In this document: positions 1 through 64,000 of the stretch, one piece after another
Layout of the letters: every line of letters starts with the position of its first letter
Numbering within the stretch: position 1 is the stretch's first letter
Origin: Marinifilum flexuosum
Lineage (GTDB): Bacteria; Bacteroidota; Bacteroidia; Bacteroidales; Marinifilaceae
Assembly (NCBI RefSeq): GCF_003610555.1
Contig: NZ_RAPQ01000015.1
Location: forward strand, 1-64,000
Direction of reading: 5' to 3'
Length of the DNA: 64,000 bases
Translations under genes and position numbers: made by a program
The notes under the pieces: generated by a model
Seen by the model: only the letters and a program-made list of their open reading frames with translations
Databases searched by the model: none
Told to the model about the DNA's origin: nothing

Positions 1-13
1 GCTTTTTTTTCAT
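1..13 (-). CDS. Possible N-terminus of a gene running off the left edge
   Basis: An ATG on the minus strand at 13 is followed by three lysine-like codons before the window ends, as at the start of a signal peptide. The only support is the promoter-like repeat about 185 bases upstream (198-226) facing this way. Only four codons are visible, so product and reality are both uncertain. Confidence 0.25.
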
Positions 14-107
14 GACTTAATATTTTAATGAATAAATACTTAAGCAAGTTACAACCTTATTTGTAAGCTACCGCTGTAGGCGGTTTTTGTTCAACTTGTA
101 AATAAAC

Positions 108-144
108 GCAATTGCGTTTATCTCTCCATTATTCATTCAATGTA
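108..144. repeat. 37-bp dispersed repeat, copy 1
   Basis: By eye about 35 of 37 bases match 37057-37093, in the same orientation. It begins with the palindrome GCAATTGC. Both copies lie between minus-strand genes. Function is unknown. Confidence 0.7.
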
Positions 145-179
145 TTACGTATCCCCCCATATTGGAGTTACAAACGCTA

Positions 180-300
180 CTTGAATTTCTCACCAATCAA
201 ATTTATGAAAAACCAATAGCAAACAATAAGCTTACAGAAGTAAAATCATCAACATACATAAAATAGAATAAGTCTACATAATTATGATTGGGTAATAAAA
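180..300 (-). repeat. Promoter-bearing intergenic repeat, copy 1
   Basis: Closely matches 41811-41930 over about 120 bases, with the last 40 bases nearly identical. A more diverged copy lies at 7082-7200. In all three cases the repeat follows a terminator of a minus-strand gene and precedes the next minus-strand start, so it probably carries a promoter rather than a 3' UTR. Confidence 0.7.
198..226 (-). promoter_or_regulatory. Bacteroidota-type promoter in repeat copy 1
   Basis: On the minus strand TTG (224-226) is separated by 18 bases from TAAATTTG (198-205), which fits the Bacteroidetes -33/-7 consensus TTTG / TAnnTTTG. The same arrangement occurs at 41827-41855. The target would be the gene starting at base 13. 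Confidence 0.5.
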
Positions 301-330
301 CCAAGCTGTGGTACTCCTACCACAGCTTGG
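301..330 (-). terminator. Intrinsic terminator after the PLD-like gene
   Basis: An 11-bp perfect stem (CCAAGCTGTGG / CCACAGCTTGG) with an 8-base loop. In the minus direction it is followed by TTTTATTA. It lies 195 bases past the PLD stop. Its stem is nearly the same as that of the terminator at 7200-7227. Confidence 0.8.
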
Positions 331-525
331 TTTGTTTGTTCCTTTATTGTACAATTCAGTCCTTATGAGAGTATGGAACAAACAAAGATTTTTTATCATT
401 ACATCAATACCTTGTCCAAAACAATCGAAAAACCATTTGTTTTCTTTCATCTATTTCTTTGAGAGAAAAAACTACACAATGATAATGGTTCGACTTTTAT
501 TGTTTAGGACACAATTGGCTTAGAT

Positions 526-2388
526 CTAATAATTGGCTTTTTTTGTTCCAAAAAGAAGTCGCTCATCGTATTCGGGAGTTCCTTTCTTGAAATATTTATT
601 TGTCCATGAATCGTTTTCGCATAATAATAAGGCTTTAAAACGTTCGTCTTCACTTAAGCTATTAAAATCGTTTCGATTCTGAAAATGACGGAATAATCGA
701 ACAAATTCAGTTAAAAAGATATCTGCTACTCTTGTATTACCATCAATTACAAGCATGTTCTCATCATTAGAAACCGTAGAAGCATTACTAAAATTAGCAG
801 AACCTGAAATTACCAGGGGATTATCTGTTAATGGATCAACAAGTAAATATTTTGTATGAAGGTAATCAACATAGGTATTTAGTCCTGTAAGGTATTCCTG
901 TTGTATCACTTCAGTTCTTGCATCAGTGGCATCACTCCATTCCTTTATAAGATCACCATACACAACTTGATTGTTAGGTATTTTAATAAAATCGTAATAA
1001 TCCAAAGGAATTGGTTTTCCTGCTTCTTTGGCTTTAGCCTTCTTCTCATCAGATTTTTCTTTGCTATCTTTACTTTCCAGCAATACCTGACGTACTACAG
1101 GTCCATTTGTAGTATCGCTTGGCTTTTGAACGAGTTCCGTACCAATTTCGCTACTTACACCAAAGGCTGCAGTGAAATGAATAGAATTTTCTGCTTTCCC
1201 TAATCTTTCTGCATACCATTTTAACATGTCGGTTGTAAGCCTGGGACTAAAAATAGGGGTTATGGTATTTTTCTTGGGATCGCCTGAAAGATCTTTTTGA
1301 TAATTAACATTCCAGTTACTTATCCCCTCTTCACCTTTAGATGTTTTTCGTTTAGGATCTTTTGAGAGCTCAGTCCAATAATCGAAATAATTTCGCGCAA
1401 CTTCAGGATCGCGAACGATATGTCCAACATTAGATTGCCCGAAAATACCACCTTCAGTAATGTTTGTAGAACCGGTCCATACTTGCACTGGTTTATTGTC
1501 TTTTAAGAGTACAATGAATTTATTGTGTGAAATTTGCGCTTTTGTTCTTCGAATAAAAAGTTTTTCCCATTTCCAAGTATTCTCTTTTTCCTTAATTCCT
1601 ATTTTTTCTATTGCTTCATAAGCTGCTTCTCCCACTTCGTCTAAAGATTCAACTTTAACTTCTTTTCCCTTTTTAACTACTCTTGTTGTTTTTGTTTTTG
1701 AATGATGAATAATTTTAACATCAGCTCCAATTTCCATCGATTCAGCAAATGCCTCAAGAACCGGAATATGTGTTAATTCATAAAGAGATGCTCTTATACT
1801 GTATGAACTGTCTTTAGCTTGCTTAATAAAGTTTATCATGGCCGATTCTAAACCTCTTGATAGCCAATCCCATGCTTCATGATTCGGCACATCATCTGGT
1901 TTTATACATTCTTCCCAATATTTTCTACCATATTTTTCATTATGGTAATACTTTCTGTATTGACCAAACTTCTCGCTATAATACTGACTTCCTGCTACAC
2001 CACGATTAAAAAATACAGCGTGTTTTTTATGTTCCGATTCTTCTGTTAAAACCTTAATCTTGATCATAGAATCTTCTTCGGGTTTTGCAGGATTACCATA
2101 AAAAGGAGTAATTGAATAAGTATAACTTCTACCCGGAACAGTGCTATAATCACCCCATAAAAAGGATTGAATGGGATTAGTCATAGAATCTCCACCAATT
2201 TGTCCATCTTTAAAATGCTGATACCCTCTTAGATGAATTGTTCTTTTTGTAGTTTCATCTGTTCTGCAAATACCAAATCCAATTAAATCTTTTTTGCCTG
2301 CTTCTGTGGTATTGAGCCCTAAAAGAACAACATGAGTTCCTGCGATTGCTTGTACAGAGATTTTTTCTCCTTGAACGAATGCTTTCAT
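526..2388 (-). CDS. Phospholipase D-like domain protein
   Basis: 620 aa with no signal peptide, so probably cytoplasmic. Residues 1-115 look like a beta-rich N-terminal domain. The two halves of a PLD fold follow. The first (about 285-312) has HNK and WTGSTN, but its aspartate sits two residues later than in HxKxxxxD. The second (about 511-535) is a standard HTKYLLVD followed by SGSANFSNAS. PLD-fold enzymes cleave phosphodiester bonds in lipids or nucleic acids; the substrate cannot be read here. It is the last gene of a minus-strand run with two SAHH-like genes and an ATC-hydrolase-like gene, 99 bases after its upstream neighbour, and ends at a terminator. The family call is secure, the role is not. 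Confidence 0.85.
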   Translation of the reverse strand: MKAFVQGEKISVQAIAGTHVVLLGLNTTEAGKKDLIGFGICRTDETTKRTIHLRGYQHFKDGQIGGDSMTNPIQSFLWGDYSTVPGRSYTYSITPFYGNPAKPEEDSMIKIKVLTEESEHKKHAVFFNRGVAGSQYYSEKFGQYRKYYHNEKYGRKYWEECIKPDDVPNHEAWDWLSRGLESAMINFIKQAKDSSYSIRASLYELTHIPVLEAFAESMEIGADVKIIHHSKTKTTRVVKKGKEVKVESLDEVGEAAYEAIEKIGIKEKENTWKWEKLFIRRTKAQISHNKFIVLLKDNKPVQVWTGSTNITEGGIFGQSNVGHIVRDPEVARNYFDYWTELSKDPKRKTSKGEEGISNWNVNYQKDLSGDPKKNTITPIFSPRLTTDMLKWYAERLGKAENSIHFTAAFGVSSEIGTELVQKPSDTTNGPVVRQVLLESKDSKEKSDEKKAKAKEAGKPIPLDYYDFIKIPNNQVVYGDLIKEWSDATDARTEVIQQEYLTGLNTYVDYLHTKYLLVDPLTDNPLVISGSANFSNASTVSNDENMLVIDGNTRVADIFLTEFVRLFRHFQNRNDFNSLSEDERFKALLLCENDSWTNKYFKKGTPEYDERLLFGTKKANY

Positions 2389-2407
2389 TAGTTTTTATCT
2401 TTTTGAT

Positions 2408-2450
2408 CTTCCTGATCATCTGTATTTGGTGATGATCAGGAAGTTTTTTT
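2408..2450 (+). terminator. Hairpin with T tail on the plus strand, inside the minus-strand cluster
   Basis: A 13-bp stem (CTTCCTGATCATC / GATGATCAGGAAG) is followed by eight Ts when read on the plus strand, but lacks a T tract in the direction of the genes around it. It may be an RNA processing or stability hairpin between the SAHH-like and PLD genes, or a plus-strand terminator for an unseen antisense transcript. Confidence 0.5.
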
Positions 2451-2487
2451 TATACTAAATGTTTATTCTTTGGTATTAAGTTTCTCT

Positions 2488-4311
2488 CTAATTTACGGAG
2501 GGAGGTATTGGTATGTCATGCTCAGGCATTTTAGCTCCATAAACATTCTCTGAGGCAATCCTATCATAATCAATAGCAAACACTCTTGGGTTCTTAATTT
2601 TTGGTGTCTGACGATGAAGATTGGCTGTTACCGATAGCAACTGAGCCAATGTTTCATCAATAATTTCTGTTGGAACACCAAAGAATAAGAAATTAATTGG
2701 CATCAGATTGTTCAAGAATATAACATTCTTGGTTTGTACTTTCGTATTTCCTTTGATAACAAACTGATACCTTGCTCCAAAACTTCTTTTCGAGAGTGCA
2801 TCTTTTAAATCTAACTTTGCAACGCTAGCCTCCTTTCCAAGAATGTTAATGGTAGGGTTTTCAAGAATTTCATTAACCCAAGCCAATAAATCAGGAAATT
2901 CATCGGTTTTTGTTGAACCACTGGCGATAAAGATCGTATCCTTATTTCCATTGGCTAACCACTCCATTAAATGTTTTCGATTCATTGTTTCATGACCTGG
3001 TGTAGGCCCTCCTGTAATTCCTATAACCAAATCTAAATCATGAAGACGTTCTGGTGCAAAATCGTTGAAACAAGCATGTTCTTCGATATCTTGCAATGCA
3101 GGCTCATCATCTCTCTTCTGCCACGAAGGAATAGGATTTGGTCCTTGTTGCCTACCTACTTTTATGTCGCAACCAATAACTTTTGGTTTTTCTTCACAAT
3201 CTAATCCCCTACGATCCAGTCGAGCATGTAAGGAACGAATAAACCAACGACCAATATTACCACGACTACCAATCACCATAGCATCTCGGTGTTTCAACAC
3301 CATTCCGTAAGAATACATAGCCGATGTAATCGCATTTAAACAGGATTCGGCAACACCACTAGCTTCAATTTGGGTTTTCTTGAAGGACACTGCAACAGCC
3401 ATATTCGGAATAAATAATTTTCCACCACAATTGTTTTCAGTATCAACATCATGGTCGTATCCGTTTCTGGTATATTCAACACTACCTACCACTTTATTGT
3501 TTTTCAGAACATCAGACATCTTTAAACAACTTCCTAGTTTGGCATCTGTTTCTTCATCTAATGGACAAAAATACTGTTTGCGGACATCGCTTACGGTTTG
3601 TCCATTAATTGCCGATTGATTTAAAATAGGTGTAATGTAACCTCCATCTTCCAGAACAATAAGCTCTCTGCCTTCTGCACTTGAGCGTGTTAATTGCTTA
3701 AAAAATGTATCCATACAAAGACATCTCATGGCTTGAATAAAGGTCATTTCTTTCTCTTTCATTACTTTATCCAGTTGATCGTATTGCATTTTTGCATCTT
3801 CGGCTTTTGGTAAAATGGTAAAATCGCGTTTTACCGAGTAAATTCCCTGAGCCTGCTCTGCACTTTCGGTAGTACTATTTTTAAGAATAAAGCATCGAGA
3901 TTCATCTTCTGGTAAATCTAATAAATCAGGTCTGTATGCTTTTTCTGCATCAACATTGTACCCAACAAAAACGGTTGCTAAATCTTTACAACCTAGAGAA
4001 CGTAAAACAGAGATACATCCTAATACTTCTGCCGTGATGTGTTGAATCATCAAAATAGAAGTATTTGCAAAAGGTTTTGGATCACCTATTTTTCTTGCTG
4101 CCTCAATTAATCCTCCTATAGCAGGCATATTATGAACATAGTCATCTACTTTATATTTGCTTTTAGTTTCTTCTTTTGCTGCTGCCCGCATAAACTTTTC
4201 TCTATGAGCAATAGGATCGATATTTGTTATGCCATATGGATGATCAACCTGTAAACCATGTTTACTGGCTTGCAGCAAGTTTTCTGATAAATTATTGTAT
4301 TGAGAACTCAT
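2488..4311 (-). CDS. Divergent S-adenosylhomocysteine hydrolase-fold protein (607 aa)
   Basis: The order of motifs follows SAHH, although the protein is longer than the usual 430-480 aa. QHIT (H91) corresponds to the LHMT site and EDGGY (221-225) to DDGGD. GSVEYTRNG (276-284) carries the glutamate of the SEETTTG loop, and FKK (about 310-312) the lysine position. GSRGNIGR (348-355) is the Rossmann NAD loop, and PINFLFFGVPTEIID (near 540-552) corresponds to VNLGCATGHPSFVMD. Two catalytic histidines of true SAHH are missing: NIGHFD is replaced by SGSTKTDEF, and GHPS by GVPT. Classical AdoHcy hydrolysis is therefore doubtful. It is a paralog of the 675-aa protein two genes upstream. Fold confident, reaction unknown. 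Confidence 0.7.
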   Translation of the reverse strand: MSSQYNNLSENLLQASKHGLQVDHPYGITNIDPIAHREKFMRAAAKEETKSKYKVDDYVHNMPAIGGLIEAARKIGDPKPFANTSILMIQHITAEVLGCISVLRSLGCKDLATVFVGYNVDAEKAYRPDLLDLPEDESRCFILKNSTTESAEQAQGIYSVKRDFTILPKAEDAKMQYDQLDKVMKEKEMTFIQAMRCLCMDTFFKQLTRSSAEGRELIVLEDGGYITPILNQSAINGQTVSDVRKQYFCPLDEETDAKLGSCLKMSDVLKNNKVVGSVEYTRNGYDHDVDTENNCGGKLFIPNMAVAVSFKKTQIEASGVAESCLNAITSAMYSYGMVLKHRDAMVIGSRGNIGRWFIRSLHARLDRRGLDCEEKPKVIGCDIKVGRQQGPNPIPSWQKRDDEPALQDIEEHACFNDFAPERLHDLDLVIGITGGPTPGHETMNRKHLMEWLANGNKDTIFIASGSTKTDEFPDLLAWVNEILENPTINILGKEASVAKLDLKDALSKRSFGARYQFVIKGNTKVQTKNVIFLNNLMPINFLFFGVPTEIIDETLAQLLSVTANLHRQTPKIKNPRVFAIDYDRIASENVYGAKMPEHDIPIPPSVN

Positions 4312-4344
4312 AATTTTCTTTTTTGATATAGAATAATCTCTGAA

Positions 4345-4842
4345 TTAATTTTGTGTTGTTGTTAGAACAGTTTGTTCTAAGCAAAAATCATCTGTTCCAG
4401 ATCTGAACTTTTTCGACTGATAACTTAAATCAGGATTAAGTTGTTTTACCAAAGTGTCGAAAAATTGTAATGATCCTGCAAGGCACATAGCTTTAATAGT
4501 CTCATTATCCATACCTGCAGCATGTGCTGCAGCGTAATTTGGACATTTGTCGCATGCAGTATTGGTTACAACCTTTTCGGGAGTATCTTCTACAATTATA
4601 TCAATACCACCGATTCCCTTTGCAATTTCAATAACTTTACGGGCTGTGTTTTGCACCATAAATTTCTCGCCTCCAGACTGCTCCTTGATCTGTTTACCTA
4701 ACTCAAGGCCACTTGCCACATTGGTTTTAGTTAATAATTTTAGGGCTGGTTCCATACCAAACTCCTCTATAACCTCTTTTACATATGCATAAAATTGTGT
4801 GTATACAGTTTTTGCAACTTCAAAAGCTTCTTCGTTTGTCAT
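4345..4842 (-). CDS. Small Cys-rich protein resembling the ATC-hydrolase family
   Basis: 165 aa, soluble. An N-terminal helical half leads to CDKCPNYAAA (Cys97, Cys100), then Cys120 and a C-terminal GTDDFCLE (Cys154). This spacing resembles the L-2-amino-thiazoline-4-carboxylate (ATC) hydrolase family, whose members carry CP and late GDxC-type cysteines and often have unknown substrates. It lies between the two SAHH-like genes, 33 bases before one and 63 after the other, so it is almost certainly co-transcribed. The cysteines could bind a metal or act in catalysis. The family match is by motif pattern only. Confidence 0.55.
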   Translation of the reverse strand: MTNEEAFEVAKTVYTQFYAYVKEVIEEFGMEPALKLLTKTNVASGLELGKQIKEQSGGEKFMVQNTARKVIEIAKGIGGIDIIVEDTPEKVVTNTACDKCPNYAAAHAAGMDNETIKAMCLAGSLQFFDTLVKQLNPDLSYQSKKFRSGTDDFCLEQTVLTTTQN

Positions 4843-4905
4843 TGTTTTAGTTTTATATTTTGTAATAAGCTATATATCTATCTTTTAAAAAGATTCATTA
4901 TTTTA

Positions 4906-6933
4906 TTATAAGGATGGTGGAAAAGGATAATCCTTTTTAAGATCACGCCCCAGATACACTTTTTGGGTAGCCTTATTATTATAGTCAGTTGGGTAAATAC
5001 CATTTTCGATATTCTTATTTTCCATAAGAGCTACCGCACAACTAGTTACCTGGCTATAGGTTAAATCCATAATTTCGGTTGGAGTACCATAATACATGAA
5101 ATTAACCGGCATGGTATTATTAAGCAAGTAAATAGTTTTGCTTACCTGAATGCCTTTTTGTTTAAACACAAAAGTAAATTGAGTACCTAAGTTGCGTTTA
5201 ATTGTTGTTGGGGGCGGAGTCTGATCGGGCCACATTTGCTGAACTGCAGCAATTGAAAGTTGATCTGGAATTGGACCGGGGATAAGAGCATCCAGTATAA
5301 TGCCATTTATCGTTTTTTGTTCAGTTCGTTGATTCAATACACTTTCCAACCATGTAAGCACATCGGCAAACTCTACAGTTTTTGTACTACCTGAAACAAG
5401 ATACAAACTCGATTTTTTATCGCCAATGGTTAACCAATCGGCAACGTCTTGCCCGGTAATCGTTTCATAGATTACTTCCTTTTCTTCGCCTGTTTCAGGA
5501 TCTTTCTCTGTTCGTGTTCGTGGCCCACCGGTCCAACCCAATATTACATCAATATCGTAACGTGCTTCGGATTCCAGGTCTTTGTAAGCAAATACTTCGC
5601 CAGCCACATTTTCCAGTGGCACATCGCATGCCGACCACATTGCCCAATCGGGAATCGTTTCTGGCCCTGGTTTTGGCCATGCTAATTTAATATCGCAACC
5701 CCAAAGTTGGTCTTTCGATGATTCAAGAATATTAGCAATATGACCTACTGATAGTCGGCCTAGATTTCCGCGTGCTCCCATAACCAGAACAGTTCTGTCT
5801 CGTAAACTGTATCCTGTTGAGTAAAGCACCTGAGATAATGCATCGATACAAGCAAGTGTAATTGAATCACCTTCGAGCATAATTTTTTCGTATGATGCTG
5901 CGATGGAAAAAAATCTGGTTTTCATGACACGCTCCTCTCCAATAACCGCACTCATATCATAACCATTACGTGTAAGCTCAACACTTCCAAGAAAAACATC
6001 TTTCATTGCATCGGCAAATTGTTCTGGAAGTATTCTATCGGTGTTAGCATCGTCGGGTACCATATGAATTTTTCGGAATTCGGCAATAGAAATATTATCG
6101 TGAATTGCCTGATCGATAATTGGGTTTAAGTAACCTCCATCTTCCCATACAAAAACTTGTTTTTTATCTACATGTCCACGTGCAACTGCTTGTAAAAAAT
6201 TATAGGCAGCCAAACTACGTTGAGCATTAAGAAAAGTAAGTGGCTTGTTTAATGGATTCTTAACAATGTCATTACCACTAAAAATCTTATTGAAATTATC
6301 ACTTGGTAAAGGACGATCGGCAGGAAATTTATTAAAACTTTTAACAATTTCGTAAATACCTTCTGCCCATGCCGGAGAACCTGGTAAAGGTGGTCTTGAT
6401 TGAAGAATACAGCTAGTAAATAAAGCGTCAGGAATATCATCCAAAATTTCACGCCAAATCATAGTTTGAAGTGGATTGTAACCTACAAAAATGGTAGACA
6501 TATCTGTAGCACCCCATTCGCGCAAAACACATAAACCGCCATAGGTTTTATCATCGATATGATGAATCGCAACACAAATTGTGTTCTCAAGAGGTCGGTT
6601 TGTTCCAATTTTTGCCCCCTTATCGCCTCGTGTGATTTCCATCGATTTAATGCAATTTGGCATTCGCTTAAGGCAATTGTAGATTTTGTAATTTTCTTTG
6701 GTATGTATTTCTACAGGAGCACCGGCTGGAGTAAGCGGATTTTCGAGTTCTTTTTTTAAGGTCTCTATATCAATTATAACACGTGTTCCATCTGTTATGC
6801 CATGCTGAATACTTGGATCAATATCCATTTGGAAATTTTTCTGTGTATCAACAGTAGCTGCCAAATGATGAATTGGACTTGTAGCAAATTGTTTTAGTTC
6901 ACCTAATTTTTCTTCTAAGCTTAAAGTTTCCAT
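4906..6933 (-). CDS. Divergent S-adenosylhomocysteine hydrolase-fold protein (675 aa)
   Basis: A paralog of the 607-aa protein, with the same block order: IHHID (123-127), EDGGY (264-268), GSVELTRNGY (316-325), SYEK (347-350), NAD loop GARGNLGR (386-393), WTGGP (about 467), SGSTKT (514-519) and MPVNFMYYGTPTEIMD near 608-623. As in its paralog, the SAHH histidines of NIGHFD and GHPS are replaced, and the Thr of HMT is Asp here. Inserts around 470-490 and 540-575 explain its length. It is the first gene of a four-gene minus-strand run; its start follows a 365-base intergenic region. The pair may form a heteromer, which is inference. Confidence 0.7.
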   Translation of the reverse strand: METLSLEEKLGELKQFATSPIHHLAATVDTQKNFQMDIDPSIQHGITDGTRVIIDIETLKKELENPLTPAGAPVEIHTKENYKIYNCLKRMPNCIKSMEITRGDKGAKIGTNRPLENTICVAIHHIDDKTYGGLCVLREWGATDMSTIFVGYNPLQTMIWREILDDIPDALFTSCILQSRPPLPGSPAWAEGIYEIVKSFNKFPADRPLPSDNFNKIFSGNDIVKNPLNKPLTFLNAQRSLAAYNFLQAVARGHVDKKQVFVWEDGGYLNPIIDQAIHDNISIAEFRKIHMVPDDANTDRILPEQFADAMKDVFLGSVELTRNGYDMSAVIGEERVMKTRFFSIAASYEKIMLEGDSITLACIDALSQVLYSTGYSLRDRTVLVMGARGNLGRLSVGHIANILESSKDQLWGCDIKLAWPKPGPETIPDWAMWSACDVPLENVAGEVFAYKDLESEARYDIDVILGWTGGPRTRTEKDPETGEEKEVIYETITGQDVADWLTIGDKKSSLYLVSGSTKTVEFADVLTWLESVLNQRTEQKTINGIILDALIPGPIPDQLSIAAVQQMWPDQTPPPTTIKRNLGTQFTFVFKQKGIQVSKTIYLLNNTMPVNFMYYGTPTEIMDLTYSQVTSCAVALMENKNIENGIYPTDYNNKATQKVYLGRDLKKDYPFPPSL

Positions 6934-7081
6934 AGTTTTTCTTTTAGTTTGTTTACTTCTTGTTTCTTTGATGATGCGAATCCCAAATGATTATACAATC
7001 AATAAAGCTGTCTGCTAGCGTAGAGATACTTTATCCATTCAAAACATTATATTTATTCCAACATATGAGTATTAACAAAGC

Positions 7082-7200
7082 AACTTGAATATCTGTCCTA
7101 TCAAATTCATTAAAAATCAACAGGAAACAGTAAATTTTAGTCATGTAAAAAACAACACAGATATCAAGAAGAACATATTTAATTAAAATTGAGTGTAGTC
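7082..7200 (-). repeat. Promoter-bearing intergenic repeat, copy 2 (diverged)
   Basis: Its first 50 bases align with 180-230 and 41811-41860 (shared core ATCAAATT..AT.AAAAA), after which similarity fades. Same context as the other copies: directly beyond a terminator and before a minus-strand operon. Confidence 0.55.
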
Positions 7201-7227
7201 AAGCTGTGGCGCTCCCACCACAGCTTG
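7200..7227 (-). terminator. Terminator of the 304-aa gene
   Basis: A 10-bp stem CAAGCTGTGG / CCACAGCTTG with a short loop, nearly identical in stem to 301-330. It lies 72 bases beyond the stop codon. T-rich flanks occur on the plus side, so it may work both ways. Confidence 0.7.
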
Positions 7228-7298
7228 GTTTTGCTTGTTCCCTTCCAGCATTATTCAACCAAAACCAGAAAATGGAACAAACAAAGGTTCTTCAATAC

Positions 7299-8213
7299 TT
7301 AAACTACTTCTATAGGAATGGCTTCCATTTTCAAATGCAATTTGCTTCGTTCCGAAGCATAGCGACGAATTGGAATGTATAAGGTTTTGTAATTGATATT
7401 TTCAATAATGAGTCGGTGCTCCCCTTCCGGGAAGTGCCTGAATCTAAAGGTACCGTTCGCAGTTATGTGGGTCGATAAATCCATACCTTCTACCGATACC
7501 TTGCCCAGTGAAATTGGCTCACCGCTAGCCTTGTCTTTTAAGTAACCTAACACATCGTAATGGCGTTGTACTCCTTTGGCCTTTTGTCGGGCTGCAAAAT
7601 AGTAATTCACAAAATCGGGATGGGTAGCACGCAGGTTTTCAATGCTATAATCCAACTTGTAGTTTAAAAGCTTATTGATCTTCTTCAATAAACGATTGAA
7701 TTCATCCCTTGCAGTAGCCTTGTCCTCTTTTAAAAGAATCAGATCGGCGCGCTTTTGCTCAAAGGCTTTGCCATCGGTCTCTACAGCCGCAATGCTTTCT
7801 TCGCTAACACCAAAGGCTGGTAAATCGGCCACATGCTGCCTAGCAATACCAATGATCTGCTTGTAAAAATCAATCAGTTTCAATTCGCTAAAGCTCGTTA
7901 AAACATACTTTGTAACACTTGCCTTCCCCAATATCTCACTGTTTGATACAGAGTTGGCATAACATACCAATCCATTACATACAAGATAGAGCTTGTCTAT
8001 CAAAGATTTCTTTACTGCATTTTTTTCGCCAATTAACCATTTTACAGGCTGATCGGCTTCCTCTTTCAAATTTAAAAGTTGTTCCAGATCTGAAGCAAAC
8101 TGATCGGCCTGAGCTTTGGTGTTCACATTGGTTTCATAAATACTCGCATTCTCAGTCAAAGCCGTATTGGTTTGTACAAAAGAATCTAACTTTAAATTAC
8201 TTTCATTATCCAT
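7299..8213 (-). CDS. Helical protein with C-terminal carboxypeptidase-regulatory-like domain (304 aa)
   Basis: Residues 1-215 are predicted helical, with no signal peptide. Residues about 220-300 form a transthyretin-like beta domain of the CarboxypepD_reg kind: VLGYLKDKASGEPISLGKVSVEG, then a F-R-F strand, then PEGEHRLIIENINYK. The same architecture recurs in the 308-aa protein at 41987-42913, also on the minus strand, also followed by a terminator plus the same repeat family, and also preceded by an ORF of 21-bp repeats. The function is not known. The missing export signal is unusual for this beta domain and suggests a cytoplasmic or non-Sec-exported structural role. Confidence 0.75.
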   Translation of the reverse strand: MDNESNLKLDSFVQTNTALTENASIYETNVNTKAQADQFASDLEQLLNLKEEADQPVKWLIGEKNAVKKSLIDKLYLVCNGLVCYANSVSNSEILGKASVTKYVLTSFSELKLIDFYKQIIGIARQHVADLPAFGVSEESIAAVETDGKAFEQKRADLILLKEDKATARDEFNRLLKKINKLLNYKLDYSIENLRATHPDFVNYYFAARQKAKGVQRHYDVLGYLKDKASGEPISLGKVSVEGMDLSTHITANGTFRFRHFPEGEHRLIIENINYKTLYIPIRRYASERSKLHLKMEAIPIEVV

Positions 8214-8353
8214 TCTTTAAGTTTTTTTAAATAGTTGATAATCATCCCAAAGACACAGAGTCGCGCTTTATGATTGTATCATACAACAGCACGCGACATA
8301 AGAGGTTTAATTTATTTCGTTTATTGATCTATCAGCTCTTTAATTTTTTTGAT

Positions 8354-8593
8354 TTAGCTGAAATCTGAAGGATATATTTCCATTCTGGAACGATCTATTT
8401 TCATTTCTGAACCTTCTATTTCCATTTCTGCACAGTCTATTTCAATTTTTGTTGGATCCATTTTCATTTCTGCGCAGTCTATTTCAATTTTTTTTGGATC
8501 TATTTTCATTTCTGAACAATCTATTTCCGTTCCTAATAGATTTACCATTAATGATTTTTGGCATACACACTCTCTGGAAGTGTATTCTTCCAT
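8354..8593 (-). CDS. Small protein made of heptapeptide repeats (79 aa)
   Basis: After a short unique N-terminus (residues 1-20), the protein is built from 7-residue units of the form K-[IM]-x-[IM]-D-x-x, for example EIDCAEM and KMDPTKI, encoded by eight exact-length 21-bp units (8371-8538). No signal peptide or membrane segment. Alternating hydrophobic residues suggest short beta strands in a solenoid or fibre rather than a coiled coil. It lies 140 bases upstream of the 304-aa gene. A small repeat ORF also precedes the related 308-aa gene. Translation is plausible because reading frame and ATG are kept, but an untranslated minisatellite cannot be excluded. Confidence 0.5.
   Translation of the reverse strand: MEEYTSRECVCQKSLMVNLLGTEIDCSEMKIDPKKIEIDCAEMKMDPTKIEIDCAEMEIEGSEMKIDRSRMEIYPSDFS
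8371..8538 (-). repeat. Tandem repeat, 8 x 21 bp
   Basis: Eight units of exactly 21 bases with no indels. Units beginning GATC and AGTC partly alternate, giving a hint of a 42-bp higher-order period. The period equals seven codons and matches that of the 43133-43384 array, although the unit sequences differ. Confidence 0.85.
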
Positions 8594-9133
8594 TTATTGA
8601 GGATGTAGACCAATCTGCAGATTATGCAGAGCCAATAATTATGAGCTTAAGTTTTGCTAACAGCGAAGTACCGGTGCCAATCGGAATCGAGGGAGTCATT
8701 CAGCAAATGTAAAATACATCAACCTAATAGTCTTTTATGTATTTAAAGTGTAAACCAGAGCTAAAATCCTACTTATGATCTATTACTCTAGCAGTTGTTT
8801 GGTTGAATCATTACTTAAAGTTAGAGAATATTTTCTTTAATTTCCAAACAAAAAGATGATTAATATTAAAATATCATCTGTTTGTCAGTCATTAATAGCC
8901 ATTCGCATCACAGTAAACCTTTAGTGTTTTCGGTAAAAGCAGAAGAAAGCTGCCAGATATAATTTTTTTATGAAATTATTATTTTCAGCAAAACCTATCC
9001 TTTAATCAGGATTATTATCCTTATTTAATAATGAAGAAGGAAAGTAGATATTATGTATTGTTTAATGAGTAATTCTAAACACCTACTCTTTTTTCTGCAA
9101 GTTTAGTTCAATGGTAATGCAGCTTGCAATTAT

Positions 9134-9488
9134 ACCTCAACTCAGCCCTCCCCTTCAGGAAAGGAAGTTGTGCAAAAGGTAAAGGTGTTTGATCAATTTC
9201 TTTGTGATCGTATTCTGGTGTGATGACAGAATTGATTTCAAATTCATTTCGGCGCATTAATTATTCCACACTAAATTGCTTCAGCAGTTGCGACGATTAT
9301 AAACCGTGTCATTAAGCCAGGGCGGCGGTCATTATCATTCTCTTCCCCTGGACTAGAATGATACTTGCCTTTCAGGCAAAATTCATTTAAAACGCCTCTT
9401 ATCTATTATACTAACAGTGACATTCAAAAATTTATTGGACCCATAGATGAAAAAGTCGTAAAGAACAGAATTCCATGGACGAGGTACC
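9134..9488. repeat. REP-like dispersed repeat, degenerate copy
   Basis: Shares several blocks in order with 43885-44226: a CCTC..GGAAAGGAAGTTGTGC start, GTTGCGACGAT, a CCAGGGCGGCGGTC / CCCTGG hairpin, TTGCCTTTCAGGCAAAA, and a last block ending in TTCCATGGACGAGGTAC. No coding frame runs through it. It could be the relic of a non-autonomous mobile element. Confidence 0.65.
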
Positions 9489-9580
9489 TTGTTTTGGTTC
9501 TTTAAAAGGGAAACACTCAATCAGATAATACCATTTGAAACTCATCTGCATCAAAAGGAAATGGTTCACGGCCTCCAATA

Positions 9581-9615
9581 AAAAAGCTGCTCTTTCTTAA
9601 TGAAGAGCAGCTTTT
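9581..9615 (-). terminator. Terminator of the Ig-like lipoprotein gene
   Basis: A stem of about 14 bp, AAAAAGCTGCTCTTTC / GAAGAGCAGCTTTT, with A and T tracts on both sides. It is 80 bases beyond the stop at 9694. Confidence 0.85.
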
Positions 9616-9693
9616 AATTATAAGCATAAGCCAAATATCATACCAAATGAGCCCTATAAATCACATCTTTTCTTTTAGGCTCTTTTTGTATTC

Positions 9694-11229
9694 TTATTCT
9701 GCGATTACCATTTTCACCTGGTAAAAAACACAATCAATGGTATAACCAATTACCAAAGTATTTAGCTTTTTATTATTGTTTTCTCCATTAACAGACCATA
9801 CATTCTGATTGTCAGGCACAATACTTGTATCATTATAATTAAATGGATGATCTTCGCCTGTATTTTCATCTTGTATATACTCAATATTAGTATTACTGAT
9901 TCTATCTTTTAAAGGCTCAACATCATCAATTGTTACAAGCTCTCCTCCTCTGTAATACTGCCAGTTCAAATCAATTTCAGTGATTACGCCATCTGCATCA
10001 GAATTAATTGTAATCGCTGGAACAGGAACCGAAATTTTATCATTCTCCAATGGCAAAATAGAATTTAAACTATATGAAGCCAATTCAGTGCCTGAAGTTG
10101 TTTGCATTGACCATTCTCCGGCTGGTATATCCCCCTGAAGAAGATCAGCTGAAGTTTCACCACCAATAAATCCCATAAATTTAAATTCTGAACCTGGATC
10201 GAATGCTTCGCCATGAATTGGAGTTTGATCGTTATATTTTTCACCATTACCTCTTGCAACTTCTGCTGGAGGAAATAAGTGCATGGTATTTTCCAAACCT
10301 TTACCCCAAGCATAAATCTGATATCCTGCATAAGACAAATCATCAGCATCTATTTGTTCTCCGAAAACCAAATTTGAAGAAAAAACAAAACCAGGACTTG
10401 CAAAGTTCTTAAAACCTGTATTGGTAAAATTCATATAGGTTCTAATATGATCATCCAGTCTCGACATTTTTTGAATCAATTCTGATTTGCCTTCAACAAC
10501 GCTTAAGTCTGCAATTGTCTTTTCTGCAATCAGTAGTCCATCTTCCGACGAAGATGGTACATTACCCAACTCGATAACGCCACTTAGGTATCCTGAGTTA
10601 AGATTTTCCCAGTACTCTTCACCACCTGCATCAATCCCCACAAGACCTTTCACTCTATTGTTTTCCATCAAGAACACAATAAACTCTTTCTCATCTTCAA
10701 TATCCAGACTAAAACTTCCATCTTCTGCAATTTCAATCTTAGTGGTTGTCATTCCGTCAGCAAAGTTATCTTCGGTAAATTTTTCGGTATACACAACAAG
10801 AAGTTCTCTTGTTGCTTCGTCTGCTGCAGACTTAGTTCCCTCATCTACGATTTGTCCTTTAAAACGAATTTTTCCTTCTGGTACTACCTCTTTTGCCAGT
10901 ACTGTGATTTCACAAGTTTTGGAAATCTCGCTATCTACCGCAGTAGCTGTAATAGTAGCATTTCCTGCTTCAACAGCAGTAAGTAATCCTGATTCGTCAA
11001 TGGTAGCAACCTCTTCATTAGAACTTGACCACTTTACGCTCTTATCAAAAGCATCCTCAGGCAGAACATTAACCTTTAACTGTTTTGTTGCACCCACTTC
11101 CAATTCCAAAGCAGATTCCTCAAATTCAATCGAACTTACTTTTACAATTGCATCTTCATTATCATCATCACATGCAACAAATGTAAAAGCACACAAGAGG
11201 CACAAAGCCGAAATAATTTTTCTATACAT
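9694..11229 (-). CDS. Secreted lipoprotein with bacterial Ig-like (BIG2) domain
   Basis: I choose the start at 11229 (MYRKIIS), because it gives a standard lipoprotein signal ending FVACDD; an upstream in-frame ATG at 11259 would bury it. After the Cys comes an acidic DDDNEDA stretch, favouring surface export in Bacteroidota. Residues about 30-110 form a BIG2 domain (KVSSIEFEES, then VKWSSSNEEVATID, then GLLTAVEAGNATITATA). The remaining 400 residues contain no motif I recognise. It stands alone with its own terminator. Surface adhesion or glycan binding is the usual guess for this architecture but is not shown. Confidence 0.75.
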   Translation of the reverse strand: MYRKIISALCLLCAFTFVACDDDNEDAIVKVSSIEFEESALELEVGATKQLKVNVLPEDAFDKSVKWSSSNEEVATIDESGLLTAVEAGNATITATAVDSEISKTCEITVLAKEVVPEGKIRFKGQIVDEGTKSAADEATRELLVVYTEKFTEDNFADGMTTTKIEIAEDGSFSLDIEDEKEFIVFLMENNRVKGLVGIDAGGEEYWENLNSGYLSGVIELGNVPSSSEDGLLIAEKTIADLSVVEGKSELIQKMSRLDDHIRTYMNFTNTGFKNFASPGFVFSSNLVFGEQIDADDLSYAGYQIYAWGKGLENTMHLFPPAEVARGNGEKYNDQTPIHGEAFDPGSEFKFMGFIGGETSADLLQGDIPAGEWSMQTTSGTELASYSLNSILPLENDKISVPVPAITINSDADGVITEIDLNWQYYRGGELVTIDDVEPLKDRISNTNIEYIQDENTGEDHPFNYNDTSIVPDNQNVWSVNGENNNKKLNTLVIGYTIDCVFYQVKMVIAE

Positions 11230-11544
11230 AAAATAGATGTTTATAGTTATTTCTTGCAAAATTAAAAGTTATTTTAACTAAATGAAATATCAAAAACATC
11301 ACCTCTCAACACCTCAAAACATAAACCATCCACTATATCATCTAACTTCCAGATTTTTACAAACACAGCTCTCCAAGTTTTATGAGCATAAGTTTTAAAT
11401 TCTAACTATACATCAATAATTAAATCCTGTTTTTTAATCAACAACATCTCTCATTCAATAAATAAATTCAATTGGTTTATGAAAATTTAGGAGAAGCCGT
11501 ATTAATGATAGAAAAATCCCTTTACAAAAGAGTATGTAACAAAT
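11230..11544. other. Intergenic region
   Basis: AT-rich, with no open frame or strong hairpin. It must contain the promoter for the BIG2 gene and the 3' end of the lipoprotein transcript. Confidence 0.5.
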
Positions 11545-12084
11545 TTAGTCCTTGATAATTTCAATCTCATCAGCCAGGATGGTAACGACCGTAATATAGT
11601 CTTTGCCTGATTTTTGCATCTTGTCTCTTAAACTTTTCACCTCAACAGATGATAGGCTGTCTGCAACACCAGTTTCCTGCTTGCGCTTCACCCACTCCTC
11701 ATCTATGCAGGGAGTGTGATCGATGTGACACAAAAGGGTTTTCTCACTGTTTACCTGGTCAATAAATGATCTTTCAACTCGCTCTATATCAACCCTACCA
11801 ACAATCTTTAGTTTTTTATGATTGTACTTGGCACTAAAATGAAGTAACAAATTAGAAGGAATCACTTTTACCGCCGAACCTTCCTCCGATTTCAGCTTTA
11901 GCTTCTTTTTACCGGCTCCACAAAAATGAACAGCCATGCCTTCGGTTTCTATTCTTTTTCCTTCGAACTGTTCTGCACCATTTACCAGTTTGTCAATACT
12001 TAGTTTTTTCGCCTTCTCTTGATTACAGGCAAACAATGCGATGACTAGTGCAGGTATTAGCAATATGTATTTCTTCGTACTCAT
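11545..12084 (-). CDS. Hypothetical lipoprotein, OB-fold-like (179 aa)
   Basis: A lipoprotein signal ends in LFACNQ. The mature part has the pattern LVNGAEQFEGKRIETEG ... LKIVGRV seen in OB-fold-like periplasmic proteins, plus two Cys/His patches (HFCGAGKKK and CHIDHTPC) that could bind a metal. It starts two bases after the stop of the zinc-peptidase gene, so the two form an operon. No family name assigned. Confidence 0.6.
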   Translation of the reverse strand: MSTKKYILLIPALVIALFACNQEKAKKLSIDKLVNGAEQFEGKRIETEGMAVHFCGAGKKKLKLKSEEGSAVKVIPSNLLLHFSAKYNHKKLKIVGRVDIERVERSFIDQVNSEKTLLCHIDHTPCIDEEWVKRKQETGVADSLSSVEVKSLRDKMQKSGKDYITVVTILADEIEIIKD

Positions 12085-12086
12085 TT

Positions 12087-12914
12087 TTAATTAGAATCAG
12101 TTTTAAAATTTTCAACATACTTAACAGGGACAAAAGAAATATTTTTCCGTATGTGCGTTCTGTATTTCACCAAGTCAGGAAACTGGTAGAAAAATTTAAT
12201 CTTTTCATATTTACCACCACTTTTTAATGGCTTATCCGATAAAACAAAAAATGTCCACGACTCAGCAATGTCTTCCTCGGGACTTTCGGCAGCATAGTCT
12301 GTTACAAACTCCTCGGCATGATCGAGATAAAAATCGTACAAGCGGTCTACCAACTTTTTCTTGTTTCGTTTCTTATTGATTCTGTCCCATTCTTGCAGCA
12401 ATTTTGGCTTCCAAAACTCTTCCACAAATAAGTTCAGATAACTTCCCTTGATGGCATATCCCTCGGTGGTTAGATATCCTCGATCTGGATCTTCCGTTTC
12501 ATCATCTGTCAATTCTATCTGCGAGGTATTTAAAGTCAGCAAATGACCAAACTCATGAATCAGCGTATGGGTGTAATCCAATATTTGAATGGAATCCCGG
12601 GTAAAAATGTTCATGTCCGCAGTATCCAAATCGATTTGCCAAAACTCAACCGTTTCATCCAATTGATTCATCCCTCCCATGTCCTCACTTTTTCCATCGG
12701 AAAACAATCTCAAGGATAGCACATATTTATTCAATAAATCGTTGGGTAAAATGGAATGTATGGTTTCCCAGTACTGAAGTCCTAACTGATCATTTTCGGA
12801 TTTGTTGCTTTCAATGTTTCCATTTTTTACATTCCAAACCCCTACTTGATTCTGACCATATGTAAATTGTGAAATACTTAATAGTGTTGTAATTAATAAC
12901 AGAAGCTTTCTCAT
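12087..12914 (-). CDS. Exported HExxH zinc metalloprotease-like protein
   Basis: 275 aa with an N-terminal signal peptide (cleavage likely after residue 20, TYGQ). HEFGHLLTLN at about residues 115-124 is a zinc-binding HExxH. PEEDIAESW near 215-224 provides the probable third ligand (Glu) and is typical of uncharacterised bacterial peptidases with a late D-x-x-E-S signature. It is expected to be periplasmic or outer-membrane associated. It is followed, with a 2-base gap, by a lipoprotein gene. Substrate unknown. Confidence 0.7.
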   Translation of the reverse strand: MRKLLLLITTLLSISQFTYGQNQVGVWNVKNGNIESNKSENDQLGLQYWETIHSILPNDLLNKYVLSLRLFSDGKSEDMGGMNQLDETVEFWQIDLDTADMNIFTRDSIQILDYTHTLIHEFGHLLTLNTSQIELTDDETEDPDRGYLTTEGYAIKGSYLNLFVEEFWKPKLLQEWDRINKKRNKKKLVDRLYDFYLDHAEEFVTDYAAESPEEDIAESWTFFVLSDKPLKSGGKYEKIKFFYQFPDLVKYRTHIRKNISFVPVKYVENFKTDSN

Positions 12915-13020
12915 TCTTAGAAGTAATGTATCTATTTTGTGGAGTTTTGAAGAGTAATTGAGCTTGTGTTGTAATATTCATCATTCTGATTACTGAAGCA
13001 ACACATCGCAGTTTGCATCA

Positions 13021-13557
13021 TCATTTTAGATACTGTATGTACTCTTCAATCTTATTTTCCAATCTTTTATTCAAATAGTCATTTTTATTGATAAGTGTCT
13101 CACTAATTATTTCAGCCTCTTTACGATATTTCTCCTTTTTAACTTTGTCCCAGTAATATGGAGGCTCCTGAAGGTTTGTGATTCTATCGGCCAACTTTAC
13201 CATTCCAACTTCCTTTTCCAATTGATTAATGCGCAACAAACTATCCAACATTTGCTCTTCTTTCGAAGGAAGATTTTCATTTTTGCTCAAAGCCAAAACT
13301 CCCTGGGCAACTCGTTCTCCAAATGTTTCCTTTAGTTCACCGAACTCAGTATTCGTATCTTCAATGGTATCATGCAATATGGCAAGTTGAATGGCAAAAT
13401 CCACATCAAAATTCTTCTCTGCTGCATAAGCCATCAATATCTCCATGCTTACATTGGAAATGTGCAGCAAATAATTCGAATTGCTTCCTGGCATCTTCTG
13501 ATCTTTGTGTTTTTCACCAGCAAATTTTATTGCCCTCTGATATATTTCTTGTGTCAT
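13021..13557 (-). CDS. HD-domain (RelA/SpoT hydrolase-like) protein
   Basis: 178 aa. A-x-x-x-H-K-D-Q near residue 17, LLHISNV (His of the first motif), LAILHDTIEDT (HD at about 67-68) and late MVKLADRITNL make up the HD hydrolase site of SpoT/MESH1-type enzymes. There is no synthetase, TGS or ACT domain, so it is a stand-alone small HD hydrolase. (p)ppGpp or NADPH hydrolysis is known for relatives; the substrate here is unproven. 45 bases downstream of the GNAT gene and probably co-transcribed with it. Confidence 0.75.
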   Translation of the reverse strand: MTQEIYQRAIKFAGEKHKDQKMPGSNSNYLLHISNVSMEILMAYAAEKNFDVDFAIQLAILHDTIEDTNTEFGELKETFGERVAQGVLALSKNENLPSKEEQMLDSLLRINQLEKEVGMVKLADRITNLQEPPYYWDKVKKEKYRKEAEIISETLINKNDYLNKRLENKIEEYIQYLK

Positions 13558-13602
13558 ATATTATTCTTTTTAAACGTTGTAATCGGTAAAATGGACACCA
13601 AG

Positions 13603-14061
13603 TTAGGATCTTCTCACTTTGGTATTATTATCCATTTTCATTTGATAAAGATCAAAACCTTTTGCCCAAAAATCCTTTTCTATTTTTTCGAGCTCGAAGC
13701 CCATTTTTTCATAAAACTTGTATACTAGCTGTGATGTTCGAACAATGATAAGTTCAACATTTAGATTATCATTCAAATGATTGATTCTATGCTGCGTCAA
13801 CTTTTTTCCGATTCCTTTTCCCTGATGTTTTGGGTCAATCATATCCCAGGAAATTCGAGCAATTTTTTCGTCAGGAAAGTAGTTGATTCCACCAGCACCA
13901 ATAATTTCAGAATCCTCTTCATAAATAAAGTAATCCTCTATTTCATTTTCGAGGTATTCCTTAAAATCAAGTTCCTCTGAAGTAGCAAAGTATTCAGGGA
14001 TATTTTGCCTTAACAATTGAATCAGTTTTGATTTGTCTGTATTTGAATATTTTCTGATCAT
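13603..14061 (-). CDS. GNAT family N-acetyltransferase
   Basis: 152 aa, the usual length of a single GNAT domain. Motif A reads ISWDMIDPKHQGKGIGKKLTQHRI, with the acetyl-CoA pyrophosphate loop QGKGIGK. The late LVYKFYEKMGFELEKIE is GNAT motif B. Transfers acetyl from acetyl-CoA to an unidentified amine. First gene of a pair with the HD protein. A promoter-like repeat with TAAATTTG lies 73 bases upstream. Confidence 0.85.
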   Translation of the reverse strand: MIRKYSNTDKSKLIQLLRQNIPEYFATSEELDFKEYLENEIEDYFIYEEDSEIIGAGGINYFPDEKIARISWDMIDPKHQGKGIGKKLTQHRINHLNDNLNVELIIVRTSQLVYKFYEKMGFELEKIEKDFWAKGFDLYQMKMDNNTKVRRS

Positions 14062-14130
14062 CCTTTTGTTATTTTTTAGGAATGGTTCGGTTTATTGTGC
14101 CAACACGAAGAATGTATATTTCGAAAAACC

Positions 14131-14206
14131 AATCAAATTTATAAACAATAAAACTTAATTAAAACATTTTACAGTAGTAATATTTAAGAGAATTGAATCC
14201 TCACTT
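14131..14206 (-). repeat. Dispersed promoter-region repeat
   Basis: The block AAATTTAT.AACAATAA..., followed by AAAACATTTTACAGTA and TTTAAGAGAAT, recurs at 24143-24206. Its minus-strand TAAATTTG (14134-14141) fits a -7 element for the GNAT gene, although no TTG stands at the right distance. Confidence 0.5.
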
Positions 14207-14241
14207 ATCCTATTGGAACCGACAACAGCATACAAACAGAA

Positions 14242-14281
14242 AAGCTTTAAAAGCTATGGGTTTCCCCAAGTTTTAAAGCTT
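14242..14281 (-). terminator. Terminator of the lipocalin-like lipoprotein gene
   Basis: A perfect 11-bp stem AAGCTTTAAAA / TTTTAAAGCTT with an 18-base loop, 46 bases past the stop at 14327. Confidence 0.75.
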
Positions 14282-14326
14282 CAATCAATACCTTTTAACT
14301 TGTAGTTACCAGCCTAACAGCTATTG

Positions 14327-14737
14327 TTATTCTGTAACTGTTTTCCTTGTATATTTCATGGTGTAATCTCCATTTTGTAGCACCAACTTTTCTTCCGTTA
14401 ATGTTTTAACTTCATAGCTTTCCTCATCGATTGATGAACTGCCATTTCCAATGCTTTTAACGGTTAAAATTAATTTGTTCCCTTCCAGTCTCCACTTCTG
14501 ATACAAAAGGGTCGCCATATTATCTGAACGTGCCGTTCCATCTTCAAGTAAGGAAAAATGAAGTTGAGATGCCGATGTATCCAACCAAGAGCCTACCAAT
14601 AACTGTTTATTGACAAGGACTTCAGATTTTTCAACTCCTTCTTTTTTAATCTTCTTCTCCCCTGTGTTTTTGCTTTCCTTACAGGCTCCAAGAGAGATTA
14701 ATCCCATCAGTAGTAAGCCTAATATTGTTCTAGTCAT
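14327..14737 (-). CDS. Lipocalin-like lipoprotein
   Basis: 136 aa. Signal peptide with lipobox ending GACKES. After a Lys/Glu-rich linker, LLVGSWLDTSASQLHFSLLEDGTA and the alternating strands up to MKYTRK match the small lipocalin-like (calycin) lipoproteins common in Bacteroidota, which start with G-x-W. Probably inner leaflet of the outer membrane or surface. Single gene. Confidence 0.6.
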   Translation of the reverse strand: MTRTILGLLLMGLISLGACKESKNTGEKKIKKEGVEKSEVLVNKQLLVGSWLDTSASQLHFSLLEDGTARSDNMATLLYQKWRLEGNKLILTVKSIGNGSSSIDEESYEVKTLTEEKLVLQNGDYTMKYTRKTVTE

Positions 14738-14857
14738 GTTGTTTGTATTTTAATTCTTAATTATTATTCATCTTTAAAGCATAGCATAATCAAGATACAT
14801 ATTTTATACCATATCATTCTTTACCCAAATACTTTTCCTTTTTTACTGAGACCTACT

Positions 14858-15487
14858 TTAATATCCCAAATCTTCGTTTATCAGTACAATTTTAATTCGG
14901 TTTTTTGGATAGGATTTTTCTGTAATGGTCCACGTATTACAAATTCTATGAGGACTACTACAATCCATACATTTACCAGTTTTCTGACATGGAATATTTA
15001 AGTTTTTATGGCTTTGAGCATTCTTTATTGCTGCAATACCTTTCACCCTCCTCCTGGCTGATTCCAAATCTTTTACAATCTTATTTCTCCCAACAAACAA
15101 AACCACATGTCTCGGTCCGAAAGTGAGTGCTGCAATTCTATTTCCAATCATATCCAGATTCACCAGACAACCCCTTTCTGTTATGGCATTACTCCCGGTT
15201 AAAAACAGATCTGCAGTCAAAGCCTTTTTCCTTTGTGAAATTTGTTCGCGCCAAGTATCCTCTGGCTTAAATGTATCTATAAACTCATATGAATCGGAAG
15301 TTTTGATATAATCAAGCACTCTGGTTTCATGCATTGTTTTAGAATCACCATAGGAAACACTCTTTGCGTTTAAGGTTGGCAATATTTCATTAACAAATGT
15401 ATGATATGCAGATTCTGAACTCTCTGAAATGAATACTTCAAAATTGTTCCGTTCCAGCTGTTCTTTCGTCTTTACTAGTAAATCCAT
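14858..15487 (-). CDS. LUD-domain protein (LutC/YkgG-like, DUF162)
   Basis: 209 aa. Central VSYGDSKTMHE and DLFLTGSNAITERGCLVNLDMIGNRIAALTFGP blocks are those of the LUD domain, found in lactate-utilisation protein C. The C-terminal TGKCMDCSSPHRICNTW is a Cys-rich tail typical of the stand-alone bacterial family. There is no LutA or LutB nearby, so lactate oxidation is not supported. The promoter-like motif 15605-15633 lies 118 bases upstream. Confidence 0.8.
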   Translation of the reverse strand: MDLLVKTKEQLERNNFEVFISESSESAYHTFVNEILPTLNAKSVSYGDSKTMHETRVLDYIKTSDSYEFIDTFKPEDTWREQISQRKKALTADLFLTGSNAITERGCLVNLDMIGNRIAALTFGPRHVVLFVGRNKIVKDLESARRRVKGIAAIKNAQSHKNLNIPCQKTGKCMDCSSPHRICNTWTITEKSYPKNRIKIVLINEDLGY

Positions 15488-15604
15488 AGTATATCCTGAT
15501 TTGATTGCTGTCTATTGGTACATGCTGACTTTTTCTAATGTTGCTCTTTGTGGCTTGTATATTTTAAAAACAAGCATTGCACAAGTATATCGCGTAAGAG
15601 CAAT

Positions 15605-15633
15605 CAAATTTATAAACAATAAATCTTAAACAA
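15605..15633 (-). promoter_or_regulatory. Promoter for the LUD gene
   Basis: Minus-strand TTG (15631-15633), an 18-base spacer, then TAAATTTG (15605-15612). It shares the ATCAAATTTATAAACAATAAA core with the repeat at 14131. Confidence 0.5.
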
Positions 15634-15696
15634 AATATTTCCCACTTTAAAACTTTCAAATTCAATACTTCGATTCCTTCTGACTCCAAATGAAAA

Positions 15697-15736
15697 AAGC
15701 TCTAAAGCCAGGAGAATTTCCATGACTTTAAAGCTT
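15697..15736 (-). terminator. Probable terminator beyond the esterase gene
   Basis: An imperfect 11-bp stem AAGCTCTAAAG / CTTTAAAGCTT with an 18-base loop, 200 bases past the esterase stop. It resembles the 14242-14281 hairpin. Confidence 0.5.
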
Positions 15737-15938
15737 CCCTTGTATTTTAAGATATAAACTACTTACACAAAAAGAGTTGGGTTTCTATCTGATTTCTAAT
15801 GGCTCTTTGTCTTTCAATCAATGTAAACTTTTGTTTCTGAACCGAATTTAAAGCCCCACTTGCGTTTAATGCCATAATTCCGTTGTAAGAAATCCATTTT
15901 AAACGGAGTTTCCATTTTAATTGTTTTTCCGAAAGACT

Positions 15939-17390
15939 TTATTCTTTAGCTTGGGTGGCATCGGTCCACGTGTCGGTTCTAAACGACGAGGCAGGCAAGA
16001 GATTAACATCATAAAGCGAACCCATCACCCAATTGCGCCATGCATATCGCACTGCCACAGGTTTTGGCACTTTATCGCTTTGTACGAAAAGCTCCTTTCG
16101 CTTAATAATTTTTGCAGTGGCAGGATAAAATACCTTGTCTTCTCCTGCAATCTCAAATCCTTCCAGCTTGTCATAGGCATAAAGTCCTGTTTCTGCATTT
16201 TTAAACTTTAGAATCAATCCGCCGTTTTTCACTTCTTGCGAATCAAAAACAGGAGCAGCACCATCTATGCTCTTGTAACCATAGGTTTCGTGCAGCGCGT
16301 TGAATAGTAGCCTGTCTGCCACCTGTTTCTTTTTGGGCGGATGAATGCTTACAGCATCTCCAATATCCATGGTAATGGCAATACCAGAATTTGGAATCAA
16401 ATCTAAACACTGCAACTGAGTTTCGCGAATAAAGGCCGTATTGTCAACCTCTTGAAATGCATTGTTGTTGCTGTAGGTAAAAGGAGCAATTTGCACGTAG
16501 TAGAATGGAAAATCACCAATTCCCCATCTTTTGCGCCAATCTTTCACCATGGCCGGAAAAAGCTTCTTGTACATCTCAGGCTCATGACGATTGGCTTCTC
16601 CCTGGTACCACAATGCCCCTTTTATTGTGTAAGGAATTAATGGGTTTATCATTGCATTAAACAATGCTGTGGGAATCTTGTTTGTCTTTTTTGTAATGTC
16701 TACTTCCTCAAGATTTACCTTTTTAAAGCCGTCCATCACCTCCTTGCTTATCCATGCCTGCACTGCACTGCCACCCCAGGAGGTATGGATCAATCCTACT
16801 GGAACATCCAGAATCTCCTGCAGTTGTTGTCCGAAGAAATAGGCTACAGCACTAAAGCCTGCAACACTCTCAGGTGATGCTTGCTGCCATGCGCTATATT
16901 CCTTGGCATCTTTTATGGGAGTCTTGGAGCCAAACCTATTAACAGTAAACAAACGCAAATTCGGATTAGCCGATTTTGCCATTGCCAGAACAGATCCAAA
17001 TGTAGGCTGCCCGGTATAGCCCTTCATGGGTTGCTGCATGTTTGATTGCCCCGAACACAACCATACCTCTCCAAACAGGATGTTGTCCAGGCTAATGTTC
17101 GATTCCTTGCTTTTAATATTGATGCTTTGAGGTTCCTTGCTGTTGTTGGTTGTAACAGCAATGCGCCATGTACCTTTGTTGTCGGCTTTAATGTGAATGG
17201 CCTCATTCAGCCAGGAGGTTTCAATGGTGATTTTCTCATTGGCATCGGCCCAGCCCCAAAGCTCTACAGTGGTGTTGCGCTGCAAAACCATATTCGACGA
17301 TACAATTGCCGGAAGCTTCACCTCTGCATGAATCGACTGTAGAAATAGCAGGTTGACTATTGCCAGGGTAATTAATGTTAGTTTTCTCAT
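15939..17390 (-). CDS. Sialate O-acetylesterase-like SGNH hydrolase
   Basis: 483 aa. Signal peptide to about residue 22, then a beta-sandwich (ELWGWADANEKITI). The nucleophile block is EVWLCSGQSNMQQP (Ser116). GSAVQAWIS follows, then WYQGEAN, and DAVSIHPP carries the late Asp-x-x-His. This order is that of the bacterial family that removes 9-O-acetyl groups from sialic acids or acetyl groups from other glycans. Periplasmic or secreted. It is not in a visible polysaccharide utilisation locus: no SusC/D genes are nearby. Confidence 0.85.
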   Translation of the reverse strand: MRKLTLITLAIVNLLFLQSIHAEVKLPAIVSSNMVLQRNTTVELWGWADANEKITIETSWLNEAIHIKADNKGTWRIAVTTNNSKEPQSINIKSKESNISLDNILFGEVWLCSGQSNMQQPMKGYTGQPTFGSVLAMAKSANPNLRLFTVNRFGSKTPIKDAKEYSAWQQASPESVAGFSAVAYFFGQQLQEILDVPVGLIHTSWGGSAVQAWISKEVMDGFKKVNLEEVDITKKTNKIPTALFNAMINPLIPYTIKGALWYQGEANRHEPEMYKKLFPAMVKDWRKRWGIGDFPFYYVQIAPFTYSNNNAFQEVDNTAFIRETQLQCLDLIPNSGIAITMDIGDAVSIHPPKKKQVADRLLFNALHETYGYKSIDGAAPVFDSQEVKNGGLILKFKNAETGLYAYDKLEGFEIAGEDKVFYPATAKIIKRKELFVQSDKVPKPVAVRYAWRNWVMGSLYDVNLLPASSFRTDTWTDATQAKE

Positions 17391-17926
17391 ATTTTTTGGT
17401 TTTATATCTAATTAAGGTTGCTTTTCTTTTTCGATAAGCTTGTTGGTTTAAGTTGAGTTTTGTTCTGGTTTACCATCAAATAGTTGAAGCTTAAAAAAGC
17501 ATGCTTGATAATGGTATCAGATTCAGAATTCTTATTCAATAGATCAGACTTTTATGCTTTAGAGTGCAGAAAGTACTTATATACAATTAAGCACTTATGC
17601 TCTATTAAATATGCAAAACGCCTCAAGATGCAGATATTTGCACAAAACAACTAATGGTTTTAATGAAAGGCTACTCCTTTTGATCTTACTATTTCAATAC
17701 AGGAGTCCAAAGTTAGCTAAAGCATCTTTAAATTACATAAATCATTTCCAGGAGATACTTTTAGTATGTCACTGAAAGAAAAACTTATCGTACAGCTCGT
17801 ACTGTTAATCTATAAATGATTAATAAACCCTCTTGAAGTAAGAATCTCAATCACTAGTAAATACATATTGTCCTAAAAAAATTAAACGCATGTAAGGTCG
17901 CTAATAGAAAATGAATGAGACACAGC
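17391..17926. other. Intergenic region, 536 bases
   Basis: No open frame of note, no strong hairpin and no repeat recognised from elsewhere in the window. It contains the esterase promoter. Confidence 0.5.
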
Positions 17927-18730
17927 TTACTTACTACCACTTAACTTCTTGGCTTTTATGGAATACATATGAGGAATTTTAGTTCCATGTTTTTCGGATA
18001 CCCATCTTCCTTCACTAAGTTCAGTCAGGTTGGGGAAACAGTTGTAAACCTGATAAGGAAATTCATTCATGAACTCAATCCTCATTCCATTTGAAATCAA
18101 ACTATTCAGAACCTCACTTAAAGAGTGATGCCATTCAATGTGCTTTAGGTTTTTATTGGAAATCTCTGACTTGTCGGTATAAGATTTCTCTACAATGGTC
18201 TCCATTGGTGCTGACTTGAAATAACTATCAGTAATTTCGGAATCATCATTTAGGGTATAAATAAAGGGATGGAATTCAACTATGTAGAACACTCCCCCTG
18301 GTTTTAGATAACGGTTTATAATTTTCGCCCATTTGTCAAGATCATTAAGCCAATTGATTGCACCATAAGAGGTATAAACGATATCGAAAGTTTCATCCAA
18401 TACCTTCTCAATATCATATACATTGGATCGCACAAAGGTTGCCGGAATATTTAGCTCTTCAGACAATTCAGTAGCCTTCTGAATAGAAGCATCAGAAATA
18501 TCAAGGCCCACCACTTCGGCTCCTTCTCTTGCCCAGGATAAAGTATCCATTCCAAAGTGACATTGAAGATGAAGCATTCGCTTCCCTTTTACATCTCCTA
18601 ATTCTTCCAACTCAATATGGTTCAGCGAAGTTTCCCCTGCTTTAAAAGCTTCTACATTGTAAAAACTAGATTCTGTGTGCAAAGCCGTCAACTCATTCCA
18701 GCTCTCTCTATTGTGTTCAAAATTATTCAT
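17927..18730 (-). CDS. Class I SAM-dependent methyltransferase
   Basis: 267 aa. Motif I region KRMLHLQCHFGMDTLSW, acidic EVVGLDISDASI, motif ETFDIVYTSYGAINWL and LKPGGVFYIVEFHPF make up a Methyltransf_11/25-type domain. The LHLQCHFG variant is common in uncharacterised enzymes of this family. Substrate unknown. Single gene, 110 bases from the next minus-strand gene. Confidence 0.85.
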   Translation of the reverse strand: MNNFEHNRESWNELTALHTESSFYNVEAFKAGETSLNHIELEELGDVKGKRMLHLQCHFGMDTLSWAREGAEVVGLDISDASIQKATELSEELNIPATFVRSNVYDIEKVLDETFDIVYTSYGAINWLNDLDKWAKIINRYLKPGGVFYIVEFHPFIYTLNDDSEITDSYFKSAPMETIVEKSYTDKSEISNKNLKHIEWHHSLSEVLNSLISNGMRIEFMNEFPYQVYNCFPNLTELSEGRWVSEKHGTKIPHMYSIKAKKLSGSK

Positions 18731-18839
18731 TTGTATTCTTGTTATTTAAAAGGCTTGTTACATTTTGTCGCAGACTCTCCATAACAATAAGGAGGTCATC
18801 ATCTTCTAAGAAGTTTGGTTTTCGTTTTGTGATGTTTTA

Positions 18840-19364
18840 TTAGTGCTTAGCAATTCTTTCGTATATTAATTCTTCAGGATGAAATTTAATTAAACGTATT
18901 TTTTCAACTCTTGCTGAGATGTCTTGCATGTTTTTACGCAATACCTGGAAAGCATTCAAAAATTCCTCTTCAGCAATACCCATCGCAAGCGTACAATGTG
19001 GAATCCAATTCTCAGGGCGATAATAAACCCACTGTTCTGAGAATGTAAACAATTGGTTATACAGTTCTTTTTGAAAAGCTAATAAATCCATTGTTACTTT
19101 TGGATTTAAAAAAATAACATTTTCTGCTCCCTGAAATGTTCCCAAAGCATTCATCGAAATTCTTAATGACGGTATGGCTATATTTTCTATAAGCTTTATC
19201 GTTTTCTCAACATCTATTTCGTCAGCAACTGATAAAGCCATATGAGGAGTGCATTTTAGATTTGTCAATTTATTTTCGATACCATTAGCATCTATGCTTT
19301 CAATTAATTTATGAATCTGTTCTTCACTTTTGGAATCAAATATTATTTCAACTGCATATCCCAT
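18840..19364 (-). CDS. 2H phosphoesterase / 2'-5' RNA ligase-like protein
   Basis: The start at 19364 (MGYAVEI) begins directly with the first strand; an upstream ATG at 19385 would add seven residues. Two H-x-[AT]-L motifs, CTPHMALS near residue 43 and IPHCTLAMG near 130, are the paired histidines of the 2H superfamily. The first has Ala in place of Thr/Ser, which may weaken catalysis. Family members hydrolyse cyclic phosphodiesters or ligate RNA. 35 bases separate it from the upstream DUF2262-like gene. Confidence 0.7.
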   Translation of the reverse strand: MGYAVEIIFDSKSEEQIHKLIESIDANGIENKLTNLKCTPHMALSVADEIDVEKTIKLIENIAIPSLRISMNALGTFQGAENVIFLNPKVTMDLLAFQKELYNQLFTFSEQWVYYRPENWIPHCTLAMGIAEEEFLNAFQVLRKNMQDISARVEKIRLIKFHPEELIYERIAKH

Positions 19365-19399
19365 CTTTTTTTTATAAAATCGCAATTTTAAGCTTATTT

Positions 19400-20323
19400 T
19401 TATCCTATTAACTTTGATTCAAGGTACTCTCCTATTGAATCAACACTGCTTGCTATTTCATGTCCCCAGAATAAGTCACCAGCAGTATAAAAAAACTCCA
19501 TATCCCCATCTTCATATATATTCAGTCCATAGAGTTTAATTTCCGTTGAAAATTCAGCTTTATCTATTATGCTTTGATCTTCGTCTAACCAAACATCATT
19601 TTTCAACTTCAACATTTCATTAATCATGGAATCTTGAAGTTCTTTTGATTTAGCAATGGCTTTTTTTGTTGTCAGCAAATTTTTATCAAATTGCTTTTTT
19701 TCAAAGTTTGAAAATGAAAGTTGAATTTCGGTGTCATCAAGCAGGATTTTACCACAATAACTATCTAACTCATCATCTAAAGTTAAAGTGCCAAAAAAAT
19801 CTGTATCAATAGTTTTAGCAGCTTGTTTTTCAATTTTAACTTTCTCCTTAAACTCATTTGTAAATCCCAAAAAAGTTTCAAGTATTTCACTCTCTGATAA
19901 TTTATAAAAAGTCCATAATTTGTTAATTTCTTGGAAATTTGTTGTGATTTTACCATCATCGAAAAATATACTGATGATATCTCCATCTAATTCAAGCTTT
20001 CTGTAATTTATTCCTTTAGGTAATATTACATTTCTAGCATGAACAGCATCGCCAAGGATTCTGACTAAGGTCATCCCTTTATGAGATTCTTCATTTTCTG
20101 CTGCAGCATTAAGCATATTTTGTTTGTCATCTACAGTATTGCATAAATAATCGCGCATAACAACAAAGTAATTTCTATCCAAACTTATAGCAGCCAATGG
20201 ATAAGATTTTGTGAATTTATAAAGTGCATTTGATTTGTTTTCAAATTCTGCCCTCAAGGCTTCAGTTAAATTAGAAACTTCCCATCCGGTCATTTCTTTT
20301 TTCTTTATCCATTTTAAAATCAT
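19400..20323 (-). CDS. DUF2262-like protein
   Basis: 307 aa, soluble. The C-terminal third (FGTLTLDDELDSYCGKI, then LYGLNIYEDGDMEFFYTAGDLFWGHEI) has the strand pattern and the G-D-L-F-W-G-H-x-I ending that I associate with DUF2262. The N-terminal half is not recognised. ATG at 20323 and at 20293 are both possible starts. No function known. Confidence 0.6.
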   Translation of the reverse strand: MILKWIKKKEMTGWEVSNLTEALRAEFENKSNALYKFTKSYPLAAISLDRNYFVVMRDYLCNTVDDKQNMLNAAAENEESHKGMTLVRILGDAVHARNVILPKGINYRKLELDGDIISIFFDDGKITTNFQEINKLWTFYKLSESEILETFLGFTNEFKEKVKIEKQAAKTIDTDFFGTLTLDDELDSYCGKILLDDTEIQLSFSNFEKKQFDKNLLTTKKAIAKSKELQDSMINEMLKLKNDVWLDEDQSIIDKAEFSTEIKLYGLNIYEDGDMEFFYTAGDLFWGHEIASSVDSIGEYLESKLIG

Positions 20324-20447
20324 TTCAATATCACCTATTTAATTTATAACGATCATACTACAATCTCACGGTATCAAACTCTATCCAGAATGTGTTAACA
20401 TTCATGGAATTTAGATTTTGCCAGGTAACCCACCAGCAAGGAATATA

Positions 20448-21149
20448 CTAGTGTTTTATTTCATTGTTGATATTCTTCCTGACTTTATCAATTTTCTTTT
20501 CAATTTCTGAATAATATTCAAGAATAAAGTTTCTGTTTTCCTGAATCTTCCACAGGTAAATCAGTAGCTTATTTCTTTTATTCTCTTGAATTTTTAGAGG
20601 CAAATCAATTCCATTAACATTGCCAACACTGTCAATGTTAAAGTGCGGGGCTAATTCTTCATTAATACCTTTGAAATAGTTTTCTTGAAATTGCATTTCT
20701 GAATATTCTTCTTCTAATTTCCTTAAAGTGTTATAGTCATACTCATATAGCGTGATTATTTGAAGTCTTAATGAATCATTATTTATTAATTCCAGCCCTT
20801 TTGATTTCAAGGTTTCATATCCGGCTATATTCTGAATGGATATAAAATCACGCGTAAGTTTTAAATAATGGTACATCAAAGAATCAGCATTTATGTTCTT
20901 TCCTGTAAATACTTTTCTAAAATAGTTGCAGGCAGTAATTCCATCACGATGCCCCTTTTCATTCAATTTAATATCACTCAAGTCTTTTTCGAGGCCATTT
21001 GATATTTCTGTAAGAATTTTATTTTCGGATCGAGCATCTCTCCTGTTTTCATTCCAATTGTTTAATGCAAATGCAGAAACAACAGCAATAAAAATTGACA
21101 AAAACTCAAATCCGTATTTTCTCCAATTATCAAATTTAATTTTTTTCAT
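20448..21149 (-). CDS. DUF6090-type membrane-anchored protein
   Basis: 233 aa. The N-terminus has a basic stretch, one transmembrane helix (FEFLSIFIAVVSAFALNNWNE) with the characteristic LNNWNE exit, and then an extended helical periplasmic region. This is the layout of the multi-copy Bacteroidota family DUF6090. The 23177-23806 protein has the same plan. Function unknown. Confidence 0.65.
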   Translation of the reverse strand: MKKIKFDNWRKYGFEFLSIFIAVVSAFALNNWNENRRDARSENKILTEISNGLEKDLSDIKLNEKGHRDGITACNYFRKVFTGKNINADSLMYHYLKLTRDFISIQNIAGYETLKSKGLELINNDSLRLQIITLYEYDYNTLRKLEEEYSEMQFQENYFKGINEELAPHFNIDSVGNVNGIDLPLKIQENKRNKLLIYLWKIQENRNFILEYYSEIEKKIDKVRKNINNEIKH

Positions 21150-21195
21150 GATTGTTCTTTTAGCTTAGCAATGGGTCTGGTTATACCCTGGCTTT

Positions 21196-22383
21196 TTATC
21201 TCCAAATGTTTTTTATATAATTTAAAATTAACTTCCCTCTGGCCTCTTGCTTCTTCTCACTTCCAATTAATAATTGATCTCTTAGTTTCATAAATGGTTT
21301 CTCGATGAATAGATGCAATATCAATCCGCCTATTACAGCAAGGATCAGGCAAATCCAGAATACATTTTGCTGAATAAATCCATTATCGATATCGGTGACC
21401 CAGATTTTCACAAAGTGATATACCTGCTTATGACTTAGGTAAATGGCATAGGATAATGTTGCAATGACAAAGGTGAATCGAGATTTTAACTTGTAAAGAA
21501 TACTTGTAGGACTAATGGCTCCAATCACAATAAATCCATAGGCCAATGAAATCAATGGCAATCCATAAACCATTGCTTTGAACGAAAGGATACTTTCACA
21601 AACTTGATATGCAAGCAGAAATAAAATAAGTCCCAGCAAAAGGCTACTATTTCCATATTTGCTTAAGAAGGTTTGCCAGCCTGGTTTAAAATTAAAAATT
21701 GATGCAATCAAAACACCAAGAATCAATCCATCCATTCTGTTGTGACTTGGGTAATATACTTTTTCGAGAAGTCCTTGAACCATCAGTCTCCTACTACCAC
21801 TTTCGATAAAAGGCTGAACAAACTCATTCCAATTGTAAATTCGAAGTAAAATACCTACTCCAATTAAGGCAAGCATAAAGTATGGCGCTAGCTTTTGTAA
21901 TCGCGTTTGAAAAAACAGAATGATGCTGATAGGCATTAGTAAATAAAACTGTTCTTCTACACATAAAGACCATGCATGGGAAAATGATTTCTGTGTTTGG
22001 CTGTCGAGTCCATAGTTTTGAGTGAAAGTTAGAAATTTCCATAATGGTGGCAATCCCGAACCTTCTCTTAAACTACCCAATGAATAATACAATATCAGTA
22101 CGGCTAAATATGCCGGAACAATCCTAAACAAACGTTTCATGTAAAAACGCTTCAAATTGATTTTTGAATTGCCCTTAAATTCCTTTAAAAGCTGAAAGCC
22201 GATCAGGTAACCACTCAAAACAAAAAACAGATCGACTCCAGTCCAACCAATCCGTTTAATTGGTTCTAACCAATCAGGAATCCCTCTCCCATAATGAAAG
22301 ATCATCACGAGAATAATTGCAATTGCCCTTAAATGGTCTAATCCATGCAGCCTGTTTGTATTGTTCGTGAAAATCTTAATCAT
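21196..22383 (-). CDS. Acyltransferase 3 family membrane protein (OafA/YrhL-like)
   Basis: 395 aa with about ten membrane helices. The N-terminal LDHLRAIAIILVMIFHYGRG supplies the catalytic His region. GVDLFFVLSGYLIG and SFSHAWSLCVEEQFYLL are the next family motifs. Such proteins O-acetylate surface sugars or lipids from acetyl-CoA. No glycan biosynthesis genes are adjacent, so the acceptor is open. Confidence 0.9.
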   Translation of the reverse strand: MIKIFTNNTNRLHGLDHLRAIAIILVMIFHYGRGIPDWLEPIKRIGWTGVDLFFVLSGYLIGFQLLKEFKGNSKINLKRFYMKRLFRIVPAYLAVLILYYSLGSLREGSGLPPLWKFLTFTQNYGLDSQTQKSFSHAWSLCVEEQFYLLMPISIILFFQTRLQKLAPYFMLALIGVGILLRIYNWNEFVQPFIESGSRRLMVQGLLEKVYYPSHNRMDGLILGVLIASIFNFKPGWQTFLSKYGNSSLLLGLILFLLAYQVCESILSFKAMVYGLPLISLAYGFIVIGAISPTSILYKLKSRFTFVIATLSYAIYLSHKQVYHFVKIWVTDIDNGFIQQNVFWICLILAVIGGLILHLFIEKPFMKLRDQLLIGSEKKQEARGKLILNYIKNIWR

Positions 22384-22545
22384 TCAGTTTTTTGTTAGTG
22401 CTTCGGTTCTTGGTTTCTCCATAAAAGTCTTGCTAAAATTTGAGGACGATATACAACTACCACCTTATCAAACAATGTTTGCATTTATTGTTTTTGTTAC
22501 TTTATCATGTTGCTCGCCACCGCCATTTAGATTTTGTAGTAATCG

Positions 22546-23142
22546 TTATTTTTCATCTTCGAATAAGTTTTCTAGTTCATCAAAATGTATTAAATCATTT
22601 TTAGAAGAATCTGGCAATCTTACTGGTTCTTTAGGCATTAGAAGTGGTTTATAATAGTCTTTGTCATTATAAATTTGATTTTTAATTTTCGTAATATATT
22701 CTGAAACTTTTAGAGCATCCATTAAACCGAAAGTAAATAAACTTAACGTGTCTGATTGATTGTAGATTATTTCAAACCTCAAAGTAGATTGATGATTTGA
22801 AATGCTATGATTTTTTAATTTAGAATAGATTGTTTCAAAATTTAACGTGTCCGAATTGTCATATTCATATAATCTTCTTTCATAATGAGCAATTCCATCA
22901 AAGTCATCATTTATTGATACCTGAATAAATACACTGTCATTCTTTTTTGTAATAACATCTTTTTCATATCGTTCACTGTGACAAATACTCATATTAGAAT
23001 AAACTATGATCGTATCTAATTCAGTCATTAACTCTGAAAACCTACCAATGTCACGAGTTAATTTAAATGAATTGTCATTATTTTGACTGTAAACCAATTC
23101 ATTTGAAATCAAAATCGCTACTAATATGAAAAGTACTCTCAT
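22546..23142 (-). CDS. Exported hypothetical protein (198 aa)
   Basis: Cleavable signal peptide (MRVLFILVAILISNELVYSQ), then a mixed alpha/beta mature protein with no recognised motif. Directly downstream, 34 bases away, of the gene ending at 23177. No functional hint. Confidence 0.6.
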   Translation of the reverse strand: MRVLFILVAILISNELVYSQNNDNSFKLTRDIGRFSELMTELDTIIVYSNMSICHSERYEKDVITKKNDSVFIQVSINDDFDGIAHYERRLYEYDNSDTLNFETIYSKLKNHSISNHQSTLRFEIIYNQSDTLSLFTFGLMDALKVSEYITKIKNQIYNDKDYYKPLLMPKEPVRLPDSSKNDLIHFDELENLFEDEK

Positions 23143-23176
23143 TTTCAGGTTTTAATTATTGCTTTTAAAACACAAA

Positions 23177-23806
23177 CTACAAGCTTACGCTATCGAGAGC
23201 CACTTTTTGATGGCTTGTTGTGAGTAGTTTTTTATTGTTTTCTGTTTCAATATTTTTGTCAATATAGTCCTTGTAAATTTTCAATAAATGCTTTTCACTA
23301 TTTAAAACATCTTTTATATGAAGAGATACAATTAATTTACTTTCTTTAGAGCTATCAAGGATATTTAAATAAACAAAATTTACTAGTCTATCTAACTTAC
23401 CATCAACAATATTTGATGTGTAATCCATTTCAGCAAGTATGGACATTATTTTAAAATCAATTGCATCAATCTTATTTCTTTTATATAAATCCAATCCTGC
23501 ATTACTCAATTCAGAAGCTTTTAAACCGCCCATTCTCCCAAATATTTCACCAATTACGATTGGTGTTTCAATGTATTTAACAAGTGTATCGTGTAATTGC
23601 ATTTGCTTCTCAATTACTCCTTTCAGACTAGAATAATTTGCTTCAACTTCACTATTAATAGTTTCAATAGATGCTTTATGATATTTTCGTACTTGATAGT
23701 TTTCTTTGAAATTGCTTATCACTAATGCAATCAACACACCAGTTGTTACTATTGTAAGTTCCTTTAGAAATGATACAACCTTTTCCTTTCTTAAATTTAT
23801 TTTCAT
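23177..23806 (-). CDS. DUF6090-like membrane-anchored protein
   Basis: The start at 23806 (MKINLRKE) is preferred over 23869, because it puts the basic residues next to the single transmembrane helix (LTIVTTGVLIALVISNFKEN). The rest is helical and periplasmic. Same plan as the 20448-21149 protein but little sequence identity. The 3' end carries one of the intergenic repeats that recur near 31.8, 33.2, 34.5 and 37.2 kb. Confidence 0.6.
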   Translation of the reverse strand: MKINLRKEKVVSFLKELTIVTTGVLIALVISNFKENYQVRKYHKASIETINSEVEANYSSLKGVIEKQMQLHDTLVKYIETPIVIGEIFGRMGGLKASELSNAGLDLYKRNKIDAIDFKIMSILAEMDYTSNIVDGKLDRLVNFVYLNILDSSKESKLIVSLHIKDVLNSEKHLLKIYKDYIDKNIETENNKKLLTTSHQKVALDSVSL

Positions 23807-24385
23807 AGTAGTGAATAATGTATAATACTTATAATGACTCTCCTTATTTTTCACTCTTATCCTTCCCATAACTTGGGAGTGTTGCGATTCACTTCCGGAT
23901 GCTATTCCTTACCCATAACTTCTAATACCAATTGTGAAAACGGCATGAGCCACTTCTTCGCAAGCTCGCACTACCTAACATTTTATACATCGGCATTATA
24001 CTATCCCCTATAAAGGCTCATTAAATATTACATTTGGTATAAAATGTAAACTGGTACATTTGTTTTTCTTATCTCCGATTAAAAAGTTGCACAATACTGA
24101 TTCCATGCTATGTATTGTGCACCTAACATATATTACTTCGTTAAATTTATACACTATAATTTTTATTTAAAACATTTTACAGTAATTAATTTTAAGAGAA
24201 TGAATTATTCTTTTTCCTGTACTGCTTGTTCAACAAAAAAAGTGTTCCTCAAAGATTTCTTCATGGAACACTTTTTCTTTATTACAAATGAATTGGCAAT
24301 AGCACAATTTTTAAGTTATGTGCTAACCAATAGCATTAGACATTTATTTGTACATTTTGTTTTATCAAATTATTAAGAATAGAGC
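23807..24385. other. Intergenic region with nested inverted repeats
   Basis: No gene. It contains an 11-bp perfect inverted repeat (23978-23988 with 24037-24047), a 10-bp perfect inverted repeat (24088-24097 with 24112-24121), the dispersed repeat 24143-24206 and the LytTR-gene terminator at 24235-24276. The plus-strand frame at 24110 runs through the terminator and is not credible. Confidence 0.6.
24235..24276 (-). terminator. Terminator of the LytS/LytTR operon
   Basis: A 12-bp stem (AAAAAGTGTTCC / GGAACACTTTTT) with A and T tracts on each side, 110 bases past the response-regulator stop. Confidence 0.8.
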
Positions 24386-25087
24386 TTATTGTTTTTCCAG
24401 ATAATTTAATACCTGTTCTTTATAATTTCTGCCAATGGTAAACTTTCGGTCATCCAGCTTAATGTATGACGATGTGTAGTGGTCCATTTGATTGATATTA
24501 ACAATGAAAGAACGGTGGATACGTATAAATATCTCTGCAGGCAATTCCTTTTCCATACTCGTTAATGATTCGTAGCAAATGAGACTGTTTGTTGTCGTTT
24601 TAATTTTGATGTAGTTATCTACTCCTTCAATATACAGTAGGCTTTCTACAGGTATATTATAATTCTTTTTATCTGCCTTAATATGAATGATATCTTTTCG
24701 CTTTGTTAGTTGTTTTTGTTCCATTGAAAGAAACTTGTTGATTGCTTTTAAAAACCTTCCGGTTGAAATAGGCTTTACAAGGTAATCAAGAGCGTTGAGA
24801 TCAAAAGCATCAACCGCAAATTCCCTATAAGCAGTGGTAAAGATCACATAAGGTTGATTGGGAATGGCTTTTAAAAATTCAATGCCAGAAATAGATGGCA
24901 TATTAATATCTAGAAATAATAAATCAATATCTCCTTTGTTTAAAAGTGGTATTGCATCAATAGGCTTTGTGTACATTCCAACACACTCAATCTGATCACT
25001 AAAATTTCCAATATGTTCCTGTATCACTTTTATTGCCAAAGGTTCATCGTCAATAATCAGACAAGTATATTTATTTTTACCGGGCAT
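24386..25087 (-). CDS. LytTR family response regulator
   Basis: 233 aa. Receiver domain at 1-120: acidic pocket IIDDEP, phospho-acceptor in LLFLDINMPSISG, FTTAYREFA, DYLVKPI. LytTR DNA-binding domain at about 135-230, with YIEGVDNYIKI and IRIHRSFIVN. Its ATG overlaps the kinase stop by one base (TAATG), so translation is coupled. It probably controls its own operon and perhaps the divergent ExbB-like gene. Confidence 0.9.
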   Translation of the reverse strand: MPGKNKYTCLIIDDEPLAIKVIQEHIGNFSDQIECVGMYTKPIDAIPLLNKGDIDLLFLDINMPSISGIEFLKAIPNQPYVIFTTAYREFAVDAFDLNALDYLVKPISTGRFLKAINKFLSMEQKQLTKRKDIIHIKADKKNYNIPVESLLYIEGVDNYIKIKTTTNSLICYESLTSMEKELPAEIFIRIHRSFIVNINQMDHYTSSYIKLDDRKFTIGRNYKEQVLNYLEKQ

Positions 25088-26157
25088 TATCTTACAATTT
25101 TTAGTTTAACTTCAAACAGGTTCCTATCCGTTGATATTTGTAAATCATATCTATTCTGATACAATAGATCAAGTCTTTCCTGCACATTTTTAAGACCTAA
25201 ACCCTTACTCTTTTTAGTTTTGTGTTCAGCAAGTACAGTATCATGTTTGTAATTATTGATGCTGAATTGTATTCTGGGTGAAGTGATTTCTAATTTCATC
25301 GAAATAAAATCCTTGTTGGTTTGTTTTAATCCATGCTTGAAAGCATTTTCAACGAAGGGAAATAGAATTAATGGGGCAATTTTTATCCCAGTTACATTCT
25401 TAGGAAAATCAGTCGTTACATTAAAACTATCGTCATGTCTTATTTTTTCAAGCTCAATATAATTGTTGATGAATGCCACTTCTTTGCTTAATTCTACCTT
25501 TTCTGTATTGCATTCGTAAAGCATATATTCCAATAAGTCAGATAATCGTACAATCACTTCTCTCGAAATAGCAGGGCTTTCATTTACCAGAGCATACAGG
25601 TTATTCATCATGTTGAAGATAAAATGAGGATGAATTTGTTCCTTAAGAAGTTGTAGCTGAACTTCTTTAAACTTTAACTCCAACATGTTTTTTTCCTTCT
25701 CAATAATTGATTTCTCTTCTTTGGATCGATAAGATTCTTTCGTAAAATAAAAAACAGATGATAAGAGTGAAATTAAATAGGTACCTGTTAGAAGAATAAT
25801 AACATCTTCGAAAGATGGCAAAATTGTATCGGGAAGGGCAATGTTGCTATACAAAGTGATAATAAACAGAGCAAAGCTAATCAACCATAAGCTTATAATA
25901 AGCAAGAAAATGAGTAAATATATAAATAAGCCTCTTTTACCTTTAAATAAAAACTTAGGAATTAAAATTTTATTACATATCCTAGCACTCGCAAAACTTA
26001 TTATTAAAAGCAAGATAGATAGGTTCGTACGTATATGAATATCGTAATGTCTATTACTGAAAACAAAAAACATAAATAAAGCTGCTATGAACCAATAAAT
26101 GATTTCCCAGATTGAAAAAAAATTGTTTCTTGATTTTATGTTTTTATTGATAGCCAT
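25087..26157 (-). CDS. LytS-type sensor histidine kinase
   Basis: I prefer the start at 26157 (MAINKNI) over the upstream ATG at 26247, whose extra 30 residues look non-coding. Four membrane helices in the first 140 residues are followed by a linker helix and the His_kinase domain: EQIHPHFIFNMMNNL carries the phosphorylated His, and APLILFPFVENAFKHGL is the N box. No separate input domain, so it senses through the membrane segments. Partner of the LytTR regulator. Confidence 0.9.
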   Translation of the reverse strand: MAINKNIKSRNNFFSIWEIIYWFIAALFMFFVFSNRHYDIHIRTNLSILLLIISFASARICNKILIPKFLFKGKRGLFIYLLIFLLIISLWLISFALFIITLYSNIALPDTILPSFEDVIILLTGTYLISLLSSVFYFTKESYRSKEEKSIIEKEKNMLELKFKEVQLQLLKEQIHPHFIFNMMNNLYALVNESPAISREVIVRLSDLLEYMLYECNTEKVELSKEVAFINNYIELEKIRHDDSFNVTTDFPKNVTGIKIAPLILFPFVENAFKHGLKQTNKDFISMKLEITSPRIQFSINNYKHDTVLAEHKTKKSKGLGLKNVQERLDLLYQNRYDLQISTDRNLFEVKLKIVR

Positions 26158-26369
26158 AGCTAACAAATATAAAAGGAAATTGGCTTCGTTAATAAATATG
26201 ATCCTTATTTTATGCCAACAACACGAAACGCACCCTGAATAACACAAATACTATTTATTGTTTTAAATTTGTTGTTAAGGATGCCATTTATGTTGTTCCC
26301 ATAATAATATTTAAAAGCTTATCATGAATATTTACTATTGTTCCATTATTAATTTTAAAATTTAAAATC

Positions 26370-26771
26370 ATGATAATTAGATTCTTTTTCGAGGGTGGCC
26401 CCACTTTCATGTCTCTTGTTTACCTGATGTGGATCATCGTAATTAGCCTGGCAGTTCGTTTTATCATTTTGTATCGCGGCAGTAAAAATCCTCAAAAACT
26501 AAAAAAGACAAACGATGGTATTTTGTTTTTTGGGAGTCTCGCATTTTTAATCGGGATAAGCGCGCAAATGGTAGGTCTTATTCAAGCTTTTGATGTTATT
26601 CAAAGCATGGGCGGTAACAGTATAGGCCCACATATGCTAGCGGGAGGATTAAAAGTTTCTTTTATCGCCCCATTTTTTGGCATGATGCTTCTCATTATAT
26701 CATCTATCATTTGGTTCGTGTATCGAAATCTAAAAGATTATCCCTCGAACATTCAAACTATAAGTGAGTAA
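26370..26771 (+). CDS. Short MotA/TolQ/ExbB-like membrane protein
   Basis: 133 aa with three hydrophobic segments. The last two (GSLAFLIGISAQMVGLIQAFD and FIAPFFGMMLLIISSIIWF) match the final two helices of the ExbB/TolQ proton-channel domain, with the usual short loop MGGNSIGPHMLAGGLKVS. It is shorter than ExbB (about 220 aa), and no ExbD/TolR partner follows. Divergent from the LytS/LytTR operon with 212 bases between starts. Confidence 0.7.
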   Translation: MIIRFFFEGGPTFMSLVYLMWIIVISLAVRFIILYRGSKNPQKLKKTNDGILFFGSLAFLIGISAQMVGLIQAFDVIQSMGGNSIGPHMLAGGLKVSFIAPFFGMMLLIISSIIWFVYRNLKDYPSNIQTISE

Positions 26772-26830
26772 AAAGAAACATTAGGGTTTAACAAGTCTGA
26801 TATTTTAATACCTGCTACAGATAATTCTAC

Positions 26831-26870
26831 AAAAAAAAGTTCCAGGAAGCGTTATTCCTGGAACTTTTTT
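26831..26870. terminator. Bidirectional terminator
   Basis: A long perfect stem (AAAAAAGTTCCAGGAA / TTCCTGGAACTTTTTT) with a 6-base loop between convergent genes: the ExbB-like gene on the plus strand and a radical SAM gene on the minus strand. Confidence 0.9.
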
Positions 26871-27035
26871 CCATATCATCCATAAGTTGGCTATGGAAGA
26901 AAGTCCAACTCATTCTAATCGATCACTTTCCATATGCTACCACACGTAACATAGTTCAATCAAATCAGTTATCTTCTTTGATCTTGCTTTAGAAATGGAA
27001 CATGATAGAATCATGCATTAGGATATTTTTTTTAA

Positions 27036-27911
27036 TTAAAAATCGCCTATATATGCTTTTCCAGTTAGTTCTGGATTTTTATTTTGTAATTCATATTCAA
27101 CTTCTTTTATTAATCTACCTCTATCCTTTGGCAAACTACCTAATAAAGATAAAACATTCGATTTATGAGTTGCATCTACTAAAATATTTTCCACCTTAAT
27201 ATTTCCAATTAACAATTTCATCTCTTCCAGTATTTCATAGGCATCTAGAAGTTGAAATTCTCCATTTTTTACTTTTCTATATAACGAAGTGTTTTCCACA
27301 GGAACTGTTGTCAGAATACCGACATTTTGAGGTTGAATCTCATTAATAAGCTCAGATGTAGCCATAATATGCTTACCTGAATCCTGACCTCCTAAACCTA
27401 ACATCACCATTGTTGTTAAGTTAATTCCTGATCCAACAATATTTTTACCTGCCTCTATAATCTCTAAGGAGCTCGCCCCTTTTTGCACAACTTTCAATAA
27501 CTCATCATCTCCAGTCTCTACACCAAGATATACTTTGTTTAGACCAGCCTCTTTTAAAAGCTTTAGTTCTTCGGCACTTTTATTAAGAGTACTTTGAGGG
27601 CCTGCGTAAGTACTTACTTTCTGAAGAAAAGGAAAGGCTTTCTTAAGTTCTGATAAAATGCGAAGTAAATCTTTTGTATTCATAGAAATAGCATCTCCAT
27701 CACATAAAAAAACTTTGAGCAAGCGTCTTCCCATACTAACCTTTGCCATTTTTATATCGCCAATAATCTCTTCTACACTTCGAATTCGAAATTTACGATC
27801 CTTGTACATACCACAAAAAGTACATTTATTATGAGAGCATCCAACTGTACATTGTAATAAAAAACTATCTGCCTCTGGCGGTGGCCTAAAAATTTTACCT
27901 TCGTATCTCAT
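27036..27911 (-). CDS. Radical SAM protein (291 aa)
   Basis: VGCSHNKCTFCGMY near residue 30 holds the CxxxCxxC cysteines for a 4Fe-4S cluster. LKVFLCDGDAISM, KVYLGVETGDDELL and TTMVMLGLGGQDSG are later barrel strands, giving an Elp3/HemN-type radical SAM barrel without extra clusters. 21 bases downstream of its paralog, so both are co-transcribed. Substrate unknown. Confidence 0.85.
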   Translation of the reverse strand: MRYEGKIFRPPPEADSFLLQCTVGCSHNKCTFCGMYKDRKFRIRSVEEIIGDIKMAKVSMGRRLLKVFLCDGDAISMNTKDLLRILSELKKAFPFLQKVSTYAGPQSTLNKSAEELKLLKEAGLNKVYLGVETGDDELLKVVQKGASSLEIIEAGKNIVGSGINLTTMVMLGLGGQDSGKHIMATSELINEIQPQNVGILTTVPVENTSLYRKVKNGEFQLLDAYEILEEMKLLIGNIKVENILVDATHKSNVLSLLGSLPKDRGRLIKEVEYELQNKNPELTGKAYIGDF

Positions 27912-27932
27912 ATTCTACTTTAATTGTGAAGT

Positions 27933-28811
27933 TTATAATGAATTACGCTGAAAAGATTGTGAAAGTGTTGCTCTTCCCATTTCGTTAATTCCGTCATTTA
28001 TTTTATCAATCATACTTTGTTTATCAGCAGGTAAATTGCCAATAACAGGAAATGTGTTCGTAGGGTGGATACCATAAAAAGGAACATTAGTCAATGTAAT
28101 CCCATTAATTAAAGCTTTCTCTTCCTCAAGAATTTCAATTTCAGTTGCAGGTAAAAAAATCCCTTTTTTTGCATCCTCCGCCATAGGTGTTCCCTCAAAT
28201 AATCCCAAAGTACCTGCCCAAATTAGTTTTGGTTTTGTTTCATTTAAGAAATCTGCTGTATGCTTGGCATTTTCTATTCCTTTATCTTTTCCGGCCACAC
28301 CAAGCATTAAACCTGCCATATAGTTTATTCCTGCAATACTAAGTCTTGAAAGTTCAGTTTTTGCTTCTTTAACTGTGTACCCTTTATTTATATCAAGAAT
28401 CACGGTATTCCAGCCTGATTCAACACCTACCCATAAATCATTTATGCCACAATTTTTCAGCTCTCTAAGATCATTGTCACTCTTAGATTGAATATTTTGA
28501 ATTGAAGCGTACATAGATATTGTATTGCACTCTGGAAAATATCTCTTGATCAACTCAGAAATCTTTTTCAATTTATTGGCACTTAAAACAAATGCATCAC
28601 CATTAACTAAAAAAAAACGTTCTGCCTTTTTATAAATCCTTCTGAGCTCTATTAAATCCTTTTCAATCTGATCTGTATTTATTACTCTAAATTTAACATC
28701 GTCATACATATTACAGTAGGTGCATTGATTATGAGCACATCCAACTGTAACTTGTAATAGCATACTATTTGCCTCTACAGGCGGTCTATAAGTTGTTCCT
28801 TCAAAATTCAT
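27933..28811 (-). CDS. Radical SAM protein (292 aa)
   Basis: Paralog of the downstream gene: VGCAHNQCTYCNMY near residue 30 (CxxxCxxC), RFFLVNGDAFVL, DLWVGVESGWN, and a MAGLMLGVAGKDKG block. Both start with a shared FEGTTYRPPVEANS-type N-terminus. Tandem duplication with divergence suggests two related substrates or a heteromer. The operon sits behind an enoyl-CoA-hydratase-like gene and an AraC regulator. Confidence 0.85.
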   Translation of the reverse strand: MNFEGTTYRPPVEANSMLLQVTVGCAHNQCTYCNMYDDVKFRVINTDQIEKDLIELRRIYKKAERFFLVNGDAFVLSANKLKKISELIKRYFPECNTISMYASIQNIQSKSDNDLRELKNCGINDLWVGVESGWNTVILDINKGYTVKEAKTELSRLSIAGINYMAGLMLGVAGKDKGIENAKHTADFLNETKPKLIWAGTLGLFEGTPMAEDAKKGIFLPATEIEILEEEKALINGITLTNVPFYGIHPTNTFPVIGNLPADKQSMIDKINDGINEMGRATLSQSFQRNSL

Positions 28812-28838
28812 AAACTATAATAATTCGCATTTATAATT

Positions 28839-28868
28839 AAGTGGGAACAAAATGAATGTTCCCACTTA
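28839..28868 (-). terminator. Hairpin after the enoyl-CoA hydratase-like gene
   Basis: A perfect 12-bp stem TAAGTGGGAACA / TGTTCCCACTTA with a 6-7 base loop between the hydratase stop and the radical SAM start. Weak T tract on the minus strand, so it may only attenuate read-through into the radical SAM pair. Confidence 0.55.
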
Positions 28869-28893
28869 GACTTACTGTTAGCAAACATTTAAA

Positions 28894-29712
28894 TTATTGC
28901 TGCTTGGAAAGTTCTGCTGCAGTATCTGCAAACAATCCTGGAAAATCAGATGCTTCGCGCTCGGTTTGTCCACCATGTTTTAGGAAAGCATTAAAGATAG
29001 CTTGGGTTTTATCCTCCCTGGCGCGATCTAGAAAATAACGTAGTTCTAATTTTGCACCAGCTTTCTCATCCCTGATTGAAGTCTCTACAATTTCTTTATA
29101 CATTTCAATATCTCTAAGGTCTAGATTTCTTGTTGCAGCAAGCATCTTTTCCAAAAATGTATCAGCCTCTGACTTAGGTATAAACTGAGTAATGATATTT
29201 AATTTCTCTGCCTGTTGGGCAGTATAATCAGCTCCTGTTAGTAAAGCCTGAAGAGCTTTACCTCTCCCCATTCTTCTTGCAAATTGTACAGCTCCCTGAC
29301 CACCAGTAGGTATGTTTACTCCTAATTCTGGTTGTGCAAAAGCAGCATTCTCTGTACCATAAGCTAAATCGCAGGCCATAACGAATTCATTTCCTCCTCC
29401 TCGTGCAATTCCATCAACAAAAGCTATTGAAAGTTGCTTCATGTTTTTGATATTGTCAATCATATTATTAAACTCAGTAGAACCCGATATTCCTTCTGGA
29501 GTTCCATTGATTAAATTCAGATCAAAATGAGCAGAAAAAAACTGATTATTAGATGATTTAAATAATACTACCTTGATTTCTTTATCATCCTTAAGTGAGT
29601 TAATAAAAGCATTTACCTCCTTTATTACTTCTATAGTTAAAATGTTAACTGGTGGATTACTAATCATCACATTTGCAACACCCTCTTTCTTTGTAATACT
29701 TAATTTACTCAT
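28894..29712 (-). CDS. Enoyl-CoA hydratase/isomerase family protein
   Basis: The start at 29712 (MSKLSIT) matches the family's normal N-terminus; the ORF opens 12 codons earlier. Crotonase motifs: SAHFDLN, FVDGIARGGGNEFVMACDLAYG with the oxyanion-hole loop, and AAFAQPELGVNIPTGGQGAVQFARRMG. Acts on an acyl-CoA of unknown chain. It lies between an AraC regulator and two radical SAM genes rather than in a beta-oxidation cluster. Confidence 0.85.
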   Translation of the reverse strand: MSKLSITKKEGVANVMISNPPVNILTIEVIKEVNAFINSLKDDKEIKVVLFKSSNNQFFSAHFDLNLINGTPEGISGSTEFNNMIDNIKNMKQLSIAFVDGIARGGGNEFVMACDLAYGTENAAFAQPELGVNIPTGGQGAVQFARRMGRGKALQALLTGADYTAQQAEKLNIITQFIPKSEADTFLEKMLAATRNLDLRDIEMYKEIVETSIRDEKAGAKLELRYFLDRAREDKTQAIFNAFLKHGGQTEREASDFPGLFADTAAELSKQQ

Positions 29713-29816
29713 AATTCCTTTATTTTTTTGATTTATAATCAAGTACAAATTTAGGAGGCTATGAGATCTGGCACAAGATCAATTTGAATGCAAAAAGGGT
29801 AAATTTCGCTAAATAA

Positions 29817-30692
29817 TCATTCTGAATATCGTTTTTTAAATTGATTTGGGGTTAATCTGGTGTTTTTCTTAAAATACTTAATGAAATTTGTAGACTCCTC
29901 GAACCCCATTGAAAAGGCCAGTTCGCTACTTTTAATATTAGAATTAACTAGTTTTCTTTTGGCCTCTGTTATTATAAATACGTCAATAAATTGCTTTGCA
30001 GAACTATTCACAATCTCTTTGCAAATAAGATTCAATTGCTGGTAAGTTATATTTAATTTCTTGGCGTAATAATCGGCGTTTCTACTTTTAGAGAAGTCAG
30101 TTTCCAAAATATGTAAGAATTCTAAAAATGTATCCAGCTTGTCTGTTTCTTTTGGATACAAAGCATTTAGTGTTTTTAATTGTTCTATTTTCGAAAAAAT
30201 GATAACATATAAGGAATCAACTATATGGTCATTATTAGTATCAGGTTCATCAGTATTATACTCATTAAATAAAAGTTGAATATAACTTTCTGTATTTGAT
30301 TTTTCGGGTATATAAAAAGCAGATCTAAATAAATGAGGAGTAAACAGACATATCATTGCGTCTTTAGGAATCCTACTTAATTGCTTCTTCAAATAGTCTT
30401 TCGTAAAAATAATAACAAACCCCTTGCTCTCATTATCAAAAGAAAAAGCATTTATTTGCCCCGGAGTTAAATAAACCAATGTATTCCTATTTATATCATG
30501 CCAATTAAAATCTACTAAATGTTTGCTTTTCCCCTCTGTGTAAAAAACAAACATGTAAAAATCTAAACGGTGAGGTCTTTCATACCTCTCACTCTTATCT
30601 CTGTTTTTTAAGTCATCAATGCTAAGGATTTTTATTCCATCTTTCTTAAATCGATTAGATGTACACTCTATTAATGGGATATCGGTATTCAT
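29817..30692 (-). CDS. AraC family transcriptional regulator
   Basis: The start is taken at 30692 (MNTDIP), as the first 20 codons of the longer frame look like leader. N-terminal cupin-like half (HRLDFYMFVFYTEGKS), then two helix-turn-helix motifs at the C-terminus ending SELAFSMGFEESTNFIKYFKKNTRLTPNQFKKRYS. Upstream of, and on the same strand as, the hydratase and radical SAM genes, which it probably regulates. Confidence 0.9.
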   Translation of the reverse strand: MNTDIPLIECTSNRFKKDGIKILSIDDLKNRDKSERYERPHRLDFYMFVFYTEGKSKHLVDFNWHDINRNTLVYLTPGQINAFSFDNESKGFVIIFTKDYLKKQLSRIPKDAMICLFTPHLFRSAFYIPEKSNTESYIQLLFNEYNTDEPDTNNDHIVDSLYVIIFSKIEQLKTLNALYPKETDKLDTFLEFLHILETDFSKSRNADYYAKKLNITYQQLNLICKEIVNSSAKQFIDVFIITEAKRKLVNSNIKSSELAFSMGFEESTNFIKYFKKNTRLTPNQFKKRYSE

Positions 30693-30927
30693 ATATTTAA
30701 ATTGTAATATTGAGCGAAGCCAAAAAGTAAGGCTATATTTTTTGATTGGCAACTGTATATCTCTTTTTTAAAGAGATTTTTTAGAATAATCGCCCAAATA
30801 ATCACTTTGTAACTTCCTGTTTTTTCATGAAGTCCAGTACCAATTTGTATATTAATACAATTCATTACTCTTCTTATCAATCTTGCCTTTGCAAAACACA
30901 ATCAACAAGCGCAATTACCAGGGGATA

Positions 30928-31722
30928 TTAATACTCCACTTCCAATTCTGCTACCAAAGGACGATGGTCAGATACGATAGGTTCCTCCAACAAATCAATA
31001 CTTATCGCCTTAATTTTTATATCATTTGTATTTCGAAAAATAACATGATCCAATTCAACTTTTGTTTCTCCCTGAAAGCTTAAATTATCCTCTCCTTTGT
31101 TTATGAACTCAAAACCCTGCTCATTAAAATATTTCATTGTAGGAGAAGCTGGTGAACAATTGAAATCGCCTGTTATTATTACTGCTTTGTTGATAGCATC
31201 CAAATATTGCATCAGCGCTTTGGCCTGGTTTAAACGAGAAGACACTCCCTCTTCACTTTCTATCCAATCGAAATGAACATTTACAAATACAATTGTACAG
31301 GCTTTAGCAATTTGCACTTCGTGAATTATGGCAGAGCGAGCTTCTGCTATTCCATCAGGCAATTGTAATCGTTTTGTTGAAATGATAGGCTTTGCCGACA
31401 GGGTGGCCATACCATATTCACCACCATCAAAGTCCATGAATTTACTAAAGGTTCCTGTCATCTGTGTTTTTTCAGCCAAATAAGAGCTTTGTTCAATCTT
31501 GTTAGTACGCAAGCAAGAATTATCAACCTCTTGCAAGCCACACAAATCAGGAGCTTGTTCTTTTATTACTCCTGCTGCACGCGATAAATCCAAAACATTG
31601 TCCATTCCTTCTCCGTGCCTGATATTATAAGACATTACTTTCAGCTTCGTAATTTGTTTCTGTTCGCATGCATAACACACACACATGCACACACACAATA
31701 CAATTAGCATTATTCTTTTCAT
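30928..31722 (-). CDS. Endonuclease/exonuclease/phosphatase family lipoprotein
   Basis: I place the start at 31722 (MKRIMLIV) or 31737, so that the lipoprotein signal ends in CYACEQ; the longer frame from 31854 has a non-coding-looking N-terminus. Family motifs: KVMSYNIRHGEGMDN, DLCGLQEVDN (catalytic Glu), VNVHFD, ITGDFNCSPAS and SDHRPLVAE at the end. Exported members act on phosphodiesters or sphingolipids; substrate not evident. Cys-rich signal (CVCMCVCYAC) is odd. Confidence 0.85.
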   Translation of the reverse strand: MKRIMLIVLCVCMCVCYACEQKQITKLKVMSYNIRHGEGMDNVLDLSRAAGVIKEQAPDLCGLQEVDNSCLRTNKIEQSSYLAEKTQMTGTFSKFMDFDGGEYGMATLSAKPIISTKRLQLPDGIAEARSAIIHEVQIAKACTIVFVNVHFDWIESEEGVSSRLNQAKALMQYLDAINKAVIITGDFNCSPASPTMKYFNEQGFEFINKGEDNLSFQGETKVELDHVIFRNTNDIKIKAISIDLLEEPIVSDHRPLVAELEVEY

Positions 31723-31861
31723 GGCGTTTTCTTTCATTAGGTTTGGTTTTATTCTATGGGTTATCATTTTCTTAAATAATGGGTGATTTTTATATAAATC
31801 CCTGTTGTTACTCTTGTTATTGATTTTGAAAATACGAGTTACAAGCTCCCACAATCATGGT

Positions 31862-32368
31862 TTAGTTCTCAATATAGGTAATGAAATCAAATCCAACTTT
31901 ACTTTTATGAAAACGAATCTCAATTTCATTTCCTCTATTTATTGTTTCTCCTAATTCTTCACTACAAACTAATCGTTTTCTTTCATCTCCAATATAAAAG
32001 TATAGAGTATATGTGCCAGAACTACCACGATAACCCTGGCTATAATCTTTATTTTCAACTATTACTTTATAATCCGAAGTTTCTGAAAGCCTCTCATTAC
32101 ATATGGTAGAAGAAAACATTAGAAGCCCCACAAAAATAATTGATAAGTAAAAAGGTAGCGTATAATCATATTTAATTGCTTTATCCCGATTAATCCTTTT
32201 TGATAGTTTAATTCCAAACAGAATACCTAGAACAATAAAAATTGCCCCAAAAAGATATGGCTTTTCGTAATTTACAATAGTCTGACTTACTATTATATAT
32301 ATTGTAAAAAAACCAATAATCATTGTTACAAATAATAGAATTCCAAAAATAGTTTCTTTTATTCTCAT
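31862..32368 (-). CDS. Membrane protein with C-terminal beta domain (168 aa)
   Basis: Three hydrophobic helices (residues 9-29, 38-55, 70-88), then an 80-residue region of alternating strands with GYRGSSGTYTLYFYIGD. Not recognised. Separated from its neighbours by intergenic repeats on both sides. Confidence 0.55.
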   Translation of the reverse strand: MRIKETIFGILLFVTMIIGFFTIYIIVSQTIVNYEKPYLFGAIFIVLGILFGIKLSKRINRDKAIKYDYTLPFYLSIIFVGLLMFSSTICNERLSETSDYKVIVENKDYSQGYRGSSGTYTLYFYIGDERKRLVCSEELGETINRGNEIEIRFHKSKVGFDFITYIEN

Positions 32369-32467
32369 TTTAATTATAAGTGTAATTCCCCCCGGCTATC
32401 CCACGAGACCTCACATATTGTTCTTTTTTAGATTTGCAACGCTATAGAATCGCACATCTGCGGAGAG

Positions 32468-33193
32468 TCATCTTAGTTTTTCTATAATCTTAATAAATTC
32501 ATTTCCTTCTCCCATTTTCAATTCTTCTCCTTCCATGCTTTCATATGGAATTCCTCCTTTAACATCTCTTACAACTCCATTTTTATCCAAAAACAAATTC
32601 ATTGGGTATGTTTTTATACCTAATTGATCGATGAAATCTTTCGCATCCACCAAATGCTGAAATTCAAAAGGGTGCTTTTCCAAAAAAGACGTTACGTCTT
32701 CTTTTTTCTCATAGGTGATAGCAACAAAGTTAAAGTCATCTTTGTACTTTTCTTTGATTTTATTTAGAACTGGCATTTCGTCAACACAAGGTGCACATCC
32801 TGTAAACCAAAAATTTATAATGGTTGGTTTGCCTTTTAATTGCTCCGAATTAAATTTCTCATTTGCCAAAGTATTCAAGTCAAATTTTGGAAACTCCTTG
32901 TTTTTATATGCAGATAACTGTCCTGAATTCTTCGGGTTTTCAGGCTTATTGTAATTAATTGTAAATGTTATTCTTGAAATAATAGAGTCTTTTTTCCTTT
33001 CAGTAGTGGTAATCGTTAAATTTCCATATACTTGTTTTCCCATTACTTTACTAATTTTCTCAACTTGCTCAGAAAGGATTTTATTCGCTTCAGCTTCTGT
33101 AATCCTATTTTTCCCATCAGTAGTGTAATATGTCGTTTGAGAAAATGAATTCATCGAAATGAGTAATAATACTGCTGCTATTAAATATTTCAT
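32468..33193 (-). CDS. TlpA-like thioredoxin-fold protein
   Basis: The start at 33193 (MKYLIAAV) gives a proper signal peptide ending SFSQ. The mature N-terminal region of about 90 residues is family-specific. The thioredoxin domain follows, with NFWFTGCAPCVDEMP (CxxC active site CAPC) and cis-Pro KTYPMNLF. Periplasmic thiol-disulfide reductase/oxidase of the TlpA/ResA class. No cytochrome biogenesis genes nearby. Confidence 0.85.
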   Translation of the reverse strand: MKYLIAAVLLLISMNSFSQTTYYTTDGKNRITEAEANKILSEQVEKISKVMGKQVYGNLTITTTERKKDSIISRITFTINYNKPENPKNSGQLSAYKNKEFPKFDLNTLANEKFNSEQLKGKPTIINFWFTGCAPCVDEMPVLNKIKEKYKDDFNFVAITYEKKEDVTSFLEKHPFEFQHLVDAKDFIDQLGIKTYPMNLFLDKNGVVRDVKGGIPYESMEGEELKMGEGNEFIKIIEKLR

Positions 33194-33269
33194 ATTCTGA
33201 ATTATTATTATACTTCCTATTGCTTTCACAAAATACGAGCTACAAGCCCATATTAACTAAAGAATACAC

Positions 33270-33998
33270 TTAATAGTATCTAATGATTTTTTCTATTTTT
33301 TGGGGATTCAAACTTTCTCGATCAACAGTTATATTTTCTATAAAATACTCAGAAGCCTTAATTTCTTTGCTTTCAATGTCCTTCTTTATTTCAGAAGTAC
33401 TTATATAAACATAGTTAGCCACAGCAAAATTGATCTGATTATCAGAAACATTAGTGATATTGTATAACTGATACTTATATTGTCCATCCAGATCTGTTTT
33501 AATTACATATAGATCATTTTTCTCAGGAGCATTCAGAAAGTTCTGTAGTAGTTTTTCATTATAGGATTGAAAGCCCTGATCGCAAATCGTAACCATTAAA
33601 ATTATTGAGATTAACCTTAGTAAATATACTTTGTCCTTAACTTCATTTCTTGTCACTTCGGGCCCATACATATTATTTCCAAATCCTACTTGAGAGAATA
33701 GAATCATTATCATATAAAGATTATATAAGGGAATGAATATTGTCACGAAACCCGATGGTGATTTACCTATATCCTGAAGTCTTCTGCCACTGTAAGAAGC
33801 TACTGATATTAGAAAAAATATCACTCCTACAATTAAAAGAACAGATCCAAAAGATTCATAAAAACTTGATACCCCTTGTAAATCATCAATCATAAAGTTT
33901 GAAATCTTTACAACTCCTGTCAAAATGGCTATGGAAATTGCTATGTTCCAAGCATATTCTTTTATGGTAATTCTTCCTTTTGTTTTAAATGGATTCAT
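33270..33998 (-). CDS. DUF805-like membrane protein with C-terminal extension
   Basis: 242 aa. KTKGRITIKEYAWN, then two helices, SYSGRRLQDIGKSPSGFVTIFIPLYNLYMIMILF and GFGNNMYGP reproduce the DUF805 pattern (GR...R-R-L-x-D-x-G-x-S-G, N-x-Y-G). A fourth helix and about 90 extra residues follow. Function unknown. Confidence 0.75.
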   Translation of the reverse strand: MNPFKTKGRITIKEYAWNIAISIAILTGVVKISNFMIDDLQGVSSFYESFGSVLLIVGVIFFLISVASYSGRRLQDIGKSPSGFVTIFIPLYNLYMIMILFSQVGFGNNMYGPEVTRNEVKDKVYLLRLISIILMVTICDQGFQSYNEKLLQNFLNAPEKNDLYVIKTDLDGQYKYQLYNITNVSDNQINFAVANYVYISTSEIKKDIESKEIKASEYFIENITVDRESLNPQKIEKIIRYY

Positions 33999-34108
33999 AT
34001 ATGTATTATTTTATATTTTCCCTACTATCGCATAAGTCCGCTCATATGGTTTTATTTTAGATATGAATGCGATAGAATCGCACACCAATATGGCTTAGCG
34101 GGTTTCTA

Positions 34109-34465
34109 TCATTTAGGATCTACAAGCTTAGATTCAAATATTATACAGTGTGGCATCCAACAATCTTTTTTCACAGTTCCTATTTCATGTCCGTTTTTAC
34201 AGACCTTATTAATTCCATCCATTCCGTCAAGATCGCAACAACCATTAAGTCTTTTAAAATCATTATGATTTTGAGTATTTATAAGATCTTTAAGGTTGAT
34301 TATTATTTTGCCTTCAGAAGCTGTAAAATATCCTCCATCACTTACGAAGTAATATCCTTTGGGTAAAAAATCTTTACCATCATCTTCTGTTAATAATTCT
34401 CTATCTGATAACTCTACCAACTCATTTGTCAATTCAACATTACATTTTTTGCAGAATACTTTCAT
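34109..34465 (-). CDS. Hypothetical Cys-rich protein (118 aa)
   Basis: Starts MKVFCKKCNVEL (CxxC) and later has CC, KVCKNGHEIGT and DCWMPHC, so at least seven cysteines that could form a zinc ribbon. No signal peptide. Not assigned to a family. Lone gene between intergenic repeats. Confidence 0.5.
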   Translation of the reverse strand: MKVFCKKCNVELTNELVELSDRELLTEDDGKDFLPKGYYFVSDGGYFTASEGKIIINLKDLINTQNHNDFKRLNGCCDLDGMDGINKVCKNGHEIGTVKKDCWMPHCIIFESKLVDPK

Positions 34466-34587
34466 TTCTTTTTTTTATAATAAAATACTAATTGTATATC
34501 AACACAAGCAGTTAGTTTAGTCTCCTTATCACTTTTACCTTTGCAAAATACGAGCTACAAGTTCGCGCTAGCCGAGTTTAAATATTT

Positions 34588-35145
34588 TTATTTCTTCTTT
34601 AAATCAAAACCTAAGTTTATTTGCAACATTATTGGCCAAATATTTCCATTTCCATGAGTATCGAAATAGTATTGAGGTCCAATATCAAAAAGCAAATGAA
34701 AGTTTTTTCCAAATTTCCTTTGAATTCCCCAAGTAGGACCAATTGCGAAATCGGAATCAGAAGTTCGATAAACGTTCTCGGCAATTGAGCTTCCACGGGT
34801 TATAAACCTTAAAGAAACAAAGTTTCCAGAGTTATTATCAGTTACTCTATTCTTTCTCTTTCGTTTGTTCAGATTGAAAAACCATTTTTGCTGAACATCT
34901 AAGAAAGGACTAATGACATAAATAAATCCATTCCCGGCATAAGTCAGATCGGGATATCCACCACCATATCCGATTCCAAGTTCAGCAGAAAATGTAGAAT
35001 AAGTGCCTGTTGGCCATTCCATTTCAACACCAGGATTTAGAAAGTTCACTCTCAAAACTTTTTCCGTTCCAGGTTTATTCTTTTCTTGAGCATAGGAAAA
35101 TGTAATTGAAAGAAAGAATAATAGACTTAGTAAATTTTTCTTCAT
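34588..35145 (-). CDS. Outer-membrane beta-barrel-like protein
   Basis: 185 aa with signal peptide (ends TFSYAQ). The mature part alternates short amphipathic strands and ends with a strand LQINLGFDLKKK, as in small 8-stranded barrels. Ten bases downstream of the next gene, so probably one operon with it. Confidence 0.55.
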   Translation of the reverse strand: MKKNLLSLLFFLSITFSYAQEKNKPGTEKVLRVNFLNPGVEMEWPTGTYSTFSAELGIGYGGGYPDLTYAGNGFIYVISPFLDVQQKWFFNLNKRKRKNRVTDNNSGNFVSLRFITRGSSIAENVYRTSDSDFAIGPTWGIQRKFGKNFHLLFDIGPQYYFDTHGNGNIWPIMLQINLGFDLKKK

Positions 35146-35155
35146 TTATGTATTG

Positions 35156-35707
35156 TTATTTTATTTCTTCATATTCAATATTGGTTACTTCAAACATTCC
35201 TTCACCAATAGGATCAACCACAACATTTACTTTTAATTGATCTACATTACCAACCACAGTAAAATAGAATTCACTTTTACTTTTAACGTGTCCCATTGTT
35301 CCTTCCACCGAAAAACCTGTTGTCTTAAATCCCCCGATCTTTTTCTGAATGGTTGAATCTTTTTTGATGTGTTCAACAGCTGCTTGAAATTGTTTTGAAG
35401 TTTTAAATGATGCAGTTGTAATATGAACAATGATAACCCACAATACAATCACGATCATCCATATTTCTTGATAGTGCTTTATATAGTCTTCAATTTTTTC
35501 GGATGTATTTGTGGGTGCAGATAAACTTGGAAACAATCCTCTCTTTTTTACATTATAACTGAATGTCATCAGTATCCCTATAAAGATAATCGGAGGAGCT
35601 CCATATAACCCAATATTATAGTATGGATAAAGATCAAATCTTTCTAAAGTAAATCCAACACACCATAAAATTGCTCCTATTGTATTTGCCAATTGGAATT
35701 TTTTCAT
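35156..35707 (-). CDS. Membrane protein with Coa1/Tim21-like C-terminal domain
   Basis: Three hydrophobic segments in the first 120 residues. After the last one the region FKTSKQFQAAVEHIKKDSTIQKKIGG, then strands to VEGTMG and VVGN, resembles the cytochrome-oxidase assembly (Coa1) domain often found C-terminal to a helix in bacterial proteins. The match is by pattern only. Co-transcribed with the barrel-like gene. Confidence 0.5.
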   Translation of the reverse strand: MKKFQLANTIGAILWCVGFTLERFDLYPYYNIGLYGAPPIIFIGILMTFSYNVKKRGLFPSLSAPTNTSEKIEDYIKHYQEIWMIVIVLWVIIVHITTASFKTSKQFQAAVEHIKKDSTIQKKIGGFKTTGFSVEGTMGHVKSKSEFYFTVVGNVDQLKVNVVVDPIGEGMFEVTNIEYEEIK

Positions 35708-35901
35708 TCTAAAACTCTCTATTATTAATCTTAAAAAAAACTTTATTCGTGAATAAAATTGCCTTTTAAAATAAACATCAACCCATTACTAGTCCTCTCG
35801 TGAGATTTTGCTTTAGATATGAAGCCACACGAAGGGATTGATTTTATCGAACTTCGTTTCGTGCGGCAGCGGGGGAGTTTTCACCAGTAGTTGAATCAAG
35901 T

Positions 35902-36441
35902 CTACCAATCATCATCACTACCAATGTTTTTAGGCTCAAACATTTTCAGGAAAGTATAATCGTAAATAGGTACTGAATTTTTAATAAATAATCTTCCAAA
36001 GAGACCTTTATTAGTGATTGCATGCGCATTCAAAAGCTCTATACTTCCTTGACTTCCCGATGAGTTATCCTTTTTTTTAATCAAAGTAATTTTATTAATG
36101 GTAACGCGATATCGTGATTCTTTAAACTGTATTGAAACAAAAGCAGAATGATAATATTCATAAATTAAATCAGAAGCTTTGAATACAGAATAGCCTGCAC
36201 CTCTATGGTCTGGTTCGAATAGTCGTAATTCGCCCGTTAAGCCATTATCTGTAAATTCAATTTCTTTAAAAATGCCTGAGTTTCGAAAATACTCTTTAAT
36301 GGCACTCTTTTGAAGTTCACTTTCAAATACTTTTTGCCAAGTGACTTCTCCCCTTACATTTTTAAAATTTCTTTTACTTTCCTGACTATAACCAGAAAAA
36401 CTTAGGGTAATGATTGATAATATTATTAGTAATTTTGTCAT
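35902..36441 (-). CDS. Exported hypothetical protein (179 aa)
   Basis: Signal peptide ending GYSQ. YRVTINKITLIKK in the second half recalls the DUF4468-type Bacteroidota secreted fold, not enough to name it. 21 bases after the NADAR stop, so likely co-transcribed with it. Confidence 0.5.
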   Translation of the reverse strand: MTKLLIILSIITLSFSGYSQESKRNFKNVRGEVTWQKVFESELQKSAIKEYFRNSGIFKEIEFTDNGLTGELRLFEPDHRGAGYSVFKASDLIYEYYHSAFVSIQFKESRYRVTINKITLIKKKDNSSGSQGSIELLNAHAITNKGLFGRLFIKNSVPIYDYTFLKMFEPKNIGSDDDW

Positions 36442-36462
36442 CAGGCTTGATTTTGCTTGTTA

Positions 36463-37011
36463 TTATTTTAATAATTGTTCTCGAACTTCCATTAGTGCAA
36501 AACCTAATAAATTTAGTCCTTTCCATTTTAATGGATTTTCAATGTGTTCATTATCTTTTGCAAGTCCAATTCCCCAAATTGTATCCACTGGACTTGCTTC
36601 AACCAATATTCTTTTCTTGGTTGATAATAGAAACTCTTTCAAGCTTTCATTTTGGTCGAATTTCGCAAGGTTTCCTTCTTTAACAATTTCAAATCTATTT
36701 TGAATCCAAATTTCTTCTTTAAATCCAGTAACTTCACGTCCAAATTGTTTTGCTTGTCCAGGTGATTTTGAATTTATTATTCTTTCTAAGTTTTTTTGAT
36801 CATTGAATAGTCTTGCCTTTTCTGCCATCATATAGTGTTCTGCAGAAAAATATTTAATTCCTTTTATTTCAAATTCAGAAGACCACCATTGACTTAAACA
36901 AGTCTGTCCGATTTCAGCATTTTTTAATTTTTGGTGTCCCCAGAAAAATAAGAACTTCTGTTTCTTACTTGCCCGAAAATCCTTTTGTATTCTATCAATA
37001 TTATATTTCAT
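36463..37011 (-). CDS. NADAR (YbiA-like) N-glycosidase domain protein
   Basis: 182 aa, a single NADAR domain. Motifs in order: FLFFWGH, QWWSSEFEIKGIKYFSAEHYMMAEKA, SPGQAKQFGREV, IVKEGNLAKFDQNESLKEFL and ASPVDTIWGIGL. NADAR proteins cleave N-glycosidic bonds; YbiA acts on a riboflavin intermediate, and others act on ADP-ribosylated substrates in conflict systems. It lies 1.2 kb from the ABC-3C locus but with an unrelated gene and repeats between. Confidence 0.9.
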   Translation of the reverse strand: MKYNIDRIQKDFRASKKQKFLFFWGHQKLKNAEIGQTCLSQWWSSEFEIKGIKYFSAEHYMMAEKARLFNDQKNLERIINSKSPGQAKQFGREVTGFKEEIWIQNRFEIVKEGNLAKFDQNESLKEFLLSTKKRILVEASPVDTIWGIGLAKDNEHIENPLKWKGLNLLGFALMEVREQLLK

Positions 37012-37317
37012 TTATTTCTTTTCTTATAATAAGCTGTAACATATGTACAAACACAAGCAATTGCGTTTATTTCCCCATTATTCATTCAATGTAATGTGTT
37101 TTTAGTCTCTGCTGGTTCGAGCTTATAGCTCGGACCTCTGCCATTGGGCAGAAAAGAATTATGCTACGCAGAGCACGAGCTACATGCTCTCGCTAGCAAG
37201 AGTTTGGCATTTCAAAGCTCCAAACTGTCAAACCGCTATATATTTTATTAATTGTACTCACTTCTAATTTACCGATATCTGCCAAATGACCTAAATTTAT
37301 TGTTGTATGCTGTAATT
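37012..37317. other. Intergenic repeat-rich region
   Basis: Holds the second copy of the 37-bp repeat (37057-37093) and a run of small palindromes: CGAGC / GCTCG near 37130, TCTGCC / GGCAGA near 37140 and a GAGC-rich hairpin ending CTCGCTAGC near 37195. The CACGAGCTACA...CTCGCTAGC piece matches 34549-34573. No gene. Confidence 0.6.
37057..37093. repeat. 37-bp dispersed repeat, copy 2
   Basis: Two mismatches to 108-144 by eye. Begins with the palindrome GCAATTGC and ends in TTCATTCAATGTA. Confidence 0.7.
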
Positions 37318-38118
37318 TTATATTAATTCAAAATGTAGATAAGCAAATTCCTTTGTCAAATCTAACTTCTCTTGAACTTGGGTGTCAACTGCGGAAAGTT
37401 GAAATTTATATTCATATTTATATTTTTTCCCATTTAAATCTTTGTATTCCACCTTTAAAACAGGGTTTGGGAATTTATAATCACAAAACTCAAATACGTT
37501 AAAATTCTTTCCTTCTTTATCTGTTAAGTTATTCTCAAAAAGAAGGAAAAGATAATGAGTGAAAATAACAATCTCAGGAATAGTATGTAAATGATTATTT
37601 TTCTGGACGTTTATTGGTGAAATATAATCAATCTCTTGTCTTCCGATATTCGCATTCGCAGAATAGTGAAAATCTTCATTTTCTAGGTTGTTCAAGAAAT
37701 ATAAGTTCAAATTTTTATGCCAACTAAATTGATAATTAGTCGGCAATAATTTTTCTATTTTTTTGATGGCTTTTTTTGTGTCAAATTGCCAAGTGCACTT
37801 AATATTTTTTGCTATCCCAAAACCTAGATTGTCTATTTTATACTTCGAGGACACTTCAAATTCTATTTCATTATAGTTATTTGAGTAATCGTTAAAATCA
37901 CAAGTTTTATATTCTATTAATTCTTCATTTTCCTTGTGAAGAGGACTTTTTGAAATTGAAACTAAAAATGATTTTATGAGAATATCAGGTTGGTATAATG
38001 ACAACCTTTGTTTTTTTACTTCTTTCAAAGTAAAGACAGCAATCAATGCAGAAATGAAAGTCCCAATTCCTGAGAAAATAACAATCAGTTCTTTGTATTT
38101 TATTAAAAACTCAATCAT
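37318..38118 (-). CDS. Hypothetical membrane-anchored protein (266 aa)
   Basis: One N-terminal membrane helix (LIVIFSGIGTFISALIAVFTL) of the kind found in many phage-defence and island proteins, followed by a soluble domain. Not recognised. Just outside the attC-like palindrome that borders the ABC-3C system, so its link to that system is uncertain. Confidence 0.5.
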   Translation of the reverse strand: MIEFLIKYKELIVIFSGIGTFISALIAVFTLKEVKKQRLSLYQPDILIKSFLVSISKSPLHKENEELIEYKTCDFNDYSNNYNEIEFEVSSKYKIDNLGFGIAKNIKCTWQFDTKKAIKKIEKLLPTNYQFSWHKNLNLYFLNNLENEDFHYSANANIGRQEIDYISPINVQKNNHLHTIPEIVIFTHYLFLLFENNLTDKEGKNFNVFEFCDYKFPNPVLKVEYKDLNGKKYKYEYKFQLSAVDTQVQEKLDLTKEFAYLHFELI

Positions 38119-38143
38119 AGAGTAATCTTGGTTTTATTATTGC

Positions 38144-38222
38144 ATACAACGTTGCGTGTATGCGCAGTTTGCCTGTGTTGCGCCTGCGGCAGGCATATTG
38201 CGTATGACACATTGTTGGCGTT
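38144..38222. repeat. attC-like imperfect palindrome
   Basis: The left arm starting ACAACGTTGCGTGTATGCGCA pairs imperfectly with the right arm GCGTATGACACATTGTTGGCG around a GCCTGC / GCAGGC core. It resembles the attC-like repeats common in Bacteroidota genomes, but the terminal boxes deviate from RYYYAAC / GTTRRRY. No integrase in the window. Confidence 0.55.
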
Positions 38223-38231
38223 TCGTTGTTA

Positions 38232-40097
38232 TTATTTATTAGGAATTAACGCATTGCCAAATCTAAATTCTTCAACTAAATGATAATGCAATAGTTTTTC
38301 ATTCTCCCAATAATCCTTAGACGCGTGCTCTAACAAAATAATTTGAAATTCAGCATCCTCATATTGTAATACTCTATCCATAAAACTATTAAGAAGAGTT
38401 AATGCATCAGTAAGTTTTTGTTTATCCTCTGATACTTTAGTTTCTTTACCTTCTGTCTGAACAGACATATCAAAATATGGTCTACTTATCTGGTCTAGTA
38501 TTAAGAAGCTTGGAATATATGGGACTTTCAGGTTAATAAAGTGTTCATGTAAACCTAGGAATAAAAATAGATGAAGAAACATATGATTAGAACTACTACC
38601 TATTTGATTTATAGGACTTGCTTTATCTGGTTTTCTAAGTTTCAAAACCTTTTTCTTAGTGTCAAAGAATGCTTTGTATTTTGTATAATTACCTAATGAT
38701 TTACATTCGTCAATATTCTTTTGAATAAAGCTTTCTAACATTTCAAGCAAAATCCTACGTTCTGATGCGTCTTGCTCTAATCCTTGACTTAGTAACTCTA
38801 ATTCATCATCAATCTCCTCTATTCTATTTTCTATTTCAGAACTTTGCTCAGTTTCCTTGTCATAGAATGCCAATTTTGCTTTAAGCTCTCCAATGAATAT
38901 ATATTTTGAAACATTATTCTTAAAATCATTGGATTTCATTGGCATGGTGTCTATTTTACCTTGCACATCCTTAAGCTCTTCGTTTAATTCTTTTAATTTA
39001 GAACTTAGGTTATTATTCATAGATTTTTTACCCGAAATAGCTTGCTTAATCTTTCTTAATTCGGATTCTAAGCCTTCTATGAAATGTGCTACTTCTGGAT
39101 TAATTATCAATTCTTGACTACTTTCACTAATAGCTTGAATTGGCAATAAACTGTCAAAATCGAATTTTAGAGTTTTCTGATATTGAGTATATTCAGAATC
39201 AAAAGCTTTAATATTACGTATGGTTCGCGCAATATTTCTTCTGCGACTATATAATTCTTCTAATAAGGAAATATCTGTGGAAATCTTATCCTCTTTATAA
39301 TCTGAAATTAGATGCTTAAGCCGACTATATCCTTCCTGTATTTCAAATAATTTAAACTCAATTAAATCATACTCTTGAGCTTTTGATATTAATTCAAGTA
39401 TTTTTTCACTAAATAATTTATATTCTTTCTCTAAAATTTTCTGTTTTCTTTCTAGGCTTAACTTTTCTTTGTTTAGAGATTGAACCTTTTCCTTGATTAG
39501 TGTATTCTTTTGGTTTAGAGCACCAATCGACAAATCAAATATTCTATCAAGTGCTTCTCTATATTTCTCACTATCATAAAGGTCAAAATCAAAAAACGTA
39601 TTGCTATTGTCTACAACATTTTCTGATTGAGTATTGAATAAAAGAAAATATCGAAAGGAGATTTTAGAGCCCGCTTTAATCTTTTTCCCACCATAAGGTA
39701 TTACTAAATCTTGATTTACACCAAAATCAGTCTCAATTATTCTTTTTAGTTCTGTATATCCGATATTTCCGGATAATTCATCAGGAATTTCTCCGTTTGA
39801 TGAAAAGTATAAAAATGAAGATAGTACTTCGTTTACTATTCCTTGACGTGCAATAAAATAATCCTTACCATTTATCTTAAAATCCAAACCATACCACAAA
39901 ATATTTTCATTTATAATATCTTCAGGAATTTTTGTCTCACTACCCAGTAAACAATAATCTATTATTGCTAAAATTGAGGATTTACCAGTACCAGGAGCGC
40001 CTGTTATTACGTTAATTTTATTTGGTTTAAATTCAAGCTCTCTTGGCTGTTCTGAATCTTTAAGCCAAAGAAGTATTTTTTTTATATAAAACTTCAT
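38232..40097 (-). CDS. ABC-3C system ATPase (DUF3732)
   Basis: 621 aa. Walker A GAPGTGKSS at about 33-41. ILWYGLDFKINGKDYFIARQG and a long coiled coil (about 190-460) follow, with NQIGSSSNHMFLHLFLFLGLHEHF and Walker B FLILDQISRPYF near the end. This is the SMC/RecN-like layout of the DUF3732 ATPases of ABC-three-component conflict systems. Its ATG overlaps the stop of the middle component (ATGA). It is thought to couple sensing of invading DNA to effector release; that mechanism is family inference. Confidence 0.85.
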   Translation of the reverse strand: MKFYIKKILLWLKDSEQPRELEFKPNKINVITGAPGTGKSSILAIIDYCLLGSETKIPEDIINENILWYGLDFKINGKDYFIARQGIVNEVLSSFLYFSSNGEIPDELSGNIGYTELKRIIETDFGVNQDLVIPYGGKKIKAGSKISFRYFLLFNTQSENVVDNSNTFFDFDLYDSEKYREALDRIFDLSIGALNQKNTLIKEKVQSLNKEKLSLERKQKILEKEYKLFSEKILELISKAQEYDLIEFKLFEIQEGYSRLKHLISDYKEDKISTDISLLEELYSRRRNIARTIRNIKAFDSEYTQYQKTLKFDFDSLLPIQAISESSQELIINPEVAHFIEGLESELRKIKQAISGKKSMNNNLSSKLKELNEELKDVQGKIDTMPMKSNDFKNNVSKYIFIGELKAKLAFYDKETEQSSEIENRIEEIDDELELLSQGLEQDASERRILLEMLESFIQKNIDECKSLGNYTKYKAFFDTKKKVLKLRKPDKASPINQIGSSSNHMFLHLFLFLGLHEHFINLKVPYIPSFLILDQISRPYFDMSVQTEGKETKVSEDKQKLTDALTLLNSFMDRVLQYEDAEFQIILLEHASKDYWENEKLLHYHLVEEFRFGNALIPNK

Positions 40098-40528
40098 AAT
40101 TGAATTCTTAATTTTAAATACATTGAAGAAGTATTTTCACTAAATAGCGAAGACAAAGTCGGTATAGCAGCCTTTATTTCTTCGACTCGCTTACTATTAA
40201 CAACAAGCAGTTTATTGTGCTCAATTTTTCCGTCCTCAAATTTTATATACTTAAGCTGTGATAAAATATAAATAGCGTTTATTGAGACAGGCAATAATTC
40301 ATTAAATCGAGCAGTAAAATTAATTAGCAAATCACCTTTTTTAGCAATTAGCTCTTCAAAACTTCTAATTATTGTTCGTTTATTTTTTAAAAAACGAACT
40401 AAATTTGGGTTCAAAAGAAAAGGTAAAATCAAAACGATTTTAGCATATTCAATCTCGCCATATTCTTTAATAAATGAAGATAGAACTGCTGCAGAAATAG
40501 CTTCATTGTTATGTATATTATTTTTCAT
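40094..40528 (-). CDS. ABC-3C middle component
   Basis: About 145 aa from ATG 40528 (MKNNIH); a longer frame begins at 40555. The sequence NNEAISAAVLSSFIKEYG, LILPFLLNPNLVRFLKN and the short helices after it fit the middle component that bridges ATPase and effector in three-component ABC systems. It overlaps the effector gene by 11 bases and the ATPase gene by four, so all three are translated together. Confidence 0.75.
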   Translation of the reverse strand: MKNNIHNNEAISAAVLSSFIKEYGEIEYAKIVLILPFLLNPNLVRFLKNKRTIIRSFEELIAKKGDLLINFTARFNELLPVSINAIYILSQLKYIKFEDGKIEHNKLLVVNSKRVEEIKAAIPTLSSLFSENTSSMYLKLRIQL

Positions 40529-41720
40529 CCAAATACTTTTTCTTCCATTCGACATGCCAACCTATACTAGGAATATCAGAAAGTAAATAAAACTGTCCGT
40601 TGCTAACTTCGTAATCGAGTACTTCACCATCAATTGTTAATTCTAATTTTCGAATTTCATTTAAACAATTAAGACCTGCAACTTCAATTTTCTCTTGAAT
40701 ATCATCAACAGTTAGCCCATTAGACAAATCCTTTATATTTTGGCGGTGACTTTCCCTAAACAAACTACGCCATATTGTCAAACAATTTTTTGTAAACTTC
40801 TCACTTTGCTGTGTTGTTAACTCACCTTTAATATTCCAAGTTTTTAAGTTATTATACATCAATAATTTTAGCCTTGTATATTCCCTTATAATATCTTCTT
40901 CGGACGAATCTACATCACCTATTTCAACTAACTGCTTAATGAATAATTGATTTAATGGATTTAGAGGGATTGCATCGTCAAATTCCCGAATTGGCAACCT
41001 ATTTGTACGACCAAAATTAAAACAGTTTACATATTTAAGTTGAAAATCATTAAATGATATTTCATTTATTCCATGTGATTTTGTTGTTAAATAGAAATCT
41101 TTGCGGATATTGCTATCTAAGCAAGAAAATACGTCACTAACGTATTCCTTTTTAATAAATAGCTCTTGCAGTCTTAACTCTATCTTATCAATAATTTCAT
41201 CTACTGAGAATGAAAAAGAAATTTGATTAAAAAAGTTAATTAAGAGATATTTTGGTAAGCTCTGTAAAAATTCCATATATTTCTTAATATCGTCATTACT
41301 GGAGTTCAAACTCTTAACGTATTGTTCAAATTCGCTATAATCGATTTCAGATATTTGTAACTTCCCTAGTTTGACTAATAATTCATTCTGTGAACTGAAT
41401 TTTTTATTAGTTACTAATACGTATGATGTACTTTTTATCTCTTGTATCCTTTCATCTCTGGTTTCAATTTTTTTAATATCTGATAACCAATTATAAAGTG
41501 TTTTCCATAAATCAGAATCTTTTTCCGTTAAATTTTTCTCTGAATCAAGGGTGTGCTTTAATTGAAGTAGAATTTTTTTTCCATCATGTTTATCTAGGTG
41601 AATATCATCTTTGACTTCATATCCTATTTTCTCACCTTGCTTTAAATTGAGAAGTAAGTATAGAAAATAGTAATATTGATAATCAAATCCTATTATAGTC
41701 TTTGCTGCTGATGAACTCAT
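40518..41720 (-). CDS. ABC-3C effector with Cap4-like dsDNA nuclease N-terminus
   Basis: 400 aa. The start, SSAAKTIIGFDYQYYYFLYLLLNLKQG, then YEVKDDIHL and KILLQLKHT, is the N-terminal dsDNA nuclease (PD-(D/E)xK) pattern seen in Cap4-type and ABC-3C effectors: E/D in VKDD, then Q-x-K in LQLKH. The C-terminal half (about 230-400), ending WHVEWKKKY, is the ABC-3C C-terminal domain. First gene of the operon; promoter-like repeat 107 bases upstream. Predicted to degrade DNA on infection (inference from family). Confidence 0.75.
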   Translation of the reverse strand: MSSSAAKTIIGFDYQYYYFLYLLLNLKQGEKIGYEVKDDIHLDKHDGKKILLQLKHTLDSEKNLTEKDSDLWKTLYNWLSDIKKIETRDERIQEIKSTSYVLVTNKKFSSQNELLVKLGKLQISEIDYSEFEQYVKSLNSSNDDIKKYMEFLQSLPKYLLINFFNQISFSFSVDEIIDKIELRLQELFIKKEYVSDVFSCLDSNIRKDFYLTTKSHGINEISFNDFQLKYVNCFNFGRTNRLPIREFDDAIPLNPLNQLFIKQLVEIGDVDSSEEDIIREYTRLKLLMYNNLKTWNIKGELTTQQSEKFTKNCLTIWRSLFRESHRQNIKDLSNGLTVDDIQEKIEVAGLNCLNEIRKLELTIDGEVLDYEVSNGQFYLLSDIPSIGWHVEWKKKYLDEK

Positions 41721-41810
41721 TTTTCCTTCTTTTATATTCCAGCTTTAATTAAATGTAATATTTCTTGGATTCTGCACTCAATGAACGCCAACTTGTATAT
41801 AAACACAACT

Positions 41811-41930
41811 TAAATATCTAGCCTATCAAATTTATGAAAAATCAAAAGCAAACAATAAACTTACTGGAGTAAAATAACTTGCATGCATAAAATAGAATAA
41901 GTCTACATAATTATGATTGGGTAATACAAA
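41811..41930 (-). repeat. Promoter-bearing intergenic repeat, copy 3
   Basis: Nearly identical to 180-300 across its 3' 45 bases and about 85% alike elsewhere by eye. It contains TTG-N18-TAAATTTG on the minus strand. Lies between the 308-aa gene's terminator and the ABC-3C operon. Confidence 0.7.
41827..41855 (-). promoter_or_regulatory. Promoter of the ABC-3C operon
   Basis: TTG (41853-41855), an 18-base spacer and TAAATTTG (41827-41834) on the minus strand, 107 bases from the effector ATG. Confidence 0.5.
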
Positions 41931-41952
41931 AGCCCCCAATTACTTGGGGGCT
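41931..41952 (-). terminator. Terminator of the 308-aa gene
   Basis: A GC-rich stem AGCCCCC / GGGGGCT with an 8-base spacer, followed on the minus strand by TTTTGTATT. 34 bases past the stop. Confidence 0.85.
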
Positions 41953-41986
41953 AAATACAATTGAAAAGTATGGTACTATAGGTTTA

Positions 41987-42913
41987 TTAAGCCATTACAG
42001 GCTTATTGGTTTCAACAGCTTCCAGTTTCACATCCAACTGTAAGGTATGTTCTGGTAAAACAACTACCTGCATTACAACATCCAGATATCCTTTCTTGCT
42101 GAAACGCAACTCGTGTTCACCAGCACTTAAAGTTTGGATATAAAAACCACCCTGCTTTCCACGGTGGGTAACTGCTTTCTTGCCATCAATGGAAATCCTT
42201 ACATTACGTATGGATTCACCAGTTTTGGCATTGGAAAACATTCCCTGTAGAGCTCTTTGTCTGCTCGAAGCATTGTCCTTGGTCATGATCACCAAAAACT
42301 CATCGAACAAATCAGGATCACTTTCAGCATAAACGCTACGCATGTATAGCATCAATCCTCTTTTTACCAACAAATTGTATTTGTCTAACAATACATCAAT
42401 CTGCTTGGTAATATCGGCATGCTCTACCCTAAAGTCTTTGGGCGCACTTATCACATTGGAAAAATTCGTAATACTTGTTTCCAAAGCACTTTTTAAATCC
42501 TCATCTACTTTGGCTGCTGTAGCCTGCGTAGCATTATTGGCAACAATAGAGAGTAAACTATCAGCACGAATTAAGGCCTCTTCCTCCTTGCAATTGTGCA
42601 ATTGGTGTTCAAAACATCCTTCCACACTCGAGAATATTTCAAACTCATGAAGCGTACCGTAACTAATAATCAGATCATTCACTTTGGCACAATTGCCTAC
42701 CATAATTTCAAACAAATTGTTCTTATTAATGGTATAGGCTTTACTGCTAAGGGCTTGCTTTGGAACCAGCACCGCCAATTCCGCATTCACTTCCCTTATG
42801 GGTGCCATCAAATCATTATAATTTGTATCCTCCTGTAACTTGGTCTGATGCTTCAGATCAAATGCACACAAATCTTGCACCTGTCTGTGTAAAATCAGTT
42901 GTTTAGATTTCAT
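41987..42913 (-). CDS. Helical protein with C-terminal carboxypeptidase-regulatory-like domain (308 aa)
   Basis: Same architecture as the 304-aa protein at 7299: about 215 helical residues, then a CarboxypepD_reg-like beta domain (QGMFSNAKTGESIRNVRISIDG, GGFYIQTLSAGEHELRFSKKGY). No signal peptide. The helical halves are only weakly alike; the shared layout is what supports paralogy. Upstream, 197 bases away, is an ORF of twelve 21-bp repeats. Downstream lie a terminator and the promoter repeat also seen at 180-300. Function unknown. Confidence 0.75.
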   Translation of the reverse strand: MKSKQLILHRQVQDLCAFDLKHQTKLQEDTNYNDLMAPIREVNAELAVLVPKQALSSKAYTINKNNLFEIMVGNCAKVNDLIISYGTLHEFEIFSSVEGCFEHQLHNCKEEEALIRADSLLSIVANNATQATAAKVDEDLKSALETSITNFSNVISAPKDFRVEHADITKQIDVLLDKYNLLVKRGLMLYMRSVYAESDPDLFDEFLVIMTKDNASSRQRALQGMFSNAKTGESIRNVRISIDGKKAVTHRGKQGGFYIQTLSAGEHELRFSKKGYLDVVMQVVVLPEHTLQLDVKLEAVETNKPVMA

Positions 42914-43109
42914 ACAAAATATGTTTATGATTTTTAAGCTTTATTAGGTATCTAACTCTATTCGAGTTTCAAGAGAGAGGTTTTAGTACCATACGTATCC
43001 AATTGTTTCACTTACATTCTAGTTTGTTCAGAAGCATTTCTGTTTCAGAAGAAGCAATTTCTTCTTTGTCATGCGCATTTTTTATTTCAACAGAAGCATT
43101 CTCAAAACT

Positions 43110-43394
43110 CTATGCCTTAATTTTTATTTGATCACTTACACTTTTGCTTGCTGCACTTACAGTTTTGAGTTCATCACTTACAGTTTTGGGTTCAACACTT
43201 ACACTTTTGCTTGCTGCACTTACACTTTTGCTTGCTGCACTTACACTTTTGCTTGCTGCACTTACAGTTTTGAGTTGATCACTTACACTTTTGCTTGCTG
43301 CACTTACAGTTTTGGGTTCTGCACTTACAGTTTTGGATGCTGCACTTACACTTTTGGCATCAACACTTACAATTAGCCAAACTTCACTTACCAT
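43110..43394 (-). CDS. Small protein made of heptapeptide repeats (94 aa)
   Basis: ATG at 43394, then a 10-residue lead, and from there V-S-x-x-x-K-[ST] repeated, for example VSAASKT and VSAEPKT, ending QIKIKA. No signal peptide. The unit is 21 bp. The conserved part is VS...K, and residues 3-5 vary (AAS, AEP, DQL, VEP, DEL). All frames on both strands are nearly open, a by-product of the period, so coding strand is uncertain; the minus strand is preferred because it has an ATG at the array edge and matches the neighbouring gene. Confidence 0.5.
   Translation of the reverse strand: MVSEVWLIVSVDAKSVSAASKTVSAEPKTVSAASKSVSDQLKTVSAASKSVSAASKSVSAASKSVSVEPKTVSDELKTVSAASKSVSDQIKIKA
43133..43384 (-). 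repeat. Tandem repeat, 12 x 21 bp
   Basis: Twelve units, each beginning CACTTAC, at exact 21-base spacing with no indels (43133 + 252 = 43385, where a thirteenth partial begins). At least five units are the identical CACTTACACTTTTGCTTGCTG type. High identity implies recent expansion. Confidence 0.9.
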
Positions 43395-44805
43395 TTTTAT
43401 GATGGCATTAACAATTTTTCAAAGAGTAGCATCACCTTTCCCCTTCTTTCTGTCAATCTTTAATTGCCAGCACTCAACTTCTTTTCACTTTCTTATCAAT
43501 AAGTATATTGTACTCTTCATTCCATTGCTAAAATCTGCAAAAACAAAGCTTAATAAGCATTTACATTCTCATCATATATCCTTCTGTTTAATTAAACTTA
43601 AACATTATTTTTCAATTGATTACAAAAACCATCACATTAATTGATGAAAAATTTCAACAATCCATCTTCAAATATTAATGTTAAATTTTCACCCCTATCT
43701 TATTAAATTTAAAATAGCTTTTACTTGAATAAAAAGACCACAATAGAATGATTTAATGATATTTACCATTCAGGCAAATGGTAATTTGTATTATGCTTTT
43801 TTTACAACACGTATTCTTTTCTCCTTTAGAGCCTGTCTCGATTAATCGGGAAGAAAGATAGAAGGAGGTATTTTCTCTCCGATATCACCTCACCTCAATC
43901 CTCTCCTCAAGGAGAGGAATTTGTGCAAAGAATGTGAAGGCGTAGGATATTTGTGTGAGTTTTCTATGATAAAACCATCCTTTTCCGTCGCAATAAAATC
44001 CGCCAACAAAACAACTTAACCAGTTGCGACGATCAATTACAAAATCCATGAACCCAAGGCGGCAGTCACTTCGCTCCCTTCACCTGGGCTAGTATGATCT
44101 TTGCCTTTCAGGCAAAACATATTGAAACCACCTCCTGTTTGTTGCAGTAAGTGTGACATCCAAAAATTTGTTGGGCCCCATAGATGAAAAAGTCGTTAAA
44201 AACAGAATTCCATGAACGAGGTACGAGTGAATATTATTTTATTCACAGAATAATTATATCTGTAAGGTGTTCATGAGCTCACTTCGTTCGGTTGTTTAGA
44301 CTTTAAATCGTTATGGGTAACTAAATTTTTGGCGTCTAGATCTTTTGGTTCTTTTATAGCAATGATAACCGAGCTATGCGAGCTCATGAATGCCCGTTAA
44401 AATTATGAATGAATAAAAGAATAGCCCGTCTGGCTTGAAGACAAGATAGAATAAAGTGTTTTCCTTCCTATATCACCTCACCTCAATCCTCTCCTTAAGG
44501 AGAGGAAGTTGTGCAAAGATTGTGAAGACGTAGGATATTTGTGAGAGTTTTCTAGGGTAAAACCATCCTTTTCCGTCGCAATAAAATCCGCCAACAAAAC
44601 AACACTCCCAATTGCGACGATTTACTATAGAATCCATGAACCCAGGGCGACGGTCGCTTCGCTCCCTTCCCCTGGGCTATTATGATATTTGCCTTACAGG
44701 CAAAACAGTTATATTGTATTAATGCATTACTATTTTTTACAACACGTATTCTTTTCTCCTTTAGAGCCCGTCCCGATTAACCGGGAAGAAAGATAGAATG
44801 AGATG
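43395..44805. other. 1.4-kb non-coding region with duplicated REP-like elements
   Basis: No gene supported; the plus-strand frame 43291-43644 is an extension of the 21-bp repeat into AT-rich DNA. From 43798 the region is made of repeated blocks described separately. Confidence 0.65.
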
Positions 44806-44806
44806 C
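43798..44806. repeat. Partial tandem duplication of a REP-like unit (period about 935 bp)
   Basis: The block TTTTTACAACACGTATTC...GGGAAGAAAGATAGAA occurs at 43798-43862 and 44733-44797. Between them a second block occurs at 43885-44125 and 44472-44710. It has a palindrome CCTCTCCTTAAGGAGAGG, then TTTTCCGTCGCAATAAAATC, then a CCCAGG...CCTGGG hairpin, then TTGCCTTTCAGGCAAAAC. A third block (44126-44226) matches 9390-9488. No transposase is present. Confidence 0.75.
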
Positions 44807-45198
44807 TATGAAGCTACTCCCCTCCTCATCAAATTCATTTCAATACACATGCCACCAGCTACTCCAATGGTATAAGCCAAAAGGTCCGACCATAAAAAGC
44901 CTTGGCCAAGAACCAATGCGCCAAATTTGTTGCTGCGCAATGCATTGAGCCAATCAACTTGTATCAGTTGGCTAAACTCAACCAGGAAACAGACACTCAA
45001 AGCCATTGCGGTCAGCTTTCTAATACTTGCTGCAGGAAAAACAAAGGCAATCATCCAATACATCATCAATGCCCATAAGGCATCTCCCAATCCCAAGTTG
45101 ATGATTTCGGGAAGGTAGTTCGAAAAATGTCGAGATGCCAATCCGATAATGATGGTAAATAAGATTAATAAGAAGTAATAGAGTCTGTTTCTTTGCAT
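44806..45198 (-). CDS. DUF2809 family membrane protein
   Basis: 130 aa, four hydrophobic helices. GLGDALWALMMYWMIAF, CFLVEFSQLIQVDWLNALR and GQGFLWSDLLAYTIGV are the DUF2809 (VanZ-like) motifs, including the conserved E-F-x-Q pair. Function unknown. Confidence 0.85.
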   Translation of the reverse strand: MQRNRLYYFLLILFTIIIGLASRHFSNYLPEIINLGLGDALWALMMYWMIAFVFPAASIRKLTAMALSVCFLVEFSQLIQVDWLNALRSNKFGALVLGQGFLWSDLLAYTIGVAGGMCIEMNLMRRGVAS

Positions 45199-45253
45199 TG
45201 AGATGTTTGTTTATTGGGGGTGATATAAATTTCTGCTAATATTGGTTTTGAAT

Positions 45254-45496
45254 TCAATAAGTAAAGTATTTCCATATGAAGATGAAGCCCAGTAGCAATG
45301 CCACTATAGTGATCATCGTAAAATCTAAAGGACTTCTCTTTGCAAAATTCACGACAGAATATCTCTGAATAGCAAAACCCGCTCTTCTCATGCTGTAATT
45401 TTCTTTACTGGCATATCTGTTTGCCACTTCATCCCCTGCTATTTCTTTTAGCAATTCATAATCTTTGCGCCTTACCTCTTCTTCGTGATCTATCAT
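45254..45496 (-). CDS. Small membrane protein (80 aa)
   Basis: An acidic/basic N-terminus (MIDHEEEVRRKDYELLKEIAG) and one C-terminal helix (FTMITIVALLLGFIFIWKYF). Tail-anchored layout. No family recognised. 48 bases before it ends the YIP1-like gene, so likely co-transcribed. Confidence 0.55.
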   Translation of the reverse strand: MIDHEEEVRRKDYELLKEIAGDEVANRYASKENYSMRRAGFAIQRYSVVNFAKRSPLDFTMITIVALLLGFIFIWKYFTY

Positions 45497-45544
45497 GTTT
45501 TTGTTGTTCTTTGATCTTATGCGTGGTTTGAGTTTGTTTGTCCA

Positions 45545-46132
45545 TTAAAATGAAGAAATCACATTTCTAACAATTACAATGAATGTAATTCCACCTAATA
45601 TTAAATATGGACTAACATTAATAACTCCTTTTATAAATCCAAATCCATTAAATCTCATTACACCTTGAATCATTATCTTTAATGTCCACAACCATATGAT
45701 CAGATAGTACAAACTGATAATCCAATACAAATAGCCTTTCGGACTCAATAAATCTCCAGTAATGCCTAAATACAAAACTACTGGAAACTTCATAAAGATT
45801 GGAACCACTGAATAAGCTACAACAACACGCATGTCGATGATTTTTCCTTTGCCATTTAATAGTTTTCCTATTCCATACAAAATGTAGGTAGAAAGATATC
45901 TTCCCATTAATAGACCAATCCCTGCAGTCGCCAACACGAATCCTAAAAACACGATTAGCAGAGGATACTCCTGAAAATGATGATAATCTTTAAAGAAGGA
46001 ATCTATTCCCGAAACTGCTCCTGCCAACATAAATAAAAGATTAGCATTCGTTTCTAATTGATCTTCAAATTGGTCATCCAGATAATCAAAGGTGTCCGAG
46101 GTCTTAAAGAGAATATTTAAAAATGTATTCAT
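45545..46132 (-). CDS. YIP1 family membrane protein
   Basis: 195 aa, five helices. GKLLNGKGKIIDMRVVVAYSVVPIFMKFPVVL is the typical Yip1-domain loop and helix. Four bases after the stop of the upstream small gene, so they form an operon. Confidence 0.75.
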   Translation of the reverse strand: MNTFLNILFKTSDTFDYLDDQFEDQLETNANLLFMLAGAVSGIDSFFKDYHHFQEYPLLIVFLGFVLATAGIGLLMGRYLSTYILYGIGKLLNGKGKIIDMRVVVAYSVVPIFMKFPVVLYLGITGDLLSPKGYLYWIISLYYLIIWLWTLKIMIQGVMRFNGFGFIKGVINVSPYLILGGITFIVIVRNVISSF

Positions 46133-46136
46133 ACTA

Positions 46137-46631
46137 TTACCTATTGATTTCTATTGAATTAGATTTCATAGCTCCTGTGAATAGTTTACATCCTAGATCT
46201 GTTTCCAGATTTCCATACTCATATGACAATTGCATACTCATTGAATATTTTGACTTCTCTAAGTATGGAGATATTCTTTTCAATCGAATTTCCTGTTGAA
46301 ATTTACCAGTACAGTCTGGTAATATTAGTACAGAATTATTTTTGGTCACAAATAATCTGTCAATATCTAAAATTTCATCACTGGGCCAATATTCATGTAT
46401 CTTACCTGTTTCTTTATTTTTGAACACAATATTAATGAGCGACATAAAAACAGATTCATCACGAGGAAAATAAAATAACACACTATCTGTTTGACTTGTA
46501 TTTTTTATTTCTATTTCCAGATTAATTGCATTCTCACTTCTATTCAATTCTTGAATGTGAAGTTCGAGCTGTGCTTTGCAATTCTCGCAAAAAATAAAAA
46601 ATAGTAATACTAATAGTAGTTTCTTTGTTAT
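46137..46631 (-). CDS. Lipoprotein-like hypothetical with no ATG start
   Basis: The frame from 46547 begins at a TTG. But in the same frame further upstream lie codons for KKLLLVLLLFFIFCENC, a lipoprotein signal with two possible lipobox cysteines. The only non-stop codon before it is ATA at 46631, directly after TAA. Either initiation is at ATA (rare), or a former ATG has mutated and the gene is silent or starts at TTG without its signal. The mature part (KNTSQTDSVLFYFPRDE..., ELQLSYEYG) looks like a BsuPI-type beta-sandwich. Family not certain. Confidence 0.5.
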   Translation of the reverse strand: MTKKLLLVLLFFIFCENCKAQLELHIQELNRSENAINLEIEIKNTSQTDSVLFYFPRDESVFMSLINIVFKNKETGKIHEYWPSDEILDIDRLFVTKNNSVLILPDCTGKFQQEIRLKRISPYLEKSKYSMSMQLSYEYGNLETDLGCKLFTGAMKSNSIEINR

Positions 46632-47095
46632 TTAATTTAGCTTTCAATTAACTTATACCCACCCCTCAAAGGAGCTTGCTTAAAGTACTGTTCCCTTTAA
46701 TGAATCAAAGGGTGGCGTGAGCAAGACTACTAACTTAATCATAGTACATCTTCGCCGCCGCACAAAACAAAGTTCGGTAGCGCAGAGGAATAAACAAAGC
46801 TTTTATTATCATTTATTCATTTCTCCATTCCCCTACCTATAAACATCTTACAAATAAAGAATAATATTAATTAATTTCTCTGTAGTCAAATCCTGTTTTC
46901 ATTCGTCATAATGTAAGCTTAGTGCTTGTTTAAAAAATCCAATATTAATTGTCATTCAGATTCAAAAGCCACGGGAGAAGAATCTCAGGATTTGAAAATC
47001 AAACATTTCACTTCGTTCAATATGACATGATATGTTTGGTATTTTTTGGGAACAAGTTCTTTCAAACCTTTAACTAATAATAAAAACACCTAAAA
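46632..47095. other. Intergenic region before the amidohydrolase
   Basis: Between divergent genes. It contains repeat-like pieces (GAGAAGAATCTCAGGATTT, TTTCACTTCGTTCAATATGA) of the sort dispersed in Bacteroidota genomes, and TATGTTTG at 47030-47037, a possible -7 element for the amidohydrolase. No gene. Confidence 0.5.
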
Positions 47096-48514
47096 ATGAA
47101 ACAATTAAGCTTATGCTTACTATTATGCACATTATTTATTTTTCCTTCAAAAAGTGAAAATTACGATATTATCATTCAAAATGTAAATATCGTTGATGTT
47201 GAAACAGGCAGTATCCTAAAAAATAAGGATGTTGGCATTCAACAACAAGTCATAAAAAAAATAACGACTGGAAATCAATTATCAACAAATGATTCCACTC
47301 AAGTGATTAATGGGAATGGCAAGTATTTAATTCCTGGGCTCTGGGATATGCACGTGCATTTTTATTTTCCTGATAAAGAATATCTAAAAATGTACCTGGC
47401 CAAGGGTGTTGTTGGCGTCCGGGAAATGACAGGATATCGTATGGAATGGCAAGATAGCACAGAGCAAAATAGCAATGTGCCGAGAATCATGTTTTCCAGT
47501 CAGATTATAGATGGTCCTACTCCATGGTTCGAAAATGAGATTCCCGTTAAAGATTGCAAGCAGGCCATTCAAATTGTTCAGGAGGCAAAGAAAAGTGAAA
47601 GTAAATTTATCAAATTACTTAGTTTGGTTCCCAGAGATCAATATATGGCCATTGTTAATGAATGTAATCGATTAAATTTTGAATTTGCAGGACATGTTCC
47701 CTACAGCATAGGACTTATTGAAGCGGCAAGATTGGGTCAAAAATCGAATGAACATCTAAATGGTTTACTCCTGTCATGCTCGACACAAGAGAAGTTTTTA
47801 CATGCAAGATTAGACAGTTTGCTTGATGTAGCTTCGAAAGAGGAAAAGCTATCAGGGATTTTGAAAATGCAAATCATGGGGTGTACAACCAAAGCACTTT
47901 GGTCTTTCAATCAGGCAAAGGCTGATTCTGTAATTCATGAACTCAGCAAATATAACATGTACCAATGTCCAACTCTTGGCGTAAAACATCGCTTTCAATA
48001 CAATGAATTGGATTGGGTATATACCGACAATCGATATGACTTTTTCCCTCCTCCTGTTCAGAAAAGATATCGCCCCGATGCGGAAAAGATGAAAAAAATG
48101 AAGCCTTTTGAGCGAGAGTTAAAGTTGCAAGAGAAATTACTTTATCAAATGCAAAAGGAAGGAATAAAAATAATAGCGGGTTCCGATCAGGGATGTGCTG
48201 GTTATAATTTACATGATGAGCTTGAATATTTTGTGAATGCGGGATTTTCGAATGCCGAAGCACTTCAAACTGCCACCATAAATGCAGCCACTTATATGCA
48301 CAAGGAAAAAAGAATGGGAAGTGTTGATGAAAACAAATTGGCTGATTTGGTACTGTTGAATGCCAATCCTCTTGAAAAGATTCAAAACACACGTAATATA
48401 GAACTGGTCATTTTTAAAAATAAAGTCATTTACCCCAATCAACTCCTTGAGGAAGTAAAGAAAGTCAATGTTAAAATTTCAAATACAGACCCTTTCGAAA
48501 AGAAGTTTGATTAA
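47096..48514 (+). CDS. Secreted amidohydrolase family protein
   Basis: 472 aa with signal peptide (ends FPSKSE). LIPGLWDMHVHFYF carries the metal-binding HxH; FAGHVPY and SNEHLNG give further His, GSDQGCAGYN the late Asp, and NPLEKIQNTRNIELVIF is the usual C-terminal end strand. Binuclear-metal hydrolases of this type include imidazolonepropionase-like and prolidase-like peptidases. Substrate unknown. Single plus-strand gene. Confidence 0.85.
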   Translation: MKQLSLCLLLCTLFIFPSKSENYDIIIQNVNIVDVETGSILKNKDVGIQQQVIKKITTGNQLSTNDSTQVINGNGKYLIPGLWDMHVHFYFPDKEYLKMYLAKGVVGVREMTGYRMEWQDSTEQNSNVPRIMFSSQIIDGPTPWFENEIPVKDCKQAIQIVQEAKKSESKFIKLLSLVPRDQYMAIVNECNRLNFEFAGHVPYSIGLIEAARLGQKSNEHLNGLLLSCSTQEKFLHARLDSLLDVASKEEKLSGILKMQIMGCTTKALWSFNQAKADSVIHELSKYNMYQCPTLGVKHRFQYNELDWVYTDNRYDFFPPPVQKRYRPDAEKMKKMKPFERELKLQEKLLYQMQKEGIKIIAGSDQGCAGYNLHDELEYFVNAGFSNAEALQTATINAATYMHKEKRMGSVDENKLADLVLLNANPLEKIQNTRNIELVIFKNKVIYPNQLLEEVKKVNVKISNTDPFEKKFD

Positions 48515-48541
48515 GAAATAATATTTCTAAGCCTATACTAT

Positions 48542-48581
48542 CGCACGAAAGGTGGACTTTCATCGCACTTCTTTTCGTGCG
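48542..48581. terminator. Hairpin between convergent genes
   Basis: A 9-bp stem CGCACGAAA / TTTCGTGCG, 28 bases past the amidohydrolase stop. A variant occurs at 35825-35863, so the hairpin may be a mobile palindrome doubling as terminator. Confidence 0.6.
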
Positions 48582-48626
48582 GCAGTTAAGGGAATATTTT
48601 TAGAGTCCAACTTATTGTATTTTAAA

Positions 48627-50207
48627 TTACTCGTAAAATATTCCAAGAGGAACTGGTTTTGAATTAACTGATACTGTAAAACGGCACTCTGATGTATTAC
48701 CCCAAGCATCTGTAGCTGTATAAATCACTGTGGTATCTCCATCTGGGAATACTTGTCCTGATGCCATATTTGCCGTTAATGTTGGTGTACCACAATTATC
48801 AGTTGCTGTTGGAGTTGTCCATGTTATCACATCTCCACTACAAGCATCAATATTCGAAGGACAATTAGAAATAACCGGAGGAGTTTCATCACGGACTCCA
48901 ATTGTAAAATAGCTCACCCCATCAGGTGGATCAAAAGAGGTTGCATACTGATCTCCATTTCCAATCAAGGTATGAGTGCTGATAACACCGTTGGAAAGAT
49001 TTGTGTCATTATCTAAAAACAAGGTATAAGTTCCTGTTGAAGAAGCTGGAAAATTTTTCAAATTTATTTGCAGAAAGATTGTCCCTACATCCATCGTATT
49101 TTGTAATCGCCAAAAACGATTTATACGTTTAGAGCACCCCACATTCACCCAAGAATTCATGCTTTGATTATTATGTCCCCATAATAGAAATTGACCTTCA
49201 CTTAAGGATTGTCTGCTATTATCGAGGTTTGATAGAGTAAAATTATTTGTTGTTGCAAAAACAGTATTTCCACTTGTATTTACACCAAGGTTCCCCGAAG
49301 ATGAAACCTTTTGGTCCAAATCAAATGGAGAATTTTCCCTTGCCAAACCCGCCACATCGTAACGATACGTAGAGGTAGCATCCCAAACTGAGGTCCCATC
49401 AGCTTTTAGGTAGCTTATTGCCTGATTATTATTCCCCAAACTCAACCCATACTTTATTGCCAAATACGATTCTGTAATTTGACGCTGGGTATTATTTAAA
49501 GCTCTATTGAAGACAATTTGTTCAGAAATATCACCATACCAGAAATAATTTCCCGACCCTTCGGTTGCTCCCGCTCCTATTCGATAAGGCCTTCTTCTAT
49601 TTCGGGCAAAACGATGACTTGTTGGACCTGCAAAACTTTGTCCGTTAACATAGCCCCTCTTCACCAAATTATTACCACTTTGACTACCTCTGTAAATTAA
49701 TAACTCGGAACTCGAAGAAGCAGATCGAGTCGTACTTAAAACTCTCCATCCACTATTGTTTCCTTGTCCATTCCAAAACTGATACCTTCCATTGGGTGCC
49801 ACATATAAAATATAACCTCTTTGTGGACGATCATCACGAGAAGTGAATGGCGAACGGTATCTATTGTTTCCCCCTGTTAATCGATGAACCGAAAAGACAG
49901 TAAAATTATTTGTATTAAGCCCACTGCGATAAGAAATATCCAAATTATCTGATCCATCGAAATAAAAAGTAGGATTAAAGTTTGAACCTGATAATTGATA
50001 CAAAGGTCGTCTTGAAGAACTAGGAGCAAAGGCATTCCAACTATTTCCCGATTGGTCTACCCAAGAAACAACACGACTTCCAGATAAATTTACTCCCACG
50101 TCAGCTCTAAGCCAAAGAGATTTAGCAGGTACTATCTGGGCTTCAGCGACAACTGTTAAAAGTAGGAAGCCAATTACCAGAAAACAGCTTGAAATAAAAC
50201 TTCTCAT
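48627..50207 (-). CDS. Secreted LamG-like / HYR-domain protein
   Basis: 526 aa. Signal peptide ending AEAQ. Residues 25-250: ASKSLWLRADVGV, then VSWVDQSGNSWNA, then INSGNYFWYGDISEQIVFNRALN, a lectin-like jelly roll as in many Bacteroidota gliding/adhesion proteins. Residues about 430-515 form a HYR domain (PPVISNCPSNIDACSG, then ATDNCGTPTL, TVIYTATDAWGNTSECRFTV). It stops soon after with PLGIFYE and has no type IX secretion sorting domain. Larger homologs go on with more HYR/PKD repeats, so this may be a truncated relic. Confidence 0.7.
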   Translation of the reverse strand: MRSFISSCFLVIGFLLLTVVAEAQIVPAKSLWLRADVGVNLSGSRVVSWVDQSGNSWNAFAPSSSRRPLYQLSGSNFNPTFYFDGSDNLDISYRSGLNTNNFTVFSVHRLTGGNNRYRSPFTSRDDRPQRGYILYVAPNGRYQFWNGQGNNSGWRVLSTTRSASSSSELLIYRGSQSGNNLVKRGYVNGQSFAGPTSHRFARNRRRPYRIGAGATEGSGNYFWYGDISEQIVFNRALNNTQRQITESYLAIKYGLSLGNNNQAISYLKADGTSVWDATSTYRYDVAGLARENSPFDLDQKVSSSGNLGVNTSGNTVFATTNNFTLSNLDNSRQSLSEGQFLLWGHNNQSMNSWVNVGCSKRINRFWRLQNTMDVGTIFLQINLKNFPASSTGTYTLFLDNDTNLSNGVISTHTLIGNGDQYATSFDPPDGVSYFTIGVRDETPPVISNCPSNIDACSGDVITWTTPTATDNCGTPTLTANMASGQVFPDGDTTVIYTATDAWGNTSECRFTVSVNSKPVPLGIFYE

Positions 50208-50963
50208 TAAATAATAAAACTTAACACAAATTAATTCACTACAGCATTGCTAATACTGCATATCTCATCAATTATCATGAGTACAAATCGACTGGCACAA
50301 TATATTTTTTTACATGCGAAGCATCATTTTGTTTCAAAAGAAGCAGACTTTTCACAATCTCTTCTCCAATTGGAATTAAGCCAATGTCCACTCTTACTCA
50401 ATTGAGCAATGAATAGGTGCGAAATTTTATTGGAAATAATGGCAATTCAAACTATTCTCCAATTTCCAAAACCTTCCCCTTTTAATTAACATTCAATAAC
50501 TGCAACATGATGCCAAAGATAAAGGGCTACAATATAGTTTAACTAAACTTAAACGACAAGAGAAAATTTGAAGAGGCTAAATTAAAAAAGTTTCTCCAAC
50601 CGCTACATAGCTGACAACTCTTTCTTTTCCTTAATCGTCACCACTACTGCACAAAACGAAATTATCGACCTCTTCCTGTTCCAGCCAAAACAACCACCTC
50701 ATTACCTAAGTTATAGAAGATTATTAATAAGTTTTCAATGATTCGTTGTATATCTTTTACCATATTTTATTGAAAATTCAAAAAACTTATTAAAATGCCA
50801 CCTTCTACATATTTTTCTTACGATCTAATTTCATAACACACATCAAAAGTGAATCTATCGTAAAGCATGTAACCACATAGTAAGCAACTCTATAAACAAC
50901 AAACCTCAATCAAAGAGTTTTACTCTGATAAATTTCAACAGAAGGATTTCTTACCTAGCACAA

Positions 50964-50991
50964 AACCCCTTCACCAAAAGGCGAAGGGGTT
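50964..50991 (-). terminator. Terminator of the exported-protein cluster
   Basis: A 9-bp GC-rich stem (AACCCCTTC / GAAGGGGTT) with a loop of about 10. It lies 200 bases past the 576-aa gene, downstream of the duplicated 3'-end stub. Confidence 0.7.
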
Positions 50992-50998
50992 CCTCTAC

Positions 50999-51175
50999 TA
51001 CCAATTATAAAACCGCATCGAATGAATTAAGACTTAAAGTGAATAAAAAACTTACGATTTTTGCTCAATTCATTCTAGTGCACTGTTTATTCACAAAACT
51101 ATTTATATATCATTGAAAATTATTGAATAGCTGTTCATTTCAATTTGTTATTAAGTTCTCGTGAGAAAATTACAG
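50999..51175 (-). repeat. Duplicate of the 54324-54470 region
   Basis: GAATGAATTAAG.CTTAAAGTGAATA, the stretch around ACTTACGATTTT, and AGTGCACTGTTTATTCACAAA match 54336-54430. On its right the minus-strand codons E-L-N-N-K-L-K-stop resemble the last residues ELYNELKRIGIL of the CsgG-like gene. Confidence 0.7.
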
Positions 51176-51191
51176 AACTTAGTTCAAATCA

Positions 51192-52922
51192 TTACAATTC
51201 ACTCACTACAAGCTGATTTCCTTTCTGTTTAATGCTTAACATGGCATTGTATTTTTCGCTCCAAATCGGTGCTCCATACTTTCCCTGAAGGGCTTTTCCA
51301 TTTAGGTAAACTTTTTTAGAAAAATCCATGCTACGATTTTCTATAATATATCGGCCTCCATCAATATAAGCATAAGTACTTCCATCAGGAGATGCCTGAA
51401 ATTCTTTTATATCACTGTATTCAACATCATTTACCAACTGATTATTTCGATACAGTTTCCATTTGTGGTTTTGACCTTTTTTAATGCGAAGAGTGTAAAA
51501 AAGATCAGAAGTATTTTTAAGCGTAAATATTTGTCCTGCATCCAAATCGCCATGTACAAACAATTTGTTTTGCTTGTATATAATCTCATGTTTGGTGGCA
51601 GCTACTTTGGCATCTACATTCAAATGTATCAGAACTTCATTATCCTGTGGTTGAAGAGTATTTACATTGGCAATGTTTTTATTGATTTGCATGTCTTTGC
51701 CATTTTTATCGACATGCGTTTTCTTATCTGTTCCAACATAGCTCACATAAAGGTCATTGGTATCGCTCATACGCGAAAAAACCAATCCATCAATCCCGGT
51801 AAGGTGATTTTTATTCCAAAGTATTTTTCCACCCATTCCTAAATATTGGTAACGTTCTGTTTGTGTGTTATAGTGTCGGTAATAAAATTGATTACCTGCT
51901 TCTTTTACATACAAATTCCCTTTATACGGACCATGCTTCTTTACCGTTTTATTGGCAACATTGTATTCATAAACAGTATTGTTTTGGGTTTTGGTATCCT
52001 TAGCACAAAACACCACATAATCCGAGCTTACTGAAAACTGATTCAACGATTCGTTAGGTTTGCAATTGTATACATATTCGCCACAACGCACTTGTTGATA
52101 TGTATTGTAGAAAACCTGTTCGGTTCCGGTAATAAAGCCAATTCCTTTGTGTGCAATCATTTTAAAAGGGCCGAATTTTTGTTGATGATCCACATAAACA
52201 TACATCTCATCACGTTTTTCGGGCGCGCTGGCATAAAGCAACCTGCCACTTCTTGAATAAACCGGTTCACTCACCATTTTGGCTCCTTTAATTATATTCA
52301 TGCCGTTTTCGTAAATACGGTAATCATTTTGCGACCACTGAATACTAAATGCATATTTGCCTGTATAGGTATCATATTCTGGTGCCTGACTAGGCCCCCA
52401 ATAATAAAAGGCTTTGTTATTGCCAATAATTGGATAGTATTTATTTTTTCTTGTGCCACAAAAGCTAATTCGATTGCCATCCTCACTCACCCATTTGTCG
52501 ATATCCGGATCTCTGTCGAGCGAATAAATATGATCGTATGGACCCATTTTATTACCATTAAATATTAGGTAATAATCATACTTATTGTATTCCTTTGGCG
52601 TTCTGGCTTTTCTTAAATTCGCTCCAATTGGGCGAGGGCCATAATATGGACCGTAAAATTCGTATACTTCTTTTTCTGCATTTGGAACACGAACTACAGC
52701 TACCGTATACTTAATCCCTCCATTATTGTTTTTCCCAATTTTACCATAAACAAACTCTTCATTTCTCTGAAGTGTATAAATATTACTACCAATATTTACT
52801 TGTTCATCAGCAGATGCTATTGAATTATTATCGGGATAGTTTGCATTGTGCTTGTTTGCAAAAAGCGTATTGACACAAAATAGGGCTATTAATACCACAA
52901 GAAAGAATTTAAGCTTATTCAT
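51192..52922 (-). CDS. Exported hypothetical protein (576 aa), beta-propeller-like
   Basis: Signal peptide ending LFANK. The mature protein is made of repeated strands with GPYYGPRPIG, MGPYDHIYSLD, KFGPFKMIAHKG and KHGPYKGNLYVK. The recurring GP[YF] turn every 60-80 residues suggests blades of a propeller, so a surface or periplasmic binding protein. No enzyme motif. Last gene of the five-gene exported cluster, though a 149-base gap separates it from the lectin gene. Confidence 0.6.
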   Translation of the reverse strand: MNKLKFFLVVLIALFCVNTLFANKHNANYPDNNSIASADEQVNIGSNIYTLQRNEEFVYGKIGKNNNGGIKYTVAVVRVPNAEKEVYEFYGPYYGPRPIGANLRKARTPKEYNKYDYYLIFNGNKMGPYDHIYSLDRDPDIDKWVSEDGNRISFCGTRKNKYYPIIGNNKAFYYWGPSQAPEYDTYTGKYAFSIQWSQNDYRIYENGMNIIKGAKMVSEPVYSRSGRLLYASAPEKRDEMYVYVDHQQKFGPFKMIAHKGIGFITGTEQVFYNTYQQVRCGEYVYNCKPNESLNQFSVSSDYVVFCAKDTKTQNNTVYEYNVANKTVKKHGPYKGNLYVKEAGNQFYYRHYNTQTERYQYLGMGGKILWNKNHLTGIDGLVFSRMSDTNDLYVSYVGTDKKTHVDKNGKDMQINKNIANVNTLQPQDNEVLIHLNVDAKVAATKHEIIYKQNKLFVHGDLDAGQIFTLKNTSDLFYTLRIKKGQNHKWKLYRNNQLVNDVEYSDIKEFQASPDGSTYAYIDGGRYIIENRSMDFSKKVYLNGKALQGKYGAPIWSEKYNAMLSIKQKGNQLVVSEL

Positions 52923-53071
52923 TTGTCATTTTTAATATTATTGCCAGCAATCTTCAAATGCTTGCAAACTATAAAATGGGAAGTGTAGTAATTTCCTTAT
53001 AAAAACAATAACATACTCAATTCTAACACTTATAAACATTAGAATTGAGTATTTGTAGTTGCAAATTTATT

Positions 53072-54151
53072 TTAACGAACAGGTATTAAATACCATTCCG
53101 TGGTAATCGCATTGTGGTCGTTCCAAAGATGTACTTTATTACCATTATTATCGGTTTTGTTATCTTTTAAACATACTACCTTACCACTTTTGTGATATAT
53201 CTTATAACTACCGTTAGGTAATTTTTTCAGGTAAAATTTTTGCGATTCACCACCATGTTCAGACCAAAAATGTAATGGCGTACCATTACTTGTGCCTCCA
53301 CCTTTACAATCTACAACACCATTTCCACTTTTAGCAGCTCTAATTAAATAAAATTCTCCATTTGGTGTTCTCTGAAATCTAAACATCTTATTGTTTGATG
53401 AAGAACCACCTTTTGTCCAAATTTGTGCACGATTACCTTTTTTTTGCCAATCTGCACCGCCAAATTCAAAATATCCTTTACTACTTCTACCATGACTCAT
53501 TGCTGATTGAATATAGAAGGTTTGAAATTCATTAATTCTTGCCCCTTTTAATGATTTATGTACGATACCTACTTTTTTGTCTATTACTATAGGTTTATTT
53601 GTATTGGCATCTAGAATGAACCATTCGGTTGAAATGGCATTGTGATCATTCCAAAGGTGTACTTTATTACCATCCCTGTCAGTTTTATTATCTTTAAGAC
53701 ATACTACTTTTCCACTTCTATGATAAATCTTATATCTACCATTTCCTAAATGCTTAAAATAGAAATGTTGAGATGGTTTTCCGTGAGTATCCCACAAATG
53801 TAGAGGCGTACCGTTTTCAGGTGGTACGTTTTTGGCATCAAGGTTTCCTTTACAAGCGCATGGTTGAATAAAGAAATACCCATCTGCATTCCTGCGCAGA
53901 TAAAATAATTTATTACTGTTATTATCTTTGGTCCAAATATCCATTTGATTTCCTTTTCTCTTCCAATATTTCTCGCCGCCAGGAAACTCCAGAAAACCTT
54001 TGTCGCTGCGCCCATAACTCATTGCCGATTGGATTCTTACCCTTTTATATTGTGGCATATCAGCTGCTTTTTCGTACTGCGCCTTTAATGGCAAAATACT
54101 CCCAAATAAAAGAATTATTACTAATGATAATAATTTAACATTTTGCATCAT
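53072..54151 (-). CDS. Exported double ricin-type lectin
   Basis: 359 aa. Signal peptide to about residue 25, then two tandem beta-trefoil units (about 34-185 and 205-358) that are clearly paralogous. Both begin with IQSAMSYGRS or IQSAMSHGRS, carry NGTPLH[LF]W, and end with KIYHRSGKVVCLKDNKTD...NKVHLWNDHNAI. Ricin B-type domains bind sugars. Located among other exported proteins under a shared LuxR-type regulator, so a glycan-binding surface part is likely. Confidence 0.85.
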   Translation of the reverse strand: MMQNVKLLSLVIILLFGSILPLKAQYEKAADMPQYKRVRIQSAMSYGRSDKGFLEFPGGEKYWKRKGNQMDIWTKDNNSNKLFYLRRNADGYFFIQPCACKGNLDAKNVPPENGTPLHLWDTHGKPSQHFYFKHLGNGRYKIYHRSGKVVCLKDNKTDRDGNKVHLWNDHNAISTEWFILDANTNKPIVIDKKVGIVHKSLKGARINEFQTFYIQSAMSHGRSSKGYFEFGGADWQKKGNRAQIWTKGGSSSNNKMFRFQRTPNGEFYLIRAAKSGNGVVDCKGGGTSNGTPLHFWSEHGGESQKFYLKKLPNGSYKIYHKSGKVVCLKDNKTDNNGNKVHLWNDHNAITTEWYLIPVR

Positions 54152-54439
54152 TATAAAATTTTGAATTAATTTTTATTACTTTTCTATTTCTAGGCTTTTC
54201 CTATTCAAAGCAACTGACAAGAGTTCACTTTTACCGTTCTGTTACATGAATATAATTAGCTTCTATTTTAATCGAACCAATTCTCTTTCATAGTTATTCA
54301 TCACCTAAAAAATCACATTCCAATACCAATCCACTTCGAATGAATTAAGGCTTAAAGTGAATATTTAAACTTACGATTTTAGATCAACTCATTCGAGTGC
54401 ACTGTTTATTCACAAATCTATTTTTCTGCGATTGAAAAA
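54152..54439. repeat. Intergenic with repeat shared with 50999-51175
   Basis: About 54324-54430 is the parent of the 50999 copy. It has nested inverted repeats (GAATGAATT / AACTCATTC and GTGAATA / TTTATTCAC), so the RNA would fold. It reaches into the end of the CsgG-like gene. Confidence 0.65.
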
Positions 54440-55417
54440 TTATAGAATACCTATCCTTTTCAATTCGTTATAAAGCTCTTTTCTCTTGTTCAAATCGTTT
54501 AGCAAGGCAGAATCACTTGTCTTTTTAAGGAACTCCTCAGCCTTTTCAAAATTTCCCGTCACCATATACAATATGCCAGCATCCTTGTTCGCTGTAGCAA
54601 CAGATCTAGAATCGTTTGCATTGGCTGCTACCTCTGCAAAAATATCAGCCGCTTCGACATAGCTTCCTTTTCTAAGTAGTTTGTTAGCCGATTTGTTCGT
54701 TTTTTTCAATTCTTTATCCTTGATCTTTTTTACTTTTTTTACATCGTAGGTTTTACAAAGTAATTTAGGTGTAATTTCGGCTACAATGGTATTCAGATAA
54801 GGAGCAATGCATTTCATAGTAATATCATAATCGCGAATTTCGCCTTCGTAATTACCATCTTTGGTCAATTTAGGAGCGCCCAAATACTCTTTCGAATAAT
54901 GATAGGTCATATTCATTTTCGAATAACTTTTTACTGCCACACCATCTTTGTTTGTAAACTGCAAATCGATAGAAGCTTCAGCATCCTTATTTTTCGAATA
55001 TTTTTTTACGAAAAAAGGAAGTTTGTGTGTTTCTGTGTTGTACTTTCCCTTTAAACCAACCTCTTCATTTTTTCTTAAACTTGAACGAATGCTTCCTGAA
55101 ATTACCAAATCAGCCTCAGCCTCACTACTTACCAATTGGTAGAACTGAGTGCTCATCCATGGCGTACAAAGTTTATGTCCTGCCTTCTCACCAATTCTGG
55201 CATTCTGAATGTTCTCTTTTAATATTTTTTTCACTTCCATTCCTGTTCCTCTGTTCCACAATTCACCATCCTCAACAGGAATATCTTTAATGTATACCGT
55301 TTTAACCCCTTCGAAAACAAAAGAAGGCATTTTCATGGTATAGGTTCTTACTTTCTCGGCATTGGCAAATGTTGTTGCAACAATTACCAATGTTAACATT
55401 GCAAATATCTTTTTCAT
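54440..55417 (-). CDS. Exported CsgG/LpoB-like protein with TPR
   Basis: 325 aa with signal peptide (ends FANAE). Residues about 30-190: VKTVYIKDIPV, GMEVKKILKENIQNARI, EADLVISGSIRSSL, the pattern of curli-assembly CsgG-like domains, which build outer-membrane or periplasmic rings. The C-terminal SANKLLRKGSYVEAADIFAEVA and GILYMVTGNFEKAEEFLKK are two TPR motifs. Cluster position suggests assembly or export of its neighbours; pattern-based call. Confidence 0.55.
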   Translation of the reverse strand: MKKIFAMLTLVIVATTFANAEKVRTYTMKMPSFVFEGVKTVYIKDIPVEDGELWNRGTGMEVKKILKENIQNARIGEKAGHKLCTPWMSTQFYQLVSSEAEADLVISGSIRSSLRKNEEVGLKGKYNTETHKLPFFVKKYSKNKDAEASIDLQFTNKDGVAVKSYSKMNMTYHYSKEYLGAPKLTKDGNYEGEIRDYDITMKCIAPYLNTIVAEITPKLLCKTYDVKKVKKIKDKELKKTNKSANKLLRKGSYVEAADIFAEVAANANDSRSVATANKDAGILYMVTGNFEKAEEFLKKTSDSALLNDLNKRKELYNELKRIGIL

Positions 55418-55490
55418 GTATTTAAATTTTCTTCAGTTGTTACATAACCCTAATAATTATAGGGTTTAGCATTATTATTTCTTTATTAAA

Positions 55491-56096
55491 TTATTGCACT
55501 CTAAACAACTTCCACATCGACTTATCTCCTTCGGGCTTATTCTTGAAAGTGATTCTTTTGCCTTCTGGTGTTTCCACAAGAGTTAAGTATTTTATATCGG
55601 TTAACTTATAGTGATCCAAGGTACCTGCATCATTCAGTTGTGCTTTTCTTTTAGCATCGTAAAAACGAACGTGCTCACCATCCTCACAGACTTCAACATA
55701 TATTAAACTTGCATTAGGCAAATCAGCATCAGCAGCAATACGAATCTTTAAATAACCATCTTTGTCAATTACTAAGCCACTACTTCCGCTCAGAACCTTC
55801 TTTTGCAGATTTATTTTATTCGCCTTCACCTTATCCGATTTGTAAGTATATGTCTGCTTTGTCAAACTTTTATCATCATGCGGAATCTCCACCAATTTAA
55901 AAGCACAAGCCGACTCTTCATCTCCACTAGTAAATACCAGATTTGCAATATCATAATTCACAAATCCCTCTACCGATTTACACTTAAGCTTGTAATAAGC
56001 CTGTCCCATCATCGTACCTGACTTATTGGTTTTAATTTGTGCATTCACCTGAATGCCAAAGAATAGAATCAATAATCCTGTAATTAATTTTTTCAT
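55491..56096 (-). CDS. Exported hypothetical protein, beta-trefoil-like (204 aa)
   Basis: Start at 56096 (MKKLITG); an ATG at 56105 is also possible. Signal peptide ending VNAQ. The mature part has pieces CAFKLVEIP and SMWKLFRVQ that recall the W-x-[IL] turns of ricin trefoils, but the call is weak. 73 bases upstream of the CsgG-like gene. Confidence 0.5.
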   Translation of the reverse strand: MKKLITGLLILFFGIQVNAQIKTNKSGTMMGQAYYKLKCKSVEGFVNYDIANLVFTSGDEESACAFKLVEIPHDDKSLTKQTYTYKSDKVKANKINLQKKVLSGSSGLVIDKDGYLKIRIAADADLPNASLIYVEVCEDGEHVRFYDAKRKAQLNDAGTLDHYKLTDIKYLTLVETPEGKRITFKNKPEGDKSMWKLFRVQ

Positions 56097-56256
56097 GTGT
56101 TTCATTGTTTTTTATTGACCTGTTTTCAAATCCTTTTCAGATTGAAATGGTCAGCTTTATAATCATTCTTATTTTTAAAATTGCCCCCTATACTAATCAC
56201 AGTTCTACCCAATTATGCACACAAAAAGCATAGAGAGCAATGCACAGATTTTCAAA

Positions 56257-58335
56257 TTATTTGGCTGCTACTTCCTGGTTCTCTTCAACATGAATACTAC
56301 AGCCTGTCGTTTCAACAATTTTGTTTAGGTTCTTTGATATGATTCCCTGGAAATCTGAATACTTCTGGTAAGAATCTTTGATTTTCGTGGTATTCATTTT
56401 AATGTTGTTGTATTCGTTTTTCACAACATCAAGCTTTCCTTTTAGTTCATCCACTCCAGGAACAGTTGGAAATTTTATCTTCATCTTATTCATAATTGGT
56501 TTGGCAGCTTTCATACCCAAATCAGCAATTTTTTCAGCTACAATACCGCCTGCAGTAAGTGCTTTATGAAGTGATAATTTTTTCCCAAGAACTTCAAATT
56601 CTTTTTTCAGCACTTTATCCATTTCATGAGTCACCTTACTAGCCTTATCAAGAGGTTTCTTAATCTTACCCAATCCGTTCTTAATTTTTTTAGCTGGATT
56701 ATGCATAACGGCCAAAGCTTTAGCTCCTTTCTCGAATGTAGTTAAGCTACTATTCAAACTTCTCATTTGATCTGATGCACCTTTTAATCCTTTATTGACC
56801 TCTTTAATTGCACCTTCTACCTTTTTAAAATCATTCTCTTTTTTCAAGGTTTTAATACAATCATCGATGGTGGCAACAGTAACTTCACTTTTTTTCAATA
56901 CATCTTTGGTAGTTACAACAACGCCTTTCAGTCCATCTACTGCTACTTTTACATTATGAACCGCTGTTTTTGTAGGGTCTATAAATGGTTTTTCTATAGT
57001 ATTAAACTTGCCAACCAAACCGCCAATTGGTTTTTGAGCAATAGACAATGATTTTGAAGTTACACCACTCACAGTTCCTACAATAGGAATTAGATTGAAT
57101 GCTTTTAGAGTACTACCAACATTTTTCATTTTGGTATTTAAACTTCTGGTTTGGTCTGATACATAGGTTAGCATATCCATTACCTCGCAGCTTTTATTTA
57201 CCGCTGTCGAAACCGTATTGATTCTTCCAGTTAGTGCTGTATATTGCTTCCTTGTTTCTGCTAAATTTTTCTTTAAACTCACCAATTCACTTCCAACCTG
57301 CAAGGAGTAAATGCGGTACATAGAGTCCTTGTAATCTGGGATCCACTTTTGGGCATTTCGATACAAAGCAATGATCTTATCCTTTTCCGATTTTGATTTT
57401 TCCAATTTGATTGCAGATGCATAATAGTATTCTGCAATTTTCTCTGTTGCTGCCTGCAAAGAGTTTTTGGCATCCGGATGACTTGCATTCCATTTTAAAG
57501 CCAACTTAAACTGGTCAACCGATTGAATGTTATTATCCACCTTTTTTGAGTTGAACAATTCCAAACCATTTTTGTAATAGATTTCAGAAATCTTATTGGC
57601 TACACCCTTTCTTGATTGACTGGCCAAAGTCAAACTTGGCGTAAACTTTAAAGCATAGCCCCATGCTTTGTGCGCCAGCTCCAAAGTAGGAATCTCATTT
57701 GATTTTTGATTCTCCTCAGCAAAATCGGTAAAGTACTTGGTAATTTTTTGTGCAGTTTCCGTTCTAATTTCACTAACACAGTACTTATTATATGCTTTGA
57801 TAAACTTTTCGTAAGCGTCCTGCACTCGCGATGCATCAATATCTGCCTTACCATTTGTCATGATCAAATCAAAAGCATACTTAACAGACGCATTTGCTTG
57901 CTCAGAGTAATCTACAAAACTGGTTGTCCACTCCCACTTTCCTTTCGGATCAACAAATGGCAATTCTACCTGCTGTATCTTTGAATAAATGGATACCAAT
58001 AATTGCAGCTTTTCAACACGTTTCTCTGCATCTGAAATACTGCTTGTATTTTCTGAGCTGCTTAGAAAAGATTTTGTTTTGGTTAATGAATTGTCAAAAT
58101 GAGTATATACAAACTTCTTGAAGGATTTCACTTCTGAATCTATAATAATTGCATTAAAAGCATGGTCTAATCCTTTTAGACTATTTCCCTTATTCATTTC
58201 CTCTTTGGCAAGTCTAAATTCGCCTTTACCTTCAGAAAACATTCCGCTTGCACCACAGCCGTATAAAACAACCGAAAAAACAAACAAATAAACAGCTGGA
58301 ATTAACAATCTTCGTAGAATAAAATTTTTCATCAT
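56257..58335 (-). CDS. Large helical lipoprotein with hydrophobic segments
   Basis: I use ATG 58335 (MMKNFIL); a frame to 58407 adds 24 residues that bury the signal. Lipobox LYGCGAS, then about 670 residues that are almost wholly alpha-helical. Around 400-460 sits a hydrophobic hairpin (LKAFNLIPIVGTVSGVTSKSLSIAQKPIGGLVG) between long amphipathic helices, a layout seen in alpha-pore-forming toxins and in membrane-inserting effectors. First gene of the cluster, divergent from the LuxR-type regulator. Function is inference. Confidence 0.6.
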   Translation of the reverse strand: MMKNFILRRLLIPAVYLFVFSVVLYGCGASGMFSEGKGEFRLAKEEMNKGNSLKGLDHAFNAIIIDSEVKSFKKFVYTHFDNSLTKTKSFLSSSENTSSISDAEKRVEKLQLLVSIYSKIQQVELPFVDPKGKWEWTTSFVDYSEQANASVKYAFDLIMTNGKADIDASRVQDAYEKFIKAYNKYCVSEIRTETAQKITKYFTDFAEENQKSNEIPTLELAHKAWGYALKFTPSLTLASQSRKGVANKISEIYYKNGLELFNSKKVDNNIQSVDQFKLALKWNASHPDAKNSLQAATEKIAEYYYASAIKLEKSKSEKDKIIALYRNAQKWIPDYKDSMYRIYSLQVGSELVSLKKNLAETRKQYTALTGRINTVSTAVNKSCEVMDMLTYVSDQTRSLNTKMKNVGSTLKAFNLIPIVGTVSGVTSKSLSIAQKPIGGLVGKFNTIEKPFIDPTKTAVHNVKVAVDGLKGVVVTTKDVLKKSEVTVATIDDCIKTLKKENDFKKVEGAIKEVNKGLKGASDQMRSLNSSLTTFEKGAKALAVMHNPAKKIKNGLGKIKKPLDKASKVTHEMDKVLKKEFEVLGKKLSLHKALTAGGIVAEKIADLGMKAAKPIMNKMKIKFPTVPGVDELKGKLDVVKNEYNNIKMNTTKIKDSYQKYSDFQGIISKNLNKIVETTGCSIHVEENQEVAAK

Positions 58336-58645
58336 ATTTTTTATAATTGGTGTAAGATTAGTTTTAGTATGTGACTTTTCGAAAATCAAATAATTGCGAG
58401 CATTCATGCATCAATATGCTCCTTTCATCACAATGTTTATTTTACGAGCAATATCGAGATCAAAGATGCAAACATCCTTAAGCCTTAGGTAAAAACAGCA
58501 ATAGACATTGCAATAGACATTTCAACACGACATTAATCAGTAGTTAATAATCAGCTACTTACAAAACACAATCTCCATACATTCCTATTTGTAGGAAAAT
58601 TTGGTTTTTTTTACTTTTACAATCCCTTTAACAGTATGACATTTT
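58336..58645. promoter_or_regulatory. Divergent regulatory region of the exported cluster
   Basis: 310 bases between the helical lipoprotein start and the TPR-LuxR gene. On the plus strand TTTG (58588-58591), 20 bases, TACTTTTA (58612-58619) fits a Bacteroidota promoter for the regulator. The minus side has no clear box. Confidence 0.5.
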
Positions 58646-60904
58646 ATGAAGCGCTTTTTTCTCTTTACATTCGTTTGGATATTTTTTATCACAAATGCTT
58701 TTTGCAACAATAGAATCGATTCTCTTCTGAATATTTCTCAAAAGCAAACAGGAAAAGAATACTTATATACCTACCTTAAAATTGCCGAAGACTTCTCCTA
58801 TGGAAATAATGGCGATACCATTGTTTACTATTCCAAAATATGTCACTCGAAAGCACTTGAGTTACATGATGACATCGCCCAACTAAAAGCTTTGTTTTAT
58901 TGGAGTTGTGGACTTTACTCAAGCAGGAAATACGATAATTCTTTAGAAAAAGTAGAACAGGTAATACATATATCGGAAAAATTGAATAGACCTCGGGAGA
59001 TATTACAAGCCTATTATTTAAAGGCCCGAAATTATCAAGGTTCAAAGCAATACGACTTATCCATACTAAGTTTTCAGGAGGCTTACAGGTATTCTGTAAG
59101 CTTATTTCAATCAGAAAATAGAGAATTTGCCTCCAAGTATTATCATGGCATTTTAAAACAACTAACCTACTCCTATTGGTACGCCGCAAAACTCCATGAT
59201 GGAATTGATTTTTTCCACAACGAAATCAATATCAATGCTTCTTTTTCTGAAAACCTCTTAAGATCCTACTATACCAATATTTCCTTTTTATACAACAGAG
59301 GTATAGATATAAAGCAAGCTGAACGCTACCTCTTGAAAGCTGCCGAAATAAGTACTAAAGAAGGAAATACAAATCATATTTATATGGATCAGGCTTATTT
59401 AGGTGCTCTATATGCCAATATGGGTAGGTATCAAAAAGCCATAAAGCATTATGAAAATGCTTTTCAAATAGCCAAAAACGAAAAAAGTAGCAATAAAATA
59501 TCCTATATAATTCTTAATCTTGGCATTTGTTACGATGCAAACGGCAACTTAAAGAAAGGTGTAAATTTAATTTTTGATGGTATAGAGTATTTCATTAAAA
59601 ACAATAACAAAGCTGCAGAAGCTAAAGCCTATCAACATTTAGGCCGTTTAATGATAAAATGGCACAATTTTAAGGATGCAGATCAATACTTACACAAAGC
59701 CATTCATATGCACAAAGAACTCAACTTTCCCTATCTTGCCATCACCGATTATACCAATATGGTTCTATCGAAATACAGTCAGACTGATAAGGATTCTACA
59801 AATTATTATTTGAACATCTTAAAAAACGAGGCTGATAAACACAATGCTACCAGTGGTAAGTGTGCATACTATATCAACAAATCGCTGGTTAATCTAAACT
59901 TTAACAAAAATCCACGAGCCGCATATGTAAATTTGAAAAGGGCAGATAAATTTTGCTCAACATTGAAATCTACTGCTCTAAGCACCTACATCAACAAAGC
60001 CTATGGAGATTATTATTTAATGAAAGACAGCTTACTCCAAGCAAAAAGGCATTTCTCTATTGCATGGGCAAAGCGAAATTCCCTACTAATGCTTGTGGAT
60101 AGATCAAATATTGCACAATCATTATCTGAAGTTTACAAAAGTTTAAACCAAACAGATAGCGCATACATATATTTGCAAAAAGCAGATAGCATTAACAAGA
60201 AAATCCATCATCGCGAAGATGTATTAATGCTTTATCAAAAGGATAACGACTTTAAAGTCCTACAGGCCAGGGAGAAACAGAAAGTACTAACAAAAGAAAA
60301 CAAAAAGCTTTTCGATCGAATTCTACTCATTCGAGCTTTCTATATCATCCTATGTATTAGTTTAATTAGCCTTCTTGTGATATATATGAAAAAACGAACA
60401 AGAAGATTAAAAACAGAAATTCAAATTAAAGAAAGTGCACAGGAAAAATTAAAGCAACAAAGCCAAATTGATAAAACTACCATTGAAAAGAACAATGAGT
60501 TGCTAAAAATAAAGGAAGAAACCATTGAACAATTAAAAGAAAAACTTGCCAACAATCAAACAGCATTCACTACAGAAGAGGAAGTAAATGAATTGGAAGC
60601 GCTTTTAAGTGCAAAACTGACTACGGAAGAAGACTGGGACAATTACCTTCAACTTTTCACAAAGAAAAATCCAAATTTCATTCCTACTTTAAAAATCAGA
60701 TATCAAAACTTATCGAGAAACGAAATCAAAATCTTCACCCTCATCAAACTTGGACTTACAACTCGCGAAATGTCTGGAATTTTAATGATATCACCATCCA
60801 GTGTAAATACCGCACGATATCGCTTGAGAAAGAAATTAAAACTGGAAGGAGATCAAAAACTGGAAGATATTATTGAAGAAATGATAATGCAAATTCAAGT
60901 TTAG
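58646..60904 (+). CDS. TPR-transmembrane-LuxR regulator
   Basis: 752 aa. Signal peptide (ends NAFC), about ten TPR units between residues 60 and 540 (for example AYLGALYANMGRYQKAIKHYENAFQIA), a single membrane helix near 565-582, a coiled coil, and a C-terminal LuxR/GerE helix-turn-helix (LSRNEIKIFTLIKLGLTTREMSGILMISPSSVNTARYRLRKKL). So a one-component sensor: periplasmic TPR region, cytoplasmic DNA binding. Sits divergently from the exported cluster, probably its regulator. Confidence 0.85.
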   Translation: MKRFFLFTFVWIFFITNAFCNNRIDSLLNISQKQTGKEYLYTYLKIAEDFSYGNNGDTIVYYSKICHSKALELHDDIAQLKALFYWSCGLYSSRKYDNSLEKVEQVIHISEKLNRPREILQAYYLKARNYQGSKQYDLSILSFQEAYRYSVSLFQSENREFASKYYHGILKQLTYSYWYAAKLHDGIDFFHNEININASFSENLLRSYYTNISFLYNRGIDIKQAERYLLKAAEISTKEGNTNHIYMDQAYLGALYANMGRYQKAIKHYENAFQIAKNEKSSNKISYIILNLGICYDANGNLKKGVNLIFDGIEYFIKNNNKAAEAKAYQHLGRLMIKWHNFKDADQYLHKAIHMHKELNFPYLAITDYTNMVLSKYSQTDKDSTNYYLNILKNEADKHNATSGKCAYYINKSLVNLNFNKNPRAAYVNLKRADKFCSTLKSTALSTYINKAYGDYYLMKDSLLQAKRHFSIAWAKRNSLLMLVDRSNIAQSLSEVYKSLNQTDSAYIYLQKADSINKKIHHREDVLMLYQKDNDFKVLQAREKQKVLTKENKKLFDRILLIRAFYIILCISLISLLVIYMKKRTRRLKTEIQIKESAQEKLKQQSQIDKTTIEKNNELLKIKEETIEQLKEKLANNQTAFTTEEEVNELEALLSAKLTTEEDWDNYLQLFTKKNPNFIPTLKIRYQNLSRNEIKIFTLIKLGLTTREMSGILMISPSSVNTARYRLRKKLKLEGDQKLEDIIEEMIMQIQV

Positions 60905-60996
60905 GAAATATTTTCACGCAACCCATTCACCTTTTCTTCATCATTTAATTGTATAAATGGTCTGGAAAACGACAAATGCATCTATAATTTAGGTAC

Positions 60997-61004
60997 TATT
61001 TTTG
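60997..61004 (+). promoter_or_regulatory. Perfect -7 box for the 193-aa lipoprotein
   Basis: TATTTTTG fits TAnnTTTG and is 36 bases before the ATG at 61040. A -33 box is not clear. Confidence 0.4.
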
Positions 61005-61039
61005 TTGTAGTCAGGCTAGTATAACTCTAAAAGAAAGAT

Positions 61040-61621
61040 GTGATGAAGAAGTGGATATTTATTTTATTAATGGGTTTACTCACTGGTTGTCTAGACGACG
61101 ATGATAAATACATCTATCATACCCACGACAACTCTGTAGTTTTGCTAAAGATCAACTACACCGATTTTGAATTTGAGGGAGGCATTGAAATATTTCTTCA
61201 TTCAGAATTTAACGAATCTACTAACATTCCAATAAGTGTTGACTATGTTCCTCCTGGAGACTTTGGAAGTATTTCGCTATACTACGAACCCAAAGAAGAA
61301 TTAATTTTTGAAGGAAGTATTGTTTGGGCAGGATCAGGAGAAAGAACATTCCCTAGATACATATATCATCCTGATAATTTTCTGTATCTGGATGAAGAAA
61401 TCGAAAAACCTGCCGACGAGAGGTTTCAAATTATTTTCCCTGAAGAAGGAGTTGATTACCCTCTAGAGGATATTTGGAATTCGATTAACGACTTGGCTAT
61501 TGTAAATAGATATTTAAAGGGAGGAAAAAACATTGGGCTTTTCCGATACACACCAAGCGTAGGTGTAGGTGATCCCAATGAATGGAGTTGGTACGTGATA
61601 ATGAACACAATACCCAACTAA
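61040..61621 (+). CDS. Hypothetical lipoprotein (193 aa)
   Basis: Lipobox LLTGCLDDDD: Cys followed by four Asp, the acidic tail that favours surface export in Bacteroidota. The mature domain is beta-rich with no recognised motif. Single gene with its own terminator. Confidence 0.6.
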   Translation: MMKKWIFILLMGLLTGCLDDDDKYIYHTHDNSVVLLKINYTDFEFEGGIEIFLHSEFNESTNIPISVDYVPPGDFGSISLYYEPKEELIFEGSIVWAGSGERTFPRYIYHPDNFLYLDEEIEKPADERFQIIFPEEGVDYPLEDIWNSINDLAIVNRYLKGGKNIGLFRYTPSVGVGDPNEWSWYVIMNTIPN

Positions 61622-61637
61622 CCACTAACTATGAAAG

Positions 61638-61673
61638 AAAAGGAGATGATGCTTTTGCATTTATCTCCTTTTT
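61638..61673 (+). terminator. Terminator of the 193-aa lipoprotein gene
   Basis: A stem AAAAGGAGAT / ATCTCCTTTT with an inner GATGC / GCATT pairing and a T tail, 17 bases past the stop. Confidence 0.85.
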
Positions 61674-61752
61674 ACTTTACGGTTTATTTGTTTCAATAAT
61701 GTATGTAATAATCAAACAACCTGATTAATCATTGGTCATTGTTTACCGTTCA

Positions 61753-62535
61753 TTACTTTACAGTTTTCTTCATAATTCCAATATAAGACCAATTCAGGTC
61801 TCTCAGTTTCATGGCTTCATCAATTTTGCCTTGTGTTTCTTCGTCGACATTGAACACCTCATTTCTACCATAAGCATCGAAATAATGCAAGTACCCTTCA
61901 AACATATCGAAAGTCATGTGTGTCATACGCACACTACTTCCCGAAGGCATTAATACTCGAGCTAAACTCCAATGACTCATCGTTTTTGCATCTACTCTTT
62001 TCTGATGAATTGGCAAAAACAACTCCATTTCAGCCTTTTCATACTCATCGAACTTACCTTCAATAGCTTCCATAAAATTCATTCGCATTACCGTACCCAC
62101 TTCCATTTTAAAGTCATCTTCGGTAGCCGAAACTACTTTCATGAAAATTCTTTTACTTAACTCTCGCGAACCAACTGTTTCCTTCAATTCTGCTTTCAAT
62201 TCCTCTTCCGACATATTAGGATATGCCTTCTTGGCTGCGGCAAAAGTGTCTCCATTTGCCATTGCTTTAACCGGATCGTCGTAAATGGTAACAGTTAGGT
62301 ACTGATATCCCTGTTCACTTCCTCCAGGCTTAAGCGACCAAAGATCCCACCCCAGTATTTCGCCATCTTTTAGGCGTTGTTCGTGTATTTTTTCATAGAA
62401 GGTTTCTGTTTCCCAATAATCATTCTCCATGTCATCGGCAACCTTCATAAAATCAAAAACCAAAAATCTTTCCTGCTGTGCCATGCCAACACTGCATAAC
62501 AGAGCAAACGTAACCAATAGCAATATCTTTTTCAT
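61753..62535 (-). CDS. Exported hypothetical protein (260 aa)
   Basis: Signal peptide ending GMAQ. FLVFDFMKVADDMENDYWETETFYEKIHEQRLKDG and YQYLTVTIYDD look like a dimeric alpha/beta-barrel (ABM-like) repeat, seen twice in the length of the protein. No enzyme motif. Single gene convergent with the lipoprotein. Confidence 0.6.
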   Translation of the reverse strand: MKKILLLVTFALLCSVGMAQQERFLVFDFMKVADDMENDYWETETFYEKIHEQRLKDGEILGWDLWSLKPGGSEQGYQYLTVTIYDDPVKAMANGDTFAAAKKAYPNMSEEELKAELKETVGSRELSKRIFMKVVSATEDDFKMEVGTVMRMNFMEAIEGKFDEYEKAEMELFLPIHQKRVDAKTMSHWSLARVLMPSGSSVRMTHMTFDMFEGYLHYFDAYGRNEVFNVDEETQGKIDEAMKLRDLNWSYIGIMKKTVK

Positions 62536-62813
62536 TTCAGCAAGTATTTAGTGAATAATACTTAAGTTACATATTTTTCTCTCCCAAAACAATTTGATTT
62601 TGGTAAACCCTTTAATTTATAAGAGAAAGCAAAAAAATACAGCTTTGATAATTCGATTTGCTCAGAACCAAAATTGTTTTTGCTAAAGGTTGAAAGGCCA
62701 ATAACGCTTAAAACAAGCATTGATTCTGAAGAATTAACAAATCAAGGTCTCAAATCGAAAATAAGTGCACATAATTCACTAATTTTAGAATTGAAGCACT
62801 AAAACCAAACAAT

Positions 62814-63302
62814 ATGAAAACCTTAAACTGGAAAAAAGGCCTTTTTAGTTCTACTTACAAAATATACTCTGGCAGTAAACAAATAGGTTCAATAAGTAAT
62901 CGTAGCTTTTCACAAACCAGTGAGGCCGAAATGAATGGGAAGAAGTATACTTTTCAAACAAAAGGATTCTTTAAGCAATCAACTGAGGTTTATAACGAAT
63001 TAGATAAACTTGTTGGTGAAATTCAATACAATTCGTGGATGACAAAAGCTCAAATCAGCTTAGACTCTAAATATTACTATTGGAAATACAATAATATGTG
63101 GAACACGAAATGGGCCATGCTAGGCGACGACAATACACAAATAAACGCCTGTACCAACTCATTTAGCGGAAATATTGAAACCAATACAGATGATGAATTG
63201 GCAATACTTTCAGGTTTGCTTGTAACCAATTACTATATGCAAATGACCATTTCTGTATTGGTAATCGTATTTATTCCAATATTTTTAAGTGCGATGAATT
63301 AG
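62814..63302 (+). CDS. Membrane-anchored hypothetical protein, LURP/tubby-like
   Basis: 162 aa. Short beta strands with FSSTYKIYSGSKQIGSISNRSF and EVYNELDKLVGEIQYNSW resemble the scramblase/LURP-one-related (tubby-like) fold, then a single C-terminal helix (MTISVLVIVFIPIFLSAM) for tail anchoring. Convergent with the psd gene. Weak family call. Confidence 0.5.
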   Translation: MKTLNWKKGLFSSTYKIYSGSKQIGSISNRSFSQTSEAEMNGKKYTFQTKGFFKQSTEVYNELDKLVGEIQYNSWMTKAQISLDSKYYYWKYNNMWNTKWAMLGDDNTQINACTNSFSGNIETNTDDELAILSGLLVTNYYMQMTISVLVIVFIPIFLSAMN

Positions 63303-63310
63303 AAAAAGAT

Positions 63311-64000
63311 CTATAATTTCTGGGCGATATTTTCGCCCATTTTTATTGAAGTTTCGTAGCCATGTCGGGTATTTTCAACAATATCCTCATCGAAAGCAAC
63401 TTTTTCCTTCTCGAAGAATAAAACAACTGTAGATCCACCAAAAGCAAAGTACCCTTTCTCACTCCCCTTTTCTACAAATGCATCTTTCTTGTAGGTTTGT
63501 ATAATACTACCTACCATAGTTGCTCCAACCTCAGAAATCAAAATATCGCCATACTCCTTTGTTTTTAAAATACTATAAGCTCGTTGATTCTGACAAAATA
63601 TTTCTAAACTTTTCTTTAAAGCCAAAGGCGAAACCGAAAAATACTTTCCTTTAATCTTTTTTGATTTTGATGCTATTCCTTCAGCTGGAAAATGATATCG
63701 GTGATAATCGGCTGGAGCCAATCTAATAATAGCCATTGCCCCATCAACATACTTCTCTGCCAACTTTTTGTTCCCCAAAAAGCTATTAATAGAAAACTCG
63801 GATCCTTTTACAAAAAACGATTCTACATCTTTAAGCGAAGAAAATGCAAGAATTTTTCCATCAGCAGGCGAAACGATGGCATCGCCAATAGGACGTTGCT
63901 TATCTTGAATCTTACGATAGAAGAAATCGTTAAAATGCTTATAGGATTTACTATCTGATTCATGATAAATGGAAAGGTCTATTCCATTTTTTTTAACAAA
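63311..64000 (-). CDS. psd: Phosphatidylserine decarboxylase (N-terminal end beyond the window)
   Basis: The frame stays open to the right edge; the apparent start at 63778 is just an internal TTG. Upstream codons give YKHFNDFFYRK, IVSPADGKIL and VKGSEFSINSFLG, which together with YHRYHFPAEG and the C-terminal YFAFGGSTVVLFF identify PSD. GGST is the self-cleavage site that makes the pyruvoyl group. Membrane enzyme making phosphatidylethanolamine. The N-terminus lies outside, so the length cannot be judged. Confidence 0.9.
   Translation of the reverse strand, partial: FVKKNGIDLSIYHESDSKSYKHFNDFFYRKIQDKQRPIGDAIVSPADGKILAFSSLKDVESFFVKGSEFSINSFLGNKKLAEKYVDGAMAIIRLAPADYHRYHFPAEGIASKSKKIKGKYFSVSPLALKKSLEIFCQNQRAYSILKTKEYGDILISEVGATMVGSIIQTYKKDAFVEKGSEKGYFAFGGSTVVLFFEKEKVAFDEDIVENTRHGYETSIKMGENIAQKL

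Follow-up and report, generated by a model that had tools for sequence, protein, structure and literature searches.

The window, the whole 64-kb stretch of DNA analysed here, contains two loci of similar build. At the first, a gene for a 304-aa protein of what we call the helical-bundle family lies on the minus strand at 7299–8213, as indicated by its open reading frame, Pfam, a family search and a structure model. AlphaFold2 places an all-helical N-terminal domain in codons 1–209 (7587–8213, minus strand), and profile and model together place a transthyretin-like CarboxypepD_reg domain in codons 221–296 (7326–7553, minus strand). A spacer (8214–8349) separates the gene start from array 1 (8350–8565), a row of imperfect 21-bp direct repeats with a 42-bp alternation; neither is assigned a strand. 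A 79-aa heptapeptide ORF runs across the array on the minus strand (8354–8593). The second locus consists of a 308-aa paralog (41987–42913, minus strand), a spacer (42914–43092) and array 2 (43093–43423), the last two again without strand. The 21-bp direct repeats of array 2 have a unit unlike that of array 1 and are crossed by a 94-aa heptapeptide ORF (43110–43394, minus strand). A sequence search assigned the 304-aa and 308-aa proteins to one family.

This layout agrees with the first-pass annotation of the same DNA, which had described the 304-aa protein with a heptapeptide-repeat ORF 140 bases upstream (here the 79-aa ORF; both confirmed on the minus strand) and a second arrangement at 42–43.4 kb with a different unit of equal period (here the 308-aa and 94-aa ORFs). 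The structure model of the 304-aa protein likewise agrees with its description there as a helical protein with a transthyretin-like beta domain. The repeats had been read as eight exact 21-bp units, and here the description had to be corrected: Tandem Repeats Finder reported imperfect copies with 67–84% matches over both arrays (array 1, 67% at period 21 and 78% at period 42; array 2, 84%), with core periodicities of 21/42 bp at 8364–8532 and 21/63 bp at 43133–43356. According to the same program, arrays 1 and 2 are the only long arrays in the window; the minor repeats are a 2.2-copy 20-bp row at 50193–50235 and a 3-copy 12-bp row. Beyond array 2, two similar intergenic 54-aa ORFs lie 588 bp apart (43885–44049 and 44473–44637) and are probably a duplicated intergenic element.

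In the predicted structure of the 304-aa protein, the N-terminal domain is helical throughout residues 3–209, and residues 1–212 modelled alone with AlphaFold2 reached a pLDDT of 97.6. This domain is the part common to the members found, including those that have no C-terminal domain. The Pfam profile CarbopepD_reg_2 ends both window proteins at residues about 223–299, scoring 33 bits in the 304-aa protein (cut-off 32.2) and 32.2 bits, at the cut-off, in the 308-aa protein. The CarboxypepD_reg assignment thus covers the C-terminal domain only, which only some members have and which the phylum-level ones mostly lack. Outside the C-terminal domain, nothing in Pfam or NCBIfam exceeded its cut-off in the members scanned, and five proteins compared with PHROGs and PADLOC gave no match better than E 0.006. 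A Foldseek search of the helical domain against solved structures returned nothing significant (best E 0.55), and VIA-align 2 gave Z values up to 9.3, which the tool's notes describe as the usual range for helical bundles.

Relatives of the family were found across many families of the order; a genome tally of 259/295 from that search was discarded, as it counts receptor-like genes that match through the C-terminal domain alone. In the home genome of the window, ten members have no inner stop; a further copy is degenerate, with three stops, and one more match is weaker. The degenerate copy (locus L224, G000:C1, near 255211–255711) has a strong 42-bp array upstream, with a match of 0.96. Downstream of a 305-aa paralog, a 367-bp tandem duplication with 97% matches was observed (L003:2562–3291). 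Among the other genomes of the phylum draw, 10 of 295 have relatives at E <= 1e-20, mostly without the C-terminal domain.

We scored arrays by self-similarity in the 900 bp before the start codon, with a threshold match of 0.55; the period class "near a multiple of 21 bp" comprises 29.6% of the periods scanned. Removal of five ORFs with less than 350 bp upstream and of six that were 150 aa or shorter reduced the 115 family ORFs to 104 genes, a hand-picked, non-random sample with 40 regions from strong N-terminal matches and the others from the family search. An upstream array reached the threshold at 84 of these 104 genes; 20 remained below it, and another top period was found in four more, so that 80 remain whose top period is close to a multiple of 21 bp. 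Downstream flanks reached it in 13 of 98 cases (4/98 near a multiple of 21 bp, 9/98 at other periods), and receptor-like CarboxypepD_reg control genes in 1 of 19 (0/19 near a multiple of 21 bp). Shuffled upstream sequences reached the threshold in 0 of 104 cases, which excludes chance periodicity. Distant, phylum-level members behave in the same way: 25 of 27 pass, with the top period close to a multiple of 21 bp in 23 and at 7 or 8 in two, and their downstream flanks pass in 6 of 27 cases, with 2/27 in the near-21 class.

The first-pass annotation had made the pairing depend on homologs having an array nearby; with 80/104 and 23/27 that do, the pairing largely stands, and its scope of two loci proved too narrow, the arrangement being present at most sampled family members. 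Per-unit period is exactly 21.0 bp in 68 of 80 arrays (range 20.67–22). Across 79 arrays, the median length is about 312 bp and the distance to the start codon about 186 bp. At L072 and L249, the last unit beside the gene is an inverted copy of the repeat. Among 223 neighbour ORFs, no cluster recurred at more than 3 of 79 loci, that is, no conserved neighbour was found. What accompanies the array throughout is the helical domain and not the CarboxypepD_reg domain, and there is strong support for treating array and gene as one unit.

Do the arrays encode proteins? Both window loci have open frames, and 21 bp is a multiple of three, as would suit arrays that encode heptapeptide-repeat proteins partnering the downstream protein. 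Across loci, at least one sense frame is open in 17 of 79 arrays and an antisense frame in 19 of 79, and the top period is not a multiple of three in 11 of 80 arrays (22, 44, 62, 83, 85, 86 and 106 bp). Conservation within units carries no 3-bp signal (z -1.0 in 65 arrays, -1.3 in 38 clusters), and the 3-bp harmonic gave z -2.7 in 22 arrays not used before. At the Marinifilum sp. D714 ortholog (L042; 88% protein identity), no sense frame of the array is free of stops, and those in the heptad frame leave stretches of 31 and 34 aa. On these four grounds we rejected a heptapeptide-repeat coding gene, a reading to which we now attach almost no credence; the earlier suggestion of a two-component structural system at the protein level is not supported. 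The heptapeptide ORFs are very probably not genes: the 79-aa ORF is judged so from the stops in D714, and the 94-aa ORF, by analogy, would simply reflect a 21-bp unit that has no stop in frame.

The sequence of the repeat unit, in contrast to its spacing, is private to one locus and its close orthologs, diverging fast as the period is kept. Unit similarity exceeded the 99th percentile of the null in 26 of 30 pairs at protein identity of at least 60%, in 2 of 30 pairs at 45–60% (1/30 on the opposite strand) and in 12 of 190 pairs at 30–45%. Below 30% identity, 57 of 1830 pairs (3.1%) did so, against 47/1830 on the opposite strand, so the excess is slight and not strand-specific. No motif common to the loci was found, while the period persists. 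Four of the six 22-bp arrays belong to one protein clade (support 93 in a quick tree), a hint of a link between protein and spacing; shared ancestry would explain the clade too. The sense strand of the 21-bp arrays is purine-rich in 58 of 79 arrays and subsequently in 17 of 23.

To examine the unit itself, we aligned the units of each array and analysed conservation along the unit by Fourier power. For the 65 arrays whose unit is 21 bp long, power at the 10.5-bp harmonic was 2.16 times the mean (z 10.5; 0/300 permutations), and dereplication to 38 protein clusters gave 2.28 (z 10.1). The 21-bp harmonic was lower (1.56, z 4.4; 65 arrays); because power at 10.5 bp exceeds that at 21 bp, smoothness alone is insufficient as an explanation. 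In 22 arrays not used before, the 10.5-bp power was 2.05 (z 5.5), with the 21-bp harmonic also raised (1.81), and five 22-bp arrays lean alike at 11 bp (z 2.5). The simplest reading of the 10.5-bp pattern is contact with double-stranded DNA from one side, once per turn. A sub-period of about 5 bp appeared in raw autocorrelation only, not above composition-corrected and control correlations; same-base correlation gave no excess for phased A-tracts at 10–11 bp, and a contiguous conserved 10-bp core was significant in only 8 of 65 arrays.

A second family, DUF6261 (PF19775), also has arrays. Its genes with arrays came from home-genome stretches taken at fixed positions; 53 of 56 ORFs had enough upstream sequence, and 46 of these 53 have an array upstream, against 2/53 downstream at any period. 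Top periods are 40–43 bp or multiples, with a unit of 41–42 bp. The 10.25- or 10.5-bp harmonic is strong in these units (z 9.8 in 16 arrays of 41 bp; z 5.5 in 10 of 42 bp), also in 10 new 41-bp arrays alone (10.25 bp, z 7.7); among the first eight arrays of 41 bp, the 13.7-bp harmonic stood out as well (z 3.7). The two families are alike in that a small, helical-looking Bacteroidota protein follows an upstream helix-phased array, and unlike in the 41–42-bp unit with frequent dyads on the DUF6261 side. The window proteins gave no Pfam match to DUF6261 at E <= 1, and hhalign aligned the two families collinearly but weakly (probability 8%, single-comparison E 0.004). In the available part of the open PMC literature, DUF6261 is named only by one unrelated paper; if our reading is right, the array pairing is a first lead for this family.

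DUF6261 arrays contain 10.3 dyads per kb, compared with 1.8 after shuffling; 28 of 46 have two or more inverted repeats of at least 7 bp, and the dyad sequence differs by locus. They fold strongly on both strands (mean z -5.4 and -6.2; 23 arrays), and their sense strand has no purine bias (20/46). Because G-U and A-C mismatches in the dyads are similar in number (25 and 32), neither RNA strand is favoured, a comparison of low power, and we prefer to regard these inverted repeats as DNA dyads rather than RNA hairpins. In the 21-bp arrays, RNA hairpins were considered and set aside, with no folding excess and 2.53 inverted repeats per kb against 1.95 in shuffled sequence; a second 21-bp set gave 2.64 against 2.2 per kb.

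These observations bear on whether the array might be a repeat RNA that binds or restrains the downstream protein, as in type III toxin-antitoxin loci (ToxIN, CptIN, TenpIN, AbiF), where tandem repeats lie upstream of a single protein gene. The layout is alike, the repeats are locus-specific, units at DUF6261 loci could form hairpins, and the purine-rich sense strand of the 21-bp arrays would suit a transcribed array too. Yet conservation follows the 10.5-bp turn of the duplex, as expected of DNA, and the 21-bp arrays lack an RNA structure signal, their folding z being weak and similar on both strands (-0.62 sense, -0.77 antisense; 79 arrays). The balance of G-U and A-C mismatches likewise speaks against RNA, and a crude hairpin-plus-T scan found terminator-like sites between array and gene at 0 of 78 loci (0.4 expected). 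No match to ToxN, CptN, TenpN, AbiF or another toxin family and no significant fold match was obtained here, a missing match being compatible with a relation. We consider the repeat-RNA explanation quite unlikely.

The full promoter motif occurs in the spacers between array and gene with 9 hits at 7 of 79 loci, compared with 0.9 expected. In the sense orientation it never lies inside arrays, and before them it occurs twice (1.8 expected); antisense, it was found six times before and four times inside arrays. The -7 part alone was no commoner on one strand of the spacers than on the other (15 hits each, sense and antisense; 10 expected). These antisense hits and the small number of loci with the full motif weigh against the reading proposed below. 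Where the full motif is found, it lies mostly between array and gene, so that in these few loci the array would be upstream DNA of the promoter. The earlier proposal of a regulatory leader is thus possible only in a changed form, with the array as upstream DNA rather than a transcribed leader, a judgement that draws on 7/79 loci.

Taken as a whole, we see about an even chance that the module pairs a helical-bundle gene with a non-coding array of one-face duplex sites, most likely bound by the product of the neighbouring gene. The gene of the module would encode a soluble helical-bundle protein; the array, non-coding and upstream of the gene, would consist of about 10–20 direct repeats whose period corresponds to two turns of B-DNA (21, sometimes 22 bp). 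Because of this period, each copy shows the same groove pattern on one face, so that the array could present a row of putative protein-binding sites, filled side by side on one face of the helix. The likeliest ligand would be the protein of the adjacent gene, alone or in complex, because unit likeness is found mainly among close orthologs and no common motif was found. The resulting nucleoprotein array may be an operator with many sites that controls its own promoter, a centromere-like site for anchoring, or both. DUF6261 would represent a second version, with 41–42-bp (four-turn) units, often with dyads.

A real difficulty for a DNA-binding reading is that the protein is neutral to acidic and has no known DNA-binding domain: none is recognisable in the helical-bundle protein, which is not basic (median pI 6.6 for the helical domain; 5.0 for DUF6261). 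The same property would favour another host protein, a nucleoid or regulatory factor, that binds the array on one face and for which the neighbouring gene is only a target. Arrays away from family genes, described below, fit such a factor as well, one of them adjoining a LuxR-type regulator. A common factor, however, predicts a common motif, and below about 60% protein identity the units are hardly more alike than shuffled ones. We regard binding by such a factor as unlikely, though with an appreciable share of the probability.

Orphan arrays were encountered in an 864-kb survey that covered the window, 400 kb of the home genome and 400 kb of genome G226. All 11 detected members of both families in this survey have an upstream array, and 40 of the 51 arrays recorded (any period, match >= 0.55) have no detected member downstream; G226 accounts for 28 of these. 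In that genome, 35 arrays of period at least 18 occur in 400 kb (loci L324–L343), mostly at 41–43 or 21 bp and multiples; nearly every one has its own unit, and many lie between ordinary genes. Twelve of the 28 G226 orphans fall inside open frames of at least 150 aa. Nine orphan 42-bp arrays outside such frames, with differing units, carry the 10.5-bp signal (z 5.7), with the 7-bp harmonic also raised (z 3.0), so that the comparison set used for the 10.5-bp signal, the G226 orphan arrays, shows it too. Only 1 of 378 pairs of G226 orphan units shares an 11-mer. These orphans count against the gene-bound reading, because arrays occur there without a helical-bundle gene.

Some orphan arrays immediately precede or follow genes of other small proteins that look helical; others are set among ordinary genes. 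Arrays just downstream of small helical-looking or regulatory proteins were seen at L190:15957–16340, L193:7716–7882 and L334:10293–10627, and further arrays in this reversed order at L335:4517–4818 (LuxR-type by Pfam), L331:19513–19904 and L342:3845–4118. In the home genome, a 21-bp array without a detected family member (L192:19218–19506) is flanked by ORFs that we take to be a LytTR-type response regulator and a radical-SAM gene. In G226, two short similar-looking proteins, presumably HTH-like, each adjoin an 84-bp array (L329:7699–8096, and the 116-aa ORF to the right of L329:15729–15968). A 98-bp periodicity at L203:1057–1584 is due to five tandem tRNA-Asp (GTC) genes. Rfam, applied to nine sources, identified a cobalamin riboswitch (RF00174) at L021:1564–1766 and matched none of the arrays.

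Many orphan arrays in one genome, fast divergence of the unit and variable copy number would all be natural for neutral minisatellites, generated or tolerated at these loci and with a period of no function. That explanation leaves three things unaccounted for, namely the association with genes, the narrow period (exactly 21.0 bp in the great majority of arrays) and the 10.5-bp pattern in two gene families, and we rate it as improbable. Because so many orphans exist, the arrays appear to be a broader phenomenon of which the helical-bundle loci form one regular part. Bacteroidota might, on a more far-reaching view that we hold only tentatively and consider doubtful, carry an unrecognised class of satellite DNA: dozens, in some genomes perhaps hundreds, of private whole-turn arrays, quick to diverge in sequence but not in spacing, for which several small helical protein families (this one and DUF6261 at least) would be the cognate binders, with a centromere-like or chromosome-organising role.

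Should the paired reading be right, in which the neighbouring protein binds a one-face array, one phylum contains a class of two-part loci that is widespread yet has escaped notice, in part because ORF finders make apparent repeat proteins from the arrays. Their protein/array pairs would offer a natural series in which the sites change quickly while helical phase stays constant, and in which the co-evolution of protein-DNA specificity could be studied; they would also be a bacterial parallel to satellite DNA in which the period outlasts the sequence. In the open PMC library we recognised no paper that describes these arrays. Neither the gene nor the array could be placed in a characterised system that we found, and the function proposed here is one that we infer.

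Among known repeats, one similar in setting is the BrickBuilt minisatellite/MITE of Porphyromonas gingivalis, likewise made of intergenic tandem repeats in a Bacteroidales genome. Its 23-nt repeats, in which some positions are conserved and others vary, form one unit family that occurs at 19 sites, and most of these sites have a leader and/or tail and terminal inverted repeats (PMC4596501). BrickBuilt is tied to no single gene family (PMC4596501), unlike the present arrays, whose unit is private to each locus. We set aside a MITE of this type, as units of unrelated loci resemble each other scarcely more than shuffled ones do.

Direct-repeat arrays are in themselves a familiar device. In the iteron arrays of ParR/parC and Rep systems, helix-phased direct repeats of about 10–22 bp lie beside the gene of their binder, upstream of plasmid partition or replication genes, and their specificity diverges between relatives. 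The loci described here differ in being chromosomal, with several to many copies per genome and a protein of unknown fold family. They also differ from plasmid partition systems in having no conserved NTPase, Rep or other neighbour at the 79 loci, and from plasmid systems in general in that a search with the window 304-aa protein turned up no relative on plasmids or in phages. We have not established that the loci belong to any known iteron, partition or toxin-antitoxin system; the comparison we draw is that the array would work like an iteron array. Tandem sites at fixed helical spacing, which define iteron and centromere arrays, are present, and the one-face pattern on duplex DNA that is also typical of them is indicated, indirectly, by the 10.5-bp harmonic. 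As in iterons, tandem helix-phased repeats stand beside a gene whose product is here the putative binder.
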